Below, piece by piece: positions 1 through 64,000 of a DNA stretch of 64,000 nucleotides; positions within the stretch are counted from its first letter, which is position 1; the number at the start of each line of letters is the position of its first letter. The translations under genes were made by a program, and so were the position numbers. The notes under the pieces were generated by a model. The model saw nothing but the letters and a program-made list of their open reading frames with translations. It ran no database searches and was not told the origin of the DNA. The stretch is from Peptococcaceae bacterium BRH_c4b (GTDB taxonomy: Bacteria; Bacillota; Desulfotomaculia; Desulfotomaculales; Desulfocucumaceae): positions 62,001-126,000 of the forward strand of contig LADO01000017.1 of assembly GCA_000961595.1 (NCBI GenBank), written 5' to 3'.

Positions 1-136
1 CCTTGAAAAGCTGGTCCAGTTCAGCATGCTTCAGACGGAGCAAACCTTCGGGATTAACCAGCGTATCATTTATAAACATCCTGACATAGGCATGTTCCTG
101 GGTTTCTACCACGGTTACCAGTTTATATTTATTCAA
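1..136 (-). CDS. N-terminal part of an unrecognised small protein, cut by the window edge
   Basis: An open frame enters the window from the left edge on the minus strand and begins at a TTG at 136-134, preceded at 6 nt by a GGGGTG ribosome binding site. A GTG three codons upstream is the alternative; a stop lies just before it. The visible 45 residues begin MNKYKLVTVVETQEHAYVRM and contain no domain I recognise. Seen: open frame, plausible ribosome site, alternating hydrophobic and charged residues like a small beta-rich domain. The rest lies outside the window, so function cannot be assigned. Confidence 0.5.
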   Translation of the reverse strand, partial: MNKYKLVTVVETQEHAYVRMFINDTLVNPEGLLRLKHAELDQLFK

Positions 137-213
137 TTTCCACACCCCGTCTCAAAATTCAGGATCAAGCAGGAGTTATACCATAGTTTTTTGTCAGGGA
201 GTCTACAGTTGCC

Positions 214-370
214 GAATAAGGTATGGGGACACACCTGTCTAAGGTATGGGGACACACCTTCTTAGGTAATCTAAAATTCTTTACTTCTTAATAATCTTGT
301 GAAGGAATGTCCCCAATTTATGTTATCTATAATTCCTTGCTTTGAACAATTTCACGAAGGAATGTCCCCG
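214..370. repeat. Cluster of GGGGACA/TGTCCCC dispersed repeats
   Basis: Two copies of GGTATGGGGACACACCT (around 220-236 and 243-259) are followed by two copies of GAAGGAATGTCCCC (302-313 and 357-369). The two motif types are inverted relative to each other, so the transcript can fold into a long imperfect hairpin. The same family recurs at about 4074, 36250, 36312, 41744, 53631, 53651, 53743 and 62447 in this window, always between genes or at a gene end. It lies directly upstream of the metallophosphoesterase gene. Confidence 0.75.
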
Positions 371-424
371 ATTTATGATATTATTAATTTAATGTAAATA
401 ACAGGGTTTTACCGGAGGGATATA

Positions 425-1147
425 ATGAATATATATTCCATCAGTGATCTGCACCTGTCCTTTACTACCAGTCCCGACCCGGACAATTGGAATGCCATTG
501 AGTACAAACCCATGTCGGACTTGGATGAGAGGTGGACGGATCACGCCCAGGAAATATATAATAACTGGCTGCAAACCGTCGATAAAAATGACATAGTGCT
601 GGTGCCGGGAGATATTTCCTGGTCCATGCGGCTGGATCAGATGCAATGCGATGTGCAATACCTGGCCATGCTTACAGGACATATAGTGGCGGTGCAGGGC
701 AATCACGACTACTGGTGGCAATCTATATCACGAACCAGGGAAGCGATGCCTCCCAACATACAGTTGATACAAAACGACCATGTGCGGTTTGGGGAGTTGG
801 CCATCTGCGGCTCCCGGGGCTGGCTGTGCCCTAACGGCTCATTTTTTAAAGAAGAGGATCAGAAAATATATAACAGGGAACTGATTCGCATGGAGAATTC
901 CCTGAAAAGCGCGGCAGGGGCAAAGGAAATCATCGCCATGATGCATTATATGCCCACCAATGAAAAACACGAGTACAGCGGTTTTGTAGAGCTTTTCCTC
1001 AAATACGGGGTTAAAGCTGTTGTGTACGGTCACCTGCACGCCCGGGCCTGCCGGTACAGCTTGCCGGAAAGCCTGTGGGGGATTAATTTTTATCTGGTTA
1101 GCGCGGATTATCTTGGATTCAAGCCCCAGCTTATTTGCAGCAGGTAA
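425..1147 (+). CDS. Calcineurin-like metallophosphoesterase
   Basis: This 240-residue protein has the dimetal phosphoesterase signature in order: SDLHLS near residue 7, GDISW near residue 62, GNHDYWW near residue 91 and GHLHA near residue 200. These supply the Asp, His and Asn ligands for two metal ions. The length fits the small cytosolic family of predicted phosphohydrolases (COG1768-like). Its substrate cannot be read from sequence. The ATG at 425 follows an ACCGGAGGG ribosome site at 5-6 nt, which fixes the start. Its stop abuts the stop of the convergent gene at 1148, with no room for a separate terminator. The family call is secure. Confidence 0.92.
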   Translation: MNIYSISDLHLSFTTSPDPDNWNAIEYKPMSDLDERWTDHAQEIYNNWLQTVDKNDIVLVPGDISWSMRLDQMQCDVQYLAMLTGHIVAVQGNHDYWWQSISRTREAMPPNIQLIQNDHVRFGELAICGSRGWLCPNGSFFKEEDQKIYNRELIRMENSLKSAAGAKEIIAMMHYMPTNEKHEYSGFVELFLKYGVKAVVYGHLHARACRYSLPESLWGINFYLVSADYLGFKPQLICSR

Positions 1148-1990
1148 TCAGGTCTCCTGCTTATACTCTACCGATGCACAGCCGGGGTGGCAGACTACTA
1201 GCTTGCCATCCAGGTATACGTGAAAAGCCTGGTTATCCGGGGCGATGTTGAGATTGCAAATCCCACAGCTTGTTTCCTTCCGGCAGATGGCCATAAGCCC
1301 TTCCCGGGCAGTGCCGTTTACTTTTCCGGTGGCTGCTTTTAGTTTGTTTTTCAGAGGAGTCACTGGTGAGCAGTCGGGGTGGTAACACTTTCTAACCCTT
1401 TTGCCATCCTGGCGGGCTTTAAATTCTACCACCGGAGTGTAAGGCAGTATATTTTTTTTGCAGCCGCAGCAGCGTAGCTTACGGGCGCCGTTTCCCTTTA
1501 GCACGTATCTGGTTTCAACCGGCTTCTGCCGTACCAAACGGTCTTTCAGATAGGAGAGCCTGGATTCATCCTCCATAATCCATTTTTCCAGTACCCTGTA
1601 AAAATCCCTGTAATTACGCTCGGTTAATTTGATGTGCGGCGGGAAACCGGCCTTCAAAATCTGGCTGTAAAATGCATCTTCCGCTATATCATGGGCCAGA
1701 CCGTCCATCCGGGCATATTCCCAGTTGTAATTATTCTCCGTCAACCAGGCATGCAGGCCGTGAAATATGTTCCCGGAACATACCAGTAGTTGGTCGTTCC
1801 TGCTTACACCAGCCTTTTCCATCATTTCTATTACTGCCCTGCAGACTACCTCCTCGAGACTTTCCCCGCCGTCCCAAGTCAAAGGGACGCGGGCCGTGTA
1901 TGATTCTACGGGACTTTCGGACACCAGCACCACTACTTCGGAAAATGCCCGGCATCCGCCCCCGGCGTCTTCGATAAACCAGGTTCTCAA
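1148..1990 (-). CDS. Hypothetical protein with two Cys/His clusters
   Basis: A 280-residue protein I cannot assign. The first 100 residues look like a compact alpha/beta domain. The second half has two Cys/His clusters: CCGCKKN with CYHPDC (about 175-205), and CGICNLN with CHPGC (about 243-272). Each has a CxxC partner followed by a CxxHPxC-like or CHPGC knuckle, so each probably binds one zinc ion, as in LIM/PARP-type fingers. The start is a TTG at 1990-1988 with an AGAAGG sequence about 12 nt upstream, so the true start is not certain. It is convergent with the metallophosphoesterase. A nucleic-acid or protein binding role is possible but is inference. Confidence 0.75.
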   Translation of the reverse strand: MRTWFIEDAGGGCRAFSEVVVLVSESPVESYTARVPLTWDGGESLEEVVCRAVIEMMEKAGVSRNDQLLVCSGNIFHGLHAWLTENNYNWEYARMDGLAHDIAEDAFYSQILKAGFPPHIKLTERNYRDFYRVLEKWIMEDESRLSYLKDRLVRQKPVETRYVLKGNGARKLRCCGCKKNILPYTPVVEFKARQDGKRVRKCYHPDCSPVTPLKNKLKAATGKVNGTAREGLMAICRKETSCGICNLNIAPDNQAFHVYLDGKLVVCHPGCASVEYKQET

Positions 1991-2371
1991 AGTTATTACA
2001 GCCTTCTTTCCGTTAGATACTTCTAGTATTCTCAGGTTGATACCTTTTTTCCTCCCGCTGGGGTATTATTACCTGCTACTTATATCACTGCCATAGATTC
2101 TCCTGGTTGGTTTTTGCACCATTATTTGTTTCGAGCGGCTAATTTTTTGTTTAATATATTTATTGCCAGTGCTAATCTATGAATATATAATGGAATTTGA
2201 AGTCGGACAGATTTAAAATGTCATACGCGGCAAGGGGAAACGTGGACATACCTGCCCGCTGGTACTTCTTAATATTGCTGTTGCAGTTACTATAGTAAAA
2301 AATAATAAACATACCGGCCTCAAAACAGATTAAGAGAACATACCGGTATAGGACTGAGGGAGGGGTTCTCA
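1991..2371. other. Intergenic stretch, no gene recognised
   Basis: About 380 AT-rich bases. Two short minus-strand open frames start here but lack convincing ribosome sites and one runs over the following real gene. The end carries GGGAGGGG, the ribosome site of the 2372 gene. A promoter for the divergent genes must lie here, but no clear -35/-10 pair stands out. Confidence 0.5.
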
Positions 2372-2695
2372 TTGTCCAAGTTTATCTGTGATACCTGCGG
2401 AAGGGATGTGCTTCCAGTAGACGGGATTGTATCCTGGACCCGGGATGACAAGAAGCTGGGAAACTTTAAACTGACCCATAAAGATACCCAGGATAGCAAG
2501 TGCCAGCCGGAGAACAACAGGTACCGGGAACTTTATACCCTTACCCTGGCTAACGGTTACCTGGAATTCATATCCTATTTACTGGAGCGCTGGGAAGATA
2601 ATTTTATTCTTGATGACCCTAAATCACTGCGCAAAGTGATGGGACAACTAAACCTTCATATCCATGAGAAACTGCTACTTTTGATGGAGGATTAA
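2372..2695 (+). CDS. Hypothetical protein with an N-terminal CxxC zinc knuckle
   Basis: A 107-residue protein starting at TTG, 6 nt after a strong GGGAGGGG ribosome site. Residues 5-8 form a CxxC (ICDTCGRDV) and a lone Cys follows near residue 49 in DSKCQPENN. The second half is helical and acidic. The beginning resembles the ICDTCGK type of treble-clef knuckle seen in small Firmicute proteins, but I do not recognise the family. It stands alone between an intergenic gap and a terminator-like hairpin. Likely cytosolic. No function is proposed. Confidence 0.7.
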   Translation: MSKFICDTCGRDVLPVDGIVSWTRDDKKLGNFKLTHKDTQDSKCQPENNRYRELYTLTLANGYLEFISYLLERWEDNFILDDPKSLRKVMGQLNLHIHEKLLLLMED

Positions 2696-2760
2696 TACTC
2701 CCGGAAATTTACGGTTTATCTGTAACCGGCAACGGGTTTGATGTGGGCTAATAAACGTAT

Positions 2761-2806
2761 AAGGCAGCTGCAAGTACCTGATACCAGGGCAGCAGTTGCC
2801 TTTGTT
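2761..2806 (+). terminator. Possible terminator of the 2372 gene
   Basis: AAGGCAGCTGC at 2761-2771 can pair with GCAGC-AGT-TGCCTT at 2789-2802, with a 3-nt bulge, followed by TTTGTTTG. The T-tract is interrupted, so efficiency is doubtful. Confidence 0.4.
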
Positions 2807-2839
2807 TGATGTGGTTAAAAATTTTAATTGGGTTTGTTT

Positions 2840-4032
2840 CTATTTTGGAATCATTCCCAGTTCTTCGGCCAGTTTAGTAAAGGCAGGCAGTGAATTTAAA
2901 ATAATCTGCCTGTCTATGCAGTAAGCTATTCTGAAATAGCCCGGCATACCGAATCCGCCGCCGGGAACCAGGAGTATATTGTACTTTTGGGCTATATTTA
3001 CAAACTCCATATCATCAGCCAGGGGAGATTTGGGAAACAGGTAAAAGGCCCCCTTAGGTTTAACCATTTCAAAGCCAAGGGAGGTCAAGTGATTGTATAG
3101 CAGATCCCTTTTTTCACGGTATGCCTCTAAATCTACGGTTTCCCTCTGCAGACCGGCCACCAGCCGCTGCATCAGGGCCGGAGCATTTACAAAGCCAGGG
3201 TACGGTTGGCAAATACCAGGCCTTCCAGCATCAGTTCCAAATCACTGATTCCCGGGCTGACGGCCAGGTAGCCAATGCGCTCACCCGGCAGGGCCAGGTC
3301 CTTGCTGTGCGAGGTGACCGCTATGCTGTTTTCTATGGATAAAAATATGCTCGGCACCTGTACACCGTCATAAACGATTTTGGCGTAAGGTTCATCTGAT
3401 ATGACATATATGGTGCTGCCCAGTTCCTTTTCTTTTTCCTTTAGCAGCCGTCCCAGGGCGTCCAGGTCATCTTTGTCATAAACCACACCCGTAGGGTTGT
3501 TGGGAGAATTTATGAGCACGGCTTTGGTTCTGGTAGTTATGGCGGCTGCCAGGGCGTTCAGGTCGGGCTTGAAATCCGTTGTGCTGGCTATCTCCACCAC
3601 GTTTCCGCCGTGGTTGTCTATATAAAACCTGTATTCCACGAAATATGGTTTAATAACTATAACCTCGTCACCGGGGTCCAGCAGTGTTTTCAATACCACA
3701 TTCAGCGCCCCTCCGGCGCCCACGGTCATTATGATATGTTCGGGGCCGAAGGGCAGGCTGTTTTGTTCCCTTAATACTTCCGCTACTGCGGCCCTGGTTT
3801 CTGTATAGCCGGCGTTGCTCATGTAGCGGTGCATACCCGGGACGGGGTTCAGAGCAAGCCTTTTCAGCTCTTCCCGGAATCGTTCCGGCGGCTCCATGTT
3901 GGGGTTGCCCAGGGTGAAATCGTAAACCTTGTCTGCCCCGTGTATCGCTCTAAGCCTTTCGCCTTCCTCAAACATTTTGCGAATAAAGGAGGCTCCGGAT
4001 AAAAATTTCTCCACCTTTTTGCTTATGGGCAT
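2840..4032 (-). pseudogene. Class I/II PLP aminotransferase broken by a one-base frameshift
   Basis: The two halves together make one aspartate/alanine-aminotransferase-like enzyme of about 395 residues (COG0436 type). The first part (4032-3187) covers the N-terminal arm, the cofactor loop, the NSPNNPTG motif and the PLP lysine in SHSKDLALPGERIGY. It then runs into a TAA at 3189-3187. The second part continues in the next frame from about 3194 to 2840 with the C-terminal domain ending in FRIAYC. Adding one base in the CTGGCTTTG stretch (plus strand 3191-3199) restores RTLGFVNAPALMQR, the expected family sequence. So this is either a recent inactivating deletion or a sequencing error. The start at 4032 is an ATG. 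Substrate is not predictable. Confidence 0.85.
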
Positions 4033-4069
4033 ATTGCTCAGCTCCTTGCATTATTTCCCTCAGCCTATA

Positions 4070-4100
4070 ATTAGGGGACATTCCTTCTCCCCTTTCCTAT
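4070..4100. repeat. Single GGGGACATTCC repeat unit
   Basis: Contains TTAGGGGACATTCCTTCTCC, one half of the dispersed hairpin family described at 214-370. It lies between the aminotransferase start and the HAD gene. Confidence 0.6.
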
Positions 4101-4229
4101 ACTGGCAAAATTCTATATGAGTCTTTAAAAAACCTTTATCCCCGGTCTTCTTTTTATACGCAGTACCCGGTGGATATTTCTAGCAGCATTTATGTGGTAA
4201 AATGATATTGTTATTTTTACGGAGATAAG

Positions 4230-4883
4230 GTGATTAATATGACTTCTGGAAAAAACGACACTCTGGCTGTTTTGTTCGATTTGGACGGCACTCTTTCCGA
4301 CTCTTTGGATTTTATTCGCCACAACTATCTTGAGGTTTTCACCGAAATGGGGCTGCCCTGGGGCAATGATGATGTCATGCGCTGGATCGGCAGGGGTTTA
4401 AAGGATATTGCCAGACATTTCGCGGGCAATGGGGAGGAAAAATTTATTGAACTCTACCAGCAATGTTTCAACCGGGACCACGACAAATATACCAGGTTGT
4501 ATCCAGGTACCCTGGAAATGCTGGAGGGTATAAGAGCAAGGCGCCTGAAAACCGGCCTGGTAACCTCCAAGGGCAGGCCCGGCACTATTAGGACCGTGGA
4601 ATTGACCGGGCTGGACCGCTACCTGGATGTGATCATTACAGCGCATGATGTGGAAAAGCACAAGCCGCTTCCCGATCCGGTGCTGAAAGCGCTGGAGGTG
4701 CTGAATGTGCAGCCCGCCAACGCCCTCTTTGTTGGCGACAGCCATTTCGACATGGAGTCCGGCCGCAGCGCCGGCACCGGTATAATTGGTGTCCCCTGGG
4801 GCATGGCCCCGGTGGAGGAATTGCTTAAATATGATCCCCTGGGGATACTGGAAAACTGGGATGAGTTGGAGAAATATATTTAA
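4230..4883 (+). CDS. HAD-superfamily hydrolase, phosphoglycolate phosphatase/PpaX-like
   Basis: A 217-residue HAD subfamily IA phosphatase. Motif I is DLDGTLSDS (residues 14-22, nucleophile and acid/base Asp). Motif II is TSKGR near 113. Motif III is the Lys in EKHKPLPDP near 143. Motif IV is FVGDSHFDME near 168-177. A helical cap lies between motifs I and II. Known members hydrolyse phosphoglycolate, pyrophosphate or small sugar phosphates; which applies here cannot be told. GTG at 4230 is preceded by GGAG at 5 nt. An ATG three codons later, 8 nt after AAGG, is an equally good start. It appears to be a single-gene unit. Confidence 0.88.
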   Translation: MINMTSGKNDTLAVLFDLDGTLSDSLDFIRHNYLEVFTEMGLPWGNDDVMRWIGRGLKDIARHFAGNGEEKFIELYQQCFNRDHDKYTRLYPGTLEMLEGIRARRLKTGLVTSKGRPGTIRTVELTGLDRYLDVIITAHDVEKHKPLPDPVLKALEVLNVQPANALFVGDSHFDMESGRSAGTGIIGVPWGMAPVEELLKYDPLGILENWDELEKYI

Positions 4884-4887
4884 CCAT

Positions 4888-5109
4888 TCAGATATTAATC
4901 AACTTTACGGCTATCCTTTTATCTTCCCCGCAGCGGGGGCAGGTAAAGAGGTGCAGGCAGCAGGGCGCTTCAAACGAGGTGTGAAAGTAAGGGCTGTAGG
5001 GCCCCAGGTAATCTGTCACCAGCCCGGCGTCCTGCATCTCGGCCCCGCAACTGCTGCATAGCGGCCCCTGTTCCATCAGGCCGTTACATACCGGACACAT
5101 GGTACCCAT
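4888..5109 (-). CDS. Small double zinc-ribbon protein
   Basis: A protein of about 73 residues with three CxxC pairs: CPVC near the N-terminus, CSSC about 12 residues on, and CPRC near the C-terminus, with a further CC pair in between. These would hold one or two zinc ions. Two ATGs lie close together; the second (5109) is 8 nt from a GGGAGGT ribosome site while the first is only 2 nt away, so 5109 is preferred. It is convergent with the HAD gene, with only 4 bases between the two stops. No specific role is recognised. Confidence 0.7.
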   Translation of the reverse strand: MGTMCPVCNGLMEQGPLCSSCGAEMQDAGLVTDYLGPYSPYFHTSFEAPCCLHLFTCPRCGEDKRIAVKLINI

Positions 5110-5127
5110 CCACATTACCTCCCGGAA

Positions 5128-5197
5128 ATGAGTCAGGGGACGGTTCTTTGACTCATTCTTTACAAGAAGTAAGTCAGAGAACCGTCCCCTGACTCAT
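5128..5197. repeat. Long inverted repeat with 26-bp arms
   Basis: The arms at 5128-5153 and 5172-5197 both begin or end with ATGAGTCAGGGGACGGTTCT and match at all but one position. The loop is 18 nt. The GGGGAC core relates it to the other GGGGACA repeats. There is no T-tract on either side, so it is a repeat hairpin rather than a classic terminator. It separates the zinc-ribbon gene from adhE. Confidence 0.8.
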
Positions 5198-5402
5198 CTT
5201 TGCTTAATCGCCCATCTTATTTTTACCTAAACCCCTCATGGCCATTCTCCTCTTGTAACAGTTATAGTATTTCTCAACTGGAACACACTGCTTTTCTGAC
5301 CTGATTTTCGCATGCTAACGTCCTGAATTAAATCAGGGCATATTAAAGTATTGCCGTGGAATAATGGAAATAGCAATTACAATAGCAGCGGAGGTGTCTG
5401 TA

Positions 5403-8189
5403 TTGGGCGAAGCAAAGGCAGGGCAGAAGTCCGGGCAGTCCTTTCCGGAAATTGACGCCCTGGTGGAAAGGGCGGTGCGAGCGGCCAGGGATTTCATGTC
5501 CTTCGATCAGGAGCAAGTGGACAGGATAGTGCAGTCCATGGCCGTAGCCGGACTGGAAAAACACATGGAACTGGCCAAATTGGCGGTGGAGGAAACCCGC
5601 CGGGGTGTTTACGAAGATAAAATAACCAAAAACATTTTCGCTACCGAGGCTGTTTACCACAGCATCAAGTACGCCAAGACAGTGGGTATTGTCCGGGAAA
5701 ATGAGGAGGAAGACTACCTGGAAGTGGCGGAGCCTCTGGGGGTAGTGGCGGCGGTGGTGCCGGTGACCAATCCCACTTCCACCACCATGTTCAAGGCCCT
5801 GATCTGCCTGAAAACAAGGAACCCCGTCATATTCAGCTTCCACCCGGGGGCACGGGCCTGCAGCACCGCCGCAGCCAGTGTCATGCTGGAGGCTGCGGTG
5901 AAGGCGGGAGCCCCGGAAAATTGTATTTCCTGGCTGGAGGTGTCGGGTATTGACGCCACCAGCTACCTGATGAAGCACCCCAGTGTGGCAACCATCATCG
6001 CCACCGGGGGCGCCGGGCTGGTAAGGGCTGCCTATACCACCGGAAAGCCGGCCCTGGGGGTGGGTCCAGGCAATGTTCCATGTTATATTGATAAAAGCGC
6101 TAAATTAAAAAGGGCCGTAACGGACCTGATCATGAGCAAAACTTTTGACAACGGGCTGATTTGCGCCTCGGAGCAGTCGATAGTGATACATCGGGAGGTT
6201 GCCGGGCTGGTCAGAGAATTAATGGAAGAAAACGGCTGTTATTTTCTCCGGCCGGAAGAGATAAAAAAACTGGAGGGGCTTGTTTCACCGGGGGAAGCCG
6301 GACCATCCTGCTCGCTCAATGCGGATATTGTCGGCCAGCCAGCCGAAAAAATAGCGGAGATGGCCGGTATGGATGTGCCGCCGGGTACCAGGGTGCTGGT
6401 GGCGGAACTGGCGGGGGTGGGACCAGGGCATCCTCTGTCTATGGAAAAATTAAGCCCCATACTGTCATGCTACGTAGTGAACGATTATCATGAGGGGATT
6501 ATCCTTTGCGAAAAGGTGGTTGAATTCGGGGGACTCGGCCATTCGGCGGTTGTTCACGCCGAAGACGAGCAGGTGATTCAAGAATTTTACAACCGCATCA
6601 GGACCGGGAGGATTATTATCAATTCGCCCTCCACCCACGGAGCCATTGGGGACCTTTACAATGTTAACGTGCCTTCCTTTACCCTGGGCTGCGGCTCCAT
6701 GGGCAGCAACAGCACCACCTCCAATGTTAGCGTGGATAATCTGATCAATATTAAGAGGGTGGCCCGCAGGCGGGACAAAATACAGTGGTTCAGGGTGCCG
6801 GAAAGAATATATTTTGCTGCCGGAGCTGTGCAGTATTTGAGCAAATTTCCCGGTATCAACCGGGTTTTTATAGTAACCGACCAGGTGGTGCAAGAACTGG
6901 GGATGGTGGAAAGGGTGATGCATCATCTGCACAGAAGGAACAATCACGTAGCTGTAGAGGTATTCAACGATGTAGAGCCCGACCCCTCGGTGGAAACCGT
7001 GCGCCGGGGCTGTGCCGCCATGAAGGATTTCAGGCCGGACACCATAATTGCTCTGGGAGGCGGCTCTCCCATCGATGCGGCCAAGACCATGTGGCTTTTT
7101 TATGAGCATCCGGAAGTTGAATTTGAATTCCTGAAACTTAAATTCATGGATATCCGTAAACGGACCTACAAATATCCCAAGCTGGGCCGCAAGGCCCGTC
7201 TCATAGCCATTCCCACCACCAGCGGCACTGGCTCGGAGGTTACTGCCTTTGCTGTAATCAGCGACCATGGCAGGCATATTAAATATCCGCTGGCGGATTA
7301 TGAACTGACTCCGGATGTGGCTATCATTGATCCCGGCTTCGCCATGAGCATGCCCCCCCGGGTGGCCGCAGACACCGGCATGGATGTGCTGTCCCATGCC
7401 CTGGAAGCGTATGTTTCCGTGATGGCCTCGGAGTATACCGATGCCCTGGCCTTAAAGGCGGTGGAACTGGTTTACAAATACCTGCTGCGCTCATACAAGA
7501 ATCCGGCGGACCGGGAGGCCAGGGAAAAAATGCATTACGCTTCCTGCATAGCCGGCATGGCCTTTACCAATGCCTTTCTGGGCATAAACCACAGCCTCGC
7601 TCACAAACTAGGGGCTGAATTCAAAATCTCCCATGGCCGGGCCAATGCGGTGCTGATGTCCTATGTAATCGCCTACAATGCCAGTCTCCCGAAAAAATTC
7701 ACCTCGTATCCACAGTATGAATATTTTCAGGCTCCGGAGAAGTATCGCCAAATAGCTTCTTACCTGGGTTTTCCTGCCCGGACGCCCGCAGAGGGGGTTA
7801 AATCTCTGATTGAGGCCGTGCGAGGTCTGCTGAGAGGGCTTGAAATACCCGACACCATAGCCGGTCTGGGGGTTGAGCCGGAGAAATTCGCCTCCCTGCT
7901 CCCGGCTATGGCGGAGGAGGCTTTTGACGATCAGGTTACCGGTACGAACCCCAGATTTCCCCTCATTTCCGAAATGGCGGAAATGTTCAGGCTGGCCTAT
8001 GGCCCCCCGCTCAGCGACGAGGTGGATCAGAACCTGCTGGATTTTAGCCTTCTTGAGGAAACTGGAACGTCAGTAGAGTGGACAGGGAAGGAAGGGATAA
8101 TCTTTACCGCCGATCCCGGTGATATCATTAGAAATCCCGGCGAGGTGGTAACGGTGGTTACTGACGGGAGTGATCAGCCCTTGCATTAG
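5403..8189 (+). CDS. adhE: Bifunctional acetaldehyde/alcohol dehydrogenase AdhE
   Basis: Reduces acetyl-CoA to acetaldehyde and then ethanol with NADH, or runs in reverse. About 928 residues, slightly longer than the usual 870-890. The N-terminal CoA-acylating aldehyde dehydrogenase domain (1-440) has GVGPGN in the nucleotide-binding region and the catalytic Cys in LICASEQS near residue 253. The C-terminal iron-dependent alcohol dehydrogenase domain (from about 460) has GGGSPIDAAK near 552, TSGTGSE near 610, and the His ligands in DVLSHALEAY and GINHSLAHKLG. A longer frame opens at 5364, but the TTG at 5403 sits 7 nt after GGAGGTG and is the likely start. AdhE forms spirosomes in other bacteria. 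It is monocistronic here. Confidence 0.95.
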   Translation: MGEAKAGQKSGQSFPEIDALVERAVRAARDFMSFDQEQVDRIVQSMAVAGLEKHMELAKLAVEETRRGVYEDKITKNIFATEAVYHSIKYAKTVGIVRENEEEDYLEVAEPLGVVAAVVPVTNPTSTTMFKALICLKTRNPVIFSFHPGARACSTAAASVMLEAAVKAGAPENCISWLEVSGIDATSYLMKHPSVATIIATGGAGLVRAAYTTGKPALGVGPGNVPCYIDKSAKLKRAVTDLIMSKTFDNGLICASEQSIVIHREVAGLVRELMEENGCYFLRPEEIKKLEGLVSPGEAGPSCSLNADIVGQPAEKIAEMAGMDVPPGTRVLVAELAGVGPGHPLSMEKLSPILSCYVVNDYHEGIILCEKVVEFGGLGHSAVVHAEDEQVIQEFYNRIRTGRIIINSPSTHGAIGDLYNVNVPSFTLGCGSMGSNSTTSNVSVDNLINIKRVARRRDKIQWFRVPERIYFAAGAVQYLSKFPGINRVFIVTDQVVQELGMVERVMHHLHRRNNHVAVEVFNDVEPDPSVETVRRGCAAMKDFRPDTIIALGGGSPIDAAKTMWLFYEHPEVEFEFLKLKFMDIRKRTYKYPKLGRKARLIAIPTTSGTGSEVTAFAVISDHGRHIKYPLADYELTPDVAIIDPGFAMSMPPRVAADTGMDVLSHALEAYVSVMASEYTDALALKAVELVYKYLLRSYKNPADREAREKMHYASCIAGMAFTNAFLGINHSLAHKLGAEFKISHGRANAVLMSYVIAYNASLPKKFTSYPQYEYFQAPEKYRQIASYLGFPARTPAEGVKSLIEAVRGLLRGLEIPDTIAGLGVEPEKFASLLPAMAEEAFDDQVTGTNPRFPLISEMAEMFRLAYGPPLSDEVDQNLLDFSLLEETGTSVEWTGKEGIIFTADPGDIIRNPGEVVTVVTDGSDQPLH

Positions 8190-8218
8190 GCAGCCGGATG
8201 TTTGGGTCCAAAAAAACA

Positions 8219-8248
8219 AGAGAAACCCCCTCTTGCGGGGGTTTCTCT
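8219..8248 (-). terminator. Rho-independent terminator of the polyferredoxin operon
   Basis: A perfect 12-bp stem, AGAGAAACCCCC/GGGGGTTTCTCT, with loop TCTTGC. On the minus strand it is followed by TTGTTTTTTTGG, so it terminates the 8291-9589 gene. On the plus strand the T-run is missing, but the stem could still slow polymerase leaving adhE. Confidence 0.88.
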
Positions 8249-8290
8249 GTTGAACGTGGTTGCTGTCATTTCGTACAATATATTTGGGGT

Positions 8291-9589
8291 TTATACCCGA
8301 TGGCTCATCGGCAGCAAGAACAAATATATGTTCACCAGAAGGAATGCGATGATTAAAGCAAGTATCGGTATAACACCATTTAAAGGTCTACCCTTGTTGA
8401 GCTTTAAGGCTGCCACAATGGAACCGATGGTTCCCACTCCGAGCAGGATATATTGCAGCGCGGAAATCGTAGAGACGTCCAGTATCGCGTTGCTGCCTGA
8501 AACATTGATTCCAAACAGGGCCATAGCTGTGTAAATAACATTTTTACCTTCAGCCAGCAAGTGGAACAGGTTATGCGCCATGTGGGCGGCAAGGTCCAGT
8601 GGTATAAAAGCATAGCCAAACCTGGCAAAATTATCAATTAGACTTTCTTTGTTTAGAAAAGAGCTTATTCCTGATGCTATTGCCATTGCGCCGATAGTAC
8701 TTAAAACGGCCACCGAAAAGATCATTGTGAATATAACGCCATAGTTGGAAGTACCCAGAACAGTTTCAACCAGGGACTGGGCCTTTGCCCATACCTCAAG
8801 CATGGTTGCGTTTTGGACAAATACAATACTCATAATTACTATGGCTAATGAGCTTTCGGAAAGTCTTGGCGTGTTTATTAACCAAAGACCGCTACTGGGC
8901 ACTCTAACTTTGGCGACTACGGAGTTGTTTGGACAGGTTTTAAAGCAATTCCCGCACAGGTTGCAGGTTTCCGAACCAATTGTTCGCGGCATTCCAAACA
9001 TTGGGCAGCCTGCAACTTGCTCATTACCATTAAAACATGCCTTGACCTTACAGGTTGTGCACTTCTTGGGATCGGCGGTGATATCTATAGAGCCGCAGCG
9101 GGAATAATTGCCGGCCACGCCTCCGAGGAAGCACAGGTATTTGCACCAGGCCCTGCGCTCAAAAAACGCTCCCATTGTGATTACGCCTGCAATAATCATT
9201 AGTAATAAAATGCCTGAGCCTCTTGGGGAATCAACGATGCCAAATACATGGTCGGCCCATGTGATCAAAAGAAATAGCGCATCGATGATCCAGATTCCGT
9301 ATTTTTTCAGGAACTGTGGAACAGGCCTGTTGTTTCCAAAGAACTTCTGGATGATATCGCTCAGCGTCGCAAAAGGGCAAATGGCACACCACATCCGCCC
9401 TAAGATGAAGAATATAAGAGGTATAATCGGCCACCACAGGACCCATGTCATTGAAGTGCCGAAGTTTTTGGAGCTGGAATCAGGACCATAGAGAAGCTGA
9501 TAAATAATAACTGCAAAGACAAAGGCTGTGGGCCACTGCAAGACTCCGGGGAAGAGGCTGCTTTTTAATATTCTAGCTAACCAGTTCAT
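8291..9589 (-). CDS. Membrane-bound polyferredoxin (NapH/NosR-C-terminal-like)
   Basis: A 432-residue membrane protein with about nine hydrophobic helices. Two redox-type motifs lie near membrane segments (MWCAICPF near 67 and WCKYLCFLGG near 148, as in the NapH/CcoG/NosR polyferredoxin family). Two cytoplasmic 4Fe-4S-type clusters follow: CTTCKVKAC...CP near 178-195, and CNLCGNCFKTCP near 212-223. It probably passes electrons across or along the membrane between a quinol or ferredoxin and an extracytoplasmic partner. The start ATG overlaps the end of the upstream His-rich gene by 17 nt, implying translational coupling. The acceptor is unknown; no reductase gene lies beside it. Confidence 0.82.
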   Translation of the reverse strand: MNWLARILKSSLFPGVLQWPTAFVFAVIIYQLLYGPDSSSKNFGTSMTWVLWWPIIPLIFFILGRMWCAICPFATLSDIIQKFFGNNRPVPQFLKKYGIWIIDALFLLITWADHVFGIVDSPRGSGILLLMIIAGVITMGAFFERRAWCKYLCFLGGVAGNYSRCGSIDITADPKKCTTCKVKACFNGNEQVAGCPMFGMPRTIGSETCNLCGNCFKTCPNNSVVAKVRVPSSGLWLINTPRLSESSLAIVIMSIVFVQNATMLEVWAKAQSLVETVLGTSNYGVIFTMIFSVAVLSTIGAMAIASGISSFLNKESLIDNFARFGYAFIPLDLAAHMAHNLFHLLAEGKNVIYTAMALFGINVSGSNAILDVSTISALQYILLGVGTIGSIVAALKLNKGRPLNGVIPILALIIAFLLVNIYLFLLPMSHRV

Positions 9590-10031
9590 TATTTTTACCC
9601 CTTCCTTTCTTTAAAATGAGTGCCAGGAGTAGAACGCCGGCAGTGTACGCCAGGAATGCATAAACCCAGGGTTTGATGTTAACTTCTTTTACTTCCTTGA
9701 CACCGTGCCCACCGTCATGTGCTTCGGAATTTTGGTTTTGGGCTTGTCCGTCATGGGAACTGTGCTCCGGGGAACTGGTTCCTTGGCTTTGCCCGTGTCC
9801 GGTGCTGCTTTGAGATGGTTCATTGCTTTGATGCTCGCTATGGCTTGGCTGGATAACATCATTACTTTGTTGGAGAGTAGCATCATGACTTGAATGTTCA
9901 CCAGATTGAATGTCTGTACTTGGGCCGGAATGTCCTGAGTGGTCATTCTCAGCTGCTAGAGCGATGTTTCCACTAATCAGGAAAAGAAATATTAATAGTG
10001 AAATCGTAACAAATTTCTTCAATGCTTTCAC
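9573..10031 (-). CDS. His-rich secreted membrane-anchored protein
   Basis: A 152-residue protein with a clear signal peptide (KKFVTISLLIFLFLISG, cleavage probably near AxA-ENDHS). A low-complexity stretch rich in His, Ser, Gln and Gly (HSGHSG, HSSHD, SHSEH, GGHG) follows, then one transmembrane helix (WVYAFLAYTAGVLLLALIL) and a basic cytosolic tail. The layout implies an exported, metal-binding (copper, nickel or zinc) domain tethered to the outer membrane face. The start ATG has an AACCGGAGG-type ribosome site nearby. It overlaps the polyferredoxin gene and, with the Met-rich lipoprotein 150 bp upstream, suggests a metal-handling or metalloenzyme-maturation unit. No named family is recognised. 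Confidence 0.75.
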   Translation of the reverse strand: MKALKKFVTISLLIFLFLISGNIALAAENDHSGHSGPSTDIQSGEHSSHDATLQQSNDVIQPSHSEHQSNEPSQSSTGHGQSQGTSSPEHSSHDGQAQNQNSEAHDGGHGVKEVKEVNIKPWVYAFLAYTAGVLLLALILKKGRGKNNELVS

Positions 10032-10125
10032 CTCCGGTTTTTTATTTGGATTATCTTATTTGTGCTTAGTAACATTTTAAATCTCTTCAGGCTATCCCGG
10101 GACACGGGATCATATTACCCCTATG

Positions 10126-10170
10126 AAAAAGCATGAGAACTCCCCGTAAAAAGAGTTCTCATGCTTTTTT
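10126..10170 (-). terminator. Strong terminator of the Met-rich lipoprotein gene
   Basis: AAAAAGCATGAGAACTC pairs with GAGTTCTCATGCTTTTT around a CCCGTAAAAA loop. T-runs on both sides make it potentially bidirectional. It separates the lipoprotein gene from the His-rich/polyferredoxin pair, so that pair probably has its own promoter. Confidence 0.9.
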
Positions 10171-10177
10171 CGACTTA

Positions 10178-10615
10178 TTATTTATGCATAGCTTCCTGGG
10201 CCATTGGCATCAGCCGGGAGTCTTTCATCATGGCCATAAAGGTGTCTTTCATGGCCGGGTCGGCCATTATGTCAATCATGGTCTGTTTCATAGCCGGGTC
10301 GGACATGACCTTAACCATTGCTTGTTGCATTTCTTTGTTGCTCATAATCTGGACCATGCTTTTTTGCATTTCAGGAGCCTTCATCATATCTGTCATTACC
10401 GGCCGCATGTTATCGGAGCTCATCATGCTGGTCATGGACTTACGAGCTTCAGGGGAACTCATGGCGCCCATCATTAAATCCGGTTTTTCACTCATTATCT
10501 TTACCATGTCGCCTTGACCCATCATGGATTGACTATTCTGGCCGCATCCTCCTGCCAGAATAGCTATAGACACCAGCAGCAAAAAAAAGATTAACCCCTT
10601 TCTTTTTTGAAACAC
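10178..10615 (-). CDS. Methionine-rich lipoprotein
   Basis: A 145-residue lipoprotein. After a basic N-terminus and hydrophobic stretch comes the lipobox LAGGC, so the mature protein is lipid-anchored outside the cell. The mature part has many Met residues in a repeating pattern of about 17-22 residues (KSMVQIMSNKEMQQAMVKVM, then KQTMIDIMADPAMKDTFMAM). Such helical Met-rich repeats occur in copper(I)/silver-binding extracytoplasmic proteins; the metal role here is inference. The reading frame is open far upstream, but the GTG at 10615 lies 7 nt after AAAGGAGG and is the start. Flanked by a terminator downstream and a palindrome upstream. Confidence 0.8.
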   Translation of the reverse strand: MFQKRKGLIFFLLLVSIAILAGGCGQNSQSMMGQGDMVKIMSEKPDLMMGAMSSPEARKSMTSMMSSDNMRPVMTDMMKAPEMQKSMVQIMSNKEMQQAMVKVMSDPAMKQTMIDIMADPAMKDTFMAMMKDSRLMPMAQEAMHK

Positions 10616-10717
10616 GATAAAACCTCCTTTATAAATTGTTTTTATTGAATAAAAATAAATATAAATATACGACATAAAAACAAGTAATTCCTTTATTTGG
10701 TCCTCTTGCCAGATCAA

Positions 10718-10738
10718 ATTGTTGAAAATTTCGACAAT
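10718..10738. promoter_or_regulatory. 21-bp palindrome upstream of the Met-rich gene, possible operator
   Basis: ATTGTTGAAA-A-TTTCGACAAT is a dyad with one mismatch between 10-bp arms. It lies about 100 bp upstream of the Met-rich lipoprotein start and between two divergent units. No regulator gene adjoins it. Confidence 0.45.
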
Positions 10739-10989
10739 AATTTTCAGGGGAAAAGAGTTGTGAAATCAATGCCGGGGAAGGCCTGACAATAGAAGATACA
10801 GACGCGCAAGCTTTGCTGGTAGAATGTTTCAGCCTATATAAAGGAATTCATGTTAACGGGGCGAAATTTGGTTAGTGTCAGTTTTTCTTTACGATGTTTT
10901 ATCACTGTTATTGGTACCTGACATCCATGCTGCTGTTGCAGCACCATAAGAAGATGAAAATATTATTTTCCGGATAGAAGTATGCGAAT

Positions 10990-12114
10990 ATGGAGAGGGG
11001 ATGTGAGTTCGGGATGCCGGGACAGGAGCAGTTGCAAAAGGAAGTAATGGACAGAGATCTCTGTTCGTCCTGCGGGATTTGCGTTGGTCTTTGCCCGTAT
11101 ATAAAAACCGTCCGGGACAGAGTGAAGGTTATTTACCCATGCGGCCATGAAGACGGCACCTGTTACATGGTCTGTCCCAAAACCCCTACGAACATAGGGA
11201 ACATGGACCGGGCGGTTTTTGGCCGGGAGAGGGAAGATCAAGCTCTGGGATTGTTCAGCGGCATTTATTATGCCCGGGCTCTGACCGGGAAACCCGGGGG
11301 CGCTCAGTATGGGGGCGCCGCTTCGGCCCTGACCGGGCTGGCGCTGCGGGAAGGACTGATATCATCTGCGGTGCTGACCGGCGGTGATATAAAGAGCCCC
11401 CGTCCCGTACTGGCCAGGGATGCCGATACTGTGGCACGCTGCGCCGGTTCCAAATACACCGGGGTTCCCAGCCTGCTGGAGCTGAACAGGGCGATAAGGG
11501 ACGGCCTGACGGATATAGGCGTGGTGGGCAGGCCATGCCAGGTTGTGGCGGTAAGGAAGAGCCAGCAGGGAAACCTGCCCGGCCCGCAGTATCCTTCATC
11601 CAGCGGGATTGGACTGGTATTGGGGCTCTTTTGTTTTTGGTCTCTTGCTCCTGAATTGTACGGCTTTTTACAGCTGGAAACCGGCGGTGAAGAAATAGTA
11701 AAAATGGATATTCCGGTGGAAGGGCCGGTGGCCTATACCCGGGCAGGGAAATATAGCTGGCAGTTGGAAGATATTAGGACATTTATTAAAAAATCATGTA
11801 ATACATGTTTTGACAGTACTTCTGAATATGCGGATATTTCCGTGGGGTCAACAGAACACGATCCGGTGTGGAACACTTTAATAATACGCACCGGCAAAGG
11901 GCTGGATATATTTAATCTGGCGCTGCAAAAAGGCGTAATCGAGATCCGGGAGTATCCGCCGGAAAGGTTGCCCCTGCTGAGACGGGCGGCGCTGGGTAAG
12001 AAAATGAGGGTGTTATCGCTGCTGGAGAAAGACCTGGGCAATACGGGGTATATAACCCTGCCGGAAAAATACCGGCGGGACCTGGAAACCCAGTGGGGAG
12101 GGATTAACCAGTGA
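10990..12114 (+). CDS. FrhB/FdhB-like iron-sulfur flavoprotein
   Basis: A 374-residue member of the coenzyme F420 hydrogenase/dehydrogenase beta-subunit family. The N-terminus has a ferredoxin-like cluster CSSCGICVGLCP (24-35), with further Cys in YPCGHEDGTCYMVCP. The middle has the family GRPCQVVAVRK segment (near 180) and GLFCFW, and a later SCNTCFDSTSEYADISVGS, typical of FrhB (Cys pair followed by AD/S-D-GS). Relatives bind FAD plus Fe-S clusters and move electrons between ferredoxin and a partner. It overlaps iorA by 4 nt (GTGA), so it is an operon mate and probably an electron acceptor or module for the indolepyruvate oxidoreductase. Start ATG at 10990 or 11014 is unresolved. Confidence 0.85.
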   Translation: MERGCEFGMPGQEQLQKEVMDRDLCSSCGICVGLCPYIKTVRDRVKVIYPCGHEDGTCYMVCPKTPTNIGNMDRAVFGREREDQALGLFSGIYYARALTGKPGGAQYGGAASALTGLALREGLISSAVLTGGDIKSPRPVLARDADTVARCAGSKYTGVPSLLELNRAIRDGLTDIGVVGRPCQVVAVRKSQQGNLPGPQYPSSSGIGLVLGLFCFWSLAPELYGFLQLETGGEEIVKMDIPVEGPVAYTRAGKYSWQLEDIRTFIKKSCNTCFDSTSEYADISVGSTEHDPVWNTLIIRTGKGLDIFNLALQKGVIEIREYPPERLPLLRRAALGKKMRVLSLLEKDLGNTGYITLPEKYRRDLETQWGGINQ

Positions 12115-14030
12115 GCTTAGCGGGAGTCTGTCAGGAGAAGGCAGGCGTGAAAGTAGCCCTTACCGGTAACGAGGCTATTGCCAGGGGCGCCCTGGAAGCC
12201 GGAGTGGCCTATGCGGCTTCCTATCCCGGTTCTCCCACCGCCGAGGTGCTGGGAACCCTGTCCAGAGTAGCCAAGCAATTTAATCTTTACGCGGAGTGGT
12301 CGGTTAATGAAAAGGTAGCCATGGAGGGAGTCGCTGCGGCCTCCTTTGCGGGGCTCAGATCCCTTGTGGTGATGAAGGCGGACGGCCTGAATGTAGCCCT
12401 GGATTTTGCCGGGGCACTGGCCATTTCCGGCTGCCGGGGCGGTATGGTGATGGTGCTGGGAGACGACCCCAACGCCCATTCCAGCGTCCGGGAGGAGGAT
12501 TCCCGGAACCTTTGCAAGGCCAAGCACCTGCCCGTGCTGGAGCCTTCTTCGGTGCGGGAGGCCATGGAGATGACCCGGGAGGCTTTTGCACTGTCCGAGG
12601 AACTTGAACTGCCGGTGGTGGTGCGCTGCGTCACCCGGGTGTGCCATGCCAGCGGGGATGTTGAGCTGGGAGAACTGGTGCGACCGGAGCGCAAGCCGGA
12701 TTTTACCCGGGAAAACCGGGTGATAACATTTGGCATCAAACTTCACGCCGGGCAGGAGAGCAAACTGGCCAGGGCGGCCCATTTGGTCTGTGACAGTGCA
12801 TTTAATAGTTACACCGGGCCGGAAAACCCCGAAAGGCTGGTAATAGCCAGCGGTCCCTGTTACATGTATGCCCAGGAGGCTCTGGAAATGCTCGGTGCGG
12901 GCGGTACCACGGGAATATTGAAACTGGGTACCACCTGGCCGCTTCCTGAGGCCCTGCTGCTGGAACATATGGAAAGGGTACCGGAGGTGATTTTTGCCGA
13001 AGAGGTGGAACCCTTTGTGGAGGATAATGTTATGGCCCTGGCCGCCGGTTGCCTGCCGGGGAAAGTCAGATTTTACGGCAAGCGCTCCGGTCATGTGGCC
13101 GGTCCTGCCGGCCCCGGCATTGGTGAGTTGGATCCTGATGTGCTGGCTGCTTCACTTGGGAATATATTAGGGATAAACTATTCGCCAGGCACCATTGACA
13201 ATAAGCAGGAAGCCCTGTCCTTACTCGAGGATAAAATGCCGGACCGTGAACTGGCCTTTTGTGCCGGGTGCCCGCACCGGGCCTCGTTCTGGGCGGTCCG
13301 GGCGGCCCTGGAGCTGGATGGCCGGGGCGGTATCGTGCTGGGGGATATCGGCTGCTATACTCTGGGCATGGCCAGGACCGGCTACTATTTACTGCAAACT
13401 GTTCACTGCATGGGGGCAGGCATAGGCCTGGCCGGGGGCATGGGCAACCTCAGCCGGTTTGGTTTTGACAAACCCGTGGTGACACTGGTGGGGGACTCCA
13501 CTTTTTACCATGCCGCCATACCGGCCCTGATCAATGCCCGTTATCATAATTCCAATTTTATGTGCATAATTCTGGACAATGAAACCACAGCCATGACCGG
13601 TCACCAGCCACATCCCGGGCGGCAGCATACCGCCATGGGGGAGCCCGCCCATACTGTACCTATGGAGGATATAATCCGGGGCGTGGGCATGCCGTACATT
13701 GTGCAGGACCCTTACGATGTGGAGGCCAGTATCGAAGTTATTTACGATCTGCTCAGGCAGGAAGGCCCCAGGGTTCTGATTTTGCGCCGGTCATGCGTGC
13801 TGGCGGCGGTCAGGGGCAAGCAAAAAGACCGGGTTTACGTGAACGAAGATAAATGCATCGGGGATTCCTGCGGCTGCGGCAGGTTTTGCAGCAGGGTATT
13901 CGCCTGCCCGGCCAATGTATGGGATGCAGAAAAGGGCAGGGCGCGCATAGACGAGGCCGTATGCAACGGCTGCGGCGTTTGTGCCTCCCTTTGCCCGCAG
14001 GGCGCCATCATGGTGGAAAGGGGGGTATAA
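12111..14030 (+). CDS. iorA: Indolepyruvate:ferredoxin oxidoreductase alpha subunit
   Basis: Oxidatively decarboxylates aryl-pyruvates from aromatic amino acids to aryl-acetyl-CoA, reducing ferredoxin, with thiamine diphosphate. 639 residues, the normal length. The pyruvate-oxidoreductase N-terminal domain (GNEAIARGALEAGVAYAASY) is followed by a transketolase-like domain and the TPP-binding region (GDIGCYTLG near 411, GDSTFYHAA near 462, then the metal site Asp-Asn). A C-terminal two-cluster ferredoxin starts near 581 (CIGDSCGCGRFC, then CNGCGVCASLCP). GTG at 12111 overlaps the FrhB-like stop and follows GGGAGGG at 8 nt. Cytosolic heterotetramer with IorB. Confidence 0.95.
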   Translation: MSLAGVCQEKAGVKVALTGNEAIARGALEAGVAYAASYPGSPTAEVLGTLSRVAKQFNLYAEWSVNEKVAMEGVAAASFAGLRSLVVMKADGLNVALDFAGALAISGCRGGMVMVLGDDPNAHSSVREEDSRNLCKAKHLPVLEPSSVREAMEMTREAFALSEELELPVVVRCVTRVCHASGDVELGELVRPERKPDFTRENRVITFGIKLHAGQESKLARAAHLVCDSAFNSYTGPENPERLVIASGPCYMYAQEALEMLGAGGTTGILKLGTTWPLPEALLLEHMERVPEVIFAEEVEPFVEDNVMALAAGCLPGKVRFYGKRSGHVAGPAGPGIGELDPDVLAASLGNILGINYSPGTIDNKQEALSLLEDKMPDRELAFCAGCPHRASFWAVRAALELDGRGGIVLGDIGCYTLGMARTGYYLLQTVHCMGAGIGLAGGMGNLSRFGFDKPVVTLVGDSTFYHAAIPALINARYHNSNFMCIILDNETTAMTGHQPHPGRQHTAMGEPAHTVPMEDIIRGVGMPYIVQDPYDVEASIEVIYDLLRQEGPRVLILRRSCVLAAVRGKQKDRVYVNEDKCIGDSCGCGRFCSRVFACPANVWDAEKGRARIDEAVCNGCGVCASLCPQGAIMVERGV

Positions 14031-14031
14031 G

Positions 14032-14637
14032 GTGGTTAAAGAACCACTTAATATTATAATTACCGGCGTAGGCGGCCAGGGCAACGTGCTGGCCTCCCAG
14101 GTGGTATCAGCAGCGGCTGTCCAAGCCGGTTACCGGGTAGCGGTAGGGGAAACTTTCGGTGTTTCCCAGCGGGGAGGCTCGGTGATGAGTCATGTTCGGC
14201 TATCCCTTAACCGGCCCTGCGGACCGCTTATCCCCAGGGGGCAGGCCCACGTGGTGGCCGGCTTCGAGCCCCTGGAAACCATGCGGGTACTGCTGGATTA
14301 TGCCAGTGCGGAAACCGTGGTAATCATGAACAACCGCCCCAACTACCCCCTGGGCTGCCTTTCCGGCGAACACAGGTATCCCGACCCTGAGCGCGTTGAA
14401 GAGGCGGTTAAAAAAATGACGCCCCGGCTGCATGTGCTCCCCGCCACGGAACTGGCCAAGGAAGCCGGCAGCCCGCTGGCGGCAAATATGGTGATGACCG
14501 GTGCCCTGGCGGGAAGCGGGCTGCTGCCTTTCGGCAGGGAGTGTTTTATCTCTGTCATAGGATCTCTATTTCAGGGTATCGTGAGGGATTTAAACTTGCA
14601 AGCCTTTGAATCCGGATTTAGACGGATGGATGGGTAG
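14032..14637 (+). CDS. iorB: Indolepyruvate:ferredoxin oxidoreductase beta subunit
   Basis: A 201-residue gamma-type pyruvate-oxidoreductase domain with GVGGQGNVLAS near the N-terminus and the family GETFGVSQRGGSVMSHVR segment. It pairs with IorA as the small subunit. The frame extends into iorA, but the GTG at 14032 directly after the iorA stop, with an AAGGGGGG ribosome site 6-7 nt upstream, is the natural start. Third gene of the frhB-like/iorA/iorB operon. A weak hairpin with T-run follows. Confidence 0.93.
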   Translation: MVKEPLNIIITGVGGQGNVLASQVVSAAAVQAGYRVAVGETFGVSQRGGSVMSHVRLSLNRPCGPLIPRGQAHVVAGFEPLETMRVLLDYASAETVVIMNNRPNYPLGCLSGEHRYPDPERVEEAVKKMTPRLHVLPATELAKEAGSPLAANMVMTGALAGSGLLPFGRECFISVIGSLFQGIVRDLNLQAFESGFRRMDG

Positions 14638-14661
14638 AAACATAATCAAATTCATGTGTAA

Positions 14662-14692
14662 GGGGCAGGGGAAATCCACCTGTCCTTTTTTA
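14662..14692 (+). terminator. Terminator of the ior operon
   Basis: GGGGCAGG pairs with CCTGTCCT (two G-U pairs) around a 9-nt loop, and is followed by TTTTTTATT. A modest but well-placed hairpin 25 nt after the iorB stop. Confidence 0.6.
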
Positions 14693-14743
14693 TTAATTTT
14701 ATTGACATAATATTAACAATGCGTTAACATTTGAATAATATAA

Positions 14744-14889
14744 TATTAACATAAAGTTAACAAAGGAGAAGGGGGGATTTTTAATGTTGCAAAGGGCATA
14801 CGCCAATTCAAATTTTAGACCGTTTAATCTTTCCGACAAAAAGATAATTCTTCAGAACAACAAACCTTCCCCCCCTCCTTATAAAGATT
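14744..14889 (+). repeat. 146-bp direct repeat, left copy
   Basis: From TATTAACATAAAGTTAACAA to CCTCCTTATAAAGATT. The right copy at 16513-16658 differs by one G-to-A change and a shifted base in the A-run and C-run. It carries a ribosome site (AAAGGAGAAGGGGGG) and the first 35 codons of the small ORF at 14784. The IS4-type element lies between the two copies. Confidence 0.9.
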
Positions 14890-14975
14890 TTGATTATCTC
14901 CGAGAGTGGTATAGTCCACTGGAGATGAAACCCGGGGCAAATCCCCCAAGAAAGTGGTTTTTTAAGTTAATATAA
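14784..14975 (+). CDS. Small unrecognised protein of 63 residues inside the left repeat
   Basis: ATG at 14784 follows an AAAGGAG-type ribosome site. The protein starts MLQRAYANSNFRPFNL and is basic, with Pro- and Trp-rich C-terminal sequence. Its last bases run into the left inverted repeat of the IS element, so the C-terminus may be created by the insertion. The other copy of the repeat encodes only the first 35 residues. It resembles no family I know; it may be a remnant of the 5' part of a longer gene. Confidence 0.4.
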   Translation: MLQRAYANSNFRPFNLSDKKIILQNNKPSPPPYKDFDYLREWYSPLEMKPGANPPRKWFFKLI

Positions 14976-16515
14976 CTCAACTTTCTCACATGAAAAATTG
15001 CTCTGAACCCTTGATTTTATTGGGTTTTTTCGATAAAAAACAACAAAAACACCCCTACTTTTGGTAAAATAGAGTTAGCCAAAACAACCAAAATACCAAA
15101 AGAAAGGGATGTTTTATGTCATCTATTTTACCAGGAAAATATTCAATTGAAAATCAAACACAATCAAACATTGAAAATTTTCTTAATAACTTCCGAATCA
15201 ATAAAAAATTGCGGAAATCTAATTTTAAAAAGGAAAAGGGATATTCCTGCATACAGATTTTTAAAACCCTTTTTATGCTGGTTTTTATCGGCAAGAATCT
15301 ATTTCAGTTCCTCGAATCAAAAGGGTCTGAAGAAAGCCCGGAAAAAGATTCATTCTATAGATTTCTAAATTCCTCACGGTATAACTGGCGGAAGTTTCTC
15401 CTAATGTTAGCTCCCAGGTGATCAAAGATACCGTTTCAATACTCACATCAGAGGAACGGGCAAAAGTGCTCATAATTGATGATTCTGTATATAGCCGTAG
15501 CCGCAGTAAAACCGTGGAGCTGCTGGCCAATGTTCGTGACCATGCAAGAAAAAAATATCTAAACGGATTTCGCATGCTAACCCTGGGCTGGTCTGATGGG
15601 AACACATTTTTGCCACTGGCATTTTCCTTGTTAAGTTCGAAAGACAAGAAAAACCGTATAAATGAAATCAATCCGGATATCGATAAGCGCACAAATGGTT
15701 ACAAGTTAAGGAAGGAAAGTATCAAAAAGTCTACGGATACTATGTTTGATTTGTTGGAGCAGGTTATACCCTACGGCATTCCTGCACAATATTTGCTTTT
15801 TGATAGCTGGTTTTTCTTTCCCGAATGTAATTCTTAAAGCAATGGAGCGCAATCTGCATGTTATTTGTATGCTCAAGTCAATGCCAAAGGTATTCTACCA
15901 GTATATGGGTAAATCCATGAATCTCCCCAAGCCATACAACTACATTTACAAAAAGCCAGGCAGGGCAAAGGTTTTAGCCTCAGTAATTGTTGAGCTTGGC
16001 AAAGACAAAAACGGCCAACCGTTAAATGTAAAGATTGTATTTGTCCGTGACCGGAAAAATTCCCGTAAATGGCTTACACTTCTTTCCACTGATACAAATT
16101 TAAGTGAAGAAGAAATCATTCGTATTTACGGAAAGCGCTGGGATATAGAAGTTTTCTTCAAAATGACAAAATCCTATCTATAACTGTCCAAGGAATTCCA
16201 GGGCCGTTCCTACGATATGATGGTGGCACATACAACAATAGTATTCTGCCGCTATATAATGCTTTCATTAGAAACCAGGAGCAACATCGACTCAAAGAGC
16301 TTTGGCAACCTTTTCTACATGTGCTGTGACGAAGTAAAAGACATCAATTTTGCACAAGCCCTGTTTTTACTTATGGATCTATTGAAAAATAACTTGATGG
16401 ATTTTTTGCATCTATCTGAATAGAAGATAAATGAGTTCCTTGACCATTTTATTGCCTCTTTACCCGTATTTTTCAAGGATCGTTTAAAGATATTAACCTG
16501 CGAAAGTTGAGTTAT
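14972..16515 (+). mobile_element. Degenerate IS4-family insertion sequence
   Basis: The inverted ends ATAACTCAACTTTCTCA (14972-14988) and its reverse complement with one mismatch (16499-16515) enclose one decayed transposase reading frame. Length about 1544 bp. The ends abut sequence of the flanking 146-bp repeat on the right. No clean target-site duplication is evident. The transposase has frameshifts and stops, so the element is immobile unless helped in trans. Confidence 0.85.
15116..16510 (+). pseudogene. IS4-family DDE transposase with two frameshifts and two stops
   Basis: Joined across frames the product is about 460 residues. The N-terminal part (15116-15421) ends in a frameshift near 15410. 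The second part (to about 15815) has the first catalytic Asp region LIIDDSVYSRSRSK and GFRMLTLGWSDGNTFLPL, then YLLFDSWF, after which a second frameshift occurs. The third part carries IRIYGKRWDIEVFFKM, the IS4 YREK-type box with its Glu, and meets a TAA at 16181-16183, then a TAG at 16421-16423. The tail runs to a TGA at 16508-16510. The family is recognised from the conserved DDE blocks. Inactive as written. Confidence 0.9.
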
Positions 16516-16658
16516 TAACATAAAATTAACAAAGGAGAAGGGGGGATTTTTAATGTTGCAAAGGGCATACGCCAATTCAAATTTTAGACCGTTTAATCTT
16601 TCCGACAAAAAGATAATTCTTCAGAACAACAAAACCTTCCCCCCTCCTTATAAAGATT
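16513..16658 (+). repeat. 146-bp direct repeat, right copy
   Basis: Nearly identical to 14744-14889. Its first three bases (TAT) are shared with the IS right end. It repeats the ribosome site and the small ORF start, but here the frame stops at TAA after 35 codons (16553-16660). Confidence 0.9.
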
Positions 16659-16694
16659 AAAAATCACCCCAAAGCGGAGCGCGCCATTATACGT

Positions 16695-17246
16695 ATGACC
16701 GATGAAACGATCAGACTGGCCCACCGTCTTGTGAATAATGACCGGGCTAAAGCCATCGTTTATAAAAACGCTGCTCAGACTTACGCCATGCTGGGCGCCT
16801 ATAAAAGGGCCGCCGGTGTTACCAAAATGCTGTTAAAACTATCCCCGGACCGGGCCGCGACTTATAAAAACCTTACGAAATTATACAGCAAGGCAGGACA
16901 AAAAGGGCTTAAAGTATTTGTCAAAGGCAAGCGCCCTGATTTTGATGTCAAACCCTTCGTGAAAAACGGCAGGACCATGGTACCCATCCGGGCTATTTCC
17001 GAGACCATGGGAGCCAAGGTGAACTATGATGCCAGAAATCAAAAAGTGAATATCGTCAACGGCAACGTTAACATAAACCTCCAGGTAAATAAAAACAGTG
17101 CCGTGGTAAATGGCCGAAACGTCAGGCTGGATGCTCCGGTCAGCGTTGTAAACGGCAGGACCATGGTTCCGCTGCGCTTTGTATCGGAGAATTTAGGGGC
17201 TAAAGTCAACTACGACAGCCAGAGAGAGACCGTAACGGTGGAATAA
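16695..17246 (+). CDS. 5'-truncated protein with TPR-like region and two copper-amine-oxidase N-terminal-like repeats
   Basis: 183 residues from the first ATG, though the frame stays open about 80 bp upstream into the repeat. Residues 1-75 look like one or two TPR units. Residues 80-183 hold two copies of the stalk domain found in Firmicute surface proteins (KNGRTMVPIRAISETMGAKV near 95 and VNGRTMVPLRFVSENLGAKV near 153). Such proteins are normally exported, but no signal peptide is present here and no good ribosome site precedes the ATG. The N-terminus therefore seems to have been lost at the repeat/IS junction. It is probably a remnant. Domain call is firm; expression is doubtful. Confidence 0.7.
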   Translation: MTDETIRLAHRLVNNDRAKAIVYKNAAQTYAMLGAYKRAAGVTKMLLKLSPDRAATYKNLTKLYSKAGQKGLKVFVKGKRPDFDVKPFVKNGRTMVPIRAISETMGAKVNYDARNQKVNIVNGNVNINLQVNKNSAVVNGRNVRLDAPVSVVNGRTMVPLRFVSENLGAKVNYDSQRETVTVE

Positions 17247-17302
17247 ACGTAAAGTAAGCTACTACAAATGGACTAAAAAATAACAGTTGGATAATAAAAT
17301 AA

Positions 17303-17340
17303 CGAAAAAACCACACCCCCCAGTGGGTGTGGTTTTTTCG
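17303..17340. terminator. Bidirectional terminator
   Basis: CGAAAAAACCACACCC pairs with GGGTGTGGTTTTTTCG, giving a stem of about 15 bp with A-run and T-run flanks. It ends the 16695 transcript and isolates the following SLH genes. Confidence 0.92.
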
Positions 17341-17516
17341 TACTTTATTCAAGAACGAAATATTGATGTTATACGTCAATTTATTATATAGTAGTAAAAA
17401 TGGCAGGAGGTGGTACGTTGTAAACTGCCGCCTGTGTTTAGGTGTCTTGGTCATGGCGCGGCGGCAGGGCTGTCAATATAATATTTTACGTTAACTGCTG
17501 CTGGAAGGAGGTCCTA

Positions 17517-19529
17517 ATGCGAGCCAAAAGTTTAATTGTGTTGATGTTGCTATTTACGATGTGTGTAATTGTGCCGGGTGATGAATCCCTGGCCGGTGAA
17601 GCCCTTGTGGAATTTAGCGATACTGCGGGCCACTGGGCTGCCGGTTCAATAACAGAATGCAGAGCCAACGGTCTGATGAGCGGTTATCCGGACAATATAT
17701 TTAAACCCAGTCAGTCGTTGAGCAGGGTCGAGGCTCTGGTGACAGTAAATCGAGCCATGGGATGGTCCAGTCAGGTGAACACAGTTTCCACCTCCGGTAT
17801 TAATTTCCCAACCGATCTCTGGGAATATTTCAGGAACCACGTTGCCCTGGCCGCTAATAAACAATTAATGATTAAAAGCGATATTCCCATGATGAAATTT
17901 AACGACCCGGCTCCCCGCATCGAGGTCGCCCTGTGGCTGGCCAAGGCGCTGGATCTTAAAGGCAACGGCGCCGGATTGAATTTCACCGATTTAAATAAAA
18001 TACCTGCCACATCAAGGGACATGGTGGCCGGGGTGGTGGAGGCCGGCATAATCACCGGTTTGCCGGGCAATCTCTTTGAACCCTCAAAGTCGCTGACCAG
18101 GGCCGAAATGGCTTCCATTCTGGGGCGTCTGCTGAAGGATAAAAAAATAGCGTCCCCGGAAGGCAAGTATCATACAGGCCAACTGACCTCGGTGGACTGG
18201 GTAAACAAAAAAATATCCGTTCAGACTACTTCCGGTTCGGGAACATACCCTCTGGCCGGTTCATATATGGTTTATAAGGACGGCAAAAGAACGACCCTGG
18301 ATGCTATCAGGGCGGGAGAATGCGTAGGAATCACCCTGGACGGCTCCGGTAACTGTATTTTTATTGCCATCCAGGACGGGACCGTGACCACATCGGAGCA
18401 GACGTCCACCACCGGCAGCGTGTCTGTTTCCTACTCCGGTAACAGGGGATATATAGTAAATAAGTACTGGGATAACTTTTCAGTCCGTTTCAGTGATGGA
18501 TCCGTGGAGGAGTTTTACATTAACGGAGTAAAATTTATTGAAAAAGGCTACAGCATTACCTATGGCGCCCTGCAAAAGGGGACCTATGTGGAAGTGGTAA
18601 GATCCGGTTCCAGCATTTCGGAGGTGCGCATTTTAGAAGGTGACCGTAAGGTCTTCGGAGAGGTTGAAAAGATTAGCTCACAGTCAATCGGTATTATCGA
18701 TGAAGACAACAGGGATATTACCTATACGTTGACTGGAGGGGTTTCAATTAAGGATAAAGACAACCGTTCTGCCGACATTGAGGATATAGAGGCGGAAATG
18801 GATGTGGAACTTACCCTCAACGCCAAAGACGAGGTGACTGCCCTGAAATTCAACGAGACAACGGGCGATCTCAAGGGGATTGTTGACTACATCCGTATCA
18901 CCGGAACCAAAAAAATAACCGTCGAAGATAAAGACGGCGATAGTCATACCTATTATCTGGCAAATAGCGTCTCGGTAAGGGAGGACGACAGGACCCGGAA
19001 TCTGGATTACGTCGATGAGGGCATGAACGTTGAATTAACCCTGAACAGCGCCAAGGAAGTTACCCGGATAGAGATTAAGGATCTTACTGTAGTTGAAGGC
19101 GAAGTTACCTATATAAGCACTTCCGGAACGAAAAGGATTAAGATAGAAAAGAGTAATAACAAGGAAGTAACCTACTATCTGGCCGACGGCGTAACAGTGA
19201 AAGACGGCGGCACGAGTAAAAGCCTTAGTTATATCGACACGGGGTTGGATGTGAAATTATATCTTAATGACGATGATAAAGTTATCAGGATTGAAATAAT
19301 CGGCTCATCTTCCACGGTGCGGGGAGAAGTGACCAGCATCCGCACCTCGGGCACCAAAAGAATCTGGATTAAATTGAGCAGCGGCAGTGAAAAGAATTAC
19401 TACCTGTCGGATGACGTGAAGGTTACGGAAGGCTCCGCCACCAAAAACCTGAGCTATATAGACAAAGACATGGAAGTCAAGCTTACCCTGGATGATGATG
19501 ACGAGGTAACCAGGATTGATATTTTGTAA
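17517..19529 (+). CDS. S-layer homology protein with tandem C-terminal beta repeats
   Basis: A 670-residue cell-surface protein. A signal peptide (KSLIVLMLLFTMCVIVPG) is followed by three SLH units (about 30-215: DTAGHWAAGSI..., then two more ending LTRAEMASILGRLL) that anchor to cell wall polymer. The remaining 450 residues are about six repeats of roughly 72 residues. The last four are clearest, each holding a GEVxxIxxSGTKxIxI strand, a YYLxDxVxV strand and a DxGMxVxLxLNxxxEVTRIxI strand. The ATG at 17517 follows AAGGAGGT at 5 nt; an in-frame extension to 17442 is not needed. A second SLH gene follows 49 bp later, so the two form a likely operon. Role: S-layer or surface scaffold. Confidence 0.9.
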   Translation: MRAKSLIVLMLLFTMCVIVPGDESLAGEALVEFSDTAGHWAAGSITECRANGLMSGYPDNIFKPSQSLSRVEALVTVNRAMGWSSQVNTVSTSGINFPTDLWEYFRNHVALAANKQLMIKSDIPMMKFNDPAPRIEVALWLAKALDLKGNGAGLNFTDLNKIPATSRDMVAGVVEAGIITGLPGNLFEPSKSLTRAEMASILGRLLKDKKIASPEGKYHTGQLTSVDWVNKKISVQTTSGSGTYPLAGSYMVYKDGKRTTLDAIRAGECVGITLDGSGNCIFIAIQDGTVTTSEQTSTTGSVSVSYSGNRGYIVNKYWDNFSVRFSDGSVEEFYINGVKFIEKGYSITYGALQKGTYVEVVRSGSSISEVRILEGDRKVFGEVEKISSQSIGIIDEDNRDITYTLTGGVSIKDKDNRSADIEDIEAEMDVELTLNAKDEVTALKFNETTGDLKGIVDYIRITGTKKITVEDKDGDSHTYYLANSVSVREDDRTRNLDYVDEGMNVELTLNSAKEVTRIEIKDLTVVEGEVTYISTSGTKRIKIEKSNNKEVTYYLADGVTVKDGGTSKSLSYIDTGLDVKLYLNDDDKVIRIEIIGSSSTVRGEVTSIRTSGTKRIWIKLSSGSEKNYYLSDDVKVTEGSATKNLSYIDKDMEVKLTLDDDDEVTRIDIL

Positions 19530-19578
19530 GCAATCACTATGCAAAAAGCGCTGGACGCACGGAATGGAGAAGGCTTAA

Positions 19579-22023
19579 ATGTTCAGAGCAAGGTTATTTA
19601 TTTTTTGTATTGCGGCAGTACTGCTGCTATGCCCACCGGCCTGGGGCCGGCAGCAGCCACCACCTGTATTTAAGGATATAGCAGGTTCTTTCGCCGAAGA
19701 TGATATCAACGCTCTGGCTGCCCTGTGGATATTAAAAGGCTCCAGCCCGGAACAGTTTGACCCGCAACGGGAGATAACCCGGGGTGATTTCACTGTGCTG
19801 CTGGCCGGAGTATTGGGGATAATGCCCTATCACCCGGAAAAGCCCTCCTTTTTCGATGTGCCCCCGGATTCCCCCGTTTTTGGCTATGTCGAAGCCCTGG
19901 CCGAATTGGGTATACTTGCGGGCAGCGGCGATAACAGGCTTGAAGCCGGAAAGTTCATCAGCCGCCAGGATGCGGCGGTGATGGTATACAAGGCCCTGGG
20001 GGGCTTTAGCGCCAGCAGAGAATTAAAATATAGGGACGGAAGGATTATTTCCCCCTATGCGGTGTCTGGCGTGGCTTTTGTAACCGGCAAGGGTTGGATG
20101 AGGGGCAGCGATGGTAATTTTCACCCGCTGAAGAGTATGACCCGGGCCGAGGCAGCGGTGCTGGCCAGGCAACTATACGATGCGAGAAAATGGCAGGCCA
20201 TGACCTCAATACGGGATGTCTCCCGTCGCCGGGCGGGGGTTGAGACCGGCGCCGAATTGCCGCTGCAGACTGACCCGGCATGGGGCAAACTTGGGTTTAC
20301 TCCCATATACGGTATCGATAATCCCGCCCTGGGCAACCTGGGGTACGACGGTACCTTTACTGCCGGCCAGCGCCCGGGAGATGGTATAATCACCGTTAAC
20401 TCGGGTTACAACAGCTATAATGTAGAAGTTTCCGTGTCCGGAAATATCGGTAAAGAGGATGCAGATAAGCCTTCCGCTGAAAAATCTTCAGCCGGTGTCA
20501 ACTCCTCCGGCGGCTACGGCCCCCCTGTGGAAAGGGAATTGAGTTTTACTTATAGTATGGGGCAATATGCGTCGGATGCGGCTTTTCGGGATATGGAAAA
20601 TAAAAAATATTCCGGTCCGGTGGACGGGCTTACCTCCGGCGGCGAAATCTGGACGGGGTTCTTGCGTCAGCAGGGCAGGAATATTACTGCGGATCTGGGG
20701 CATCTGGAAACTGTATCGAAAATATCGCTGGAATTCAAACAGGATACCGGCGCCGGCATACGGCTGCCGGAATACATGGAATGTGCGGTTTCTGTGGACG
20801 GAGAAATATGGCGGTACGCAGGCCGGGTAAATCACGGAATTTTGCCTTCGGATAGTTCCGTCCAGAGCAAAAGCCTGCAGTTGACTATTCCCCCCGTCAT
20901 CGCAAGATATGTAAAGATTAGCTTTCCGGTGGATGTTTTTGTATTTGCCAGACATTTATCCATCAAAGGGGGGCTTCCGGCAGATAAGCCCGCAGTGTTG
21001 CCACCGGACGAAAGGGGTGTCGGGAAATCCCCGCAGTATCTGTTCATCCCCGATATGAAAGATGTATTACTGGTCTTTTCGGGGGCTAATGGAAGGATTG
21101 GAACCTGGACCTCCTGGGACTTTGAGCCTCTGGTTGGATATATGAACGGAAGAGGGGCCATCGGGGGAAGAATGTTTGACACCATGCTTTTTCTACCGTT
21201 CCCAGGGATTACCGGAAATAAGGGGGAATGGGTGGCCTATCTGGATAACCTTTTTGTCCCGGGAGAACAGCTTAGTGCGCTAAATGATGCGGCTGCTTCA
21301 GTGAATGCAGCTCTGCACACACAGATGAAGGAAAAAGTTATACTCTCCCTGCCGTACCCGGACCCTCAGCAGAAGGATTTCGGGGCGCTGGAGGAAGAGG
21401 GCCGCTCTCTGTCCTTTATAGGTAATAATGCGAGCGGGGAGCAGGCGCCTGGCGACAGGTTTCAGGCCGTGCAGTGGTATTACAATCAACTGACCGCCCG
21501 CTGGAAAGCTGCTGAATATAAAAACCTGGAGCTATCAGGTATCTACTGGTATAAAGAAACTATGGACGCAAGGATTTCCGGCGAAAAGGATCTGTTGCAA
21601 AACGTTGCTCGCATGGTCAGGCAAGACGGGCTGAAATTCTTTTGGATTCCCTATTTCGGGGGGCGCGGCTATGAGGACTGGCGGTCTTACGGGTTCAGCC
21701 ATGTTATATTGCAGCCAAACTATTACGCTACAGACAACCCCCCGGAGGACAGGCTGGCCAACGCAGTGGAACAGGCGGGGAAATACAGTCTGGGTATTGA
21801 GCTGGAATGTGACGATAAAATAACTTACAGCCGATATTACTACGATTTGTTCTACCGGCAGTTAAATATCGGCCATGAGTTGGGGCTGGATGGTGACGTG
21901 ACCAATGCTTATTATGCTGGGGCGAAAACATTTTTACAGGTCCGTTCCAGCAACGTCCCCCAGATCCGGGGTATCTATGATGATCTTTTTAGATGGATTA
22001 ATGGAACCTATAAGCCTGAATAA
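19579..22023 (+). CDS. S-layer homology protein with DUF4855 domain
   Basis: An 814-residue exported protein. A signal peptide (RLFIFCIAAVLLLCPPAWG) is followed by three SLH units (about 30-215; SRQDAAVMVYKAL, SMTRAEAAVLARQL). A linker leads to a region resembling a carbohydrate-binding/discoidin-type domain (about 330-465, with TADLGHLETVSKISLEF and ARYVKISFPVDV). A C-terminal DUF4855-like domain (480-814) holds WDFEPLVGYM, LSGIYWYKETM, FFWIPYFGGRGY and the acidic LGIELECDDK; this family is thought to be a glycoside-hydrolase-like fold. Likely wall- or polysaccharide-directed. ATG follows GGAGAAGG at 5-6 nt. The C-terminal fold assignment is from memory of motifs. Confidence 0.85.
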   Translation: MFRARLFIFCIAAVLLLCPPAWGRQQPPPVFKDIAGSFAEDDINALAALWILKGSSPEQFDPQREITRGDFTVLLAGVLGIMPYHPEKPSFFDVPPDSPVFGYVEALAELGILAGSGDNRLEAGKFISRQDAAVMVYKALGGFSASRELKYRDGRIISPYAVSGVAFVTGKGWMRGSDGNFHPLKSMTRAEAAVLARQLYDARKWQAMTSIRDVSRRRAGVETGAELPLQTDPAWGKLGFTPIYGIDNPALGNLGYDGTFTAGQRPGDGIITVNSGYNSYNVEVSVSGNIGKEDADKPSAEKSSAGVNSSGGYGPPVERELSFTYSMGQYASDAAFRDMENKKYSGPVDGLTSGGEIWTGFLRQQGRNITADLGHLETVSKISLEFKQDTGAGIRLPEYMECAVSVDGEIWRYAGRVNHGILPSDSSVQSKSLQLTIPPVIARYVKISFPVDVFVFARHLSIKGGLPADKPAVLPPDERGVGKSPQYLFIPDMKDVLLVFSGANGRIGTWTSWDFEPLVGYMNGRGAIGGRMFDTMLFLPFPGITGNKGEWVAYLDNLFVPGEQLSALNDAAASVNAALHTQMKEKVILSLPYPDPQQKDFGALEEEGRSLSFIGNNASGEQAPGDRFQAVQWYYNQLTARWKAAEYKNLELSGIYWYKETMDARISGEKDLLQNVARMVRQDGLKFFWIPYFGGRGYEDWRSYGFSHVILQPNYYATDNPPEDRLANAVEQAGKYSLGIELECDDKITYSRYYYDLFYRQLNIGHELGLDGDVTNAYYAGAKTFLQVRSSNVPQIRGIYDDLFRWINGTYKPE

Positions 22024-22029
22024 TAGAAA

Positions 22030-22065
22030 ATCTCCCGGGCCGCACTTTCCGGGAGATGTTTTTTT
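22030..22065 (+). terminator. Terminator of the SLH operon
   Basis: ATCTCCCGG/CCGGGAGAT stem with a 10-nt loop, followed by GTTTTTTTAA, 6 nt after the SLH gene stop. Confidence 0.9.
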
Positions 22066-22181
22066 AACGCCGTGGTTATTAGTGCCAGTCTCAGATGTCA
22101 ATTCCAGCATAACTGTTTGCCGATTAGTATAATGATGCAACAAAACAGCCTGGAATAGTTATCGGGATTAACCCGGGTACT

Positions 22182-22571
22182 TTAGAAATTTCCTCCGTTC
22201 CTTCGTATTATTTCCTCCGCCCGGTTCATTTTATCGTCGGAACCAACTACCGTAAGCAGGAAGGCCTTGCCTCCGGCCTGTCCGTAGTCGATGTTCCCGT
22301 AGCCGCTGACGGAAGGATCCGCGGCCATCAATATCCTGGCATCCTGACTGGAGACACCCTGGCTGTTGGAGAAGAGGGTGGGGCCGGTTTCCGTTCTGGC
22401 ATTGTTTATAGGGTTGTTGTAATGAGCGTCTGAGGTGGCCCCGTATCGGGAGACTCTATCAACCTGGACATTTTTTAATCCCGTATTTTTTAATTCCTTT
22501 TCCGCTGCCTGGGCCTTATTGCTGGAGGGAAAATACGCAAGAATTGATCGTTCACCGGGAGATAATTTCAA
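22182..22571 (-). CDS. Hypothetical protein, possibly YflT/general-stress-like
   Basis: A 129-residue soluble protein. Residues 10-45 (ILAYFPSSNKAQAAEKELK then VQVDRVSRYG) resemble the ferredoxin-like start of small proteins that sense or bind across a beta-alpha-beta unit. A Gly/Asn/Ser-rich linker follows (about 50-95). The last 30 residues (AFLLTVVGSDDKMNRAEEII) form a second beta-alpha unit. This layout resembles Firmicute general-stress-type proteins, but I cannot name the family with confidence. TTG start at 22571, 8 nt after AAGGAGGG. Monocistronic. Confidence 0.72.
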   Translation of the reverse strand: MKLSPGERSILAYFPSSNKAQAAEKELKNTGLKNVQVDRVSRYGATSDAHYNNPINNARTETGPTLFSNSQGVSSQDARILMAADPSVSGYGNIDYGQAGGKAFLLTVVGSDDKMNRAEEIIRRNGGNF

Positions 22572-22651
22572 ACCTGAAACCCTCCTTAATAAATTTTGAT
22601 TTTATTATGGCCGGGATAAGCAGGTTTTATTGAAAAAGGTAATTTAACCTT

Positions 22652-22912
22652 TTAATTGGCGTCATCGTCCTGAAGGAAATTGCTTTCCAGGGTGTGTTCG
22701 TTTACGAACCACCATCTTTTATCGTTAGCCAGTATAAACAGTCCATGGATGCCACTGCGGAAAGAGTATGTTCTACCCTCCGTAAAAATAGGCTCCTCTT
22801 TTTTTTCTTTTAAATGCAATAGCTCATAAAAAGTATCAAGTCTGGATTTTTTAATTACAAAAACCGTGTTTATACATTTTATCTTTTTATAATTATCCGG
22901 TGACTTGTCCAT
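22652..22912 (-). CDS. Hypothetical 86-residue protein
   Basis: Begins MDKSPDNYKKIKCINTVFVI and is rich in Lys, Glu and aromatic residues; the end is acidic (FLQDDDAN). No domain is recognised. An upstream in-frame ATG exists at 22933, but the ATG at 22912 lies 8 nt after GAGGAG and is the better start. It precedes the 22571 gene on the same strand by 80 bp, so the two could be co-transcribed. Confidence 0.6.
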   Translation of the reverse strand: MDKSPDNYKKIKCINTVFVIKKSRLDTFYELLHLKEKKEEPIFTEGRTYSFRSGIHGLFILANDKRWWFVNEHTLESNFLQDDDAN

Positions 22913-23119
22913 TGTTAAGCACTCCTCATTCATATTTTACAAATTAAAAATAGAACAGTCCAGTTTGAAATTGCAAAGACTGATATATTTTTACATTTCT
23001 TTCCCACCACAAGCCCAACCGGAACGGTTCACCAGTATCTGCCGTCGTATCTTTTGTTCCGCTTGTCCCCCATTACAAAGATATTTCCGTTGGATACTCT
23101 GAAGGGTTTACAAAAGCTG

Positions 23120-23143
23120 AAAACCGCCCTAAACGGCGGTTTT
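23120..23143. terminator. Orphan terminator-like hairpin
   Basis: AAAACCGCC/GGCGGTTTT stem around CTAAAC, with A- and T-rich flanks. No intact gene ends here on either strand. It may have served the decayed DHH gene just to the right on the minus strand. Confidence 0.6.
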
Positions 23144-23275
23144 GTAATACTTTATGATTAGTATGTCGGTGTCCTTGCTCGCGTAGCGAGAGTGAAGGGT
23201 GGGGATGAAAGGTAGGTATGTCTTGCAGGGAATTCTTGTTCTGTCTTTGATTGTCTGGTAATAATATAGTTAGTT

Positions 23276-23480
23276 CTAATCCTTTAACTTTAGGATTAAA
23301 TCACTAAGTACTTGTTCGGCTTTTTCGTCAGGAACCTGGCATGTCCCTACATTATTATGTCCGCCGCCTCCATAATAATCATAAATCACGCGGGCACAGG
23401 ACGGTGCAGGAGTTGAGCTGCCTTCACCGTTCAAACCTACATTTTACTGTACTGCCAATTTTAACTCTCCGAAGCCAAGG
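23276..23480 (-). pseudogene. C-terminal remnant of a DHH-family phosphoesterase
   Basis: Reading the minus strand toward a TAG at 23278-23276 gives ARVIYDYYGGGGHNNVGTCQ followed by VPDEKAEQVLSDLILKLKD. The GGGGH motif followed by a small residue pair is the hallmark of the DHHA1 substrate-binding domain of DHH phosphoesterases (nanoRNase/exopolyphosphatase type). Upstream the frame is interrupted by a TAA at 23446-23444 and the rest of the gene is gone, replaced by the DUF1540 terminator region. Only about 60 residues of a normal 310-plus remain, so it is a dead fragment. Confidence 0.55.
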
Positions 23481-23486
23481 AAACAG

Positions 23487-23532
23487 TCATAGAATAAAAG
23501 GCCCGGCAAAAGCCGGGCCTTTTATTCTATGA
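23487..23532. terminator. Perfect 21-bp terminator hairpin at the DUF1540 stop
   Basis: TCATAGAATAAAAGGCCCGGC pairs perfectly with its complement across an AAAA loop. The stop codon of the DUF1540 gene (23529-23527) lies within the stem. On the minus strand the GC-rich top is followed by TTTTATTCTATGA. Confidence 0.85.
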
Positions 23533-23775
23533 CATCTTTTGAACACCATCGGCTCTGATGTCCCCTGAACCTTTAGAAACGTATGTTTTACAAGCTGTTG
23601 CCGTGCAGTTACCTGCCTTTACAGGAGTCAGCTGCTTTGCCATAGTGCAGTCCACATTATCCGGCTGCTTTACTGCAAAATCGTCGGTAGATACCAGGAT
23701 TTCGTTGGCATTGCATCTGTTGCCCTGGGCGTAGTAATGGCAGTCGCTGACAATACAATGGATATGTTGACTCAA
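23527..23775 (-). CDS. DUF1540 domain protein
   Basis: An 82-residue cysteine-rich protein. The N-terminal half fits DUF1540 (HCIVSDCHYYAQGNRCNANEI, with further C in VDCTMAK), and a second Cys set follows (NCTATACKTY). Spacing suggests one or two metal sites. The family is common in sporulating Firmicutes; its function is unknown. TTG start 6 nt after AAGGAGATG. A shorter paralogue lies at 63376-63531. Confidence 0.88.
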   Translation of the reverse strand: MSQHIHCIVSDCHYYAQGNRCNANEILVSTDDFAVKQPDNVDCTMAKQLTPVKAGNCTATACKTYVSKGSGDIRADGVQKMS

Positions 23776-23980
23776 AAATTCATCTCCTTTGCGCTATATT
23801 GGTAAACCTAAATTAGTTTTTCCGGAGGCATAAATTTTTATGAAAGTGATTTCGTTATTCAACATTCTGCTGACCATATGGAAATCCTTGCTATAGGCTA
23901 TGTAACCTATTTACTTGTTTCAACGAAGGATTACTGGTAAAATATTGCTGAGCACAACTTTGCATACAAAGGAGAAAGAT

Positions 23981-24511
23981 ATGAATATTATTCGCATAGG
24001 TGACAAGGTTATAAATACGGATCTGATCCACCGGGTGGTGGATCAGATACTTCTACTGCGGCAAGAGGGGCACTCTCAGCAGGAAGTGGCTGATCAGGTA
24101 GGGATCGACCGGACCCTTATATCACGACTGGAGTGCATTGGGGAAATTCGTAAGGGGCCGCTGGTGGCCCTAATAGGTTTTCCGCTGGCCAATGCCCAGG
24201 AATTAATCGAGGTAGCCCGGGCCGGCGGGGTGGATTTCATACTGCTCATGAGCGAGCAGGAGCGCTTGCGCTACGTGGAAGAAATGAGTGGGGCCGATCT
24301 GATCAATCACTTTATGGCCCTTGTTTCTCAGGTTAAGGGTTACGACACCGTTATCTTTATAGGTTCGGATATGCGCATTAAACTGGTGGAAGATATACTG
24401 GGGTCTAAGGTAATCAGTTGGGAAATCGGAATTTCTCCCATCAAGGAGGACCGGTGGATTAACCCCGAACAATTGAAGCAACTGATCCTTCAACTTAAGA
24501 AGGCCTGCTGA
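23981..24511 (+). CDS. HTH transcriptional regulator
   Basis: A 176-residue protein. Residues 17-55 form a helix-turn-helix (QILLLRQEGHSQQEVADQVG then IDRTLISRLE), like the XRE/sigma-54 class. The remaining 120 residues (VALIGFPLANAQELIEVA, DFILLMSEQERLRYVEEM, VIFIGSDMRIKLVEDI) form an alpha/beta domain with repeated beta-alpha units that could bind a small molecule. The frame opens earlier at 23915, but the ATG at 23981 lies 6 nt after AAAGGAGA. It is followed 126 bp later by the aminotransferase-reductase fusion on the same strand and is a natural candidate for its regulator. Confidence 0.8.
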   Translation: MNIIRIGDKVINTDLIHRVVDQILLLRQEGHSQQEVADQVGIDRTLISRLECIGEIRKGPLVALIGFPLANAQELIEVARAGGVDFILLMSEQERLRYVEEMSGADLINHFMALVSQVKGYDTVIFIGSDMRIKLVEDILGSKVISWEIGISPIKEDRWINPEQLKQLILQLKKAC

Positions 24512-24637
24512 TTAAGTCCCCCCTCCTTGCTTCACTCCGAATCTACTTTACTGCTGCCTGAATGTGAACAATAATTTCCTGTCTATACTATAGTAGAGCA
24601 ATAAATAGAAGATCGATGAATAAAGAGGTATCCATGA

Positions 24638-27277
24638 ATGGATAATTTTACCCGGTACGTCAATCCTCATCTGGGCGAATTGTTGAATCAAGTGCGCATG
24701 GACAAAGCATACGTACGGGGGGAAGGCCATTACCTGTTTGATTCCGACGGCAACCGCTATCTTGATTTTATTGCTGCCTACGGGGCACTTCCCTTTGGGT
24801 ACAACCCTCCGGAAATATGGCAGGTACTGGACGAGGTTCGAGCCGGCGCGGAGCCAAGTTTTGTCCAGCCGTCCGCCCTGGAGGCAGCCGGAGAGCTGGC
24901 CCGTCGCTTGATTGAGCTGGCCCCGAAGGGTCTGGAGTATGTTACTTTTACCAACAGCGGGGCTGAGGCGGTGGAGGCTGCCATCAAGATGGCCCGTTCA
25001 GCCACCGGAAGGATAGGCATTCTAAGCACATACAACAGTTTTCATGGCAAAACCCTCGGCGCCCTTTCGGCCACAGGTAATAATTACTACCAGCTTCCCT
25101 TCGGCGCGCCGGTGGGAGGTTTTAAAACAATATCATATGATGACTTGGAGGCTCTAGAGGAAGAACTGGAGAACAACGGTTCTCTATACGCCGCTTTCAT
25201 ACTGGAACCTATCCAGGGTGAAGGTGGTATTGTAGTGCCGCATACGGGTTACCTTACACGGGCCATGGAATTGTGCCGGCGTCACGGAGTGCTGTTTATT
25301 CTTGATGAAATCCAGACAGGGCTTGGCCGTACGGGCAGGCTTTGGGCCTGTGAGGAAGAAAACCTGTGCCCCGACATGTTGCTGCTGGCAAAGGCCCTGG
25401 GAGGGGGAATTTATCCCATTGGGGCCTGCCTCAGCACCTCTGCTGCCTACACTAGAGATTTCGGCGAGCGGCACTCTTCAACTTTTGCCGCAAACACACT
25501 GGGCTGCCGGATCGGCCTGAAGGTGTTGGACATCTTAACCAGGAACAACCGGGAAATCATCCGGAATGTGCAAAACAATGGCCGGTGCCTGCGGGAGGCC
25601 ATTGAACTCCTGCAGCAGCGTTTCCCCATGGTTCTGAAAAGTGTACGCGGCCGTGGATACATGCTGGGCTTGGAAATTGAAATGTCCAGATCCGACTTTC
25701 CCAGTTGTTTTTTAAGTGTCCTTTCCGAACAGGACAACCTCACCCCGCTTATCTCCAGTTACCTGTTAAACGAGAATGGTTTACGGGTGGCGCCGACATT
25801 AAACGGCAACAAGGTCATCCGGGTGGAGCCTGCGCTTACCGTAACCTGGGAAGAATGCCTGTTGGCGGTTAAATCTCTGGAAAGGGTTCTGGCTGTGCTG
25901 GATGCCGGCAATACCCTGGAGATCATGCGTCCGGTCCTCGACTTAAGCGTTCAGGCCGGCAAACAGGAACCCCGGGTGGAAGTATACCCATGGGAACAGT
26001 ATCAGCCTTCCCCGGACCCGAAGGAAGGACGTTTTGCATTTCTTATACACCCGTTGGATTTATACAACTACTACCAGTTCGACGACAGTCTCAAATCTAT
26101 TCCCAACGACAAGCTTCAGAAGTTGGCCGATTTAGGCAGCCGGATACTGGACCCCTTCGTTATAGGCCGGACAACAGTGGTATCAAAAGCCGGTTACAGC
26201 GCCTACGGCGAGTTTATCACTCTGCCCCACACCGCCAGGGAAATGATAGAGCTTAAAACTGAAGTGATTATCAAGGAACTGGAAAAGGCGCTGGAGTTAG
26301 CTATAAAGCGGGGAGCCCGTCTGGTGGGCCTGGGGGCCTACACATCAGTGGTATCCCGAAGCGGAACACTGCTTCAGGGAAAATTCCTTCCGCTTACCAC
26401 CGGGAACAGTTACACGGTAGTGGCGGGAGTGGAAGCGGTTAAACTGGCCGCCCGGCGGTTTTCTATGGATCTTGGTGAAAATTCCGCCGCCATTATCGGC
26501 GCTACCGGGTCCATCGGACGAACCCTGGCTATACTTCTGTCGGAAGAAATGCAGCGTATAATACTTGTGGGAAATTTCCGCCACCCTCAGGCAAGCTCGC
26601 GTCGCCTCCGCCGGGTTGGCGCCGATATATGCCTGCACCTGGCCAAACAAGCCCAACTTGGCTGGAACCCGGCACCCTACAGCATGGGCACACGCCTTTT
26701 GAATATGGATCTTCCGCCTCTTGACACCCCGGTGGAGGGGTGGTTGCCGGTGGCCGGGGAACTGGAGAAGGAAGGACTGCTCGTAATCACCACCGACCTT
26801 GCCCAGGCGCTTCCCCAGGCCCGGGTGGTAATTACCGCCACCAGCAGCGTTGATGATCTGATCAATCCCATGTGGGTGGCGCAGGGGGCAATTATCTGCG
26901 ACATCTCCAAGCCATCCAACGTTCGCCCCTCCCTGCGGCAAATAAGGCCGGACGTTCTTGTGATTGACGGAGGGGTGGTGGCGGTGCCCGGCCGCCCGTC
27001 CCTTGGTTGGGATTTCGGCTTTGAGCAGGGTCTGGCCTACGCCTGCATGGCTGAAACAATGATGCTGGCGCTGGAGCACCACTACACCGACATGAGTCTG
27101 GGCGCCAACCTGTCCCTTGACAACATGATTTACCTCAGACAACTGTCCATTAAGCACGGTTTTGAGCTTGCGCAACTTAGGAGTTTCGATCTTCCCCTAA
27201 GCGAGGAAGAGTGGCGGCAGGTGGCAAAAGCCCGTTCACAAAAAGACCCCCTCCTGAAATACGGATCTTTAATATAA
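24638..27277 (+). CDS. Fusion of class III aminotransferase and acyl-thioester-reductase-like enzyme
   Basis: An 879-residue two-enzyme protein. Residues 1-430 are a class III PLP aminotransferase, ornithine/acetylornithine type. The motifs are TNSGAEAVEAAIKMAR near 110, FHGKTLGALSATG, the cofactor Asp in FILDEIQTGLGRTG near 225, and the PLP lysine K252 in LLLAKALGGG. Residues 460-879 resemble cyanobacterial acyl-ACP reductase: FAFLIHPLD near 464, LVGLGAYTSVVSRSG near 563, LTTGNSYTVVAGVEA near 588, a Rossmann glycine motif IIGATGSIGRTLA near 617, and VIDGGVVAVPG near 775. A Cys in GAIICDISKPSNV near 753 is a candidate nucleophile. Such a pair could reduce an acyl thioester to an aldehyde and aminate it to a primary amine; that is inference. 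ATG follows AGAGGT. Confidence 0.85.
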   Translation: MDNFTRYVNPHLGELLNQVRMDKAYVRGEGHYLFDSDGNRYLDFIAAYGALPFGYNPPEIWQVLDEVRAGAEPSFVQPSALEAAGELARRLIELAPKGLEYVTFTNSGAEAVEAAIKMARSATGRIGILSTYNSFHGKTLGALSATGNNYYQLPFGAPVGGFKTISYDDLEALEEELENNGSLYAAFILEPIQGEGGIVVPHTGYLTRAMELCRRHGVLFILDEIQTGLGRTGRLWACEEENLCPDMLLLAKALGGGIYPIGACLSTSAAYTRDFGERHSSTFAANTLGCRIGLKVLDILTRNNREIIRNVQNNGRCLREAIELLQQRFPMVLKSVRGRGYMLGLEIEMSRSDFPSCFLSVLSEQDNLTPLISSYLLNENGLRVAPTLNGNKVIRVEPALTVTWEECLLAVKSLERVLAVLDAGNTLEIMRPVLDLSVQAGKQEPRVEVYPWEQYQPSPDPKEGRFAFLIHPLDLYNYYQFDDSLKSIPNDKLQKLADLGSRILDPFVIGRTTVVSKAGYSAYGEFITLPHTAREMIELKTEVIIKELEKALELAIKRGARLVGLGAYTSVVSRSGTLLQGKFLPLTTGNSYTVVAGVEAVKLAARRFSMDLGENSAAIIGATGSIGRTLAILLSEEMQRIILVGNFRHPQASSRRLRRVGADICLHLAKQAQLGWNPAPYSMGTRLLNMDLPPLDTPVEGWLPVAGELEKEGLLVITTDLAQALPQARVVITATSSVDDLINPMWVAQGAIICDISKPSNVRPSLRQIRPDVLVIDGGVVAVPGRPSLGWDFGFEQGLAYACMAETMMLALEHHYTDMSLGANLSLDNMIYLRQLSIKHGFELAQLRSFDLPLSEEEWRQVAKARSQKDPLLKYGSLI

Positions 27278-27297
27278 ATAAAATGACAAATTGATAC

Positions 27298-27326
27298 GAA
27301 ACCGCCCTTCTGGGCGGTTTCTTTTT
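27298..27326 (+). terminator. Terminator of the aminotransferase-reductase gene
   Basis: GAAACCGCCC/GGGCGGTTTC stem with a TTCT loop and a TTTTTCC tail. Confidence 0.92.
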
Positions 27327-27399
27327 CCAAATCAGGAAACCCTGCGAATTATTGGGCAGGGTTTTTAAACAATTACATGTTTATCTCATGCTATGTAAA

Positions 27400-27428
27400 A
27401 AAGGTGGGGCCTGGTTAGCCCCACCCTT
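27400..27428. terminator. Second terminator-like hairpin
   Basis: AAAGGTGGGGC/GCCCCACCCTTT stem around CTGGTTA, flanked by A-run and TTTAAAACC. It lies in a long stretch without a clear gene; an unrecognised transcript may end here. Confidence 0.6.
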
Positions 27429-28101
27429 TAAAACCTTTTCCGGTCAAATGCTATCCTGTTTTTTTGCGGGTCCTGGGTTTGCGGTAATCTGTCCGGGAAC
27501 CTGCCGGCGCAAAACCGGAGAAGGTGAAATTTTTGATATTTTTCATAAGGCCAGAGTATGCTCACGACGGGATATTTGTTACCGTCTATTGGCTAAAGGC
27601 AGTATAATGACAGTCTTATTTCCAAAGAAGGGAAAGAACTTATATCGACCAATCCAGCAATCGCCCTGGCCTGATATTGAAGCCATCGTTGAATATGATG
27701 TTATCTGTGAAGCGTTCAGCCTTCTGGACGCCGTGAATATATTTTGGAGCCAAAACGAAATTCTTCTCCGTATTCTTTTGAAATTTATTCTGTGCATTTT
27801 GATCAATAGTTTGTATTAGCTGGACCAACAGTAATGATTTGACCATTATTAATCACCCCTGTATTTTAATACGGAGATGATTTTAATAATGTGAGGGTAT
27901 TATTTGGTTTTCTTGAAATATTTCATTAGAAGAGTTTGGGTTATTTAACTCATCGAGGAGGTGTGAGCGGCGGGAGGTCCAAGGGGCGTTTGATTAAAGA
28001 AAGATAGGCCTGTGCTGGAGGGTGAGATTTGAGACAGGTTATGATGACAAATAATAGAGGGGCTAACTGAAGATGGACTCCCACTTATATAGCTCGTCAG
28101 G
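27429..28101. other. Long stretch with no convincing gene
   Basis: About 670 bp. The plus-strand 155-codon frame across 27352-27819 crosses the hairpin at 27400 and has Cys/Leu-rich, low-quality sequence, so it is not a gene. The one candidate is the minus-strand ORF 27640-27846. Around 27955-27995 a purine-rich GAGGAGGTGTGAGCGGCGGG is seen, with no start codon that leads to a real frame. Confidence 0.5.
27640..27846 (-). CDS. Doubtful small ORF of 68 residues
   Basis: ATG at 27846 lies 7 nt after AGGGGTG. The product begins MVKSLLLVQLIQTIDQNAQN and contains no recognised motif. The start signal is decent, but there is no homology I recognise, so it is only a candidate. Confidence 0.3.
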   Translation of the reverse strand: MVKSLLLVQLIQTIDQNAQNKFQKNTEKNFVLAPKYIHGVQKAERFTDNIIFNDGFNIRPGRLLDWSI

Positions 28102-28293
28102 TTATGTGTTTTTATTGTTTTTGTCCATTAATATTTCTTCAAGCCTTCTAACCCTTTGTTTTAGGTTATTGAATTGAATGAAAATGAAAACGAGAAAAAT
28201 TATCGGTAGGAAAGTAAGGCAAAGAAGGATAATCAAGTTAAATATTTGTGCCACAAGCGTGGCGTTAAGATTGAGGCTGTTAACAACGTCCAT
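28102..28293 (-). CDS. Small single-span membrane protein
   Basis: A 63-residue protein. A long hydrophobic segment (FNLIILLCLTFLPIIFLVFI) spans the membrane; the C-terminus is basic and coiled-coil-like (LKQRVRRLEEILMDKNNK). The layout resembles small DUF-type phage/sporulation membrane proteins, but the family is not recognised. ATG at 28293 has AAAGGGG about 11 nt upstream; a TTG at 28314 overlapping that site is unlikely. Confidence 0.6.
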   Translation of the reverse strand: MDVVNSLNLNATLVAQIFNLIILLCLTFLPIIFLVFIFIQFNNLKQRVRRLEEILMDKNNKNT

Positions 28294-28577
28294 TTTAAAC
28301 GCAACCCCTTTCAATGAGTTTCTCCCAAGGAGCTTTACTGTTATGAGGCATATCCTCTGAGATCGTTGAATCGGGGAATCGTCCCTGACTCATAGAAGTG
28401 GGATTGACGTTCCGTGAAGCTTATATAAAAATTTACATAATTATAATACAAATTCTAACAGATTAACAAACATGTTTGCACTTATTCAATTGCCAATTCA
28501 ATTGAGTTCAATTTGATACATTTTGGAGAGTCCCAGGTTTCACCTTATTCCGGGATAAACATATGGCAAAATAAAAA
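28294..28577. other. Intergenic, no gene seen
   Basis: About 280 AT-rich bases between the small membrane protein and the cotJ operon terminator. A GAATCGTCCCTGACTCAT fragment (28376-28393) is a decayed piece of the GGGGAC/GTCCCC repeat family. Nothing else stands out. Confidence 0.5.
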
Positions 28578-28607
28578 ATAAAAGCCCAGGTCTTTACGCC
28601 TTGGGCT
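28578..28607 (-). terminator. Terminator of the cotJ operon
   Basis: On the minus strand AGCCCAAGG pairs with CCTGGGCT (one bulge) around GCGTAAAGA, followed by TTTTATTTTTTATTTT. It lies 10 nt after the cotJC stop. Confidence 0.8.
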
Positions 28608-28616
28608 GATTATATT

Positions 28617-29189
28617 TTAAAAAACCTTTTTTGTCTCCTGAAATTCCTGGACGTTATCCAGCGCCTCGCCAAACCGCTGGAAGTGTACCACTTCCCTTTC
28701 TCTGAGAAACTTCAGGGTGTCTTTGATGCCGGGGTCGTCGGTCAGGCGAATTAAATGCTCGTAGGTGGTCCGCGCCTTTTGCTCTGCAGCCATGTCTTCG
28801 TGCAGGTCTGTTACGGGATCTCCGGTGGCCTGGACATAGGCCGCAGTCCAGGGCACGCCGTCCGGATTAACTGGAAAAACGGCATTGTCGTGCATGGTGT
28901 AGTAGCCGCCAAGCCCGGCCTCTTTCATTACCTCAGGCGGGACGCCGTGGGTAAGTTTGTATATCATGGTGGCGATTATTTCCCAGTGGGCCAGCTCTTC
29001 GGTGCCTATATCGGTTAAAAGGCCTTTGGTCATATTGGTTGGCATTGAGTACCTCTGGGTAAGGTAGCGGATACCGGCTGACAGTTCCGAGTCCGGCCCG
29101 CCGTACTGGGCCATCAGAAATTTAGCCATGCGCACATCGGATCCTTCCACTCTTACGGGGTATTCCAGTTTCTTTTCATAAACCCACAT
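28617..29189 (-). CDS. cotJC: Spore coat protein CotJC, manganese-catalase family
   Basis: A 190-residue ferritin-like four-helix-bundle protein. The Glu/His ligands for two Mn ions are visible: E in DSELSAGIRYL (near 36), EELAHWEIIA (near 68-72), E in HEDMAAEQKART (near 135-141) and H in REVVHFQRFGEAL (near 172). Known CotJC sits in the inner coat of the spore. The start ATG follows a GAAAGGAAGC ribosome site at about 9 nt. Last gene of cotJABC; the cotJB stop lies 21 nt upstream of its start. Expression is expected in the mother cell (sigma E in Bacillus); no promoter was identified here. Confidence 0.95.
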   Translation of the reverse strand: MWVYEKKLEYPVRVEGSDVRMAKFLMAQYGGPDSELSAGIRYLTQRYSMPTNMTKGLLTDIGTEELAHWEIIATMIYKLTHGVPPEVMKEAGLGGYYTMHDNAVFPVNPDGVPWTAAYVQATGDPVTDLHEDMAAEQKARTTYEHLIRLTDDPGIKDTLKFLREREVVHFQRFGEALDNVQEFQETKKVF

Positions 29190-29210
29190 GCTTAAAAGCT
29201 TCCTTTCTAT

Positions 29211-29462
29211 CTAGATTTCCCATGGCCATGGGCTTTCTGTCCATCTCCAGTGGCCTGCTGTATCATACTGTCCGTCTGGATAGAGGGGTCCGTATTGTCT
29301 TTGGTATTCCTCAGTAAGCTTTCTGTATCTGGCGCTTGCCTCCTGAAAGTCCCTGAAGGCTGCGCTATTATCCGGGTGCGTGTCGAGGAAAAGGTTTAAT
29401 TCAATAGCTGTGAAGCCTATCTCCATGATCTGTTTCAGCAGAGCCATTTGAGTTTTGTTCAC
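29211..29462 (-). CDS. cotJB: Spore coat protein CotJB
   Basis: An 83-residue protein with the family core LLKQIMEIGFTAIELNLFLD, then DTHPDNSAAF, and a C-terminal aromatic segment with YGPLYPDGQ and WRWTESPWPWEI. The frame is open further upstream, but the GTG at 29462 lies 7 nt after GGAGGTG, and the family begins at this point. Located between cotJA and cotJC in the usual order. Confidence 0.93.
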   Translation of the reverse strand: MNKTQMALLKQIMEIGFTAIELNLFLDTHPDNSAAFRDFQEASARYRKLTEEYQRQYGPLYPDGQYDTAGHWRWTESPWPWEI

Positions 29463-29487
29463 TTTATACCACCTCCGTAAAATCAAG

Positions 29488-29733
29488 CTAATACGGGTAC
29501 GGTCTGTACAGTTCCGGGAAAATGGTCCCCTTTTCCAGTGCTTCGGCGGGGGGGTAGGTAACGCCGTATACCTGCCACGGGACATAGGCCTTGGCCAGTT
29601 CCCTGCCGTAAACAGGATTATAATCCTGGGTGTTTTCCGGCAGGCTTGCTGCCGGTTCTTCTACCGGCTGGGGAGTCTGTGGCATCCCGGGAGGGTTTTT
29701 ATAGCCAAAGGGATAACGCATTGTGGGAAACAT
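29488..29733 (-). CDS. cotJA: Spore coat-associated protein CotJA
   Basis: An 81-residue proline- and tyrosine-rich protein. The family segment LAKAYVPWQVYG is followed by YPPAEALEKGTIFPELYRPY near the C-terminus. ATG follows AAGGCGGTG at 7 nt. First gene of the cotJABC unit; CotJA and CotJC interact in Bacillus coats. Confidence 0.92.
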   Translation of the reverse strand: MFPTMRYPFGYKNPPGMPQTPQPVEEPAASLPENTQDYNPVYGRELAKAYVPWQVYGVTYPPAEALEKGTIFPELYRPYPY

Positions 29734-29959
29734 TTAATGCACCGCCTTGAAAAAGAGTAATATATATTTATTTTATTTATTATAGTCAGTTAATACCATT
29801 AATGTTACAGTTTAGTAGATTGCACGTTTTGGCCGGCTAAATAAATTGCCCGCCCAAAACGTGAGGAGAAGGAGTTAAAAACAATATCTAGAATATTATG
29901 GTTTGTTGCAGTTGGCGAATTTACGTTCAAAATGCAGGGTATTAAAGGGGGAGTTACCG

Positions 29960-32497
29960 TTGTATGCCTTCAGGACTATTTCCGTGAAACCGAAGCTGCC
30001 CGAGGAGATCAAGAGGCTTAAAGAACTGGCCTATAACTTCTGGTTTAGTTGGAATACCAATGCCAGGGCGCTTTTCAGAAAGATAAATGAAACACTGTGG
30101 GATGATGTAAACCACAACCCGGTAAAATTTTTGCTGCACGTAAACGAAGAAGATCTTGAAGATATTGCCCAGAACGATGAATACATAAAAGATTACAACA
30201 GGGTTTTTGCGGATTTTGACAGATATATGAACAGGAAAACGTGGTTTGAGAAAATTTACCCGCAGTATAATACTGCTCCCGTAGCCTATTTTTCAGCCGA
30301 ATTCGGACTTCACGAATCTCACCCAATTTACTCGGGAGGCCTCGGGCTATTGGCGGGGGATCATCTCAAATCGGCCAGCGACCTGGGGATACCCCTGGTA
30401 GGGGTGGGACTTCTGTACAGGCATGGGTATTTCAACCAGGCCATAAACAGGGATGGGAGTCAGGTGGCGCAATATCTTCATCACACTTTTTCTGAACGGC
30501 CCATTATTCCTGTTGCGGATGGGAAAGAAAAGCTGATTTCAGTAGAGATGTCCGGCCGGACGGTTTATGCCAAGGTATGGAAATGCCTGGTGGGCCGCAT
30601 TACTCTATATATGCTGGATTCCAATATACCCCAGAACAGCCTGGAAGATCGCAAAATCACTGATCAGTTGTACGGCGGCGACAGGGAGACCCGCATATCC
30701 CAGGAGATACTGCTGGGTATAGGGGGGGTCAAAGCCCTCCGTTTAGAGGGCATCAATCCCGCAGCCTGGCATATTAATGAGGGCCATGCAGCCTTTCTGA
30801 TACTGGAAAGGATCCGGGAATTGGTGGCCGGCGGCCTGTCTTTCGAAACAGCCAGGGAAATTGTCAGTTCCAACACTCTTTTTACCACCCATACTCCAGT
30901 GCCGGCGGGACATGATTTGTTCAGCGCGGAACAGATTGAGCGCTACCTGGGAAATTTGTATGAGCAGCTGAATATTGAACGGGAAGATTTGCTGGAACTG
31001 GGCTGGGACGAGGAGCGGAAAGAATTTAACATGACTCTGCTGGCTTTGAGAATTTCGAGTTACTGCAACGGGGTCAGCAAACTGCACGGGGAAGTTACCA
31101 AGGAAATGTTCAGTTACCTGTATCCAGGGGTGCCGGTGGAGGAAGTGCCGGTACATTATATAACCAACGGTGTGCACACTGGTTCCTGGCTGGCCCAGGA
31201 AATAAAGGATCTCTACTATATATATCTGGGCGAAGACTGGCATGAAAATATCACCGACCGCAATGTCTGGAAAAAGGTGCGCGAAATACCGGATAATCTA
31301 TTATGGGCCGTGCACCAGTCACTGAAAGAGAAAATGATATCCTTTGCTAGGAAAAATTTAAAGAAACAGCGTCTGCGCAACCAGGAGCCCACCAACCGGG
31401 TGAAGGAAGTGGAACAGTTTCTGCGGCCTAATGTGTTTACCATTGGTTTTGCCCGCAGATTTGCTACCTACAAGAGGGCGGGGCTGTTGTTTCTAGACAG
31501 GGAGAGATTGGAAAAACTGATCAATAATCCCCATATGCCGGTGCAGATTGTTTTTGCCGGCAAGGCCCATCCCGCCGATACGGCCGGACAGGAACTGATC
31601 AGTCAGGTCTACAGTCTTTCCAACGAAGAACCCTTCAAGGGTAAAATTGTATTCCTGGAAAACTATGACATCCACATGGCCCGGATACTAGTGCAGGGGG
31701 TTGACATCTGGCTGAACACCCCCCGTCGTCCCATGGAGGCCAGCGGCACCAGCGGCCAGAAGGCTGCGGCCAATGGAGTGCTGAATTTGAGTATACTTGA
31801 CGGCTGGTGGCCGGAGGGCTACAACGGGGAAAACGGCTTTGCCATCGGTGAAAAGAAGCATTATGACAGTGAGGATATGCAGGACAGGGATGACTGCTAT
31901 TCTCTTTACGCAACGCTGGAGGAAAAGGTGCTGCCTGCTTATTACGGACTTGACGGGGCTTTTCCCAGGGAATGGCTCAGAATGATGAAAAATTCCATTG
32001 TTACCATCTCCCCTGTTTTCAGTACGGAGAGGATGGTTCAGGAATATAGCGAACGTTTTTATATTCCTTCCATAAAACGGTGGAGTTACTTTACTGAGGA
32101 TAACTATTCCGCAGCCAGGCGATTTAAGGATTTCAAGCAGGCTATCACTGAAAACTGGCAACACGTTTCGATAAACAGGGTAGAAACAAACGCTAACAGG
32201 GAGATTAACGTCGGAAGCCTGCTGAAAATAACCGCCTATGTGCATTTGGGGCCACTTTGCCCGGATGATGTCGACCTGGAGGTGGTCTACGGCAATATAA
32301 CTGACCGTGGGCTGACCAACATTAGCATTTCTCCCATGACTTACGAGGACTCGGGGGAGGATGGGGCTCACCGCTATCTGGGGCAGTTAATTTTACCTCA
32401 GGGAACATACGGCTATACGGTCAGGGTTATACCGGGGCACCAGGACTTTGTGCGCAAATTTGAGCTGCCCCTGATAATCTGGTCCGGTAATTTCTAA
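29960..32497 (+). CDS. glgP: Alpha-glucan phosphorylase (GT35)
   Basis: Releases glucose-1-phosphate from glycogen or maltodextrin using PLP. 845 residues. The N-terminal DUF3417-like region (1-110, RTISVKPKLPEEIKRLKEL, WFSWNTNARALF) marks the bacterial/archaeal alpha-glucan phosphorylase type. The catalytic body has YFSAEFGLHESHPIYSGGLG near 112, HINEGHAAF near 275, and the PLP lysine in SGTSGQKAAANG near 600. The frame is open from 29903, but the TTG at 29960 lies 6 nt after GGGGGAG and is the best start. The gene is followed immediately by a GGCCGTT-ended repeat. It stands alone, with no glycogen synthesis genes nearby. Confidence 0.94.
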   Translation: MYAFRTISVKPKLPEEIKRLKELAYNFWFSWNTNARALFRKINETLWDDVNHNPVKFLLHVNEEDLEDIAQNDEYIKDYNRVFADFDRYMNRKTWFEKIYPQYNTAPVAYFSAEFGLHESHPIYSGGLGLLAGDHLKSASDLGIPLVGVGLLYRHGYFNQAINRDGSQVAQYLHHTFSERPIIPVADGKEKLISVEMSGRTVYAKVWKCLVGRITLYMLDSNIPQNSLEDRKITDQLYGGDRETRISQEILLGIGGVKALRLEGINPAAWHINEGHAAFLILERIRELVAGGLSFETAREIVSSNTLFTTHTPVPAGHDLFSAEQIERYLGNLYEQLNIEREDLLELGWDEERKEFNMTLLALRISSYCNGVSKLHGEVTKEMFSYLYPGVPVEEVPVHYITNGVHTGSWLAQEIKDLYYIYLGEDWHENITDRNVWKKVREIPDNLLWAVHQSLKEKMISFARKNLKKQRLRNQEPTNRVKEVEQFLRPNVFTIGFARRFATYKRAGLLFLDRERLEKLINNPHMPVQIVFAGKAHPADTAGQELISQVYSLSNEEPFKGKIVFLENYDIHMARILVQGVDIWLNTPRRPMEASGTSGQKAAANGVLNLSILDGWWPEGYNGENGFAIGEKKHYDSEDMQDRDDCYSLYATLEEKVLPAYYGLDGAFPREWLRMMKNSIVTISPVFSTERMVQEYSERFYIPSIKRWSYFTEDNYSAARRFKDFKQAITENWQHVSINRVETNANREINVGSLLKITAYVHLGPLCPDDVDLEVVYGNITDRGLTNISISPMTYEDSGEDGAHRYLGQLILPQGTYGYTVRVIPGHQDFVRKFELPLIIWSGNF

Positions 32498-32589
32498 AGG
32501 CCGTTGAAAAACTGCGCCTGACCTCTGACTCACGCGCTCCACGCTGACCGGCTTCGCCTTCCGCGCCATGCTTGTTTTTGAACGGCCTT
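32498..32589 (+). repeat. GGCCGTT-ended repeat element, copy 1
   Basis: Begins right after the glgP stop with AGGCCGTTGAAAAACTGCGC and ends with GTTTTTGAACGGCCTT, so the ends form an inverted repeat. The interior, GACCGGCTTCGCCTTCCGCG, matches the copies at 39460-39578 and 52179-52274. Partial copies lie at 35557-35579 and near 63300-63313. It contains no ORF. Confidence 0.9.
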
Positions 32590-32623
32590 TTGGTGACTCT
32601 TAAGACTAAAGGACTTACTCTGC

Positions 32624-32656
32624 AAAAACATCCCCGCGACGTTTTGGCGCGGGGAT
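32624..32656 (-). terminator. Terminator of the AMP-binding C-domain gene
   Basis: ATCCCCGCG/CGCGGGGAT stem with a 9-nt loop. On the minus strand the stem is followed by GTTTTTGCAG. Confidence 0.85.
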
Positions 32657-32663
32657 TAAATTT

Positions 32664-33011
32664 CTAGTCAACACCGGTAAGGTTTTGAATTAGCTTATGC
32701 TTTTGGCATTTTCCACTGGGCGTTTTTGGTATCTCCGATACAAGGTGGTATCGTCGTGGCCTTTCCTCTGGTTCCAGCAAACCGGAATCTTCAACAAAAT
32801 GCTTTATATCCTGCACCGAAAGGTTGGCATCCGAGGGCACGATAAAGGCGGCCAGGTCGCTTTCACCTGACATGTCGGGAATAAACACTGCCACAGTTTC
32901 GTCCACACCTGGGTGGCGGTAAATGGCATCCTCGACTTTTCTGATCAGGAACTGTCCGCGGGCGGTTGTCTCCTCCAAACTGGTGGTCATGATGTGAGAT
33001 GATTCACTCAT
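32664..33011 (-). CDS. Stand-alone C-terminal domain of an AMP-forming acyl-CoA synthetase
   Basis: A 115-residue protein matching only the small C-terminal domain (PF13193-type) of adenylate-forming enzymes. VEDAIYRHPGVDETVAVFIP near 26-45 is the usual hinge-following strand-helix, and IPKTPSGKCQKHKL near 93-106 holds the conserved A10 lysine. The N-terminal catalytic domain, normally about 400 residues, is absent. There is no trace of it upstream. A strong GGAGGTGAGG ribosome site 9 nt before the ATG and its own terminator suggest a real gene rather than a scrap. It could act in trans with another synthetase, or regulate one. Function is inference. Confidence 0.8.
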   Translation of the reverse strand: MSESSHIMTTSLEETTARGQFLIRKVEDAIYRHPGVDETVAVFIPDMSGESDLAAFIVPSDANLSVQDIKHFVEDSGLLEPEERPRRYHLVSEIPKTPSGKCQKHKLIQNLTGVD

Positions 33012-33412
33012 GAAGACCTCACCTCCAATAATCTGATTTTAACAATCAGTTGACGACGTTTTTATCTCTACAGTTGATACCACCGCTTAAACCATTAATT
33101 TATATACACACCCGGATATGTGTATCCAAGTATTTAGTTGAAAAATTCTCTGTATATTAATAGAAATCCTGCCTGGACAGATTGAAATTTCTCAAAAAAA
33201 GAAATTTCCGCGTTACCAACGAACATGCCATGTGGGATATAAAACCAAATATTGGTTTCTAAATGAGGCAAAACGGCTGGATTAACATCCAGCCGTTTTA
33301 GCCAAACTATAACAATCCTATATTTCTTTTTTTGATAAGACTACTCTTATATAGCATTTAGCCCATGGAAGAAAGATGGGAGAATTCCTATCGTTATATT
33401 GGGGGTAAGAAA
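33012..33412. other. Intergenic stretch with one hairpin
   Basis: About 400 bp. No gene was recognised. A perfect stem AAACGGCTGGAT/ATCCAGCCGTTT with loop TAAC at 33271-33298 and A-run/T-run flanks looks like a bidirectional terminator, though no gene reads into it. ATACACACCCGGATATGTGTAT near 33100-33122 is a second small palindrome. Confidence 0.55.
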
Positions 33413-33583
33413 GTGCATTTACAATTTAAAAAGAATTTGGGTCTAATCGATAGGGTAATTAGAGTAATTATTGGATTAGTGCTTCTAGTCATTAGCATGA
33501 GTGGCATAATAACAGGTTGGTGGGCGTCTGCAGCGGTGGTATTTGCTTTATTCCAGTTCCTTGAAGCAGCGTTGGCCTACTGA
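33413..33583 (+). CDS. DUF2892-family small membrane protein
   Basis: A 56-residue protein. The KKNLGLIDRVIRVIIGLVLL segment near the start and the two membrane spans that follow (ISMSGIITGWWASAAVVFAL) fit the DUF2892 (YgaP-tail-like) family. The frame extends upstream, but the GTG at 33413 lies 7 nt after GGGGGT and the family begins here. Function of the family is unknown. Confidence 0.8.
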   Translation: MHLQFKKNLGLIDRVIRVIIGLVLLVISMSGIITGWWASAAVVFALFQFLEAALAY

Positions 33584-33740
33584 GTTGTTTATGATTTGCT
33601 GGGTTGGTCAACCCGGAAAAACAGGTACATCTATTAAATATAATATTGTAGTATGGTTCGGGGTTTTTCATCGGTATATTTCATGTTATTATGAGGAATG
33701 GCCGGAGTTACAATATTTACAAAATGGAGGGTTATAATAG

Positions 33741-34013
33741 CTTTGTGAACCTCCTCCGGGACAAGCCCGGAGGCTTCTCCACAAAGGTTTCTCATTTCAA
33801 TGAGAGCTGCCATACCAAAGCAAGGTCTTACGCTCCCTCGTGAGCTACAGCACTGCTTTCGCAGCCTTGGCCCGGTCCATGGGCATCTACTACTTTGCCA
33901 TAGTGGCTACGTAGATACGTGCTTTCTTCAAAAGCACCAATCTCTTTCGGGAATCAGTTTTACGCAGCAGCCCATTGATCTGCTGCAACCCCATACTGAT
34001 TGTCAAAGAGCAC
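33741..34013 (-). ncRNA. Candidate structured RNA of about 270 nt (omega-RNA/HEARO-like)
   Basis: Starting about 7 nt after a good -10 box, the transcript would fold into many stems, each checked base by base: CTCTTT/AAAGAG, inside it ATCAGT/ACTGAT, inside it GCAGCAG/CTGCTGC; then GTGCTTT/AAAGCAC; ATCTAC/GTAGAT enclosing GCCA/TGGC; GCCC/GGGC; CTGC-GAAA-GCAG with a GNRA loop; GCTC/GAGC; CTCAT/ATGAG; and the 3' CTTTGTG/CACAAAG plus CCTCCGGG/CCCGGAGG stem. No ORF with a ribosome site is present. The density of nested stems is far above chance. Whether it guides a nuclease, or is another large ncRNA class, cannot be told here. Confidence 0.6.
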
Positions 34014-34019
34014 AGGAAA

Positions 34020-34048
34020 ATTATATCATGCAAACAGGTGTTTGTGAA
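34020..34048 (-). promoter_or_regulatory. Sigma-A-type promoter for the structured RNA
   Basis: On the minus strand TTCACA (34048-34043) and a perfect TATAAT (34025-34020) are separated by exactly 17 nt. Transcription would start near 34013 and run into the stem-rich region. It points away from lspA. Confidence 0.7.
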
Positions 34049-34148
34049 GGGCATTTATCGACCTACGGGCGATGCCTCTTTCATCCTACGGCTCAAGGCC
34101 GTAGGTTTTCAGAGGCGGAATTCTATAAAAATATGCGGGGGGCTGACA

Positions 34149-34622
34149 TTGACATTAATATTTACCATCATCATTACCATGTTAGCGGACCAGTTAAGTA
34201 AATTTATAGTTCAGCGAACCATGGAACTGGGGCAGTCCGTGCCTGTGGTTAAAGACGTATTTCACCTTACCTATATATTGAATCCCGGGGCGGCTTTCGG
34301 CCTGCTGGCCAACCGTACCGTTTTTTTTGTGGTGACTACACTGTTAGTGGTTATAGCTGTAACTATTTACCATATTAAATCCGGTCAGAAGAGGGGCGCC
34401 CAACCCGTTGCCCTGGGCTTGCTGATGGGGGGGGCGCTGGGCAACCTTGTGGACCGCATACGCTACGGCAAAGTGGTTGATTTTTTCGATTTCAGGGTCT
34501 GGCCTGTATTTAACCTGGCGGATACCGCCATTGTTACCGGGGCGGGTTTGCTGGTGCTGATCCTATGGTCTTATGAAAAAAAGAAATCTGAGGATAAGGT
34601 TGATCCCGATGCAAACCACTAG
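34149..34622 (+). CDS. lspA: Lipoprotein signal peptidase (signal peptidase II)
   Basis: Cleaves the signal peptide of prolipoproteins after the Cys is lipidated; integral membrane aspartyl protease. The family usually has 150-165 residues. The frame opens at 33975, but the TTG at 34149, 6 nt after GGGGGG, gives 157 residues and starts just before the first membrane span (LADQLSKFIVQR). The catalytic Asp lies in FNLADTAIV near 130 and the conserved NPGAAFGLL and GNLVDRIRYGKVVDF precede it. Four membrane helices. The left end of the RNA element lies 33 bp upstream, so the normal promoter may have been changed. It overlaps rluD by 14 nt. Confidence 0.92.
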   Translation: MTLIFTIIITMLADQLSKFIVQRTMELGQSVPVVKDVFHLTYILNPGAAFGLLANRTVFFVVTTLLVVIAVTIYHIKSGQKRGAQPVALGLLMGGALGNLVDRIRYGKVVDFFDFRVWPVFNLADTAIVTGAGLLVLILWSYEKKKSEDKVDPDANH

Positions 34623-35535
34623 CTGTTATCATGTAGATGCCAATGATGCGGGTGTGCGGCTGGACATATTTCTGGCGGGAGAGAACCGGGATTTAAGCCG
34701 CTCGCATATTCAAAAGCTCCTGGAGGATAATTTTGTTACAGTGAATGGAGCAGTGGTCCGGCCTAGCTACCGGCTGAAACCCGGGGATGCCGTGGTGATG
34801 ACCGTGCCTCCCCCGCTGGAAATGAAGCTTGATCCGGAACATATACCTTTGGATATTTATTACGAGGACGGGGACGTGCTGGTTGTGAACAAGCCCAAGG
34901 GGATGGTGGTGCACCCGGCGGAGGGTAATTACAGCGGCACTCTGGTAAACGCTGTGCTGTATCACTGCCGGGACCTTTCCGGTATCAACGGCGTTCTCCG
35001 CCCCGGCATCGTACATAGGCTGGACAAAGACACTTCAGGTCTTTTAATGGTGGCTAAAAATGACGCTGCCCACACGGAGCTGGCCCGCCAGTTGAAAGAC
35101 AGGCAGGTGGTCAGGCGTTACCTGGCCCTGGTGCACGGCAAGGTGAAAGCGGAACGGGGGGTGGTTGATGCTCCCATAGGCAGGGATCCCAGGGACCGCC
35201 AGAAGATGGCGGTGGTTTACAGAAACGGAAAAAACGCTGTAACGCATTATGGGGTGATAAAAAGATATCAGAATTATACCTATGCGGGACTGCGTCTTGA
35301 AACGGGGCGAACCCATCAGATCAGGGTGCATATGAAGTACATAGGTCACCCGGTGGTGGGAGATCCCAGGTACGGGCCGCCGCGGCCGCATTTCGGCCTG
35401 GAGGGGCAGTTCCTGCACGCTGCAGTACTGGGATTTAACCACCCCCGGAACGGCGGCTTCCTGCAGTTTGAGGCGCCACTACCCGAAGTGCTGTCTGATG
35501 TGCTGGAACAGCTGGATAACTCCGCCGGGGAGTAA
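34609..35535 (+). CDS. rluD: RluD/RluA-family pseudouridine synthase
   Basis: Converts specific uridines in 23S rRNA to pseudouridine. About 308 residues. An N-terminal S4 RNA-binding domain (GVRLDIFLAGENRDLSRSHI, near 10-60) is followed by the catalytic domain with the Asp in HRLDKDTSGLLM near 138, then RRYLALVHGK and GRTHQIRVHMKYIGHPVVGD near 230-250. The frame is open upstream, but the ATG at 34609 inside the lspA end gives the family length and has AAGG about 9 nt before it. lspA-rluD is a common Firmicute pair, and translation is coupled here. Which uridine is modified is inferred from the family only. Confidence 0.92.
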   Translation: MQTTSCYHVDANDAGVRLDIFLAGENRDLSRSHIQKLLEDNFVTVNGAVVRPSYRLKPGDAVVMTVPPPLEMKLDPEHIPLDIYYEDGDVLVVNKPKGMVVHPAEGNYSGTLVNAVLYHCRDLSGINGVLRPGIVHRLDKDTSGLLMVAKNDAAHTELARQLKDRQVVRRYLALVHGKVKAERGVVDAPIGRDPRDRQKMAVVYRNGKNAVTHYGVIKRYQNYTYAGLRLETGRTHQIRVHMKYIGHPVVGDPRYGPPRPHFGLEGQFLHAAVLGFNHPRNGGFLQFEAPLPEVLSDVLEQLDNSAGE

Positions 35536-35556
35536 CACTTCACACTTCCCAAATGC

Positions 35557-35579
35557 CAGGCGCAGTTTTTCAACGACCT
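35557..35579 (-). repeat. Fragment of the GGCCGTT-ended repeat
   Basis: CAGGCGCAGTTTTTCAACGA matches one end of the repeats at 32498 and 52179 in reverse orientation. The rest is missing. It lies just after rluD. Confidence 0.75.
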
Positions 35580-35580
35580 G

Positions 35581-36042
35581 CTAGAGTTTTTTGTTGCGGC
35601 GGTAGATAATTTCCAAGAAGAGGGCGGATATGCCGGCGGCGGTCAATGGTCCCACCGGTATGCCGTGAAAGAGAATAATGCCGAATATGGAGCCAATAAT
35701 TAGTCCGAAAATTATTTCCGGTTCAACTTGCATCAGCCTGATGCCCTCCCCGTTCATGTGGGTTGCCAGCGCCCCCCCGATAATGGACAAAACACCGGGC
35801 AGGGAGGTTATGTTGTATACCAAATCCTTTTCGGTTACTACACCATTGGCCACGGGCACCAGGATGGAGAGCAGCAAGAAAAGCAGACCCGCCTCCAAAC
35901 CCCGCCTTTCCAGCATGGGGAAAACCATGTTAAGGTTGGACAGCCTGAGGACAAGTAATATGCAGGCGGCTATGGATATAAGGTTGGAACGGGCCACGAT
36001 GCCCACTATTAGCAGGGCGACAAGTTGGGGCACTCCGGGCAC
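35581..36042 (-). CDS. DUF441-family membrane protein
   Basis: A 153-residue polytopic membrane protein of the YeaL/DUF441 family. Four to five hydrophobic helices are visible (LVALLIVGIVARSNLISIAA, LEAGLLFLLLSILVPVA, IIFGLIIGSIFGIILFHGI) and the GGALATHMNGEGI segment near 90 is typical. GTG start at 36042, 7 nt after GGGAGGGG. Function is not known. It is convergent with rluD and upstream of nothing else on its strand. Confidence 0.85.
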   Translation of the reverse strand: MPGVPQLVALLIVGIVARSNLISIAACILLVLRLSNLNMVFPMLERRGLEAGLLFLLLSILVPVANGVVTEKDLVYNITSLPGVLSIIGGALATHMNGEGIRLMQVEPEIIFGLIIGSIFGIILFHGIPVGPLTAAGISALFLEIIYRRNKKL

Positions 36043-36181
36043 TGTAACCCCTCCCGTATTTTTTCTATAACACCTGCGGAGTAACTATCCGGAAATGAGC
36101 CAGGGTCAAACCACCGCGCAGTATAGCAGTGTTTTTTCAGGTTTATATGAAATATATGTGCCCGGACTGGATGCTATTACC

Positions 36182-36216
36182 AAGAAGGGCCTCCCGGTTT
36201 GGGAGGCCCTTCTTTA
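36182..36216. terminator. Terminator-like hairpin beyond comA
   Basis: AAGAAGGGCCTCCC pairs with GGGAGGCCCTTCTT around a GGTTT loop. The T-tracts are short on both sides. It lies downstream of comA on the minus strand. Confidence 0.75.
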
Positions 36217-36249
36217 AGAGATAGGAAATTATCCAAGTGGATAATATTT

Positions 36250-36362
36250 GGGGACATTCCTCCGACCCTAGAGCCAGGCTCCAAAGAGAGGTGTGTCCTC
36301 TTTCATAAGTTGGGGACATTCCTCTGACCCTAGAGCCAGGCTTCAAAGAGAGGTGTGTCCCC
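36250..36362. repeat. Tandem duplication of the GGGGACATTCC/GGTGTGTCCC hairpin
   Basis: Two units (36250-36300, 36312-36362), each with GGGGACATTCCTC, a spacer of ACCCTAGAGCCAGGCT(C/T)C, and GAGAGGTGTGTCC. The ends of each unit pair. The two copies differ at only a few bases. The unit nearest comA supplies the end of its reading frame. Confidence 0.9.
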
Positions 36363-37224
36363 TTTCCTTATTACGGGGTGAAGGACCGATAGTCCTGAGG
36401 GGCGGTAGCCCCTTTTCAATCTGGTCAATGGCGGTTTTTAAAGTATCCGCCCTTAAGCCCACCCTCAGCGCTTCCAGTGCCATAATTTCGCCCGGGGCAA
36501 TATTGCCCAGGTTGACATTGGGTCCGAAGCGGTTTATTAATTCAAGCTGCTGGTTCTTTTGGGGGGCTTCCCAGATGATAATCCTGGGGTCTTCTATTTC
36601 CGCCAGCAGCAAATCCAAATCATCTTTTATAAAATTTCCATGTACGTCATAAAGTCCAACATTAATGCCCGACTCCCTGCCCTCCAGAATAACCTTGAAG
36701 GCGCCGCTTTTTAAGTCATTCCTGATAATTTTCGCCATTTCCGGTATGGGCGGGTTGTCTTCACCGACCTTTTTCCCTACCTCTGTAAGAACCTTGAAGC
36801 CTAATTCCCGGGCCATCGTGATGGCCCTTTCTCGCACCTCCGGCTTTAATTGTATGGTTCCGTCAGATACCTCAATGCAGGTAAACCCCAGTTGTTTGGA
36901 CAGATACAAGAATTCCTCCAGTTTATCCTGTAATATGGCCACCTCGAGAAGTGTGCCGCCGGGGTATATGTCAATATTATGAGCTTTGATTAAATTAATC
37001 TTTTCTTCCAATATGTCGCTGCTGTATAGCGTCGTGGTGCCGAACCCAAGCTTAATAAAATCAATATACTGTCCAGCTGTGGCCAGCATATCTCTGGTTT
37101 CCCCCAGCCCGATGCCTTTATCCAGGATCATCGTCAAACCCTGCGTCCTTGGTTTGGCAAGCCTATCCCCCAGGGGAAAGGTGAGTAGATTCCGCCAGAT
37201 ATTCAATTTTGAACTATTCTCCAT
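36343..37224 (-). CDS. comA: Phosphosulfolactate synthase ComA
   Basis: Adds sulfite to phosphoenolpyruvate to make (2R)-phospho-3-sulfolactate, the first step toward sulfolactate (spores) or coenzyme M (archaea). The body of about 265 residues matches the TIM-barrel family: RTQGLTMILDKGIGL near 26, FIKLGFGTTTLYSSDIL near 57, NIDIYPGGTLLEVA, CIEVSDGTI near 140, KVLTEVGKK, and VNLGNIAPGEIMALEALR near 240. The last 25 residues ([20 protein letters not shown]) are read from intergenic repeats and are unlikely to be native. ATG 37224 follows AAGGGGTGTC. The promoter region and first 34 codons are duplicated at 39329-39670. Confidence 0.9.
   Translation of the reverse strand: MENSSKLNIWRNLLTFPLGDRLAKPRTQGLTMILDKGIGLGETRDMLATAGQYIDFIKLGFGTTTLYSSDILEEKINLIKAHNIDIYPGGTLLEVAILQDKLEEFLYLSKQLGFTCIEVSDGTIQLKPEVRERAITMARELGFKVLTEVGKKVGEDNPPIPEMAKIIRNDLKSGAFKVILEGRESGINVGLYDVHGNFIKDDLDLLLAEIEDPRIIIWEAPQKNQQLELINRFGPNVNLGNIAPGEIMALEALRVGLRADTLKTAIDQIEKGLPPLRTIGPSPRNKERGHTSL
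36374..36396. repeat. 23-bp block shared with the pyrB leader
   Basis: CGGGGTGAAGGACCGATAGTCCT is identical to 43278-43300; AGGAC/GTCCT forms a small hairpin. Here it is followed by GGGGCGGTAGCCCC, a second hairpin, and CTTTT. It lies antisense in the comA tail. Confidence 0.8.
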
Positions 37225-37365
37225 CGAGACACCCCTTCCGGTCCAAGCACCCGCGGCAAGATGCTGTTTAAAAAAATTGGTCCTGTCTTGCGCCGCCTGT
37301 TTAAATTATTCAAAATGAATAATTTCGGTTACAAAGGGAATTACTGAAGGTGCGTCCCGGAGCAA

Positions 37366-37391
37366 CAAAAATACTGCCTATACAGGCAGCA
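37366..37391 (-). terminator. Terminator-like hairpin before comA
   Basis: CTGCCT/AGGCAG stem; on the minus strand it is followed by TATTTTTGTTG. The same hairpin type lies behind the LysM gene at 39711-39733, supporting the view that this flank was duplicated. Confidence 0.7.
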
Positions 37392-37691
37392 TATAAGCGG
37401 TAACCATATTATCTTATGCAATCGTTCTGCTTGTGGTGCAGGCTACGCAGTCTTGAAAACCAAAAACAATCCCTACTTTTTTGCCATAATATACCATAAC
37501 ACTAAAAGTAAGTCCTCCCATAGTGTCTGCTTTCATTTTTGGGTGTTTTCCTATGAACAATTATCTCACCCTTATCGTTAAAGATTTAAGACAAGAAGGG
37601 TTTTTTCCTATGTCGCCAAGCATATCCCCAATTTCATGTAGAGCATGTTTAACCCTTCAATGTCGCAATCATGCTTGACTTCTCATAGTTC
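37392..37691. other. Intergenic, possible decayed insertion
   Basis: About 300 bp between the comA promoter block and the flavin oxidase gene. A 40-codon minus-strand frame (37536-37414, MKADTMGGLTFSVMVYYGKK...) has no recognised match and may be a relic. CCAAAAACAATCCCTACTTT near 37460 resembles the leader of the IS4-type element at 15040-15062, hinting at an IS remnant. Confidence 0.35.
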
Positions 37692-39041
37692 TTATGCATT
37701 TTTACAGGCGGGCGGGATGCTCTGCGGGAATTTGAAGACGTTCTCCGGGTCGTATTTGGCCTTCACCCGGGTCAGCCGGTCGAAGTTGCTGCCGTAGTAG
37801 GCCTTGGGCCAGTTTTTGATCGAGAGGTCCGGTGTATTGACGTAAACGCCTTGGGTAAAGGGGCGCATAGCCCGGCGGAAGTCCTCTACCCAGCGGATGC
37901 CCGGGGCCGCCCCGTCAGGCGTGCTCCAGGTGGCAAAGATTGACATGTTAGACAGAGCCTGGCGGTAGAAGTAGGCCGTAGCCTCACTCGGCACCCTGGC
38001 CACCGCCCCGCTCAGGCCGTGGAAAAAGACGCTGACCGAGGAGGTGGGAGGCTCGTCGATGAAACGCCGGATCGTGGCGATGCCCTCGTCCGGCAGCAGC
38101 TGATTGACGAAGGGGCCTACGCTCTTGAAGGGCTCGGGAGAATCCGGCTGGGTGGCCGCTATCCGGGCTACAGCCTCAAGCCAGGGTATCTCTTCGATAG
38201 TCACCTTCTGTGGCGAACCAGCCCGAAGCAAAGGCTGCAGCAGGCGGCGCAGCTCTTTAGCCGAACCAAGGAAGACCCCTTGCATTAACAGCAACGACTC
38301 CAGTCCTGAAGCTATCGTAAGGAGGGGGGTGAGTCGCTCGCTGGCGCCGGGGGTTGTATAGTTCTGCCAGGTTCGCAGCACCGGCTCCAGATCCTGCAGG
38401 TCCCAGTTGATGTTAGCGTAGGCGACCGTGTCAATGCGGTGCGTGCGGAAGCGGAAGGAGGTGCAGATGCCGAAGTTACCGCCACCTCCACCGCGCGAGG
38501 CCCAGAACAGATCAGCATGTTTGTCGGCATTGGCGTGGAGCACGTGGCCGTTGGCGTCGACTATCTCCAGCTCTAGTAGGTTATCGATAATCAGACCATA
38601 CGGTCGGGATAGACTGCTCTGGCCTCCGCCCAGGGTAAACCCGGCGATGCCCGTGGTGGGGCAGAGACCGCCCGGCACCACCAACCCCTCGGACCCAAGC
38701 ACCTCGTATAAGGCGAAGTCCCGCAGGCCAGTCTGCACCGTGGCGGTGCCGTGCTTATGGTCCACCTCCACCCGGTGCATCTCGCTGACGTCGATCACGA
38801 TGCCAGCATCGACGACCGACAAGCCCTCGTAGTTGTGGCGGCCGGAGCGCATGCGGATCGGCACGTCCCGATAACGCGCCCAGCGCACGGCGTTGACTAC
38901 ATCCTGCGTCTCCTGGGCAAAGACGATGACCAGCGGGAACCTGTTGAAGAAGGTGTTGAACTCCTCCCGGGCCGCGTCGTATTGCGGCTCTCCCGGTAAA
39001 ACGATGCGTCCAGTCAGTTCGGGTTTCTTTTTGTGGGACAT
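37692..39041 (-). CDS. FAD-dependent oxidase of the berberine-bridge (BBE) type
   Basis: A 449-residue flavoprotein. The PCMH FAD-binding domain (about 35-205) has the covalent-flavin His in RSGRHNYEGLS near 66 and the second attachment Cys in GGLCPTTGIAGFTLGGG near 127, implying bicovalent FAD. The C-terminal BBE segment KAYYGSNFDRLTRVKAKYDP ends with NVFKFPQSIPP. Such enzymes oxidise sugars or alcohols with O2, unusual in an obligate anaerobe. The ATG at 39041 is family-like; AAGGGG lies 12 nt upstream, and an upstream extension is not needed. It sits between the two copies of the comA 5' region, so it probably arrived by insertion. GC-rich compared with its flanks. Confidence 0.88.
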   Translation of the reverse strand: MSHKKKPELTGRIVLPGEPQYDAAREEFNTFFNRFPLVIVFAQETQDVVNAVRWARYRDVPIRMRSGRHNYEGLSVVDAGIVIDVSEMHRVEVDHKHGTATVQTGLRDFALYEVLGSEGLVVPGGLCPTTGIAGFTLGGGQSSLSRPYGLIIDNLLELEIVDANGHVLHANADKHADLFWASRGGGGGNFGICTSFRFRTHRIDTVAYANINWDLQDLEPVLRTWQNYTTPGASERLTPLLTIASGLESLLLMQGVFLGSAKELRRLLQPLLRAGSPQKVTIEEIPWLEAVARIAATQPDSPEPFKSVGPFVNQLLPDEGIATIRRFIDEPPTSSVSVFFHGLSGAVARVPSEATAYFYRQALSNMSIFATWSTPDGAAPGIRWVEDFRRAMRPFTQGVYVNTPDLSIKNWPKAYYGSNFDRLTRVKAKYDPENVFKFPQSIPPACKNA

Positions 39042-39328
39042 ACAAACATTTCCCCTTATATCAAATTGGTGTATTGGATAATATTCCATACATGGAAATA
39101 ATGTGAAAAACAAAGCTAAACCTGTGGAAATGGAGGTGGGAAGGGAATGGTGCCAGGCACTTAACTTATTAACTTATCTATTGAAATGATAGTCTTCCCT
39201 GTTACAATTTGTGGCAGGGGGTGATTTTTTGAAAGGAGATAAGGGGACAGGGACCTTGTCCCAGTTTAGTTCGGTAGTTTCGAATGTTAGTTTAACTGGA
39301 AATTCGGTGCGAACATTTATTTCAACGT
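39042..39328. other. Intergenic, repeat-like pieces
   Basis: Contains GGTGCCAGGCACTTAACTTA, a type of short palindromic repeat (GTGCCAGGCAC), and GGGGACAGGGACCTTGTCCC, a hairpin. No gene was recognised. Confidence 0.5.
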
Positions 39329-39430
39329 TAGGATCATTGTCAATCCCTGTACCCTGGGCTTGAAAAGCCTTTCCCCCAGGGGAAACGCAAGCAAATCCCG
39401 CCAGATATTTAATTTTGAACTATTCTCCAT
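39329..39430 (-). pseudogene. comA 5' fragment (first 34 codons)
   Basis: Translation gives MENSSKLNIWRDLLAFPLGE, then RLFKPRVQGLTMIL, against MENSSKLNIWRNLLTFPLGD and RLAKPRTQGLTMIL in comA. The ATG at 39430 keeps the same upstream AAGGGGTGTCTCG. Homology stops at 39329. It is a truncated duplicate with several substitutions, so it is not recent. Confidence 0.92.
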
Positions 39431-39459
39431 CGAGACACCCCTTCCAATCCTTTGAGAAG

Positions 39460-39578
39460 AGGCTGGTCAAAAACAAGCATGGCGCGAAAGGCGAAGCCGG
39501 ACAGCGCGGAGCGTACGGTTGGTACGTGAGCACTGGACGGCGAGCCTGACAAAGCCAGGCGCAGTTTTTCAACGGCCT
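39460..39578 (-). repeat. GGCCGTT-ended repeat element, copy 2, inside the duplicated comA promoter
   Basis: In reverse orientation it begins AGGCCGTTGAAAAACTGCGC and ends GTTTTTGACCAGCCT. It has an extra 24-bp block compared with the other copies. Comparison with the comA copy at 37225-37335 shows an uninterrupted site there, so the boundaries of the insertion can be read. Confidence 0.9.
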
Positions 39579-39710
39579 CCCAGCACCTGCGGCAAAAATA
39601 CTGCTTTGTAGGTAATGGCCCAGGATTGTGCCGCCTTGTTTAAACTATTCAAAATGAATATTTTCGGTTACAACAAGCCTTAAGGGATGGTGAGGCAGTA
39701 CATAAAAACA

Positions 39711-39733
39711 AAAAACTGCCTGTTACAGGCAGT
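39711..39733 (-). terminator. Terminator of the LysM gene
   Basis: ACTGCCTG/CAGGCAGT stem with a small loop; on the minus strand it is followed by TTTTTTGTTTTTATG. It lies 9 nt after the LysM gene stop. Confidence 0.88.
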
Positions 39734-39741
39734 ATGTAGGC

Positions 39742-40287
39742 TTATTTTCTGCAGCATTTGGTGAGGTTCCCGCTGAGCATCACGATGGGGTTGACGGGCT
39801 GGGCGCCGTGGCCGGAGGTCTCCGGTGTAACAAGTACATAGTCGGTTGTTTCAAGGGAGGGTATATTTTTGTGATTTGACCAAAAGCCGGGCTCCTCAGC
39901 AGGGGATAGGTCAAAAAAATCTTTAACCGTCAGGGGGGATAAACTTGATGCTATCCAGGCGGTGTAAATATTGAACTGGCTGCCGAAGGAGGCAGGGGCG
40001 GGCATGCCCATGGTGCCCACAAAAACGTGCTTTCTGACAGGAAACTGTACCAGGGCCACGCCTGGCTCCGGCACCCGGTTATCCACTATGTCGAGGACAA
40101 AGGAACACCAGTCAGCCAGCTGCGGGTTAACCGGCATAGTTTCCCCCGGCATCATAATTATATCGCCTATCTGCAGCATGTCGGGATTCTGTATTTGAGG
40201 GTTGGCATTAATGATGTCGGTCAGGGGTATATTCATCCGTTTGGCGATTTTATCCATGGTATCGCCGCTTTGTACCGTATATGGCAT
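39742..40287 (-). CDS. LysM-domain protein, probably spore or cell-wall associated
   Basis: A 181-residue protein starting directly with a LysM domain (PYTVQSGDTMDKIAKRMNIP, GDIIMMPG, residues 2-48) with no signal peptide, as in spore-coat LysM proteins such as SafA. The rest (about 55-181: VALVQFPVRKHVFVGTMGMP, LTVKDFFDLSPAEEPGFW, TDYVLVTPETSGHG) is like the C-terminal domain of bacterial anti-sigma-type proteins, possibly beta-rich. The ATG at 40287 lies 9 nt after AAAAAAGGG; the ATG at 40296 lies directly on that sequence and is unlikely. Wall binding is inferred. Confidence 0.82.
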   Translation of the reverse strand: MPYTVQSGDTMDKIAKRMNIPLTDIINANPQIQNPDMLQIGDIIMMPGETMPVNPQLADWCSFVLDIVDNRVPEPGVALVQFPVRKHVFVGTMGMPAPASFGSQFNIYTAWIASSLSPLTVKDFFDLSPAEEPGFWSNHKNIPSLETTDYVLVTPETSGHGAQPVNPIVMLSGNLTKCCRK

Positions 40288-40359
40288 TGTGATCATCCCT
40301 TTTTTAGATTAGCATACGCGTAGGGAGGGATTATGGTTACATTTTCCTGCCCTGTTAAA

Positions 40360-40385
40360 ATAATAAACCCCCGCGGCTGCGGGAG
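40360..40385 (-). terminator. Terminator of the MFS gene
   Basis: CCCGC/GCGGG stem core with loop AGCC; on the minus strand it is followed by GGGTTTATTATTTTAAC. It lies about 15 nt past the MFS stop. Confidence 0.65.
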
Positions 40386-40398
40386 CCCTTATTTATCC

Positions 40399-41718
40399 TT
40401 ATTTCCGGCCATCGGGCAGGGGTTTTTGGGCCGGTTGCAGCCTTGGTGTGGATTGGGTATCTCTTCCTTGCTTATTAGCGGTGGGTTTTGGGGATTGATT
40501 CTCGTGGTCCGACGCCTTAGCCATGTCCTTGATCCGGATAAGCAGGAGGGCCAGCAGTGCGGCAAGAGCCGCCAGTCCCGCAGCGGACCAGAACATCAAT
40601 GGACGTCCTCCGGCCAGCAAGATACCAAAGGCAGGGGGACCAATGGCTACGCCGAAAAATCTCACCGACCCGTACAGCGAGGTAACAATACCCCTGCGTT
40701 CCGCTGCGCAGGACCCCGTAATTATAGTATTGAGACAGGGCAGGGTGAGTCCGGTGCCCATGCCCGCCAGGGAAATACCCACAAAAAACAGTATGGTATT
40801 GGTCTGAAATATTCCCAGCAGGGCCATTGATCCTGCAATTATCGCCAGTCCGCCGAAAACAAGCCATTTCATCAGCTTTATTTTTTTCTTGATAACAAGA
40901 CCGGTGACGAATGAAGTGACAGTCATAAACAGCACCGGTATGGCCAGGGCAGCGCCTTTTATTACACCCTTAAGGTTATAGGTTTTTTCCAGATATTCCG
41001 AAAGAAAAAAAAGTACTCCGAAAAGCACCAATAATGCCACCATACCCCCAAAAAAAGATGTGAGCAGCATTGCCGATTTCTTTTCAAAAACTTTTTTTAC
41101 AGATTGCAGGTATTCTCCAACCTTCTGGGTAGTTCTGTTGTTGTCGGGCTCCTTAACCAGAAACCACATGCCTAGAATAATGGGAATGACAATCAGCGGG
41201 AAAAAAAATAAGGTGGCATACCATACAATCAGGCCAATGGCTGCCCCCAGGACGGGGCTGATTACCTTGCCAAACCCGTTGGCCGCCTCTATAATACCAA
41301 GGTTCTTACTGCGCTCCTTGCCCTGGAACAAATCGCCGCACAGGGCCATGGCGATGGGAGAGGTGCCTGCGGCACCGATTCCCTGGATAACCCTGCCCGC
41401 CAAAATTACCGGATAGGCAGATTGTTTAAAAAAGGCCGCCCCAAGTCCCGCCACCACGCTACCAATACCGTAAAGAATTAGTGCTGGAATAATGATCGTC
41501 TTGCGCCCGAAGCGGTCAGATAAAAAACCGGCCAGAGGTATGATCAGGCCAGCTGGAACGGAAAAAAGGGTTATCATCAAACTTAGCTTGAAGTCCGTCA
41601 GGTTGAAAAAAGATTTTATTTCCGGCAATACGGGTATAAGCATAGAATTACCCAATACCATTACAAACGCAACTCCGCTTAAAGCCGCCAGCGCTGCGGT
41701 GCTTTTTTCCCCCGGCAT
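40399..41718 (-). CDS. Major facilitator superfamily drug/metabolite exporter
   Basis: A 439-residue membrane protein with 12 predicted spans. The family motif A follows helix 2 (GFLSDRFGRKTIII near 64-77) and motif C-like GRVIQGIGAAGTSPIA lies near 108-123, both typical of the DHA1 (12-helix proton antiporter) class. A second motif A-like stretch lies at the start of the second half. The tail is hydrophilic (NQSPKPTANKQGRDTQ), longer than usual. The ATG at 41718 follows GAACGT, a weak ribosome site. Substrate not predictable. The gene is monocistronic. Confidence 0.9.
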   Translation of the reverse strand: MPGEKSTAALAALSGVAFVMVLGNSMLIPVLPEIKSFFNLTDFKLSLMITLFSVPAGLIIPLAGFLSDRFGRKTIIIPALILYGIGSVVAGLGAAFFKQSAYPVILAGRVIQGIGAAGTSPIAMALCGDLFQGKERSKNLGIIEAANGFGKVISPVLGAAIGLIVWYATLFFFPLIVIPIILGMWFLVKEPDNNRTTQKVGEYLQSVKKVFEKKSAMLLTSFFGGMVALLVLFGVLFFLSEYLEKTYNLKGVIKGAALAIPVLFMTVTSFVTGLVIKKKIKLMKWLVFGGLAIIAGSMALLGIFQTNTILFFVGISLAGMGTGLTLPCLNTIITGSCAAERRGIVTSLYGSVRFFGVAIGPPAFGILLAGGRPLMFWSAAGLAALAALLALLLIRIKDMAKASDHENQSPKPTANKQGRDTQSTPRLQPAQKPLPDGRK

Positions 41719-41740
41719 ACGTTCACATCCTTAATCTGTT

Positions 41741-41770
41741 AAGTTGGGGACATTCCTTCTCCTTTCTTAT
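41741..41770. repeat. GGGGACATTCC repeat half-unit
   Basis: GTTGGGGACATTCCTTCTCC lies just upstream of the MFS gene start, close in sequence to the unit at 4074. Confidence 0.65.
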
Positions 41771-41908
41771 TCTCTCTCTCATTTTCCGGCGGTATGCATT
41801 TACATTAATTTTCTAACATACAAATGTTAGGGAAAAGCAACCCGGCGTTTGTAGCGCTGGGCCGGTGCTGAGAGACCCTTGATTCGGGAACAGGCGGAGG
41901 TAAATACA

Positions 41909-42184
41909 GTGTTTTTTATGTTTGACAGGATTGTTTTTTTTATGGCCTTTTTCAGGCTCTTATCGTCCACCATAGAGCTGTCCGCCGCTCTTTTAATGCT
42001 GAAATTCAACAATGTGGAGACTGCCTTTAAAATTAACGCTGCCCTGGCCATGGTGGGACCGAGCATAATGCTGGTGGTTACTTCCCTGGGTCTGGTGGGC
42101 CTGGCCGGGAAAATCCCCCTCTCCGGCATGGTTTTTGTGGTGATGGGGGTGGCCATGATATTCTATGGTATTAGTAAGATATAG
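41909..42184 (+). CDS. yqhV: YqhV-like DUF2619 membrane protein
   Basis: A 91-residue protein with three hydrophobic segments. It fits the Bacillus YqhV/DUF2619 family (FRLLSSTIELSAALLMLKFN, INAALAMVGPSIMLVVTSLG, GMVFVVMGVAMIFYGISKI). In Bacillus the gene lies beside spoIIIA, but that operon is not here. GTG at 41909 lies 7 nt after GCGGAGGT, and the frame is open further upstream without a better start. Function unknown. Confidence 0.82.
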   Translation: MFFMFDRIVFFMAFFRLLSSTIELSAALLMLKFNNVETAFKINAALAMVGPSIMLVVTSLGLVGLAGKIPLSGMVFVVMGVAMIFYGISKI

Positions 42185-42217
42185 GCTCCATTTTATAATT
42201 AATTTTCGTAAACTACT

Positions 42218-42413
42218 CAGGAGTCAGGAGTCAGGAGTCAGAATGAGAGAACCGGCGAAATAACAGGAGTCAGGAATACCTGAATAGTACGAAGGATCTT
42301 GGAAACGGTGATATTTCCGTAACAAAACTTCTTTTGCAAGTGGTTAGTAAATTGCCGGAAGCATATTCTCGGGGCATTCTGACTACTGAATTCTGAATAC
42401 CTGAATACTAACC
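42218..42413. repeat. GTCAGGAGTCAG-type dispersed repeat, copy 1
   Basis: Starts with three tandem AGGAGTC units, then AGAATGAGAGAACCGGCGA, a spacer, and TAAATTGCCGGAAGCATATT, ending in ACTGAATTCTGAATACCTGA. The related copy is at 53501-53615. It lies directly before the pyr promoter. Confidence 0.8.
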
Positions 42414-42422
42414 AGTTTTCTA

Positions 42423-42451
42423 TTGACAGATGTTTTAGTGTCTGATAATCT
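42423..42451 (+). promoter_or_regulatory. pyr operon promoter
   Basis: TTGACA (42423-42428), 17 nt, TAATCT (42446-42451). This is a good sigma-A match located 27 nt upstream of the first PyrR site. Confidence 0.7.
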
Positions 42452-42477
42452 AACCTTGAATATAAAGTCCCTTTAAT

Positions 42478-42561
42478 ACGGTCCCGTGAGGCCGGTAAGG
42501 AGTCATAGCGTGGTTTATTAAGGCCTGACTATGCCTGTTACCGGTATAGTCAGGCTTTTTT
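42478..42561 (+). promoter_or_regulatory. PyrR-binding attenuator in the pyrR leader
   Basis: ACGGTCCCGTGAGGCCGGTA carries the PyrR recognition sequence (TCCxGxGAGGxC). The following terminator stem GCCTGACTAT/ATAGTCAGGC (42523-42555) ends in TTTTTT. CCGGTAA (42492-42498) can pair with TTACCGG (42539-42545), the antiterminator. So UMP-bound PyrR would favour termination before pyrR, as known in Bacillus. Confidence 0.9.
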
Positions 42562-42563
42562 GA

Positions 42564-43154
<591 letters not shown>

Positions 43155-43157
43155 CGA

Positions 43158-43256
43158 ACGGTCCCGAGAGGCCGGCAAGGAGGGGCTTTAATTATACCCT
43201 TAGCCTGCCGGCCTCTACCCGGTGTTATAACGACACCGGAGAGGCCTTTTTTATTG
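43158..43256 (+). promoter_or_regulatory. PyrR-binding attenuator between pyrR and pyrB
   Basis: ACGGTCCCGAGAGGCCGGCA is the PyrR site. AGAGGCCGGCA (43167-43177) pairs perfectly with TGCCGGCCTCT (43206-43216) as antiterminator. The competing terminator uses GCCTCT...CCGGTGT with ACACCGG...AGAGGC (43211-43245) and TTTTTTATT. The pieces are unusually clear. Confidence 0.92.
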
Positions 43257-43277
43257 TATAGCCAGGAAATTATGCAG

Positions 43278-43300
43278 CGGGGTGAAGGACCGATAGTCCT
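43278..43300 (+). repeat. 23-bp block shared with the comA tail
   Basis: CGGGGTGAAGGACCGATAGTCCT, identical to 36374-36396. It lies between the second attenuator and pyrB; AGGAC/GTCCT can form a hairpin. Confidence 0.8.
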
Positions 43301-43349
43301 TAAGCGGCGGCAGTCCCTTTTAATTGGTACGGTTGGGGAGGGTAGTGTA

Positions 43350-44276
43350 ATGGGTCTGAGAAAGAAGGATTTACTTGGCCTTGAACATGTTGAGACGGAT
43401 GAAATTTCTTTAATTCTGGATACTGCAGCTTCCATGAAGGAGATTATCGGCAGGCAAATCAAAAAGGTGCCGACTTTAAGGGGTAAAACGGTGGTGAACG
43501 TTTTTTATGAACCCAGCACCCGTACCCGTACATCCTTTGAGCTGGCGGCCAAATACCTGAGCGCTGACAGTGTTAATATATCAGCGTCCACCAGCAGCGT
43601 GGTGAAGGGGGAAAGTCTGAAGGATACCTCAGCTACCATTGCGGCCCTGGGTGCGGACGTGGTGGTGCTGCGCCATCCCATGGCCGGGGCGCCCGGGCTG
43701 GTGGCGAACACGGTGAAGGCAGCGGTAATCAATGCCGGGGATGGTGCCCACGAGCATCCCACCCAGGCCCTGCTGGATATGTTTACCGTCAGGGAAAGAA
43801 AGGGCGGCCTGGAAGATTTGAAGGTGGCTATTGTGGGGGATATATTACACAGCCGGGTGGCCCGCTCGGATATCTGGGGCTTCACCAAAATGGGCGCCAG
43901 GGTGAGTGTGTGCGGTCCCTCCACCATGCTTCCCCCGGGACTGGAAAAAATGGGCGCCAATGTTTTGGAAAACATGGAGGACGCCCTGCTGGGGGCGGAC
44001 GTAATTATAATGCTCAGAATACAATTGGAAAGACAGCAACAGGGGCTGTTTCCCTCGGTAAGGGAATACGCCCGGCTTTTCGGGCTAAACCGGGAAAAGC
44101 TGGCTCTGGCCCGGCCTGGGGCGCTGGTGATGCACCCGGGGCCGATGAACCGGGGAGTGGAAATTTCCCCGGAGGTGGCCGATGGAACTCATTCAGTAAT
44201 CAATGAGCAGGTTACCAATGGTCTGGCCGTGCGCATGGCTTTGCTTTACCTGCTGGCGGGAGGTGGAACCCAGTGA
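43350..44276 (+). CDS. pyrB: Aspartate carbamoyltransferase catalytic subunit
   Basis: Joins carbamoyl phosphate and aspartate into carbamoyl-aspartate, step 2 of UMP synthesis. 308 residues, the normal size. Carbamoyl phosphate site [13 protein letters not shown] near 51-63 and [10 protein letters not shown] near 133; the aspartate-binding loop is in [10 protein letters not shown] near 225. The frame is open from 43254, but the ATG at 43350 lies about 8 nt after GGGGAGGGT. No pyrI regulatory subunit is present, as expected in Firmicutes. The stop overlaps the pyrC start. Confidence 0.97.
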
Positions 44277-45550
44277 AAATATTGATTAAGGGGGGCCGGG
44301 TTGTTGATCCGGTGGCGGAAACGGAAAAAAACCTGGACGTGGCCATTGAGGACGGAATTATAGTCGAGTTTGGTAATAACCTTAAGGAAGACAGCGCTGA
44401 GGTGATTGATGCCGTCGGCATGCTGGTGGCGCCGGGGCTGATAGATATGCACGTGCATTTGCGGGAGCCTGGCTACGAGGCCAAGGAAACCATAGAGACC
44501 GGGCTGAAGGCTGCGGTGAGGGGCGGCTTCACCGGGGTGGCCTGTATGCCCAACACAAAGCCCGTGGCAGATAACCAGACGGTAATCAGTTATATAATAG
44601 ACCGTACATCCGGCCTGGGCCTGGCCCGGGTCTGGCCCATCGGAGCTATAACCAGGGGCAGCAAGGGTGAAGAGCTTGCCGAAATGGCAGACCTTAAAAA
44701 GGCCGGTGCGGTGGCTTTTTCAGATGACGGCCAGCCCGTGACCGGCGCGGGCATAATGCGCAGGGCCATGCAATACGCCCGTATGGTGGGCCTGACAATT
44801 ATCGCACACTGCGAAGAACCGGCATTGGTCGCCGGGGGCAGTATGCACGAGGGCTTTATGTCCACCAGACTGGGGCTTAAAGGTATTCCCGGCGCCGCTG
44901 AAGAGGTAATGGTGGCCAGGGATATTATTCTATCCGAACTTACCGGTTGCCCGCTGCACATTGCCCATGTCAGCACGGCGGGGTCGGTACGCCTGGTCAA
45001 GGAAGCCAGGGCCAGGGGGCTGAAAGTGACCGCCGAGGCCACGCCGCATCATTTTACCCTTACCGACCAGGCCGTCGAAGGCTACAGCACTTCCACCAAG
45101 GTAAATCCTCCCCTGCGGGGGGAAGAGGATGTGGCGGCGGTCAGGCAGGGGCTGGCAGACGGCACCATTGACGTGATAGCCACCGACCACGCCCCCCATA
45201 CCCCGGAGGAAAAGGAAGTTGAATATGACCGGGCTCCTTTTGGCATGGTGGGTCTGGAGACGGCTGTGGGCCTGGTCTGGAGCGAGCTGGTGGAATCCGG
45301 GATACTGACCCCGGCCCGGGCAGTGGCCAAAATGACGATAAACCCCGCCCGTATCCTGGGTATAGAAAAAGGGATTATCCAGCCTGGAGCCGTGGCTGAC
45401 ATAACCGTTATCGACCCCGCCAGGGAAGAAGTTGTTAATCCTAATGAATTTGCCAGCAAGGGCAGGAACACTCCCTTTGCCGGCAGGAAAATAAAGGGCC
45501 TGCCGGTGTTGACCATGGTGGGTGGTAAAATAGTATTTTCCAGGTTGTAA
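44273..45550 (+). CDS. pyrC: Dihydroorotase
   Basis: Cyclises carbamoyl-aspartate to dihydroorotate; zinc amidohydrolase. 425 residues, class I. Metal ligands in [12 protein letters not shown] near 58-69; [12 protein letters not shown] near 254; the catalytic Asp in [14 protein letters not shown] near 302. GTG start overlaps the pyrB stop by 4 nt and follows GGGAGGTGG. Confidence 0.97.
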
Positions 45551-45658
45551 GCAACCTTTAATTATAGCTAACCATGCTGCCGTATAGCCAATGTTAATCA
45601 AACGGCAGTTGCAACATATTTAGTGACAGTTATTTTCTTCTAAGGAGATGAGGCTGGA

Positions 45659-46738
45659 TTGGACGCAATACTGGCTTTGGAGGACGGTTCTGTATTTAAG
45701 GGCAAGGCGTTTGGCGCAGGCGGCCAGCAATGGGGCGAGGTTGTATTCAACACCGGCATGACCGGCTATCAGGAAGTACTCACCGACCCGTCCTATTGCG
45801 GTCAGATAGTGGTTATGACCTATCCCCTGATTGGTAATTACGGGGTGAACAGGGAGGACTTTGAGGCCAAACGCTCTTATGTACGGGGCTTTGTTGTACG
45901 GGAGGAATGCGACCGGCCCAGCAACTGGCGAGTCAGCCATACTATCGGGGAATTTCTTTCCCGGGAGGGAGTCATCGGCATTTCCGGCATTGACACCAGG
46001 GCGCTGACCAGGATATTAAGAAATCACGGCACCATGCGGGGGATACTGGACACTACAGGGGCCGATCCAACAGAACTGGTGGAGAAGGCCAGGTGTTCGC
46101 CCCAGCTTACGGGCCAGGAACTGGTGCCCGCCGTGGCCACCAGGGAAGCTTTCACCGTGCCCGGGGACGGGCACCGGGTGGTGCTGATAGATTTTGGCGC
46201 TAAAATGAATATAGCCCGCTGCCTCAATCAGAGGGGCTGCGAGGTGGTTGTGGTACCCCCGGATACCACCGCCGGTGATATTCTTGCCCTTAACCCTGCC
46301 GGGATTATGCTTTCCAACGGTCCCGGAGACCCGGTCGACGTTCCTTACGCCATCCAGGCTGTGCGGGAATTAATCGGCAAAAAGCCCATCTTTGGCATCT
46401 GCCTGGGGCATCAGGTTATGGGTCTGGCCCTGGGGGGCAAAACTTATAAACTTAAATTCGGCCACCGGGGGGCTAACCACCCGGTGAAGGACCTGGTTAC
46501 CGGCAGGGTGTATATCACCTCCCAGAACCACGGCTTTGCCGTGGACGCTGATTCCCTGCAGGGACTGGATGTTTCCGTGTCCCATGTCAATTTGAATGAC
46601 GGCACAGTGGAGGGCTTAAGGCACAATTGCCTGCCGGTATACACCGTGCAGTACCACCCGGAGGCATCCCCGGGGCCCAGAGACTCTGAGTACCTTTTTG
46701 ATGAATTCATGACCATAATGTCCGGGGAGGTAAAATAA
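45659..46738 (+). CDS. carA: Carbamoyl-phosphate synthase small (glutaminase) subunit
   Basis: Hydrolyses glutamine and passes ammonia to CarB. 359 residues. N-terminal CPSase domain ([18 protein letters not shown]); C-terminal class I amidotransferase with the nucleophile Cys in [16 protein letters not shown] near 246 and the His/Glu pair in [10 protein letters not shown] near 334. TTG start 45659 after AAGGAGATG at 7-8 nt. The 108-bp gap after pyrC has a small hairpin (CTGCCGT/ACGGCAG) but no terminator T-run. Confidence 0.97.
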
Positions 46739-46740
46739 AT

Positions 46741-49700
46741 ATGCCGCTGCGGACAGATATAAAAAAAGTGATGGTCATCGGGTCCGGCCCCATAGTCATC
46801 GGCCAGGCGGCGGAATTCGACTACGCCGGCACCCAGGCCTGCCGGGCACTTAAAGAAGAGGGCATGGAGGTGGTGCTGGTCAATTCCAACCCCGCCACCA
46901 TTATGACCGACGCCAACATGGCGCACCGGGTCTACATTGAGCCCATGACCCCGGAATTCGTCAGCGAGATTATCCGCAAGGAGAAGCCGGACGGACTGCT
47001 GCCCACCCTGGGCGGCCAGGTGGGTCTGAATATAGCCTTGAAACTGGCCGAATCCGGGGTGCTGACGGAGCAAAATGTAGAGTTGCTGGGAACTTCCCTG
47101 GACGCCATCAAGCGGGCCGAAGACAGGGAATTGTTCAAGGATATGATGGAGTCCATAGGGGAGCCGATACCCGAGAGCGTTATCGTCACAACGGTGGACG
47201 AGGCTGTGGATTTTGGCCGGGAGATAGGCTACCCGATGATCGTGCGTCCAGCCTACACCCTGGGGGGCACCGGCGGTGGTATAGCTTCCGGCGAGGAGGA
47301 ACTGCGGGCCATTACCACCAGGGGACTCAAACACAGCATTATCGGCCAGGCGCTTATTGAGCGCAGCGTGGCCGGCTGGAAGGAAATAGAGTACGAGGTG
47401 ATGCGGGACGGCGCTGACAACTGCATCACCGTTTGCAATATGGAAAACCTGGACCCCATCGGCATTCACACCGGGGACAGCATTGTGGTGGCCCCCTCCC
47501 AGACCCTTAGCGATAAGGAATACCAGATGCTGCGTACGGCTTCCTTGAAAATAATCCGCTCCCTGCGCATTGCCGGGGGTTGTAATGTACAGTTCGCCCT
47601 GGACCCGGACAGCTTCAAATATTACGTGATCGAGGTTAATCCCCGGGTATCCCGTTCTTCCGCCCTGGCCTCCAAGGCTACCGGCTACCCCATCGCCAAG
47701 GTGGCCACCAAGATTGCTATTGGTTACACCCTGGATGAGATTAAAAACGCCGTCACCGGCAAAACATACGCCTGTTTTGAACCTACCCTGGATTATGTGG
47801 TGGTAAAATATCCACGCTGGCCTTTTGACAAGTTTACCCAGGCCGATCGTACCCTGGGCACCCAGATGAAGGCCACCGGAGAGGTAATGGCGATAGACCG
47901 CAGCTTTGAAGGTGCCCTTCTGAAATCCATCCGTTCCCTGGAGGCAGGCCTGAAAGGGCTTTACCTGCCCGGAGCGCTGGATTTTTCGGATGCGGAGCTG
48001 GTGGAGTTGATGTTCAAGGCTGATGACCGGCGCCTGCTGGCGGTGGCCGAAGGCCTGCGCCGGGGGATGGCGGTGGACCGTATTTACGGAATCACCAAAA
48101 TGGACAGGTTTTTCCTGGATAAAATAAAACAGCTAGTGGAATTTGAAGGCGAGTTTACCCGGGCAGCGGCGGGTGGTATTGAAAAAATCGGCAAAGAACT
48201 GATGCTCCAGGCTAAAACAATGGGGCTGTCGGATGCTATACTGGCATCCCTGGCCGGAACAGGGGAAAAGGATATCCAGATTCTCCGCCAGTCCATGGAT
48301 ATACACCCTTCCTATAAAATTGTGGACACCTGCGCCGCAGAGTTTGAGGCGGCAACCCCCTACTATTATTCCTGCTACGATACAGAGGACGAGGCGCCCT
48401 ATACTCCGGCCAGGAAAGTGGCCGTGCTGGGCTCCGGTCCCATCCGCATCGGCCAGGGCATAGAATTCGACTACTGCTCTGTGCACTCCGTATGGGCCTT
48501 GCGGGAGCAGGGGCTGGAGGCCATCATAATCAATAACAACCCGGAAACGGTGAGCACTGACTTTGACACCGCCGACAGGCTGTACTTCGAGCCGCTTATG
48601 CCGGAGGACGTACTGAATATATTAAACAAGGAAAAACCCGAAGGGGTCATTGTACAGTTCGGCGGGCAGACGGCCATCAACCTGGCCCGGCCGTTGCAAG
48701 AGGCGGGGATCAACGTTCTGGGCACCCCGGTGGATGATATTGACCGGGCTGAGGACCGGGAGCGTTTTGACCGCCTGCTGATTGAACTGGATATACCCAA
48801 ACCTCGGGGCAGAACTGCCTTCTCCGTGGCAGGGGCTCAGGAAATCGCGGAGGAAATAGGTTTTCCAGTGCTGGTCCGGCCTTCCTATGTGTTGGGCGGA
48901 CGGGCTATGGAAATAGTATATAACCATGATGAGCTGCTGAATTATATGGAGACGGCAGTAAAAATCACCCCCGAGCACCCTGTGCTGGTGGATAAGTACC
49001 TTTTCGGCAAGGAGCTTGAGGTGGACGCTGTGGCTGACGGCGAAACGGTACTGATACCCGGTATCATGGAACATTTGGAGCGGGCGGGGGTGCATTCCGG
49101 GGACAGCATTGCGGTTTATCCGCCCCGGTCCTTGAGCCCGAAGGATAAAGAAAAAATCATAGACTACACCACAAAACTGGCCCTGGCCCTCAACGTCAGG
49201 GGGCTGATTAACATACAGTACGTGCTGCACGAAGGGGAGATATTTGTACTGGAGGTAAACCCTCGCTCCAGCCGTACTGTGCCTTATCTCAGCAAAATCA
49301 CCGGCATGCCCATGGTTAACCTGGCCACCCGGGTGATTATGGGAGAAAAACTGGCGCCAATGGGCTACCGTGGAGGTCTCTACCCCGAAACCAGCTTTGT
49401 GGGGGTCAAAGCCCCGGTGTTCTCCTTTTCCAAGCTGAGCCGGGTGGATATAACCCTGGGGCCGGAAATGAAGTCCACCGGCGAGGTAATGGGAGTGGAT
49501 CATGATTACGCCGTGGCCCTTTACAAAGCACTGGTGGCGTCGGGCTGCCTGTTTCCCAGGGAAGGCGCCATACTGGTAACCATTTCCGACAAGGACAAAA
49601 ACGAGGTGCTGCCCATTGTACGGGGGCTGTCCGACCTGGGCTACCAAATATATGCCACCTCGGGCACGGCGGCGTTTCTTACCGAAAAAGGACTTACTGT

Positions 49701-49992
49701 GGAGCGGGTTAACAAAGTCAGGGAAGGTTCCCCCAATATTGACGACCTGATCCGTTCCGGAAAAATCAGCATGGTTTTAAATACCCTGACCAAGGGCAAG
49801 ACCCCGGAGCGGGACGGCTTTCGCATCCGACGGGCGGCGGTGGAGCACGGCGTGCCCTGCCTTACCTCCATTGACACCGCCTGGGCCATTCTGGAAGTGC
49901 TGATCTCCATCAAGGAAGGTGAAGCCTTCGACCTGATTCCGTTGCAGGAGTATGTTAAAGCACCGTCCCCTCTTGTCGCAAAAAAGGCCTAG
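46741..49992 (+). CDS. carB: Carbamoyl-phosphate synthase large subunit
   Basis: Makes carbamoyl phosphate from bicarbonate, ammonia and two ATP. 1083 residues, full length. Two ATP-grasp halves: [19 protein letters not shown] near 13 and, in the second half, [19 protein letters not shown] near 565. The C-terminal MGS-like allosteric domain ([20 protein letters not shown] from about 950) binds UMP or ornithine in relatives. ATG 2 nt after the carA stop. Its TAG stop overlaps the stop of the antisense lapA gene. Confidence 0.97.
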
Positions 49993-50318
49993 CTGTGTTT
50001 GACGGCGTTGGCACCGGTTTTTTCCCCGGACTGCAAATCGGCTCCGGGGCGACTGGCTCTTTCGGTTAGCTGTTTTTCCAGTTTTTTAACTCTGTTCTGC
50101 AGTTCCCTTATCCTCATGCTCTGGGTAAGCTGTTTGGCCAGACTGAAAAGCAGTGTGGTAAGCGCCCCCAGGGCTGTGGTAGTAAAAATCAACAGCACCA
50201 GGGATATGGTGGGCATTTGCCAGGCAATAAAACGCAGGGAAACCTCCTGGGGATTCTGGTAGGCAAAAACGGCTATGACCAGTATGAATAAAGAGCCCAG
50301 TACAATATACCACTGCAT
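49989..50318 (-). CDS. LapA-domain (DUF1049) membrane protein
   Basis: A 109-residue protein. Two membrane helices ([40 protein letters not shown]) enclose the family [13 protein letters not shown]; the C-terminal part is a coiled coil ([19 protein letters not shown]). The ATG at 50318 lies 7-9 nt after GGAGGTA; an upstream frame to 50405 is not needed. It sits within the pyr operon on the opposite strand, with stop codons of carB and this gene overlapping in a CTAG. In E. coli the relative helps LPS assembly, but in Firmicutes the role is unknown. Confidence 0.88.
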
Positions 50319-50406
50319 AGTGTTACTACCTCCTATAGTTAAAGAATCAGTGTGCGCTGCCAGTATATAACCAGTATAACATTTGTTTGGTAATATGAGG
50401 TGCAAA

Positions 50407-51270
50407 ATGATACACCCGGAAAAAAGGATACACTGTAAAAAATACAGGATAGTTCAAAATGAGGAGCCGGTGCCGGGCCACCGGCTGATGTGCCTGCATG
50501 CCCCTGAAATTGCCGCCGGGGCAAAGCCCGGGCAATTTCTTCATGTTCGCTGTGCCGACTCTACGGATCCCCTGCTTCGCCGGCCCATTAGTATTCACAG
50601 GGTGCGGCGGGATGAAGGGCTGCTCTTTATGTTTTATCGTGTTGCGGGTAGGGGAACCTCATTGCTGACGGCAAAGAGGGAGGGGGAGGAAATTGATGTG
50701 CTGGGCCCGCTGGGCAATGGCTTTGAGCTGCCCAGCCCGGGGGAGCGGGTGGCCGTGGTGGGCGGCGGCATCGGTGCGGCGCCCCTGTTTTTCCTGGTGG
50801 ACGAAATCATGGCTGAAATACATAAACGTGGCGCTGATTTAACAGATGAACAAGATACCGCCAGACAGGCGCTGGATTTTTATCTGGGGGCTGCCACCGG
50901 CAGCCTGTTACCGTCTCTGAACAGCTTTTTGGTCCGGGGGGTAAGGGTGCACATGGCCACGGATGACGGTTCAGTGGGCTATCATGGCACCGTAACCGGA
51001 TTACTTCAGCAGCATTTGGACGAACAGACTCATATTGACCGCATTTATGCCTGCGGGCCGGCGCCAATGCTCAGAGCTATTGACGAACTGGCCATACGTC
51101 GGGGGATTCGAGGTCAGTTATCTCTTGAGGAAAGAATGGGCTGTGGTGTAGGGGCCTGCCTGTCCTGTGCCTGCAAAATAAAAAATTTCTCCGGAGACGG
51201 CTTTACATATAAGCACGCCTGCAGCGACGGGCCTGTGTTTAATATCGGGGAGGTTTGGTATGGGCATTAA
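50407..51270 (+). CDS. pyrK: Dihydroorotate dehydrogenase electron transfer subunit
   Basis: Carries FAD and a 2Fe-2S cluster and passes electrons from PyrD to NAD+. 287 residues, a little longer than usual. FAD-binding in [10 protein letters not shown] near 60; NAD-binding [15 protein letters not shown] near 125; cluster Cys in [14 protein letters not shown] near 245 and HACSDGPVF near 272. ATG 50407 follows TGAGGTG. Overlaps pyrD by 11 nt. A separate promoter may be needed because lapA interrupts the operon. Confidence 0.95.
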
Positions 51271-52177
51271 CCTGGCTGTGAATATCGGTGGAATAAAAAT
51301 GAAAAATCCTGTCACCACAGCCTCCGGAACGTTCGGTTTCGGCTCCGAATACGGTCGCATCATAGATTTAAACCGGCTAGGGGCGATAGTGGTCAAAGGA
51401 ACTACGCTGTTACCCAGGGAGGGCAATCCCACACCCAGAATCGCAGAAACCCCCTCCGGCATGCTTAACGCCATCGGGCTGCAAAACCCCGGGGTGGACA
51501 GCTTCATCCGGGAGGCGCTGCCCTTCCTGCGGGACTACGACTTGCCGGTAATAGTAAATATCGCCGGAGATACGGTGGAGGACTACGCGAAGCTGGCGGG
51601 CATACTGGACCGGGCCGGAGGGGTGGCCGGCATTGAGGTGAACATATCATGTCCCAACGTTAAAAAAGGTGGCCTGCAGTTCGGCAGCGATCCTGAATCG
51701 GCTGCGGAAGTTATCCGTAACGTAAGACAGGCCACTTCCCTGCCGGTGATTGTCAAACTGTCCCCTAATGTTACCAGTATCGTGGCGGTGGCGGAAAAGG
51801 TGGCCGGAGCCGGTGCGGACGCCCTTTCCATGATTAACACACTGTTGGGTATGGCCATAGACATTAAGTCACGCCGGCCGGTGCTGGGTAACATTATGGG
51901 CGGGCTGTCCGGCCCGGCGGTACGGCCGGTGGCGGTGCGGGCGGTATGGCAGGTGTATCAGGCTGTTAAGCTTCCCATTATAGGCATGGGCGGCATCACC
52001 TGTGCTGCCGACGCTCTGGAATTTATTATGGCCGGCGCGACTGCGGTGGCGGTGGGAACGGCAAATTTCGTGAATCCCCGGGCAACGGTGGAGGTACTGG
52101 AAGGTATTGAAAGGTTTATGGCAGAGAACGGCATCAAGGATATAGCAGAGTTGGTGGGTATAGCGCACAGGTGTTAG
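51260..52177 (+). CDS. pyrD: Dihydroorotate dehydrogenase, class 1B catalytic subunit
   Basis: Oxidises dihydroorotate to orotate with FMN; works with PyrK and NAD+. 305 residues. The active-site base is the Cys in [11 protein letters not shown] near 130, as in class 1[13 protein letters not shown] near 33 and FMN-phosphate region [18 protein letters not shown] near 240 are typical. ATG follows GGGGAGG. It ends directly at a GGCCGTT-ended repeat. Confidence 0.96.
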
Positions 52178-52178
52178 G

Positions 52179-52274
52179 AGGCCGTTGAAAAACTGCGCCT
52201 GACCTCTGACTTATCGGTACGCTCCGCGCTGTCCGGCTTCGCCTTTCGCGCCATACTTGTTTTTGAACGGCCTT
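52179..52274 (+). repeat. GGCCGTT-ended repeat element, copy 3
   Basis: Begins one base after the pyrD stop with AGGCCGTTGAAAAACTGCGC and ends with TTGTTTTTGAACGGCCTT. 96 bp, closely similar to copy 1 except for a TTATCGGTACG insertion. It lies between pyrD and pyrF in the transcript, so its hairpin ends will be in the mRNA. Confidence 0.9.
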
Positions 52275-52303
52275 AGGAATTAGTCTCATGGGGGGATGGA
52301 AAA

Positions 52304-53044
52304 ATGTCGGGTAAGGACAGGCTGATTATAGCCCTGGACGTCAGCGATAGCCAACAAGCCCTGGATCTGGTAAAGATGCTGGCGCCTTACGCAGGTATGT
52401 TCAAGGTGGGCATGGAGCTTTTTTACAGCCAGGGAGCAGGTATAATAAGCGAAATTAAAAAAAAGAACGGCAAAGTTTTTTTGGATTTAAAACTGCACGA
52501 TATACCCAACACTGTTTACCGGGCGGCCAGGGCGCTAGCCGGGCTGGGGGCGGATATAATCAACGTACACGCCGCCGGCGGCAAAGAAATGATGCGCCAG
52601 GCCATGGCGGGGGTAAAGGAAGGGGCGGCCGCTTCCGGCGCCAGGCCCCCCCTGGTTATTGCGGTAACCGTGCTGACTAGTATTGACCAGGAGGTTTTTA
52701 ACAACCAGTTGGGTGTGCCGGGTCCAATAATTGACATAGTTTTATCCTGGGCAGTGCAGGCCAAAGAGGCGGGATTGGACGGAGTGGTGGCCTCGCCTCT
52801 GGAGGTTGCTGCTATTCGTGAGGCATGCGGGAAAAATTTTGTTGTGGTTACCCCTGGCATAAGACCTTCCGGCTCAGATGTGGGAGATCAGAAAAGAATC
52901 ATGACGCCCGGACAGGCCATTAACGCCGGTGCTACTTATATTGTGGTGGGCCGGCCGGTAACTGCTGCAGATGATCCGGTTTCCGCCGCAATGAAAATAG
53001 CTGCAGAAATTGATCTTACACCGGGAAAGGGATGTGTCGGATGA
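52304..53044 (+). CDS. pyrF: Orotidine-5'-phosphate decarboxylase
   Basis: Converts OMP to UMP. 246 residues. Active-site Asp-Lys-Asp in FLDLKLHDIPNTVYRAA near 60-76 (class 1 type), phosphate loop TPGIRPSG near 186 and GATYIVVGRPVTAADDP near 212. ATG 52304 follows GGGGGGATGG about 7 nt upstream. The stop lies inside the terminator stem. Confidence 0.96.
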   Translation: MSGKDRLIIALDVSDSQQALDLVKMLAPYAGMFKVGMELFYSQGAGIISEIKKKNGKVFLDLKLHDIPNTVYRAARALAGLGADIINVHAAGGKEMMRQAMAGVKEGAAASGARPPLVIAVTVLTSIDQEVFNNQLGVPGPIIDIVLSWAVQAKEAGLDGVVASPLEVAAIREACGKNFVVVTPGIRPSGSDVGDQKRIMTPGQAINAGATYIVVGRPVTAADDPVSAAMKIAAEIDLTPGKGCVG

Positions 53045-53056
53045 CACATCCCTTTT
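53026..53056. terminator. Terminator shared by pyrF and the spore protein gene
   Basis: AAAGGGATGTGTC/GACACATCCCTTT perfect stem, GGAT loop, then T and GCC. The pyrF stop TGA lies within it. The convergent spore protein gene ends 5 nt beyond, so it works for both strands. Confidence 0.88.
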
Positions 53057-53060
53057 GCCG

Positions 53061-53240
53061 CTATTGCCCCGGGGTGAGGGTGTTTTCAGCGCGCTGGATC
53101 GCCAGTTTTACAAGGTTTCCGCAGTCTCTCGATGAAACAGAGCCAAAGTCGCCTTCCCGGGCTACCACATCGGCCACGCCCAGTTCCCTGGCCAGTTCAA
53201 ACTTAAGCCTGTCGGACATGATACTGCGATTTCTGCCCAT
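53061..53240 (-). CDS. Small acid-soluble spore protein, alpha/beta-type
   Basis: A 59-residue DNA-binding spore protein. LKFELARELGV near 13 and SVSSRDCGNLVKLAI near 38 resemble the KYEIAQELGV and the Gly-rich G-x-MTKKLV parts of the family, though this one is divergent, lacking the usual GGxMTKxL pattern. Such proteins coat spore DNA in the forespore. The ATG at 53240 has AAGGGGATGG 3-6 nt upstream; an earlier in-frame start is not needed. It lies between pyrF and pyrE on the opposite strand. Confidence 0.85.
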   Translation of the reverse strand: MGRNRSIMSDRLKFELARELGVADVVAREGDFGSVSSRDCGNLVKLAIQRAENTLTPGQ

Positions 53241-53500
53241 ATGCCATCCCCTTTCAGTTGGAGACAATTCCTCTTTGACTGCAACCAGTCAAAGAGTTTA
53301 TGTCTCTTTCCCGGGTTGGATACGTCTGAGACCCGGCGGGTACGCTACCCTCAACCTGCGGTTCAAGCGGCTGATTGGTATTTATTTTTTGCGGAACATT
53401 AATATTATTTGTCTAAAACGAATAATGATGTGTGGAATTGTTTTCTTACCTTTTCTCATTATAATCCATCTGATATAATTTCTTTTTGGGATGAATTAAA
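53241..53500. other. Intergenic, no gene
   Basis: Contains TGGAGACAATTCCTCTTTGA...TCAAAGAGTTTATGTCTC, a diverged form of the hairpin repeat family, and otherwise AT-rich DNA. No frame or RNA was recognised. Confidence 0.5.
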
Positions 53501-53615
53501 TCAGTAGTCAGGAGTCAGTAGTCAGAATGAGAGAACCGGCGACTTCTCTTGCAACAAGTTGGTAAATTGCTGGAAGCATATTCTTAATGCATTTAAGAAT
53601 TCTGACTATTTGAAT
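53501..53615. repeat. GTCAGGAGTCAG-type dispersed repeat, copy 2
   Basis: CAGTAGTCAGGAGTCAGTAG, then AGAATGAGAGAACCGGCGA, then AAATTGCTGGAAGCATATTC and AAGAATTCTGACTATTTGAA. It is colinear with 42218-42413 but has lost an internal 70 bp. Both copies lie upstream of pyr genes. Confidence 0.8.
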
Positions 53616-53620
53616 AAACG

Positions 53621-53756
53621 TCCAAAGAAGGTGTGTCCCCTGACATAAATTGGGGACATTCCTTCATGAAATTATCAAGAAGATGGCAATCCTGGATAGT
53701 CTAAGGAATTATTAAGAAGTCAGGGGTATTTGATAATCAAGAAGGTGTGTCCCCAC
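53621..53756. repeat. GGTGTGTCCCC/GGGGACATTCC repeat cluster before pyrE
   Basis: GAAGGTGTGTCCCC at 53628-53640, TTGGGGACATTCCTTC at 53650-53665, and GAAGGTGTGTCCCC again at 53741-53754. The cluster ends 25 nt before the pyrE start, within its presumed leader. Confidence 0.8.
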
Positions 53757-53779
53757 ACCGCTGAAAGGAGTGTCAGATT

Positions 53780-54352
53780 TTGCAATCTGATGAAGTCAGA
53801 AAAATTTTTGAAAAAACCGGGGCTATGCTAAACGGCCACTTCCGTCTTACCTCAGGCAGGCATAGCGACCGTTACTTTCAGTGCGCCCTGGTGCTTCAGC
53901 ACCCGGAATACTGCGGGCAGTTATGTCGTGAACTGGCTGCCCGTTTTGCCGGTGAAGATGTGGAGGCCGTAATCGGCCCGGCCATGGGGGGCATACTAGT
54001 GGCCTACGAGGTGGCCAGGGTGCTGGGTGTGCGGAGCATATTCGCGGAACGGGAAAACGGGGAAATGACCCTGCGCCGGGGATTCACCATCCGGCCTGGG
54101 GAAAAGCTGCTGGTGGTGGAGGATGTCATTACCACCGGCGGTTCCGTGCTGGAGGTTATGGATGTAGTACGTAAATCCGGCGGGGAAGTAGCCGGGGTGG
54201 GCGTGCTGGTGAATCGCAGCGGCGGTACCGTAGATCTGGGTGTGCGCACAGAGTCACTGCTGGATGTCCCGGCGGTGTCCTACAAGCCCGACGACTGCCC
54301 GCTTTGCCGGGAGGGACTGCCCTGTGTGAAGCCGGGCAGCAGGCAGGTCTAA
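53780..54352 (+). CDS. pyrE: Orotate phosphoribosyltransferase
   Basis: Makes OMP from orotate and PRPP. 190 residues. FRLTSGRHSDRYFQCALVLQ near 21 and the PRPP loop LLVVEDVITTGGSVLEVM near 113-130; the tail has CPLCREGLPC, a Cys pair also seen in related Clostridia. TTG start 53780 lies 6-7 nt after AAAGGAGTG. It is separated from pyrF by the antisense spore gene and repeats, so it is probably transcribed from its own promoter. Confidence 0.95.
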   Translation: MQSDEVRKIFEKTGAMLNGHFRLTSGRHSDRYFQCALVLQHPEYCGQLCRELAARFAGEDVEAVIGPAMGGILVAYEVARVLGVRSIFAERENGEMTLRRGFTIRPGEKLLVVEDVITTGGSVLEVMDVVRKSGGEVAGVGVLVNRSGGTVDLGVRTESLLDVPAVSYKPDDCPLCREGLPCVKPGSRQV

Positions 54353-54433
54353 AAGTATGTCAAATGTCGAAAGTCCTTTTGGTTGACTTTTGACCTTAGA
54401 CTGTTATTTAAATGAGAACCCGGGGGTAAGGGT

Positions 54434-55918
54434 ATGGCTTCAGTTGTCAAAAAAAAATTAATCTTGCTGGTGGTGGATTCTTTTCACCCCCATGCACTGA
54501 AAAGATCCCTGGAACGCAAAATGATGCCGGCACTGGAATACATCATAAACAGGGGTTACTTTACTGATCGGTGTGTTTCCGTGTTTCCCACCATGACCCC
54601 CACCTGTGCCAGTTCCATTGCCACCGGCACGCTACCGTCCCAGCACCAAATCCCAGGCTTTGTCTGGTACAGCCGCCGGGAAAAACGCATGATTAATTAC
54701 GGCATGACCCTTTGGGTCGTGCTGAAGCTGGGAGCGCGCCGGGTTATCCAGGACCTCCTTTTCAATCTGAACCAAAATCAGCTCAGCAGCAAGGTCAAAA
54801 CAATATACGAGACATTGGAGCAGGGCGGCTTCTCCACCGGGGCGGTTAACCCCTTTATTTTCAGAGCCGGCAGGGAGCATAGCACAAAAATACCCCTCAG
54901 TCTGGGTGTTGCTTCGATTTTTAAGCTGGGTGGACCGGTATGGGGGCCGGAAAGCCTTTTCCTGGGAAAGATCCTGCCGCCGTCCGGATTCAAGAGTAAG
55001 CTGCTGACCAATTGGCATTATTATCGCAAATACGGTGTCAATGATGAGTATTCCGGTTTGGTGACGGAATGGCTGATTAGCGGGGGCAGGCAGCCGGACA
55101 TGTTAAGCGTCTACTTGCCGGATACCGATGGCTATGCCCATCACCACGATCCCTCCCGCACCGAACTGTCTCTGAAAAGGGTTGACAGGCAGCTGCAAAA
55201 AATAATGAACTGTTTCGGCAGTTGGGCGGAGGCCCTGCAAAAAAACATGTTCATTATCACCGGGGATCATTCCCAGAGCCTGGTGCAAAATTCCGGTGAC
55301 CACATGGTTAATCTCACCGAAATATTTGGCGAATTTTCATTGGCGAAACTGGACGAGCAGGCCGGGGACGGGGATATAGCCGTGTGTATCAACGAGAGGA
55401 TGTGTCACATCTATTTTCTTAACCAGGCCGGACATCTACCGGGTGAAGTGCTTAAAGTCGCGGGTGCGGCACCGGGAATAGACCAAATCGCCTGGAAGGA
55501 GAACGGGTGGTATAAAGTGGTCAGAGGCAGCATGGCGGGTGAGGTATCATTCCGGCCCGGTAGCGGGTATTCCGATGAATACGGCCAGAACTGGGATATC
55601 AGGGGCGATCCCGGCGTGTTGGATATTTCACTCTTCCAGGGTAAAATGGCTTACGGTGATTATCCAGATGCCCTGAACCGCCTGCAAGGTTTCCTGGATT
55701 GCGCCCAGGCCGGGGATATGGTGCTAACCGCCAGACCGGGCTACGAATTTACAGATAAATATTCGCCCAGCCACCAGGGGTGTGGCAGTCACGGCTCACT
55801 GTTCTGGGAGGACTCCCTGGTGCCACTGGTGATTAGCGATCAGGATTATGCCCCGCAGCGTCCGAGGCTTCAGGATATAGCAGGGATTATTCGCTGTTAT
55901 TTTGGCCTGCCCCGTTAG
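54434..55918 (+). CDS. Alkaline-phosphatase-superfamily phosphodiesterase
   Basis: A 494-residue type I phosphodiesterase/nucleotide-pyrophosphatase-like enzyme. Metal ligands and nucleophile: LLVVDSFHPHALKR near 13 (Asp), the Thr in SVFPTMTPTCASSIATG near 50-66, PDTDGYAHHHDP near 228, ITGDHSQSLVQ near 275, and H in GCGSHGSLFWED near 455. No signal peptide is present, so it is likely cytosolic. ATG follows GGGGGTAAGGGT, a moderate ribosome site. Substrate not predictable; relatives handle phosphonates or nucleotide diphosphates. Confidence 0.88.
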   Translation: MASVVKKKLILLVVDSFHPHALKRSLERKMMPALEYIINRGYFTDRCVSVFPTMTPTCASSIATGTLPSQHQIPGFVWYSRREKRMINYGMTLWVVLKLGARRVIQDLLFNLNQNQLSSKVKTIYETLEQGGFSTGAVNPFIFRAGREHSTKIPLSLGVASIFKLGGPVWGPESLFLGKILPPSGFKSKLLTNWHYYRKYGVNDEYSGLVTEWLISGGRQPDMLSVYLPDTDGYAHHHDPSRTELSLKRVDRQLQKIMNCFGSWAEALQKNMFIITGDHSQSLVQNSGDHMVNLTEIFGEFSLAKLDEQAGDGDIAVCINERMCHIYFLNQAGHLPGEVLKVAGAAPGIDQIAWKENGWYKVVRGSMAGEVSFRPGSGYSDEYGQNWDIRGDPGVLDISLFQGKMAYGDYPDALNRLQGFLDCAQAGDMVLTARPGYEFTDKYSPSHQGCGSHGSLFWEDSLVPLVISDQDYAPQRPRLQDIAGIIRCYFGLPR

Positions 55919-55943
55919 AACCGGGGGCAAGGGACGGATACTC

Positions 55944-57725
55944 TTAATTTTCACTGCCACTTTGTCTTAAACTTTCAGCCAGATCCTGACGGGGGTCAAC
56001 AAACAGGGTCTTCTGGTTAGTGTATATAACGTAGCCGGGTTTGGCCCCGCCGGGTTTGCTTACGTATTTGCGCAGGGTATAGTCTACCGGCACCCTGCCG
56101 GATTCCCTGGCTTTACTGAAATAGGCGGCCAGGGAAGCGGCCTCCGTAAGCGTGGTTTCTTCCGGCTCCTGCCCGGATGCTCTGATGATTACGTGGGAAC
56201 CCGGGATATCCTTGGTATGCAGCCAGATGTCGTCGTCCCGGGCCATTTTCATAGTCAGGTGGTCGTTCTGGCGGTTATTCTTGCCCACCAGAATGGTAAT
56301 ACCGCTGGAAGAAACAAAGACGAGGGGGTGGGGAATATCCCGCTCTTTACTTTTTTTGCCCCGGGGGGGCGGGGGCAGTTTTAAATAATCCTGGCTCGCC
56401 AGTTCCTGCCGGATTTGCGCCGTCTCCCCGGTTGTCTCGGCCATGATGATGGCATTTTCCACCCCGGAGAAATAATGTAGCTCACTGGCCGAAAGTCCTG
56501 CCTGGTATCTGGCCGCTGCCAGGGTGCTTTTGGCTTTGTTGTATTTTTTAAAGTATTGCTGGGCGTTTTCAGATGGGGACAACCGTGGGTCAAGGGCAAT
56601 GGCAACCGCCGGGCATTCCGGCTGGTAGAAATCTTCCAGCACCGCCTCCCGGTCCCCTTTATTGATACGGTATATGTTGGCAGTAATTAAGTCCCCGGCA
56701 ATCCTGAACTGCTCTCTTTCCCCGGCCTCGTCGATACTCTCTAGCTGCAGGGCCAGCTTTTTCCCCAGGCGGGACATTTCCTTGCGCACGGTTGCTAAAA
56801 GGGATTGTTTCTCCCTCTCCAGTATTTCTTCTTCCTGTTTGCGGCAGTAATAATGGTCCACCAAACTGTTCATCCCGCCTGGCAGTGTTTCAAAGCCGGT
56901 AAACCTGGTAAGCTCAAAGGCGGCGAACTCCAGGGGCAGTTTTTTGGGGTCCAGAACCAGAGTGGGACGGAACTGCCCTGCCCCGGTGTCTTTCATTATT
57001 TTCCGGAGATTCAGCCAGACGGTGCGTAATTCGTATTCACCGCATAGCTCCAGGGGCGTGTTGAGGGACAAACCGGAGCGGTATACTATTTCACCGGCCA
57101 TCAAGGGTGAAAGTCCCTCAAAATCTTTTTGTATAATATCGGTTATATTTTTATTCAGGGGACGGGAGAGCAATACACGGAAAAATTCCTCTTCGTCCAG
57201 TTCCAGGGGATTCAGCTTGTTCTGGGGCGGCGGCGCTATGTAAGGCCGGCCGGGCAGAACCTCACGGTGGCGGCTTACTGCGTGGGTGTAGCGCCGGATG
57301 CCGTCAAGGATGGTATTTTCGCTGTCCAGCAGTATTATGTTGCTGTGGCGGCCCATAATTTCGCAAACCAGCTTTTTGGACGACGGTCTCCCTAACTCGT
57401 CCCGGGCGTCCACCGTAATTACCAGAATTCTTTCCAATCCCTGCTGATCGATAGAGTTAATGCGGCCACCCTCCAGGTGCTTGCGCAGCACCATGCAAAA
57501 AAGTGGCGCTGCGGCAGGGTTCTCTCTTGTTCCAGAGGTAAGGTGAACCCTGGCCAGCCCGGCGCTGGCGTTAAGCAGCAGGCGCAGACGGCCCTGCTGC
57601 TGCCGGTGTATGATCATATGTATTTCTTCCCGGGCGGGCTGATATATTTTTTCTATTCTCCCGCCTGTTAGTAGCTGGGTGAGCTCATTTTTCACTGCGG
57701 CCAGCACCAGACCGTCATAGGGCAT
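55944..57725 (-). CDS. rqcH: RqcH (NFACT/Rqc2-like) ribosome quality control protein
   Basis: Binds stalled 50S subunits and recruits tRNA-Ala to add C-terminal alanine tails in Bacillus; formerly called fibronectin-binding protein FbpA. 593 residues. NFACT-N domain (PYDGLVLAAVKNELTQLLTG near 2 and LARVHLT near 60), a coiled coil near 290-440 (ERERxxLLATVRKEMSRL-like), and the NFACT-R domain with ILVGKNNRQNDHLTMKMA near 500, DIWLHTKDIPGSHVIIR near 525 and VPVDYTLRKYVSKPGGAKPG near 560. ATG 57725 lies 7 nt after CGGAGGA. The extension to 57779 is not needed. Confidence 0.92.
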   Translation of the reverse strand: MPYDGLVLAAVKNELTQLLTGGRIEKIYQPAREEIHMIIHRQQQGRLRLLLNASAGLARVHLTSGTRENPAAAPLFCMVLRKHLEGGRINSIDQQGLERILVITVDARDELGRPSSKKLVCEIMGRHSNIILLDSENTILDGIRRYTHAVSRHREVLPGRPYIAPPPQNKLNPLELDEEEFFRVLLSRPLNKNITDIIQKDFEGLSPLMAGEIVYRSGLSLNTPLELCGEYELRTVWLNLRKIMKDTGAGQFRPTLVLDPKKLPLEFAAFELTRFTGFETLPGGMNSLVDHYYCRKQEEEILEREKQSLLATVRKEMSRLGKKLALQLESIDEAGEREQFRIAGDLITANIYRINKGDREAVLEDFYQPECPAVAIALDPRLSPSENAQQYFKKYNKAKSTLAAARYQAGLSASELHYFSGVENAIIMAETTGETAQIRQELASQDYLKLPPPPRGKKSKERDIPHPLVFVSSSGITILVGKNNRQNDHLTMKMARDDDIWLHTKDIPGSHVIIRASGQEPEETTLTEAASLAAYFSKARESGRVPVDYTLRKYVSKPGGAKPGYVIYTNQKTLFVDPRQDLAESLRQSGSEN

Positions 57726-57853
57726 ACTTTTATCCTCCGTTTGCACTGGATGGGCAAAATAATTAAAGTATAGCACCAACGGTAAAGAGGGTCAATTTAC
57801 CTTAGAAGAATTTACCAATGGTACCGGTTAACTAAGTTATTAAGTTATTAAGA

Positions 57854-59269
57854 CTAGTCCACATCTATAATCTTACCCGGGTTTAAGATTAAATTGGGGT
57901 CAAAGGCCTTCTTAATGGCCCTGATCATTTTTATTTGAACAGGGTCCATATATTTGGCCATGGCATTTTTCCTTTTTGCCCCTATGCCATGTTCCCCGGA
58001 CAGCTGGCCTCCGAAAGAATATATGATTTGATATATTTCATCAAGAACCTTATCTTTGGTTTCATGCCATAGACTGTCGTTCATATCTTCTTTTAGCAGG
58101 GTGGCGTGGATGTTGCCGTCACCGGCGTGGCCGAAACATGGTATTTTAATGTTGTTTTGGCCAGCTATTCTGCGTATTTCCTCAAGAACGGCGGGAATAC
58201 AGCTTACCGGCACTACAATATCCTCCATACAATAAACCGGACTGGTCACCCTCAGGGATTCCGCCAGCACTCTTCTTGGTTTCCATATTTTTTCCAGGGT
58301 TGCGGCATTATCGCCAACAAAAATTTCCAGGCATCCATTTTCCAGGCAAGCGTTGCCGATAGCCTCCATATCTTCTTCTAATTGCGCTTCCGTTGTGGCC
58401 TCAAGTTCTATAATGAAATGTGCGCCTGCTTCATTGTAGGGAACTTTACGGTTTAGAAAATTCTCAGCGGATTTTATGCAGAGGTTGTCCATAAATTCAA
58501 TGGAAGTGGGGATGATGCCGCTGCCGGTCATTAATTTGGGTACCATGCTGATGGCGGTCTGCATATCCCCGAAGGGTACCAGCAGCACGGAGTTAAACCT
58601 GGGGCGGGGTAGCAGCTTTAAATAAATCCTGGTAACAATGCCCAGGGTGCCTTCCGATCCTATCATCAGGCGGACCAGGTCGTATCCTGTGACATTTTTA
58701 ACACATTTTCCTCCCAGTTTTGTAACTTCGCCGGTGGGCAGGACAACCTCCAGCCCATAAATGTGCCTGGACGTGCAGCCGTATTTGACAGCCTTGTTGC
58801 CACCGGCATTGGTGGCGACGTTTCCCCCGATGAAAGAGCTGCCGGCGCTGCAGGGATCCCCTGCGTACAGGTAGCCTTCCTCTCTGGCCCTCAGCTGAAT
58901 TTCCCCGGTGGTTACCCCCGGTTCCACCACCATAAAAAGATTCTCTCTGTCAATTTCAATAATTTTATTCATCTTTTCCAGGGATAAGACAATTCCCCCC
59001 AGCACGGGAACCGCCCCGGCCGCCAGCCCCGTACCGGCTCCCCGGGGTGTAACCGGCACCATTGCACTGTTTGCCAGCTTGATAATTTCAGATATCTGGG
59101 CGGTGTTTTCCGGTTTAACCACCGCTTCGGGCATACGGCACCACTCTGTCCCGGGAACTTCGTCATGAGAATATGTTTCCAGACTTTCCCGGTCAGTAAG
59201 CACCTTTTTGGGCCCCACGATATTTTCCAGCTTGGCTATCACCGCAGATGTTACTCTGTTATATTGCAC
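57854..59269 (-). CDS. glcD: GlcD-type FAD-linked 2-hydroxyacid oxidase (lactate/glycolate)
   Basis: Oxidises D-lactate, glycolate or similar 2-hydroxyacids. 471 residues. FAD-binding type 4 domain (about 40-220): VTPRGAGTGLAAGAVP near 75, LYAGDPCSAGSSFIGGNVAT near 135, LVRLMIGSEGTLGIVTRI near 195. The C-terminal oxidase domain has HAGDGNIHATLL near 385 and GGQLSGEHGIGAKRKNAM near 425 (the metal-binding His). Start is the GTG at 59269, 7 nt after GGAGGG. It is divergent from the lut genes and shares their operator region, so it is likely co-regulated. Its electrons may pass to the adjacent LutB/LutA Fe-S protein, as with archaeal LdhAB types; that is inference. Confidence 0.9.
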   Translation of the reverse strand: MQYNRVTSAVIAKLENIVGPKKVLTDRESLETYSHDEVPGTEWCRMPEAVVKPENTAQISEIIKLANSAMVPVTPRGAGTGLAAGAVPVLGGIVLSLEKMNKIIEIDRENLFMVVEPGVTTGEIQLRAREEGYLYAGDPCSAGSSFIGGNVATNAGGNKAVKYGCTSRHIYGLEVVLPTGEVTKLGGKCVKNVTGYDLVRLMIGSEGTLGIVTRIYLKLLPRPRFNSVLLVPFGDMQTAISMVPKLMTGSGIIPTSIEFMDNLCIKSAENFLNRKVPYNEAGAHFIIELEATTEAQLEEDMEAIGNACLENGCLEIFVGDNAATLEKIWKPRRVLAESLRVTSPVYCMEDIVVPVSCIPAVLEEIRRIAGQNNIKIPCFGHAGDGNIHATLLKEDMNDSLWHETKDKVLDEIYQIIYSFGGQLSGEHGIGAKRKNAMAKYMDPVQIKMIRAIKKAFDPNLILNPGKIIDVD

Positions 59270-59297
59270 AGGCAAACCCTCCTGACTAATAATCTAA

Positions 59298-59308
59298 TGG
59301 TCAGACCA
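59298..59308. promoter_or_regulatory. FadR/LldR-type operator, site 1
   Basis: TGGTCAGACCA is a perfect TGGTxxxACCA palindrome, the consensus for PdhR/LldR/FadR-type GntR regulators. It lies 29 bp upstream of the glcD start codon, between its promoter and ribosome site. Confidence 0.65.
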
Positions 59309-59432
59309 TCACATGACTTCTTCATTTTTGTTAGAATAACATATTTTCCTGCATAAAAATTAAATGTTAATATTTACATTACAGCAAAAGATTAAAAATT
59401 ATATGCAGCACGAAGGAAATTTTCAAAGGGCA

Positions 59433-59463
59433 TTGAATATTTAATGGCATGATGGTATGACCA
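59433..59463 (+). promoter_or_regulatory. lut promoter with overlapping operator, site 2
   Basis: TTGAAT (59433-59438), 17 nt, TATGAC (59456-59461) is a fair promoter. TGGTATGACCA (59453-59463), again TGGTxxxACCA, overlaps the -10 box. It lies about 85 bp upstream of lutC, so a bound regulator would block transcription. Confidence 0.6.
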
Positions 59464-59548
59464 CCAGCTAATCATGCGTTATCGGCCATATATCTGGCGG
59501 CCTGCCCAGTGGGTAGGTCAGTAATTTAACGAATTGCTGGAGAGCGGG

Positions 59549-60169
59549 GTGAACTCTTTGACACAGGATGACACAATTGTTTCCGGCCATTGGGAACAGT
59601 ATAACAGATTATATGAGGATTTTAAGTATATGGCGGAAGCTATCTCTGCCCGGGTGCATAGGGTAAAAGGCTATACGGAGGCTGCCGGAGAAATCGCAAA
59701 AATAGTTAATGAGTTAAAAATAATAACAATTGTAACTGATCTATCTCCCATGGTCAGGGAATTAAATCTCGCCGTCAGCCTTGACGGCACCGGAGCGTCA
59801 GTTCATGCGGATAATCTCAGACAGCTGGCAGCCGGGGCCGATATGGGCATCTCCAGCGCAGACCTGGCCATCGCCGAGACAGGTACCCTGGGACATTATG
59901 CAGACGATATGGAGGGCAGGCTGGTTTCCATGCTTCCCCCCGTACACCTGGTGCTGGTCCGCACAGACAGCCTGGTGAATACCCTGCGGATTGCCCTGGA
60001 ACGCTACAAAGATAACGTAAGTTCCCTGCCTGCCTATTTGACTTTCATTTCCGGACCCAGCCGAACGGCGGATATTGAGCGGGTGCTTACCATTGGTGTG
60101 CATGGGCCCGGCAAGCTTGAGATTATATTTATTGACAGTCCGGGAGGTGCTATCCGTGGGGGTAAATGA
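59549..60169 (+). CDS. lutC: LutC/YkgG-type lactate utilisation protein
   Basis: A LUD-domain protein of about 206 residues. IVTDLSPMVRELNLAVSLDG and DMGISSADLAIAETGTLGHY (near 105-125) and MLPPVHLVLVRTDSLVNTL near 135-153 are the family core; FISGPSRTADIERVLTIGVHGPG near 175-197 follows. Known LutABC oxidise L-lactate to pyruvate. Two starts are possible: GTG 59549 (6 nt after GGAG) and TTG 59558 (6 nt after GGGGTG). Overlaps the next gene by 14 nt. Confidence 0.88.
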   Translation: MNSLTQDDTIVSGHWEQYNRLYEDFKYMAEAISARVHRVKGYTEAAGEIAKIVNELKIITIVTDLSPMVRELNLAVSLDGTGASVHADNLRQLAAGADMGISSADLAIAETGTLGHYADDMEGRLVSMLPPVHLVLVRTDSLVNTLRIALERYKDNVSSLPAYLTFISGPSRTADIERVLTIGVHGPGKLEIIFIDSPGGAIRGGK

Positions 60170-62312
60170 ATTCAGAGCAGATATTAATAAAGCGCTGGCC
60201 AATGAAAACCTGCGGGGCGCCTTGGGCAGGTTCGGTGATGCTTATGTGGGAGACAGGGAGCGGGCTTATCGGAACAGGGACTTCAATGCTTTGCGGGAAG
60301 AAGTCTCCGGCATAAAAAAATATGCCGCAGAGCACATGGAAGAACTGGCCGGCCGTTTTACCGAAGAGGCAGCCAGGAGAGGGGCCAGGGTATATCGTGC
60401 CGCCACCGCGGCACAGGCCAGGGATTATATACTTAAGCTTGCCCTGGAGCGTGGAGTCAAAACGGTGGTCAAATCAAAATCCATGGCCAGCGAGGAAATT
60501 CACCTGAACAAGCATCTGGAGGATGCCGGCCTGGACGTTACGGAAACGGATTTAGGGGAGTGGATTATCCAGCTCTCCGGCCAGAAACCTTCCCATATGG
60601 TAATGCCGGCCATCCACATGACCAGGGGAGAGGTTGCCGGCGTTTTTTCCCGGGAAACTGAAGAAAATATCCCGGCTGATATACCCTATATGGTCAACGT
60701 AGCCAGAGAAAAGCTGAGAGAAAAATTTTTAGCATCGGACATGGGCATCTCCGGTGCTAATATAGCCGTAGCCGAAACAGGTACCCTGGTGATGGTTACC
60801 AATGAAGGGAACGGGCGCCTGACCACCACTTTGCCTCCTCTGCACGTGGTGATAGTGGGTCTGGAAAAACTGGTGGCCAGGCTCAGTGACATTGCTCCCA
60901 TTCTGGAGGCTCTGCCCCGGAGTGCCACCGCCCAGCAGATAACCAGTTATGTTACCATGCTCACCGGCCCGGCCAGGGCCATGGATGCGCAGGGCAAAGT
61001 GGTGGAAAAGGAAATGCACATTGTTGTTCTGGATAACGGCCGCACAGAGATGCAGCGGGACCCTGTCTTCCGCAATGCCATGCAATGTATACGCTGCGCT
61101 TCCTGCCTCAATGTTTGCCCGGTTTTTCAGTTGGTAGGCGGACACGTTTTTGGGAGTGTCTACACAGGTGGCATAGGGTCAATTCTAACAGCATTCCTGG
61201 ACGGCATGGCAGAGTCGAAGGACATTCAGGGACTGTGTCTGGGCTGTAACAGATGTAAAGAAGTATGTCCGGGAAAAGTAGACCTGCCCGGGCTGACCAC
61301 AGAGCTGCGCAACCGTCTGGTGCAAAAGGACGGGCTTCCCCTTTCCCAGCGTATTATTTTGGAAAAAGTGCTGCCCAACCGGAAGCTGTTTCACGGCATG
61401 TTAAAGGCTGCAGCAAAAGCCCAGAAGCCCTTTACCGGCGATGACGGAACCATGCGCCACCTGCCGTTTTTCCTGGCTGGAATATCAGGGGGGAAAAAAC
61501 TGCCTGCCATAGCCGCCACGTCCCTGCGGGACCTTTTAAAAGACACTATCAAGTCTTCGGGGGGAGAGCGCAGGCGGCCTGTAGTGGGAGTTTTCCCGGG
61601 CTGCCTGGTGGATTTTGTATACCCTAAAATAGGCCTGGATATGGTAAAGGTACTGGATCGCATGGGATATGACGTGATCTTTCCACAGGGGCAGACATGT
61701 TGCGGCTATCCTGCCCGCCAGTTGGGTGCGCCGACGGTAATGGCCAAGGTTGCCCGCCAGAATATTGACGCCTTTTGGGCCGGGAAGCCTGATTTCATCC
61801 TTACCCCCTGCCCAACCTGTACTTATGCCTTGAAGAAAATATATCCCGAGCTGCTGCTAAACGACGAACAGTACGCCTCCCGGGCCGGGGAACTGGCGAA
61901 CATTACCCAGGACTTTTCAGCCTTTATCTTCGACAGGGCAGAGGAATTTCAGTCAGTGGCAGCGCCCCAAAAGGGCAAAATAACCTACCACGATTCCTGC
62001 CACCTGAAAAGAAGCCTTGGTATTTTCAGGGAGCCCAGGGAATTGATCAAGATGACCGGCGCGGAGTTGGTGGAGATGGATTGGGCTGACCGCTGCTGCG
62101 GCTTTGGAGGATCCTATGCTGTTAAGTATCCGGAACTGTCTCAGCAAATATTGGAACAAAAGATTAACAATATTAATAAGACAGGTGCTGATGTGGTTGC
62201 CGTGGAGTGTCCCGGCTGTTTGATGCAGATATGGAGGGGTCTCAGCGCAGGAGGAGGCGCTGGCCGGCCCAGCGTAAGACATATGGCCGAGATACTGGCA
62301 GACTCTATTTAA
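60156..62312 (+). CDS. lutBA: LutB-LutA fusion, Fe-S lactate utilisation protein
   Basis: A 718-residue fusion of two proteins that are separate in Bacillus. Residues 1-310 are the LutB LUD domain (SDMGISGANIAVAETGTLVM near 190 and GPARAMDAQGK near 270). Two 4Fe-4S clusters follow (CIRCASCLNVCP near 310, CLGCNRCKEVCP near 359). Residues 470-718 are LutA-like with two CCG domains (QTCCGYPARQLGA near 514 and DRCCGFGGSYAVKYP near 647, plus ECPGCLMQI). GTG 60156 lies 6 nt after GGAGGTG and overlaps lutC. It makes the electron-carrying part of the lactate oxidation complex. Enzymatic L- or D-specificity is not determined. Confidence 0.9.
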   Translation: MGVNEFRADINKALANENLRGALGRFGDAYVGDRERAYRNRDFNALREEVSGIKKYAAEHMEELAGRFTEEAARRGARVYRAATAAQARDYILKLALERGVKTVVKSKSMASEEIHLNKHLEDAGLDVTETDLGEWIIQLSGQKPSHMVMPAIHMTRGEVAGVFSRETEENIPADIPYMVNVAREKLREKFLASDMGISGANIAVAETGTLVMVTNEGNGRLTTTLPPLHVVIVGLEKLVARLSDIAPILEALPRSATAQQITSYVTMLTGPARAMDAQGKVVEKEMHIVVLDNGRTEMQRDPVFRNAMQCIRCASCLNVCPVFQLVGGHVFGSVYTGGIGSILTAFLDGMAESKDIQGLCLGCNRCKEVCPGKVDLPGLTTELRNRLVQKDGLPLSQRIILEKVLPNRKLFHGMLKAAAKAQKPFTGDDGTMRHLPFFLAGISGGKKLPAIAATSLRDLLKDTIKSSGGERRRPVVGVFPGCLVDFVYPKIGLDMVKVLDRMGYDVIFPQGQTCCGYPARQLGAPTVMAKVARQNIDAFWAGKPDFILTPCPTCTYALKKIYPELLLNDEQYASRAGELANITQDFSAFIFDRAEEFQSVAAPQKGKITYHDSCHLKRSLGIFREPRELIKMTGAELVEMDWADRCCGFGGSYAVKYPELSQQILEQKINNINKTGADVVAVECPGCLMQIWRGLSAGGGAGRPSVRHMAEILADSI

Positions 62313-62380
62313 CCATGACTGCGATGTTTTTCAGGGTGCGGCCGCTACGCCACGGGGACGGTTCCATCGTCTTCCCGACT

Positions 62381-62497
62381 AAGGTATGGGGGGAATATCC
62401 CCGATTTTATAGCTGCGCTTCGGGGACATGGGGACATTCATACGTTGGGGACATTCCTCCGTAGGAGGTGTGTCCCCGTACCTTATAACCGTCCCCA
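62381..62497. repeat. GGGGACATTCC hairpin repeat, well-formed copy
   Basis: GGGGACATTCCTCC (62447-62460) faces GGAGGTGTGTCCCC (62464-62477) over a GTA loop; both GGGGACA/TGTCCCC and CCTCC/GGAGG pair. Flanked by AAGGTATGGGGGGAATATCC and more GGGGAC and GTCCCC motifs. This copy shows the secondary structure of the family most clearly. It lies between lutBA and its likely regulator gene. Confidence 0.85.
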
Positions 62498-62585
62498 TGG
62501 CTCCACTACAGTTAAAGGATAATAACTATATTTGCAGAAAATAGTAATAGCAAACGCTGAAATAGCAGTACCAGAGGTGTGGCAA

Positions 62586-63290
62586 TTGGACTTAAAGCCT
62601 ATTAAAACAAGGAAGATTTACGAGGAGATAATTGACCAGATAAAGACACTGATAGCCAGGGGAGAGTTAAACCCGGGTGACAAATTAATTTCCGAGAGAG
62701 AAATGGCCGACATGTTAAATGTCGGGCGTTCGGCTGTCCGGGAGGCCTTCAGGGCGCTTGAGGCTATGGGCATTATTGAGATAAGGCAGGGGGAAGGCAC
62801 TTTTGTCAGGCAGGTCAGAACAGACTCGCTGGTGGAAATGCTTGCCCTCATTTTGTTAACGGAGAAGGATACTACCAGGGAACTCCTGGAATTAAGAAAA
62901 ATACTTGAAGTTGAGGCTGCGGGGCTGGCCTGCCTCCGTCACACGGAAGAGCAGTTACAGAAAATGGAAGATGCTCTCAATCAAATGGAAGTGGATATTA
63001 AGTCAGGGGATTTGGGTCAGCAGGCCGACTGGAACTTTCATTATGCAGTGGCCGAGGCCACCCGGAATTCCCTGGTGGTGAAATTAATGGACTCCATAGC
63101 CGGCATCATGCGGCGTGTTCTTCAAACAGCAAGGCAGGAGCTATATAAAACTCCCGGTACACCTGAGCGACTGCTAAGGGAGCACCGGGCTGTCTTTGAG
63201 GCTATACGTCAGGGATTGGACCAGAAAGCCAGAAAGGCTATGTATGAACATCTGGACAAAGTGGAAAAATCTCTTTCCAGCAGGGATTAA
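62586..63290 (+). CDS. lldR: GntR/FadR-family regulator, probably of lactate utilisation
   Basis: A 234-residue protein. N-terminal winged helix (IYEEIIDQIKTLIARGELNP, EREMADMLNVGRSAVREAFR, residues 9-75, wing IRQGEGTFV) and a C-terminal FCD all-helical ligand domain (LLELRKILEVEAAGLAC, DWNFHYAVAEATRNSLVVKL, LREHRAVFEAI) with the His/Asp metal residues. The frame is open from 62532, but the TTG at 62586 lies 6 nt after GAGGTG and matches where GntR proteins begin. The two TGGTxxxACCA sites between glcD and lutC fit this class, so it likely represses them until lactate (or another 2-hydroxyacid) binds. Target is inference. Confidence 0.88.
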   Translation: MDLKPIKTRKIYEEIIDQIKTLIARGELNPGDKLISEREMADMLNVGRSAVREAFRALEAMGIIEIRQGEGTFVRQVRTDSLVEMLALILLTEKDTTRELLELRKILEVEAAGLACLRHTEEQLQKMEDALNQMEVDIKSGDLGQQADWNFHYAVAEATRNSLVVKLMDSIAGIMRRVLQTARQELYKTPGTPERLLREHRAVFEAIRQGLDQKARKAMYEHLDKVEKSLSSRD

Positions 63291-63345
63291 TACAGTACCA
63301 GGCGCAGTTTTGGGAGCGGTCTCATAGAATCATGCCAGTGTGAAA

Positions 63346-63370
63346 AGAGGGGGTTTGGACGCCCCCTCCT
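63346..63370 (-). terminator. Terminator of the DUF1540 gene
   Basis: GAGGGGG/CCCCCTC stem; on the minus strand the 3' arm is followed by TTTTCACACTGG. It lies 6 nt after the stop. Confidence 0.75.
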
Positions 63371-63375
63371 TCATG

Positions 63376-63531
63376 TTACATGTTTTTTGATTTGAAAGTT
63401 TCGCATTTGGTCTGGTCAGAGTTGTTGGCGTTACTGGAGTGGTTGCGTTCCACCTGGATCATGGGAGCCACACATTCCACCGATGAGTTATACTGGCACT
63501 CAGTGACGGTGCATTTTATTTTATCCGGCAT
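63376..63531 (-). CDS. Short DUF1540 protein
   Basis: A 51-residue protein, too short for many gene finders. IKCTVTECQYNSSVECVAPM near 5-24 and CETFKSKNM at the end match DUF1540 spacing. ATG 63531 lies 7 nt after AAGGAGG, a near-perfect ribosome site. It is a single-domain paralogue of the 82-residue protein at 23527-23775. Function unknown; probably metal binding. Confidence 0.85.
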   Translation of the reverse strand: MPDKIKCTVTECQYNSSVECVAPMIQVERNHSSNANNSDQTKCETFKSKNM

Positions 63532-63777
63532 AATATCACCTCCTTGACGGGGATATTTTTCCCATTAAATAAAATTTTATGATAAAATTTTTGTACTTCA
63601 GGATTAAATAAAAAGCATAGTTTGTGTGCGGCCTGATCCGTAATCCCGGAACATCAAGTCTTTCATACACCCGTGGCGTAGCGGGCATAGCGAAATAAGC
63701 AATATTACGCTGTAGTGCTAACCAGGGTGCGAAAATCGGTATGGTAAAGCATCCACAATTTGGAGGGGAGGATACTG

Positions 63778-64000
63778 TTGAAACAAATACCATTTGAAAA
63801 AATGTACCATTTGCTGGAGGATGTTACCCCGCTGCCGATAGATTGCGGCCACCTTTGCGGGTCAAAATGCTGTACCGAGTGGGAAAGCGGGGTAGGGGTA
63901 TACCTTCTCCCCGGCGAAGAACAGTTTTTCAGGGACAAGGACTGGTGTGAGGTGGTGGAACTCCCTCAGGGTGAACACCCCTTTCCCGGCGCGAAGTCGT
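63778..64000 (+). CDS. Conserved hypothetical protein with Cys cluster, cut by the window end
   Basis: Starts at TTG 63778, 6 nt after GGAGG. The 74 visible residues include LLEDVTPLPIDCGHLCGSKC followed by CTEWESGVGVYLLPGEEQFF. The C-x3-C-x3-CC pattern followed by a LPGEE loop resembles a small conserved protein of anaerobic Firmicutes that I know only as hypothetical; the Cys residues suggest a metal or Fe-S site. The frame is still open at base 64000, so the rest lies beyond the window. Confidence 0.8.
   Translation, partial: MKQIPFEKMYHLLEDVTPLPIDCGHLCGSKCCTEWESGVGVYLLPGEEQFFRDKDWCEVVELPQGEHPFPGAKS

Follow-up and report, generated by a model that had tools for sequence, protein, structure and literature searches.

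Organization of the locus

The window (the whole stretch of DNA that was analysed, 64,000 nucleotides) carries a gene in which an aminotransferase (TA) and a thioester reductase (TR) are joined in one chain of 879 residues. The frame opens with ATG, contains zero internal stops and has the length given in the original prediction; since full-length orthologues are present in many species (42-81% identity), the fusion is not attributable to chance. A gene for a helix-turn-helix (HTH) protein lies 126 bases upstream. This gene probably starts at the ATG at 23981, with AAAGGAG in front of it, and not at the TTG at 23915. Downstream, a terminator-like stem-loop suggests that the transcription unit ends after the fusion gene. 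No Rfam element was found at gathering threshold within 22000-30000.

Table 1. Features of the TA-TR locus, in window positions
Feature	Position	Strand	Evidence or comment
HTH regulator gene (putative), 176 aa, paired with the fusion	23981..24511	+	HTH Pfam matches just under cut-off; upstream conservation
TA-TR fusion gene, 879 aa	24638..27277	+	Intact ORF; RBS-like AAAGAGG before ATG; full-length orthologues; AF2 model of whole protein (mean pLDDT 88.9, pTM 0.81)
Class III PLP aminotransferase (TA) domain, residues 1-422	24638..25903	+	Pfam PF00202 (E 4.5e-87); VIA-align to 4ppm; Lys252 invariant
Lys252 codon	25391-25393	+	In TA domain
AAR-type thioester reductase (TR) domain, residues 461-879	26018..27274	+	Matches to 4ppm N-domain and 6jzq; VIA-align to 6jzq; Cys803
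GATGSIG, residues 621-627	26498-26518	+	Nucleotide motif of TR domain
Cys803 codon	27044-27046	+	In TR domain
Intrinsic-terminator-like stem-loop directly 3' of fusion gene	27298..27328	+	10-pair stem, 7 GC, then TTTTTCC

Several other features were observed in the surrounding DNA. Two S-layer-homology proteins are encoded at 17442-19529 and 19579-22023, the latter carrying a DUF4855 domain and weakly matching F5/8 type C. A perfect 20-pair palindrome at 23486-23533, terminator-like on both strands, sits beside a short minus-strand ORF (23527-23775). Beyond the fusion, the minus strand at 28617-29733 holds the gene of a 190-aa Mn-catalase-like protein, which covers profile positions 1-198 of 284, and upstream of it two short ORFs on the same strand; we take this region to resemble the spore-coat cotJ operon. 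An alpha-glucan phosphorylase with a DUF3417 domain is encoded at 29903-32497.

The two halves of the protein

In a profile search, residues 23-418 matched Pfam Aminotran_3 over profile positions 11-403 of 403. The Schiff-base lysine, Lys252, lies within LAKALGGG and is invariant across an alignment of 37 fusion homologues. The TA half of the whole-protein AF2 model aligned with the TA domain of PigE (4ppm) at Z 46.7 and rmsd 1.8 over 410 residues (VIA-align). The N-terminal half is, as had been predicted, a complete class III PLP aminotransferase with its catalytic lysine at position 252.

The C-terminal half (residues 461-879) matched the N-terminal domain of PigE (4ppm, E 2.9e-26), a cyanobacterial acyl-ACP reductase (AAR; 6jzq, E 1.7e-15) and the AAR family TIGR04058 (E 1.3e-22). 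The last match, at 80.6 bits, is under the curated equivalog cut-off of 449.7 bits; the TR domain is related to that family in fold and mechanism yet belongs to a different one. The AAR-like domain and its Rossmann motif are therefore where the original prediction had looked for them, except that the motif, GATGSIG, occupies residues 621-627 and not the neighbourhood of 617. Cys803 aligns with Cys294 of the Synechococcus enzyme (SeAAR), which is the acyl-accepting cysteine (PMC9594044). All three glycines of the motif (621, 624 and 627), N590, T593 and C803 are invariant in the 37 homologues. Because a PDB search with the whole model gave TA matches only, among the matches listed, we modelled the TR domain alone (pLDDT 90.7). 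In VIA-align this model scored Z 33.2 against AAR 6jzq (rmsd 3.4, 325 aligned) and at most ~14 against amino-acid and 2-hydroxyacid dehydrogenases. The predicted structure yields no evidence of a tunnel joining the two domains. Together the two halves supply what defines a TamH-type fusion, an N-terminal class III PLP transaminase and a C-terminal AAR-like reductase with GxxGxxG and a catalytic cysteine.

Comparison with characterized enzymes

A fusion with the same domain order is known from the tambjamine YP1 pathway of Pseudoalteromonas tunicata, where fatty amine formation by PtTamH, protein WP_009837236.1, was shown in 2022 (PMC9594044). PtTamH forms C7-C14 amines from aldehydes and, together with PtTamA, converts C12 acid to C12 amine via PtTamA-bound acyl-ACP, with NADH and L-Glu; C12-CoA is not accepted (PMC9594044). 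By published description PtTamH, like the window protein, has an N-terminal TA and a C-terminal AAR-type TR in one chain, with GxxGxxG and the catalytic Cys. Unlike the window protein, it is 941 aa long and is encoded in a 19-gene pyrrole antibiotic cluster with a partner ligase-ACP protein, TamA, whereas the window gene is not part of a cluster, adjoins no ligase, ACP or pyrrole genes, and is accompanied by a dedicated HTH gene. Given that there is no tambjamine-like cluster, we regard the window protein not as a functional TamH orthologue but as an enzyme of the same type. Conversion of acyl-ACP to amine with NADH and L-Glu has been shown for PtTamH only, and is predicted by analogy for the window protein.

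PigE of the prodigiosin pathway is homologous in both domains, but its order is the reverse, TR first. Its substrate is a 3-acetyloctanoyl thioester. PigE is reported to carry out thioester reduction first and then to transaminate the aldehyde (PMC8341465). The PigE family NF053554 was the best NCBIfam match of the window protein, at 517.6 bits against a cut-off of 850 bits, and no PigE-family member over this cut-off was found among 369 gammaproteobacterial genomes. Cyanobacterial AAR (6jzq/6jzy; TIGR04058) shares the fold, the nucleotide-binding motif and the catalytic cysteine of the TR domain at ~20-23% identity in structural alignments; unlike the fusion, it is a free protein that works with aldehyde deformylating oxygenase. 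Putrescine aminotransferase YgjG (4uox) has the TA fold and PLP site, lacks a reductase domain and acts on putrescine. An AAR-like fold is also found in the TAD domains of the carmabin pathway (9e4s to 9e56; Z ~32 by Foldseek and VIA-align, ~17% identity), whose residue numbers, 1926-2311, indicate a large parent protein, and which presumably come from a PKS/NRPS-type pathway.

Relatives and descent of the fusion

In maximum-likelihood trees, one for each half, the window protein grouped with other Bacillota fusions in both, and its two domains share descent with those of other TA-TR fusions. The lone aminotransferases and lone reductases of the same order formed groups separate from the fusion halves. 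We thus rejected the idea that the lone aminotransferase (~45% identical) and lone reductase of the order had fused locally. Support for most deep forks of these trees is weak. Long branches and incomplete sequences make the positions of PigE, SeAAR, L158 and L160 unreliable; PigE and AAR were entered as partial sequences.

The relatives also show what company the fusion keeps. In Chloroflexota, one protein of 1538 aa (L045:3874-8490) consists of a fatty-acyl-AMP ligase-type domain, a phosphopantetheine-binding ACP, TA and TR in a single chain, and over TA-TR it shares 54% identity with the window protein; from its sequence it is predicted to convert a fatty acid to an amine on its own. In L071, TA-TR is followed by an AMP ligase. 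Pseudomonas and Chromobacterium relatives lie beside genes for an acyl-AMP ligase, a fatty acid desaturase and a MacB/FtsX-type permease, and a Photobacterium relative lies between ketosynthase and ketoreductase genes, in a locus that also encodes a LolA-like protein and an MMPL-type transporter. All of these contexts fit a chain being released from its carrier as an amine. One gammaproteobacterial candidate of 941 aa (L144:52-2874, genome G325) was set aside, as it is not a TA-TR fusion; it joins an N-terminal FAD_binding_4 domain to a class III aminotransferase.

Distribution and the paired HTH gene

Of 113 genomes of the order, 19 have a full-length fusion, the window's own among them; of 398 sampled from the whole phylum, 37 do (~9%). 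The cultured Sporotomaculum syntrophicum is one of the carriers, while a genome of the same genus as the window's, G029, is without the fusion. Elsewhere in the Bacillota the fusion is flanked not by biosynthetic clusters but mostly by ordinary genes, for instance mutS, mutL, miaA and hfq in L161, prolyl-tRNA synthetase (as read from sequence) in L020, and acpS and yjeF near L168. No ligase or ACP gene recurred beside the fusion among the typed neighbours there. Within the order, the 13 loci compared had no common neighbour besides the HTH gene.

In each of the 19 fusion-bearing genomes of the order (the 18 others being L087 to L104) this HTH gene stands ahead of the fusion, and the window's own genome has no second copy of it. 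The window's HTH protein has a relative in L076 that clears the HTH_3 cut-off, and in 10 loci (L076 to L085) a lone AAR-type reductase has a related HTH gene upstream. Lone AAR-type reductases in L007, L075 and L086 are without one; L074, listed with these, is a fusion gene cut short and not a lone reductase. The HTH gene that had been proposed as a regulator is thus real, and the strictness of the gene order strengthens the proposal; these genomic patterns support a possible role for its product in controlling the fusion.

The lone reductases were noted in two settings. The window's own genome encodes one of 360 aa (L007:9409-10491, on G000:C34) between dusB and greA-lysS, with no adjoining HTH gene. 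Elsewhere in Clostridia this gene occurs with the HTH family and often with a protein of ~300 aa just upstream (L084:5110-6024) that has no Pfam or NCBIfam match. This could be a regulated aldehyde-forming system.

Proposed reaction and its direction

We favor the interpretation that the 879-aa protein is a TamH-type amine synthase, bifunctional and reductive, and consider this probable. An acyl chain, most likely from acyl-ACP, would be passed from its phosphopantetheine thioester to Cys803 of the C-terminal domain, and hydride from NAD(P)H would release it as a free aldehyde. The aldehyde would then reach the N-terminal aminotransferase, where Lys252 and an amino acid donor such as L-glutamate would yield a primary amine; a medium- or long-chain alkylamine is the most likely product. 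The course from thioester through aldehyde to primary amine is that of the original prediction, and it gains from two facts: PtTamH, with the same domain order, carries it out (PMC9594044), and the motifs for both half-reactions are present. Acyl-CoA, one of the donors then envisaged, has become less likely than acyl-ACP because of the failure of PtTamH with C12-CoA (PMC9594044). By this analogy the mechanism is well supported, yet it has already been described and is not new.

As to the source of the acyl chain, no acyl-AMP ligase or ACP gene adjoins the fusion in the Bacillota loci examined, that of the window included, and the donor is consequently not given by gene context. In the genome itself, ACP is encoded in an ordinary FAS operon, two other genes are ACP-like and ten matches are of AMP-ligase type, so that activated chains are available, and an ordinary FAS ACP may serve as donor. 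Aldehyde formation in this organism would not be confined to the fusion, given the lone AAR-type reductase noted above. Because the substrate chain differs among PigE/TamH-type enzymes, homology is no guide to chain length.

Alternatively, the substrate could be a short or omega-functionalised thioester and the product a diamine or an amino acid-like compound and not a fatty amine, a possibility raised by the similarity of the TA half to YgjG (4uox, E 1.7e-73) and ornithine-type enzymes and by the branched keto-acyl chain that PigE handles. We think this unlikely, however, as the TR half is of the AAR kind and AAR acts on fatty acyl-ACPs, and as relatives are associated with fatty-acyl-AMP-ligase-like domains and desaturases.

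With regard to direction, the main rival is that the enzyme runs oxidatively in amine breakdown: the TA half would transfer the amino group of an amine to pyruvate or 2-oxoglutarate, and the TR half would use NAD+ to oxidise the aldehyde to an acyl thioester destined for beta-oxidation. We regard this as rather improbable. Relatives with fused ligase and ACP, like PtTamH itself, run biosynthetically, and neither an amine transporter gene nor a beta-oxidation gene is consistently adjacent. The points in its favor are that: (i) transaminases are reversible; (ii) names such as Sporotomaculum suggest that the hosts are anaerobes that oxidise organic acids or live syntrophically; (iii) L011 and L017 share a gene family downstream of the fusion (its member in L011 is typed as an aldehyde dehydrogenase), as in some amine degradation operons; and (iv) the Bacillota loci lack an acyl-activating partner gene. 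We nevertheless infer a biosynthetic, ACP-dependent direction, on the grounds that the Chloroflexota relatives place fatty-acyl-AMP ligase, ACP, TA and TR in one chain.

A place in amino-acid metabolism, with an aminotransferase of ArgD/ornithine type joined to a dehydrogenase for shikimate or amino acids, as automatic annotation would have it, is extremely improbable and is already contradicted by fold and motif: the Pfam Shikimate_DH match at 716-769, just over cut-off, covers a Rossmann fragment only (profile 64-124 of 138 of a Rossmann model, 25.6 bits), the TR domain has the AAR catalytic Cys and an AAR fold and sequence (Z 33 vs ~14 or less), and the TA half falls outside the ArgD group in the tree. 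The original prediction had staked itself on the C-terminal half not matching an amino-acid dehydrogenase family, and it withstood this comparison.

Possible amine synthesis outside antibiotic clusters

Less expected than the mechanism is the occurrence of the enzyme outside antibiotic clusters in many anaerobic Bacillota, with a putative regulator gene of its own in this order. The literature searched contained nothing relevant on such enzymes in Bacillota or on fatty amines in Desulfotomaculum. We tentatively raise the possibility, itself doubtful, that some anaerobic Bacillota use a TamH-type enzyme to make long-chain primary amines from FAS acyl-ACP for general physiology (membrane, envelope or stress), and that in the window's order the enzyme is switched by a dedicated HTH family that is also paired with lone AAR-type reductases. 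If this were true, lipid metabolism in this group would include the aldehyde-forming reduction of acyl-ACP as a branch under regulation. An enzyme type characterized from an antibiotic pathway is, in any event, intact beside housekeeping genes in roughly one in eleven of the phylum genomes sampled, which predicts fatty amines or amine lipids as yet undescribed in anaerobic Bacillota. These fusions may also provide many diverse one-protein candidate biocatalysts for converting acids to amines, and nature supplies single-chain versions that include the acid-activating ligase and the carrier.

Follow-up and report, generated by a model that had tools for sequence, protein, structure and literature searches.

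Gene-less IS200/IS605-type elements with a TnpB omegaRNA and a conserved leader RNA of boxA-like start in Bacillota

The guide RNAs of TnpB normally derive from the mRNA of tnpB itself, and orphan or standalone omegaRNAs, together with palindrome-associated transposable elements, are gene-less IS605-type relatives with similar ends. The omegaRNA of HEARO/IscB is also a transposon-borne guide RNA, with the guide at its 5' end. To our knowledge, a conserved leader common to several families of gene-less elements has not been described before. In the TnpB omegaRNAs of IS200/IS605, the scaffold lies directly 3' of tnpB and is accompanied by a right-end (RE) hairpin, a guide derived from the flank and a TTTAT-like TAM; TnpB processes its own mRNA into omegaRNA (PMC10278001). 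The closest precedent for the leader characterized below is the boxA found in front of CRISPR arrays (Stringer et al., as cited in PMC7862264), where about 10-fold more pre-crRNA is found with boxA (PMC7862264).

Here we describe an element in the window, a 64,000-nucleotide stretch of DNA from Peptococcaceae bacterium BRH_c4b, that resembles the IS200/IS605 omegaRNA arrangement in scaffold, RE hairpin, presumed guide and TAM, and differs in having neither tnpA nor tnpB, its own promoter, and a further structured segment termed module X (Table 1). A preliminary description had drawn attention to a structured unit at 33741-34116; the element is real, and alignment of copies refines its bounds to 34124-33745, positions from 33744 downwards being host flank, which holds the presumed guide. 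The proposal made there, of a non-autonomous omega-RNA element of the IS200/IS605 superfamily, was borne out by tnpA-tnpB parents with the same left end (LE) and the same RE omegaRNA, by dispersed copies with different flanks and by a relative without the insert, and we regard this identity as almost certain. A genome search of the kind it suggested recovered four full copies, including that in the window (the others on contigs C65, C62 and C25, at 98%, 97% and 88% identity), and on C14 the 3' part only, 90% identical; a search of 100 relatives yielded about 20 more copies that are nearly full-length, along with numerous partial ones.

Alignment of copies with their flanks placed TTTAT before the left end in 18 of the 20 copies having that end intact, and TTCAC at the right end in all but a few, followed by unrelated sequence that differs in every copy. 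As in IS200/IS605, there is thus a fixed short target 5' of LE without target duplication, amid otherwise varying flanks, and the subterminal hairpins and ends are common to an autonomous element. The strong palindromes reported at both ends correspond to the LE hairpin (34105-34085) and the RE hairpin (about 33774-33751), and the minus-strand promoter, TTCACA (34048-34043) and TATAAT (34025-34020) separated by 17 nt, is present on reading the sequence. Shorter derivatives (L052:1331-1512, L053:1538-1725 and L066:933-1171) have the LE hairpin fused directly to the omegaRNA, with neither promoter nor X. No tRNA or tmRNA was found, and there was no match in plasmid records or, by exact pattern, in viral contigs.

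Table 1. Features of the element and its surroundings, in window coordinates
Feature	Position	Strand	Basis
Non-autonomous IS200/IS605-type element, 380 bp	33745..34124	-	Own-genome copies and relatives; ends from alignment
TTTAT target site and presumed TAM, host DNA immediately 5' of the element	34125..34129	-	Copy alignment; same in most tnpB parents
LE subterminal hairpin, CCTACGGCCTTGAGCCGTAGG	34085..34105	-	Covaries across copies; also in tnpA-tnpB parents
Promoter, TTCACA-17-TATAAT	34020..34048	-	Sequence; conserved stretch 34119-34019 also in parents, there preceding tnpA
Module X, conserved structured leader RNA of about 78 nt at predicted transcript 5' end	33936..34013	-	Covariance models R1/R2; covariation; absent from parents
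boxA-like motif within X, GCTCTTTGACAATCA	33997..34011	-	Matrix from rrn leader/spacer boxA
omegaRNA scaffold of TnpB family (last ~176 nt)	33745..33920	-	Up to 90% identity to region directly 3' of tnpB in parents; covariation
RE hairpin; element terminus ...GGTTCAC	33751..33774	-	Copy alignment; covariation
Presumed guide, first ~20 nt of host flank, AAAGCTATTATAACCCTCCA	33725..33744	-	Analogy with TnpB omegaRNAs; different in every copy
lspA, neighbouring gene	34153..34622	+	PF01252 match; probable TTG start at about 34153, RBS GGGGGG just upstream; comparison with G001

The parents (genome G099, locus L050, and also L035, L051, L057, L058 and L059) share a stretch matching the LE hairpin and promoter of the window (34119-34019, or part of it), after which comes a Y1-type tnpA or its remnant, with an intact reading frame in L059. 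Where the locus is long enough, tnpA is followed by tnpB, having OrfB_IS605 and Cas12f1-like_TNB domains, and immediately 3' of tnpB lies a stretch matching window positions 33920-33745 or 33894-33745. Given these matches on either side, the window element is a parent that lacks tnpA-tnpB, their position being taken by about 100 nt of different sequence. The 3' part of the element is identified as omegaRNA by homology with the RNA that the tnpB 3' end encodes: it follows the tnpB stop, carries the RE hairpin and covaries; this position and the covariation also rule out a coding remnant for the omegaRNA part. In L050, L051 and L059 the tnpA start lies only about 8-12 nt past the -10 box, suggesting a leaderless tnpA mRNA. 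With its omegaRNA 3' of tnpB and its guide at the 3' end, the element is, judged by sequence, on the TnpB side and not that of HEARO/IscB; the HEARO model, named for checking in the preliminary description, was unmatched in an Rfam search in which no family reached its gathering score in the window, module X included. A CRISPR-DR29 match at the RE hairpin scored 20 bits, below the cut-off of 39, and was dismissed as chance.

Within the genome itself, a tnpB of the window family (family A, below) occurs on C14, directly 5' of the 90%-identical omegaRNA; this contig begins at tnpB, and among several Y1 genes in the genome none is tied to family A ends. The family A TnpB (C14 type; L012:2-1234, also L050 and L061) has G at the expected position of the RuvC-II glutamate (IYIGNPEG), where the best-matching solved relative has glutamate. 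Its cutting activity is uncertain because the usual glutamate is absent, and it may be either a RuvC-II-rearranged or an impaired nuclease; activity has been found in a TnpB whose RuvC-II site is rearranged (PMC10278001). Action of TnpB in trans in BRH_c4b would be plausible, if weakened by the missing glutamate.

The element lies just upstream of lspA, as had been stated, and in an orientation antisense to that gene, a point missed earlier. In a same-genus genome, G001, the lspA upstream region lacks the insert and runs into a similar RBS and start; at its degree of divergence, too great for base-exact joining, it does not amount to an exact empty site of the kind suggested for checking. By eye, a TATAAT near 33733 on the plus strand is the likely lspA promoter, and comparison with the uninterrupted region of G001 places the element between this promoter and the lspA RBS. 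The guide would then be copied from the lspA promoter region.

RNA folding of 34016-33741 gave -105.5 kcal/mol (z = -3.96 against shuffles), and the opposite strand was also stable (z = -5.37), so that energy alone cannot assign the strand; strand and structure are assigned from covariation, from the promoter and from homology with the tnpB 3' end. Covariation, whose lack in homologues had been named as grounds for rejecting a structured RNA, was found in X, the LE hairpin and the omegaRNA. Three nested stems listed previously are exact (CTCTTT 34010-34005 with AAAGAG 33947-33942; AATCAGT 34001-33995 with ACTGATT 33958-33952; TGCAGCAG 33987-33980 with CTGCTGCG 33970-33963), and here the original reading of the whole unit as omega-RNA divides: it stands for the 3' part, and the three stems constitute the separate module X.

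Module X occupies the place of tnpA-tnpB directly downstream of the promoter, and its absence from the tnpB parents examined rules it out as part of the parent element. Over 29 sequences, 96.7% of pair cells hold standard pairs and 15 of the 22 pairs show double-sided changes; cells with such changes number 85, against 18.6 +/- 3.7 in shuffles that ignore relatedness and at most 14 with the partner slid, in an alignment fitted to the covariance model and hence biased towards structure. A simple, model-free parse returned the same P2 series (AATCAGT/ACTGATT, AACTGAT/ATCAGTT, AATCGGT/ACCGATT, TGGACAT/ATGTTCA and TGAAGAT/ATCTTCA), which was reached in 0 of 5000 shuffles. X also carries the invariant unpaired stretches GG.TTG and GTAAAA, and we hold with high confidence that it is a conserved functional RNA.

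Covariance models R1 and R2 located X in 15-16 of 113 genomes of the order or class and in 11-13 of about 400 genomes drawn from the phylum. Gene-less elements carrying it fall into at least seven families across Bacillota, and probably eleven, which are otherwise unlike one another in ends and omegaRNA bodies: those of the window (A), contig C42 of the same genome (B), G015 with nine X hits (C), G280 (D), G030 (E), G383 (F) and G405 (G), while families H-K (G220, G299, G452 and G280) are each represented by a single weaker hit. A recurrent layout comprises an end hairpin, TATAAT, X within 5-11 nt of this -10 box (in six of seven families), other RNA spanning 130-250 nt and a right-end hairpin with terminus TTCAC, GTCAC, TGTCA or similar. 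The longest sense frame opened by ATG in the interval from X to 260 nt beyond it measures 5-89 aa. For families B and D both LE and body, and for C the body, have matches among tnpB-bearing elements of the same genome; overall, families A-D match different tnpB-bearing elements in LE, body or both, the match of E is weak, and the same comparison found no tnpB-bearing partner for F and G. The TnpBs of the A and B partners (C14 and C1 of the window's genome) are only 27% identical, and in pairwise comparisons among families A-G X aligns at z 5-14, against values mostly below 3 for LE and body. In genomes searched for both, no X hit fell within 5 kb of a TnpB zinc-domain hit.

BLAST further detected the X segment alone at L055, L056, L064, L065 and L013, with copies lacking a recognisable left end or omegaRNA at L055:2763-2840 (97% identical over 69 nt), L056:1067-1146 and L064:2185-2266. 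At L163 (G034:C19:176665-176741), an X-like fold with neither boxA nor recognisable omegaRNA is followed directly by a hairpin like an intrinsic terminator, upstream of a pdxS-like start; this is possibly a domesticated or decayed copy. At L128 (G086:C1:3254721-3254783), a relative of X is now an almost perfect hairpin (TATAGGATTGCAGCAGGCCAATGGGCTGCTGCAATCCTATA).

The 5' end of X reads approximately GYTCYTTGAMAACT, sharing the YYTTGAAAACT core of the rRNA leader boxA of nut/rrn anti-termination, whereas X itself is no rrn leader and surrounds the motif with P1-P3. Leaders and spacers of rrn operons in the same genome and two relatives contain GGTCCTTGAAAACTAAACAG and close variants, and GTTCTTTGACAAC follows the 16S gene in G405. 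In each of the seven families A-G, a matrix built on only five rrn sites, and hence rough, finds its match in X at an identical offset. Shuffles as good numbered 0 of 2000 for B, D, E, F and G and 13-14 of 2000 for A and C (13 for the window copy), in which agreement with the rrn boxA of related genomes is modest (only fair matches, of 10.3 and 9.1 bits). X is not simply a copied rrn leader, the 16S leader of this genome having boxA but not the X fold. It resembles the CRISPR-array case in that an untranslated guide-RNA transcript would open with a boxA-like signal, and differs in that this boxA sits inside a covarying fold, in transposons and in Bacillota.

A boxA in untranslated RNA points to Nus-factor anti-termination, which would account for the presence of X in gene-less elements and its absence from the examined parents, since parent transcripts are translated; on balance, and from sequence comparison, we lean towards X being an anti-termination leader acting through boxA. 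NusB-S10 is thought to bind single-stranded boxA. The predicted fold pairs the 5' part of boxA in P1 and its 3' part in P2, so X would have to open or be bound co-transcriptionally, which is the main difficulty for a boxA role. Also counting against anti-termination, Rho termination is less important in many Bacillota (PMC12691694). The explanation preferred below is further weakened by the few X copies that lack a recognisable omegaRNA (L055, L056, L064 and L163), by the shorter mini-elements devoid of X (L052, L053 and L066), by the only fair boxA matches of families A and C and by the glutamate missing from the family A TnpB. The literature searched yielded no paper naming both TnpB and boxA.

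The location of P1 at or near the predicted transcription start, its covariation and the close spacing of the -10 box in six of seven families would also suit a 5' stability cap, in which a closed 5'-terminal stem P1 with P2/P3 shields untranslated RNA from 5' exonucleases of the RNase J type and the boxA-like sequence is incidental; we consider this unlikely, as a generic cap would require neither the invariant unpaired GG.TTG and GTAAAA nor boxA matches whose offset stays constant between unrelated families. About as unlikely is a put-like anti-terminator, or another RNA that binds RNA polymerase, a NusG paralogue or a different host protein directly, without NusB-S10: position at +1 and a complex fold with invariant internal loops agree with it, but the boxA match to rrn leaders is left unexplained. 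HK022 put is a leader of this directly binding kind and counts in its favour. So does the LoaP hairpin (PMC12691694). More doubtful still is an extra omegaRNA domain in contact with TnpB or standing in for some function of the tnpB mRNA, a region of which can influence TnpB (PMC10278001); X and omegaRNA are joined in one presumed transcript, yet X is missing from the tnpB-bearing parents, and is common to RNAs of such dissimilar TnpBs as those of the A and B partners, and TnpB trims off 5' parts. That X is a selfish passenger with no role, spread by recombination between mini-elements, might be read from the near-identical L055 copy in unrelated flanks and is very improbable, given that double-sided changes across Bacillota show selection on its fold and that in mini-elements it is always placed just after the promoter.

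The explanation we prefer, and judge probable as a whole, is a gene-less but mobilisable derivative of an IS605-type (tnpA + tnpB) element that makes a TnpB omegaRNA on its own, with X as a boxA-type leader. RNA polymerase would start at the LE promoter, at about 34013, and transcribe in order X, the omegaRNA scaffold, the RE hairpin and flanking DNA, the first ~20 nt of flank providing the guide. Having replaced tnpA-tnpB, X would most likely serve as a boxA-type anti-termination or RNA-chaperone leader (NusB-S10-NusA-NusG, as on rRNA), keeping the polymerase processive and the RNA correctly folded on a ribosome-free transcript. TnpB supplied in trans would trim the 5' part, X included, and the TnpB-RNA complex would cut chromosomes from which the element has been lost (TTTAT plus guide), favouring its retention. 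An inserted copy would be spared because the RE, TTCAC, is not a TAM; at the occupied lspA site, TTCAC stands before the guide sequence in place of TTTAT, so cutting is not expected.

Many elements have lost their genes and retain guide RNA and ends, with one and the same leader preceding unrelated guide RNAs, and covariance model R2 provides a testable marker for orphan guide-RNA elements missed by gene searches. Should X prove to be an anti-terminator, the shared problem of untranslated guide transcripts would have been dealt with by the same host machinery in CRISPR arrays and in orphan omegaRNAs. More tentatively, X may constitute a novel cis-acting RNA class of structured anti-terminators with a boxA, shared or captured by gene-less guide-RNA transposons of many TnpB families, and orphan guide RNAs may represent a general, actively maintained way of life in Bacillota and not products of decay.
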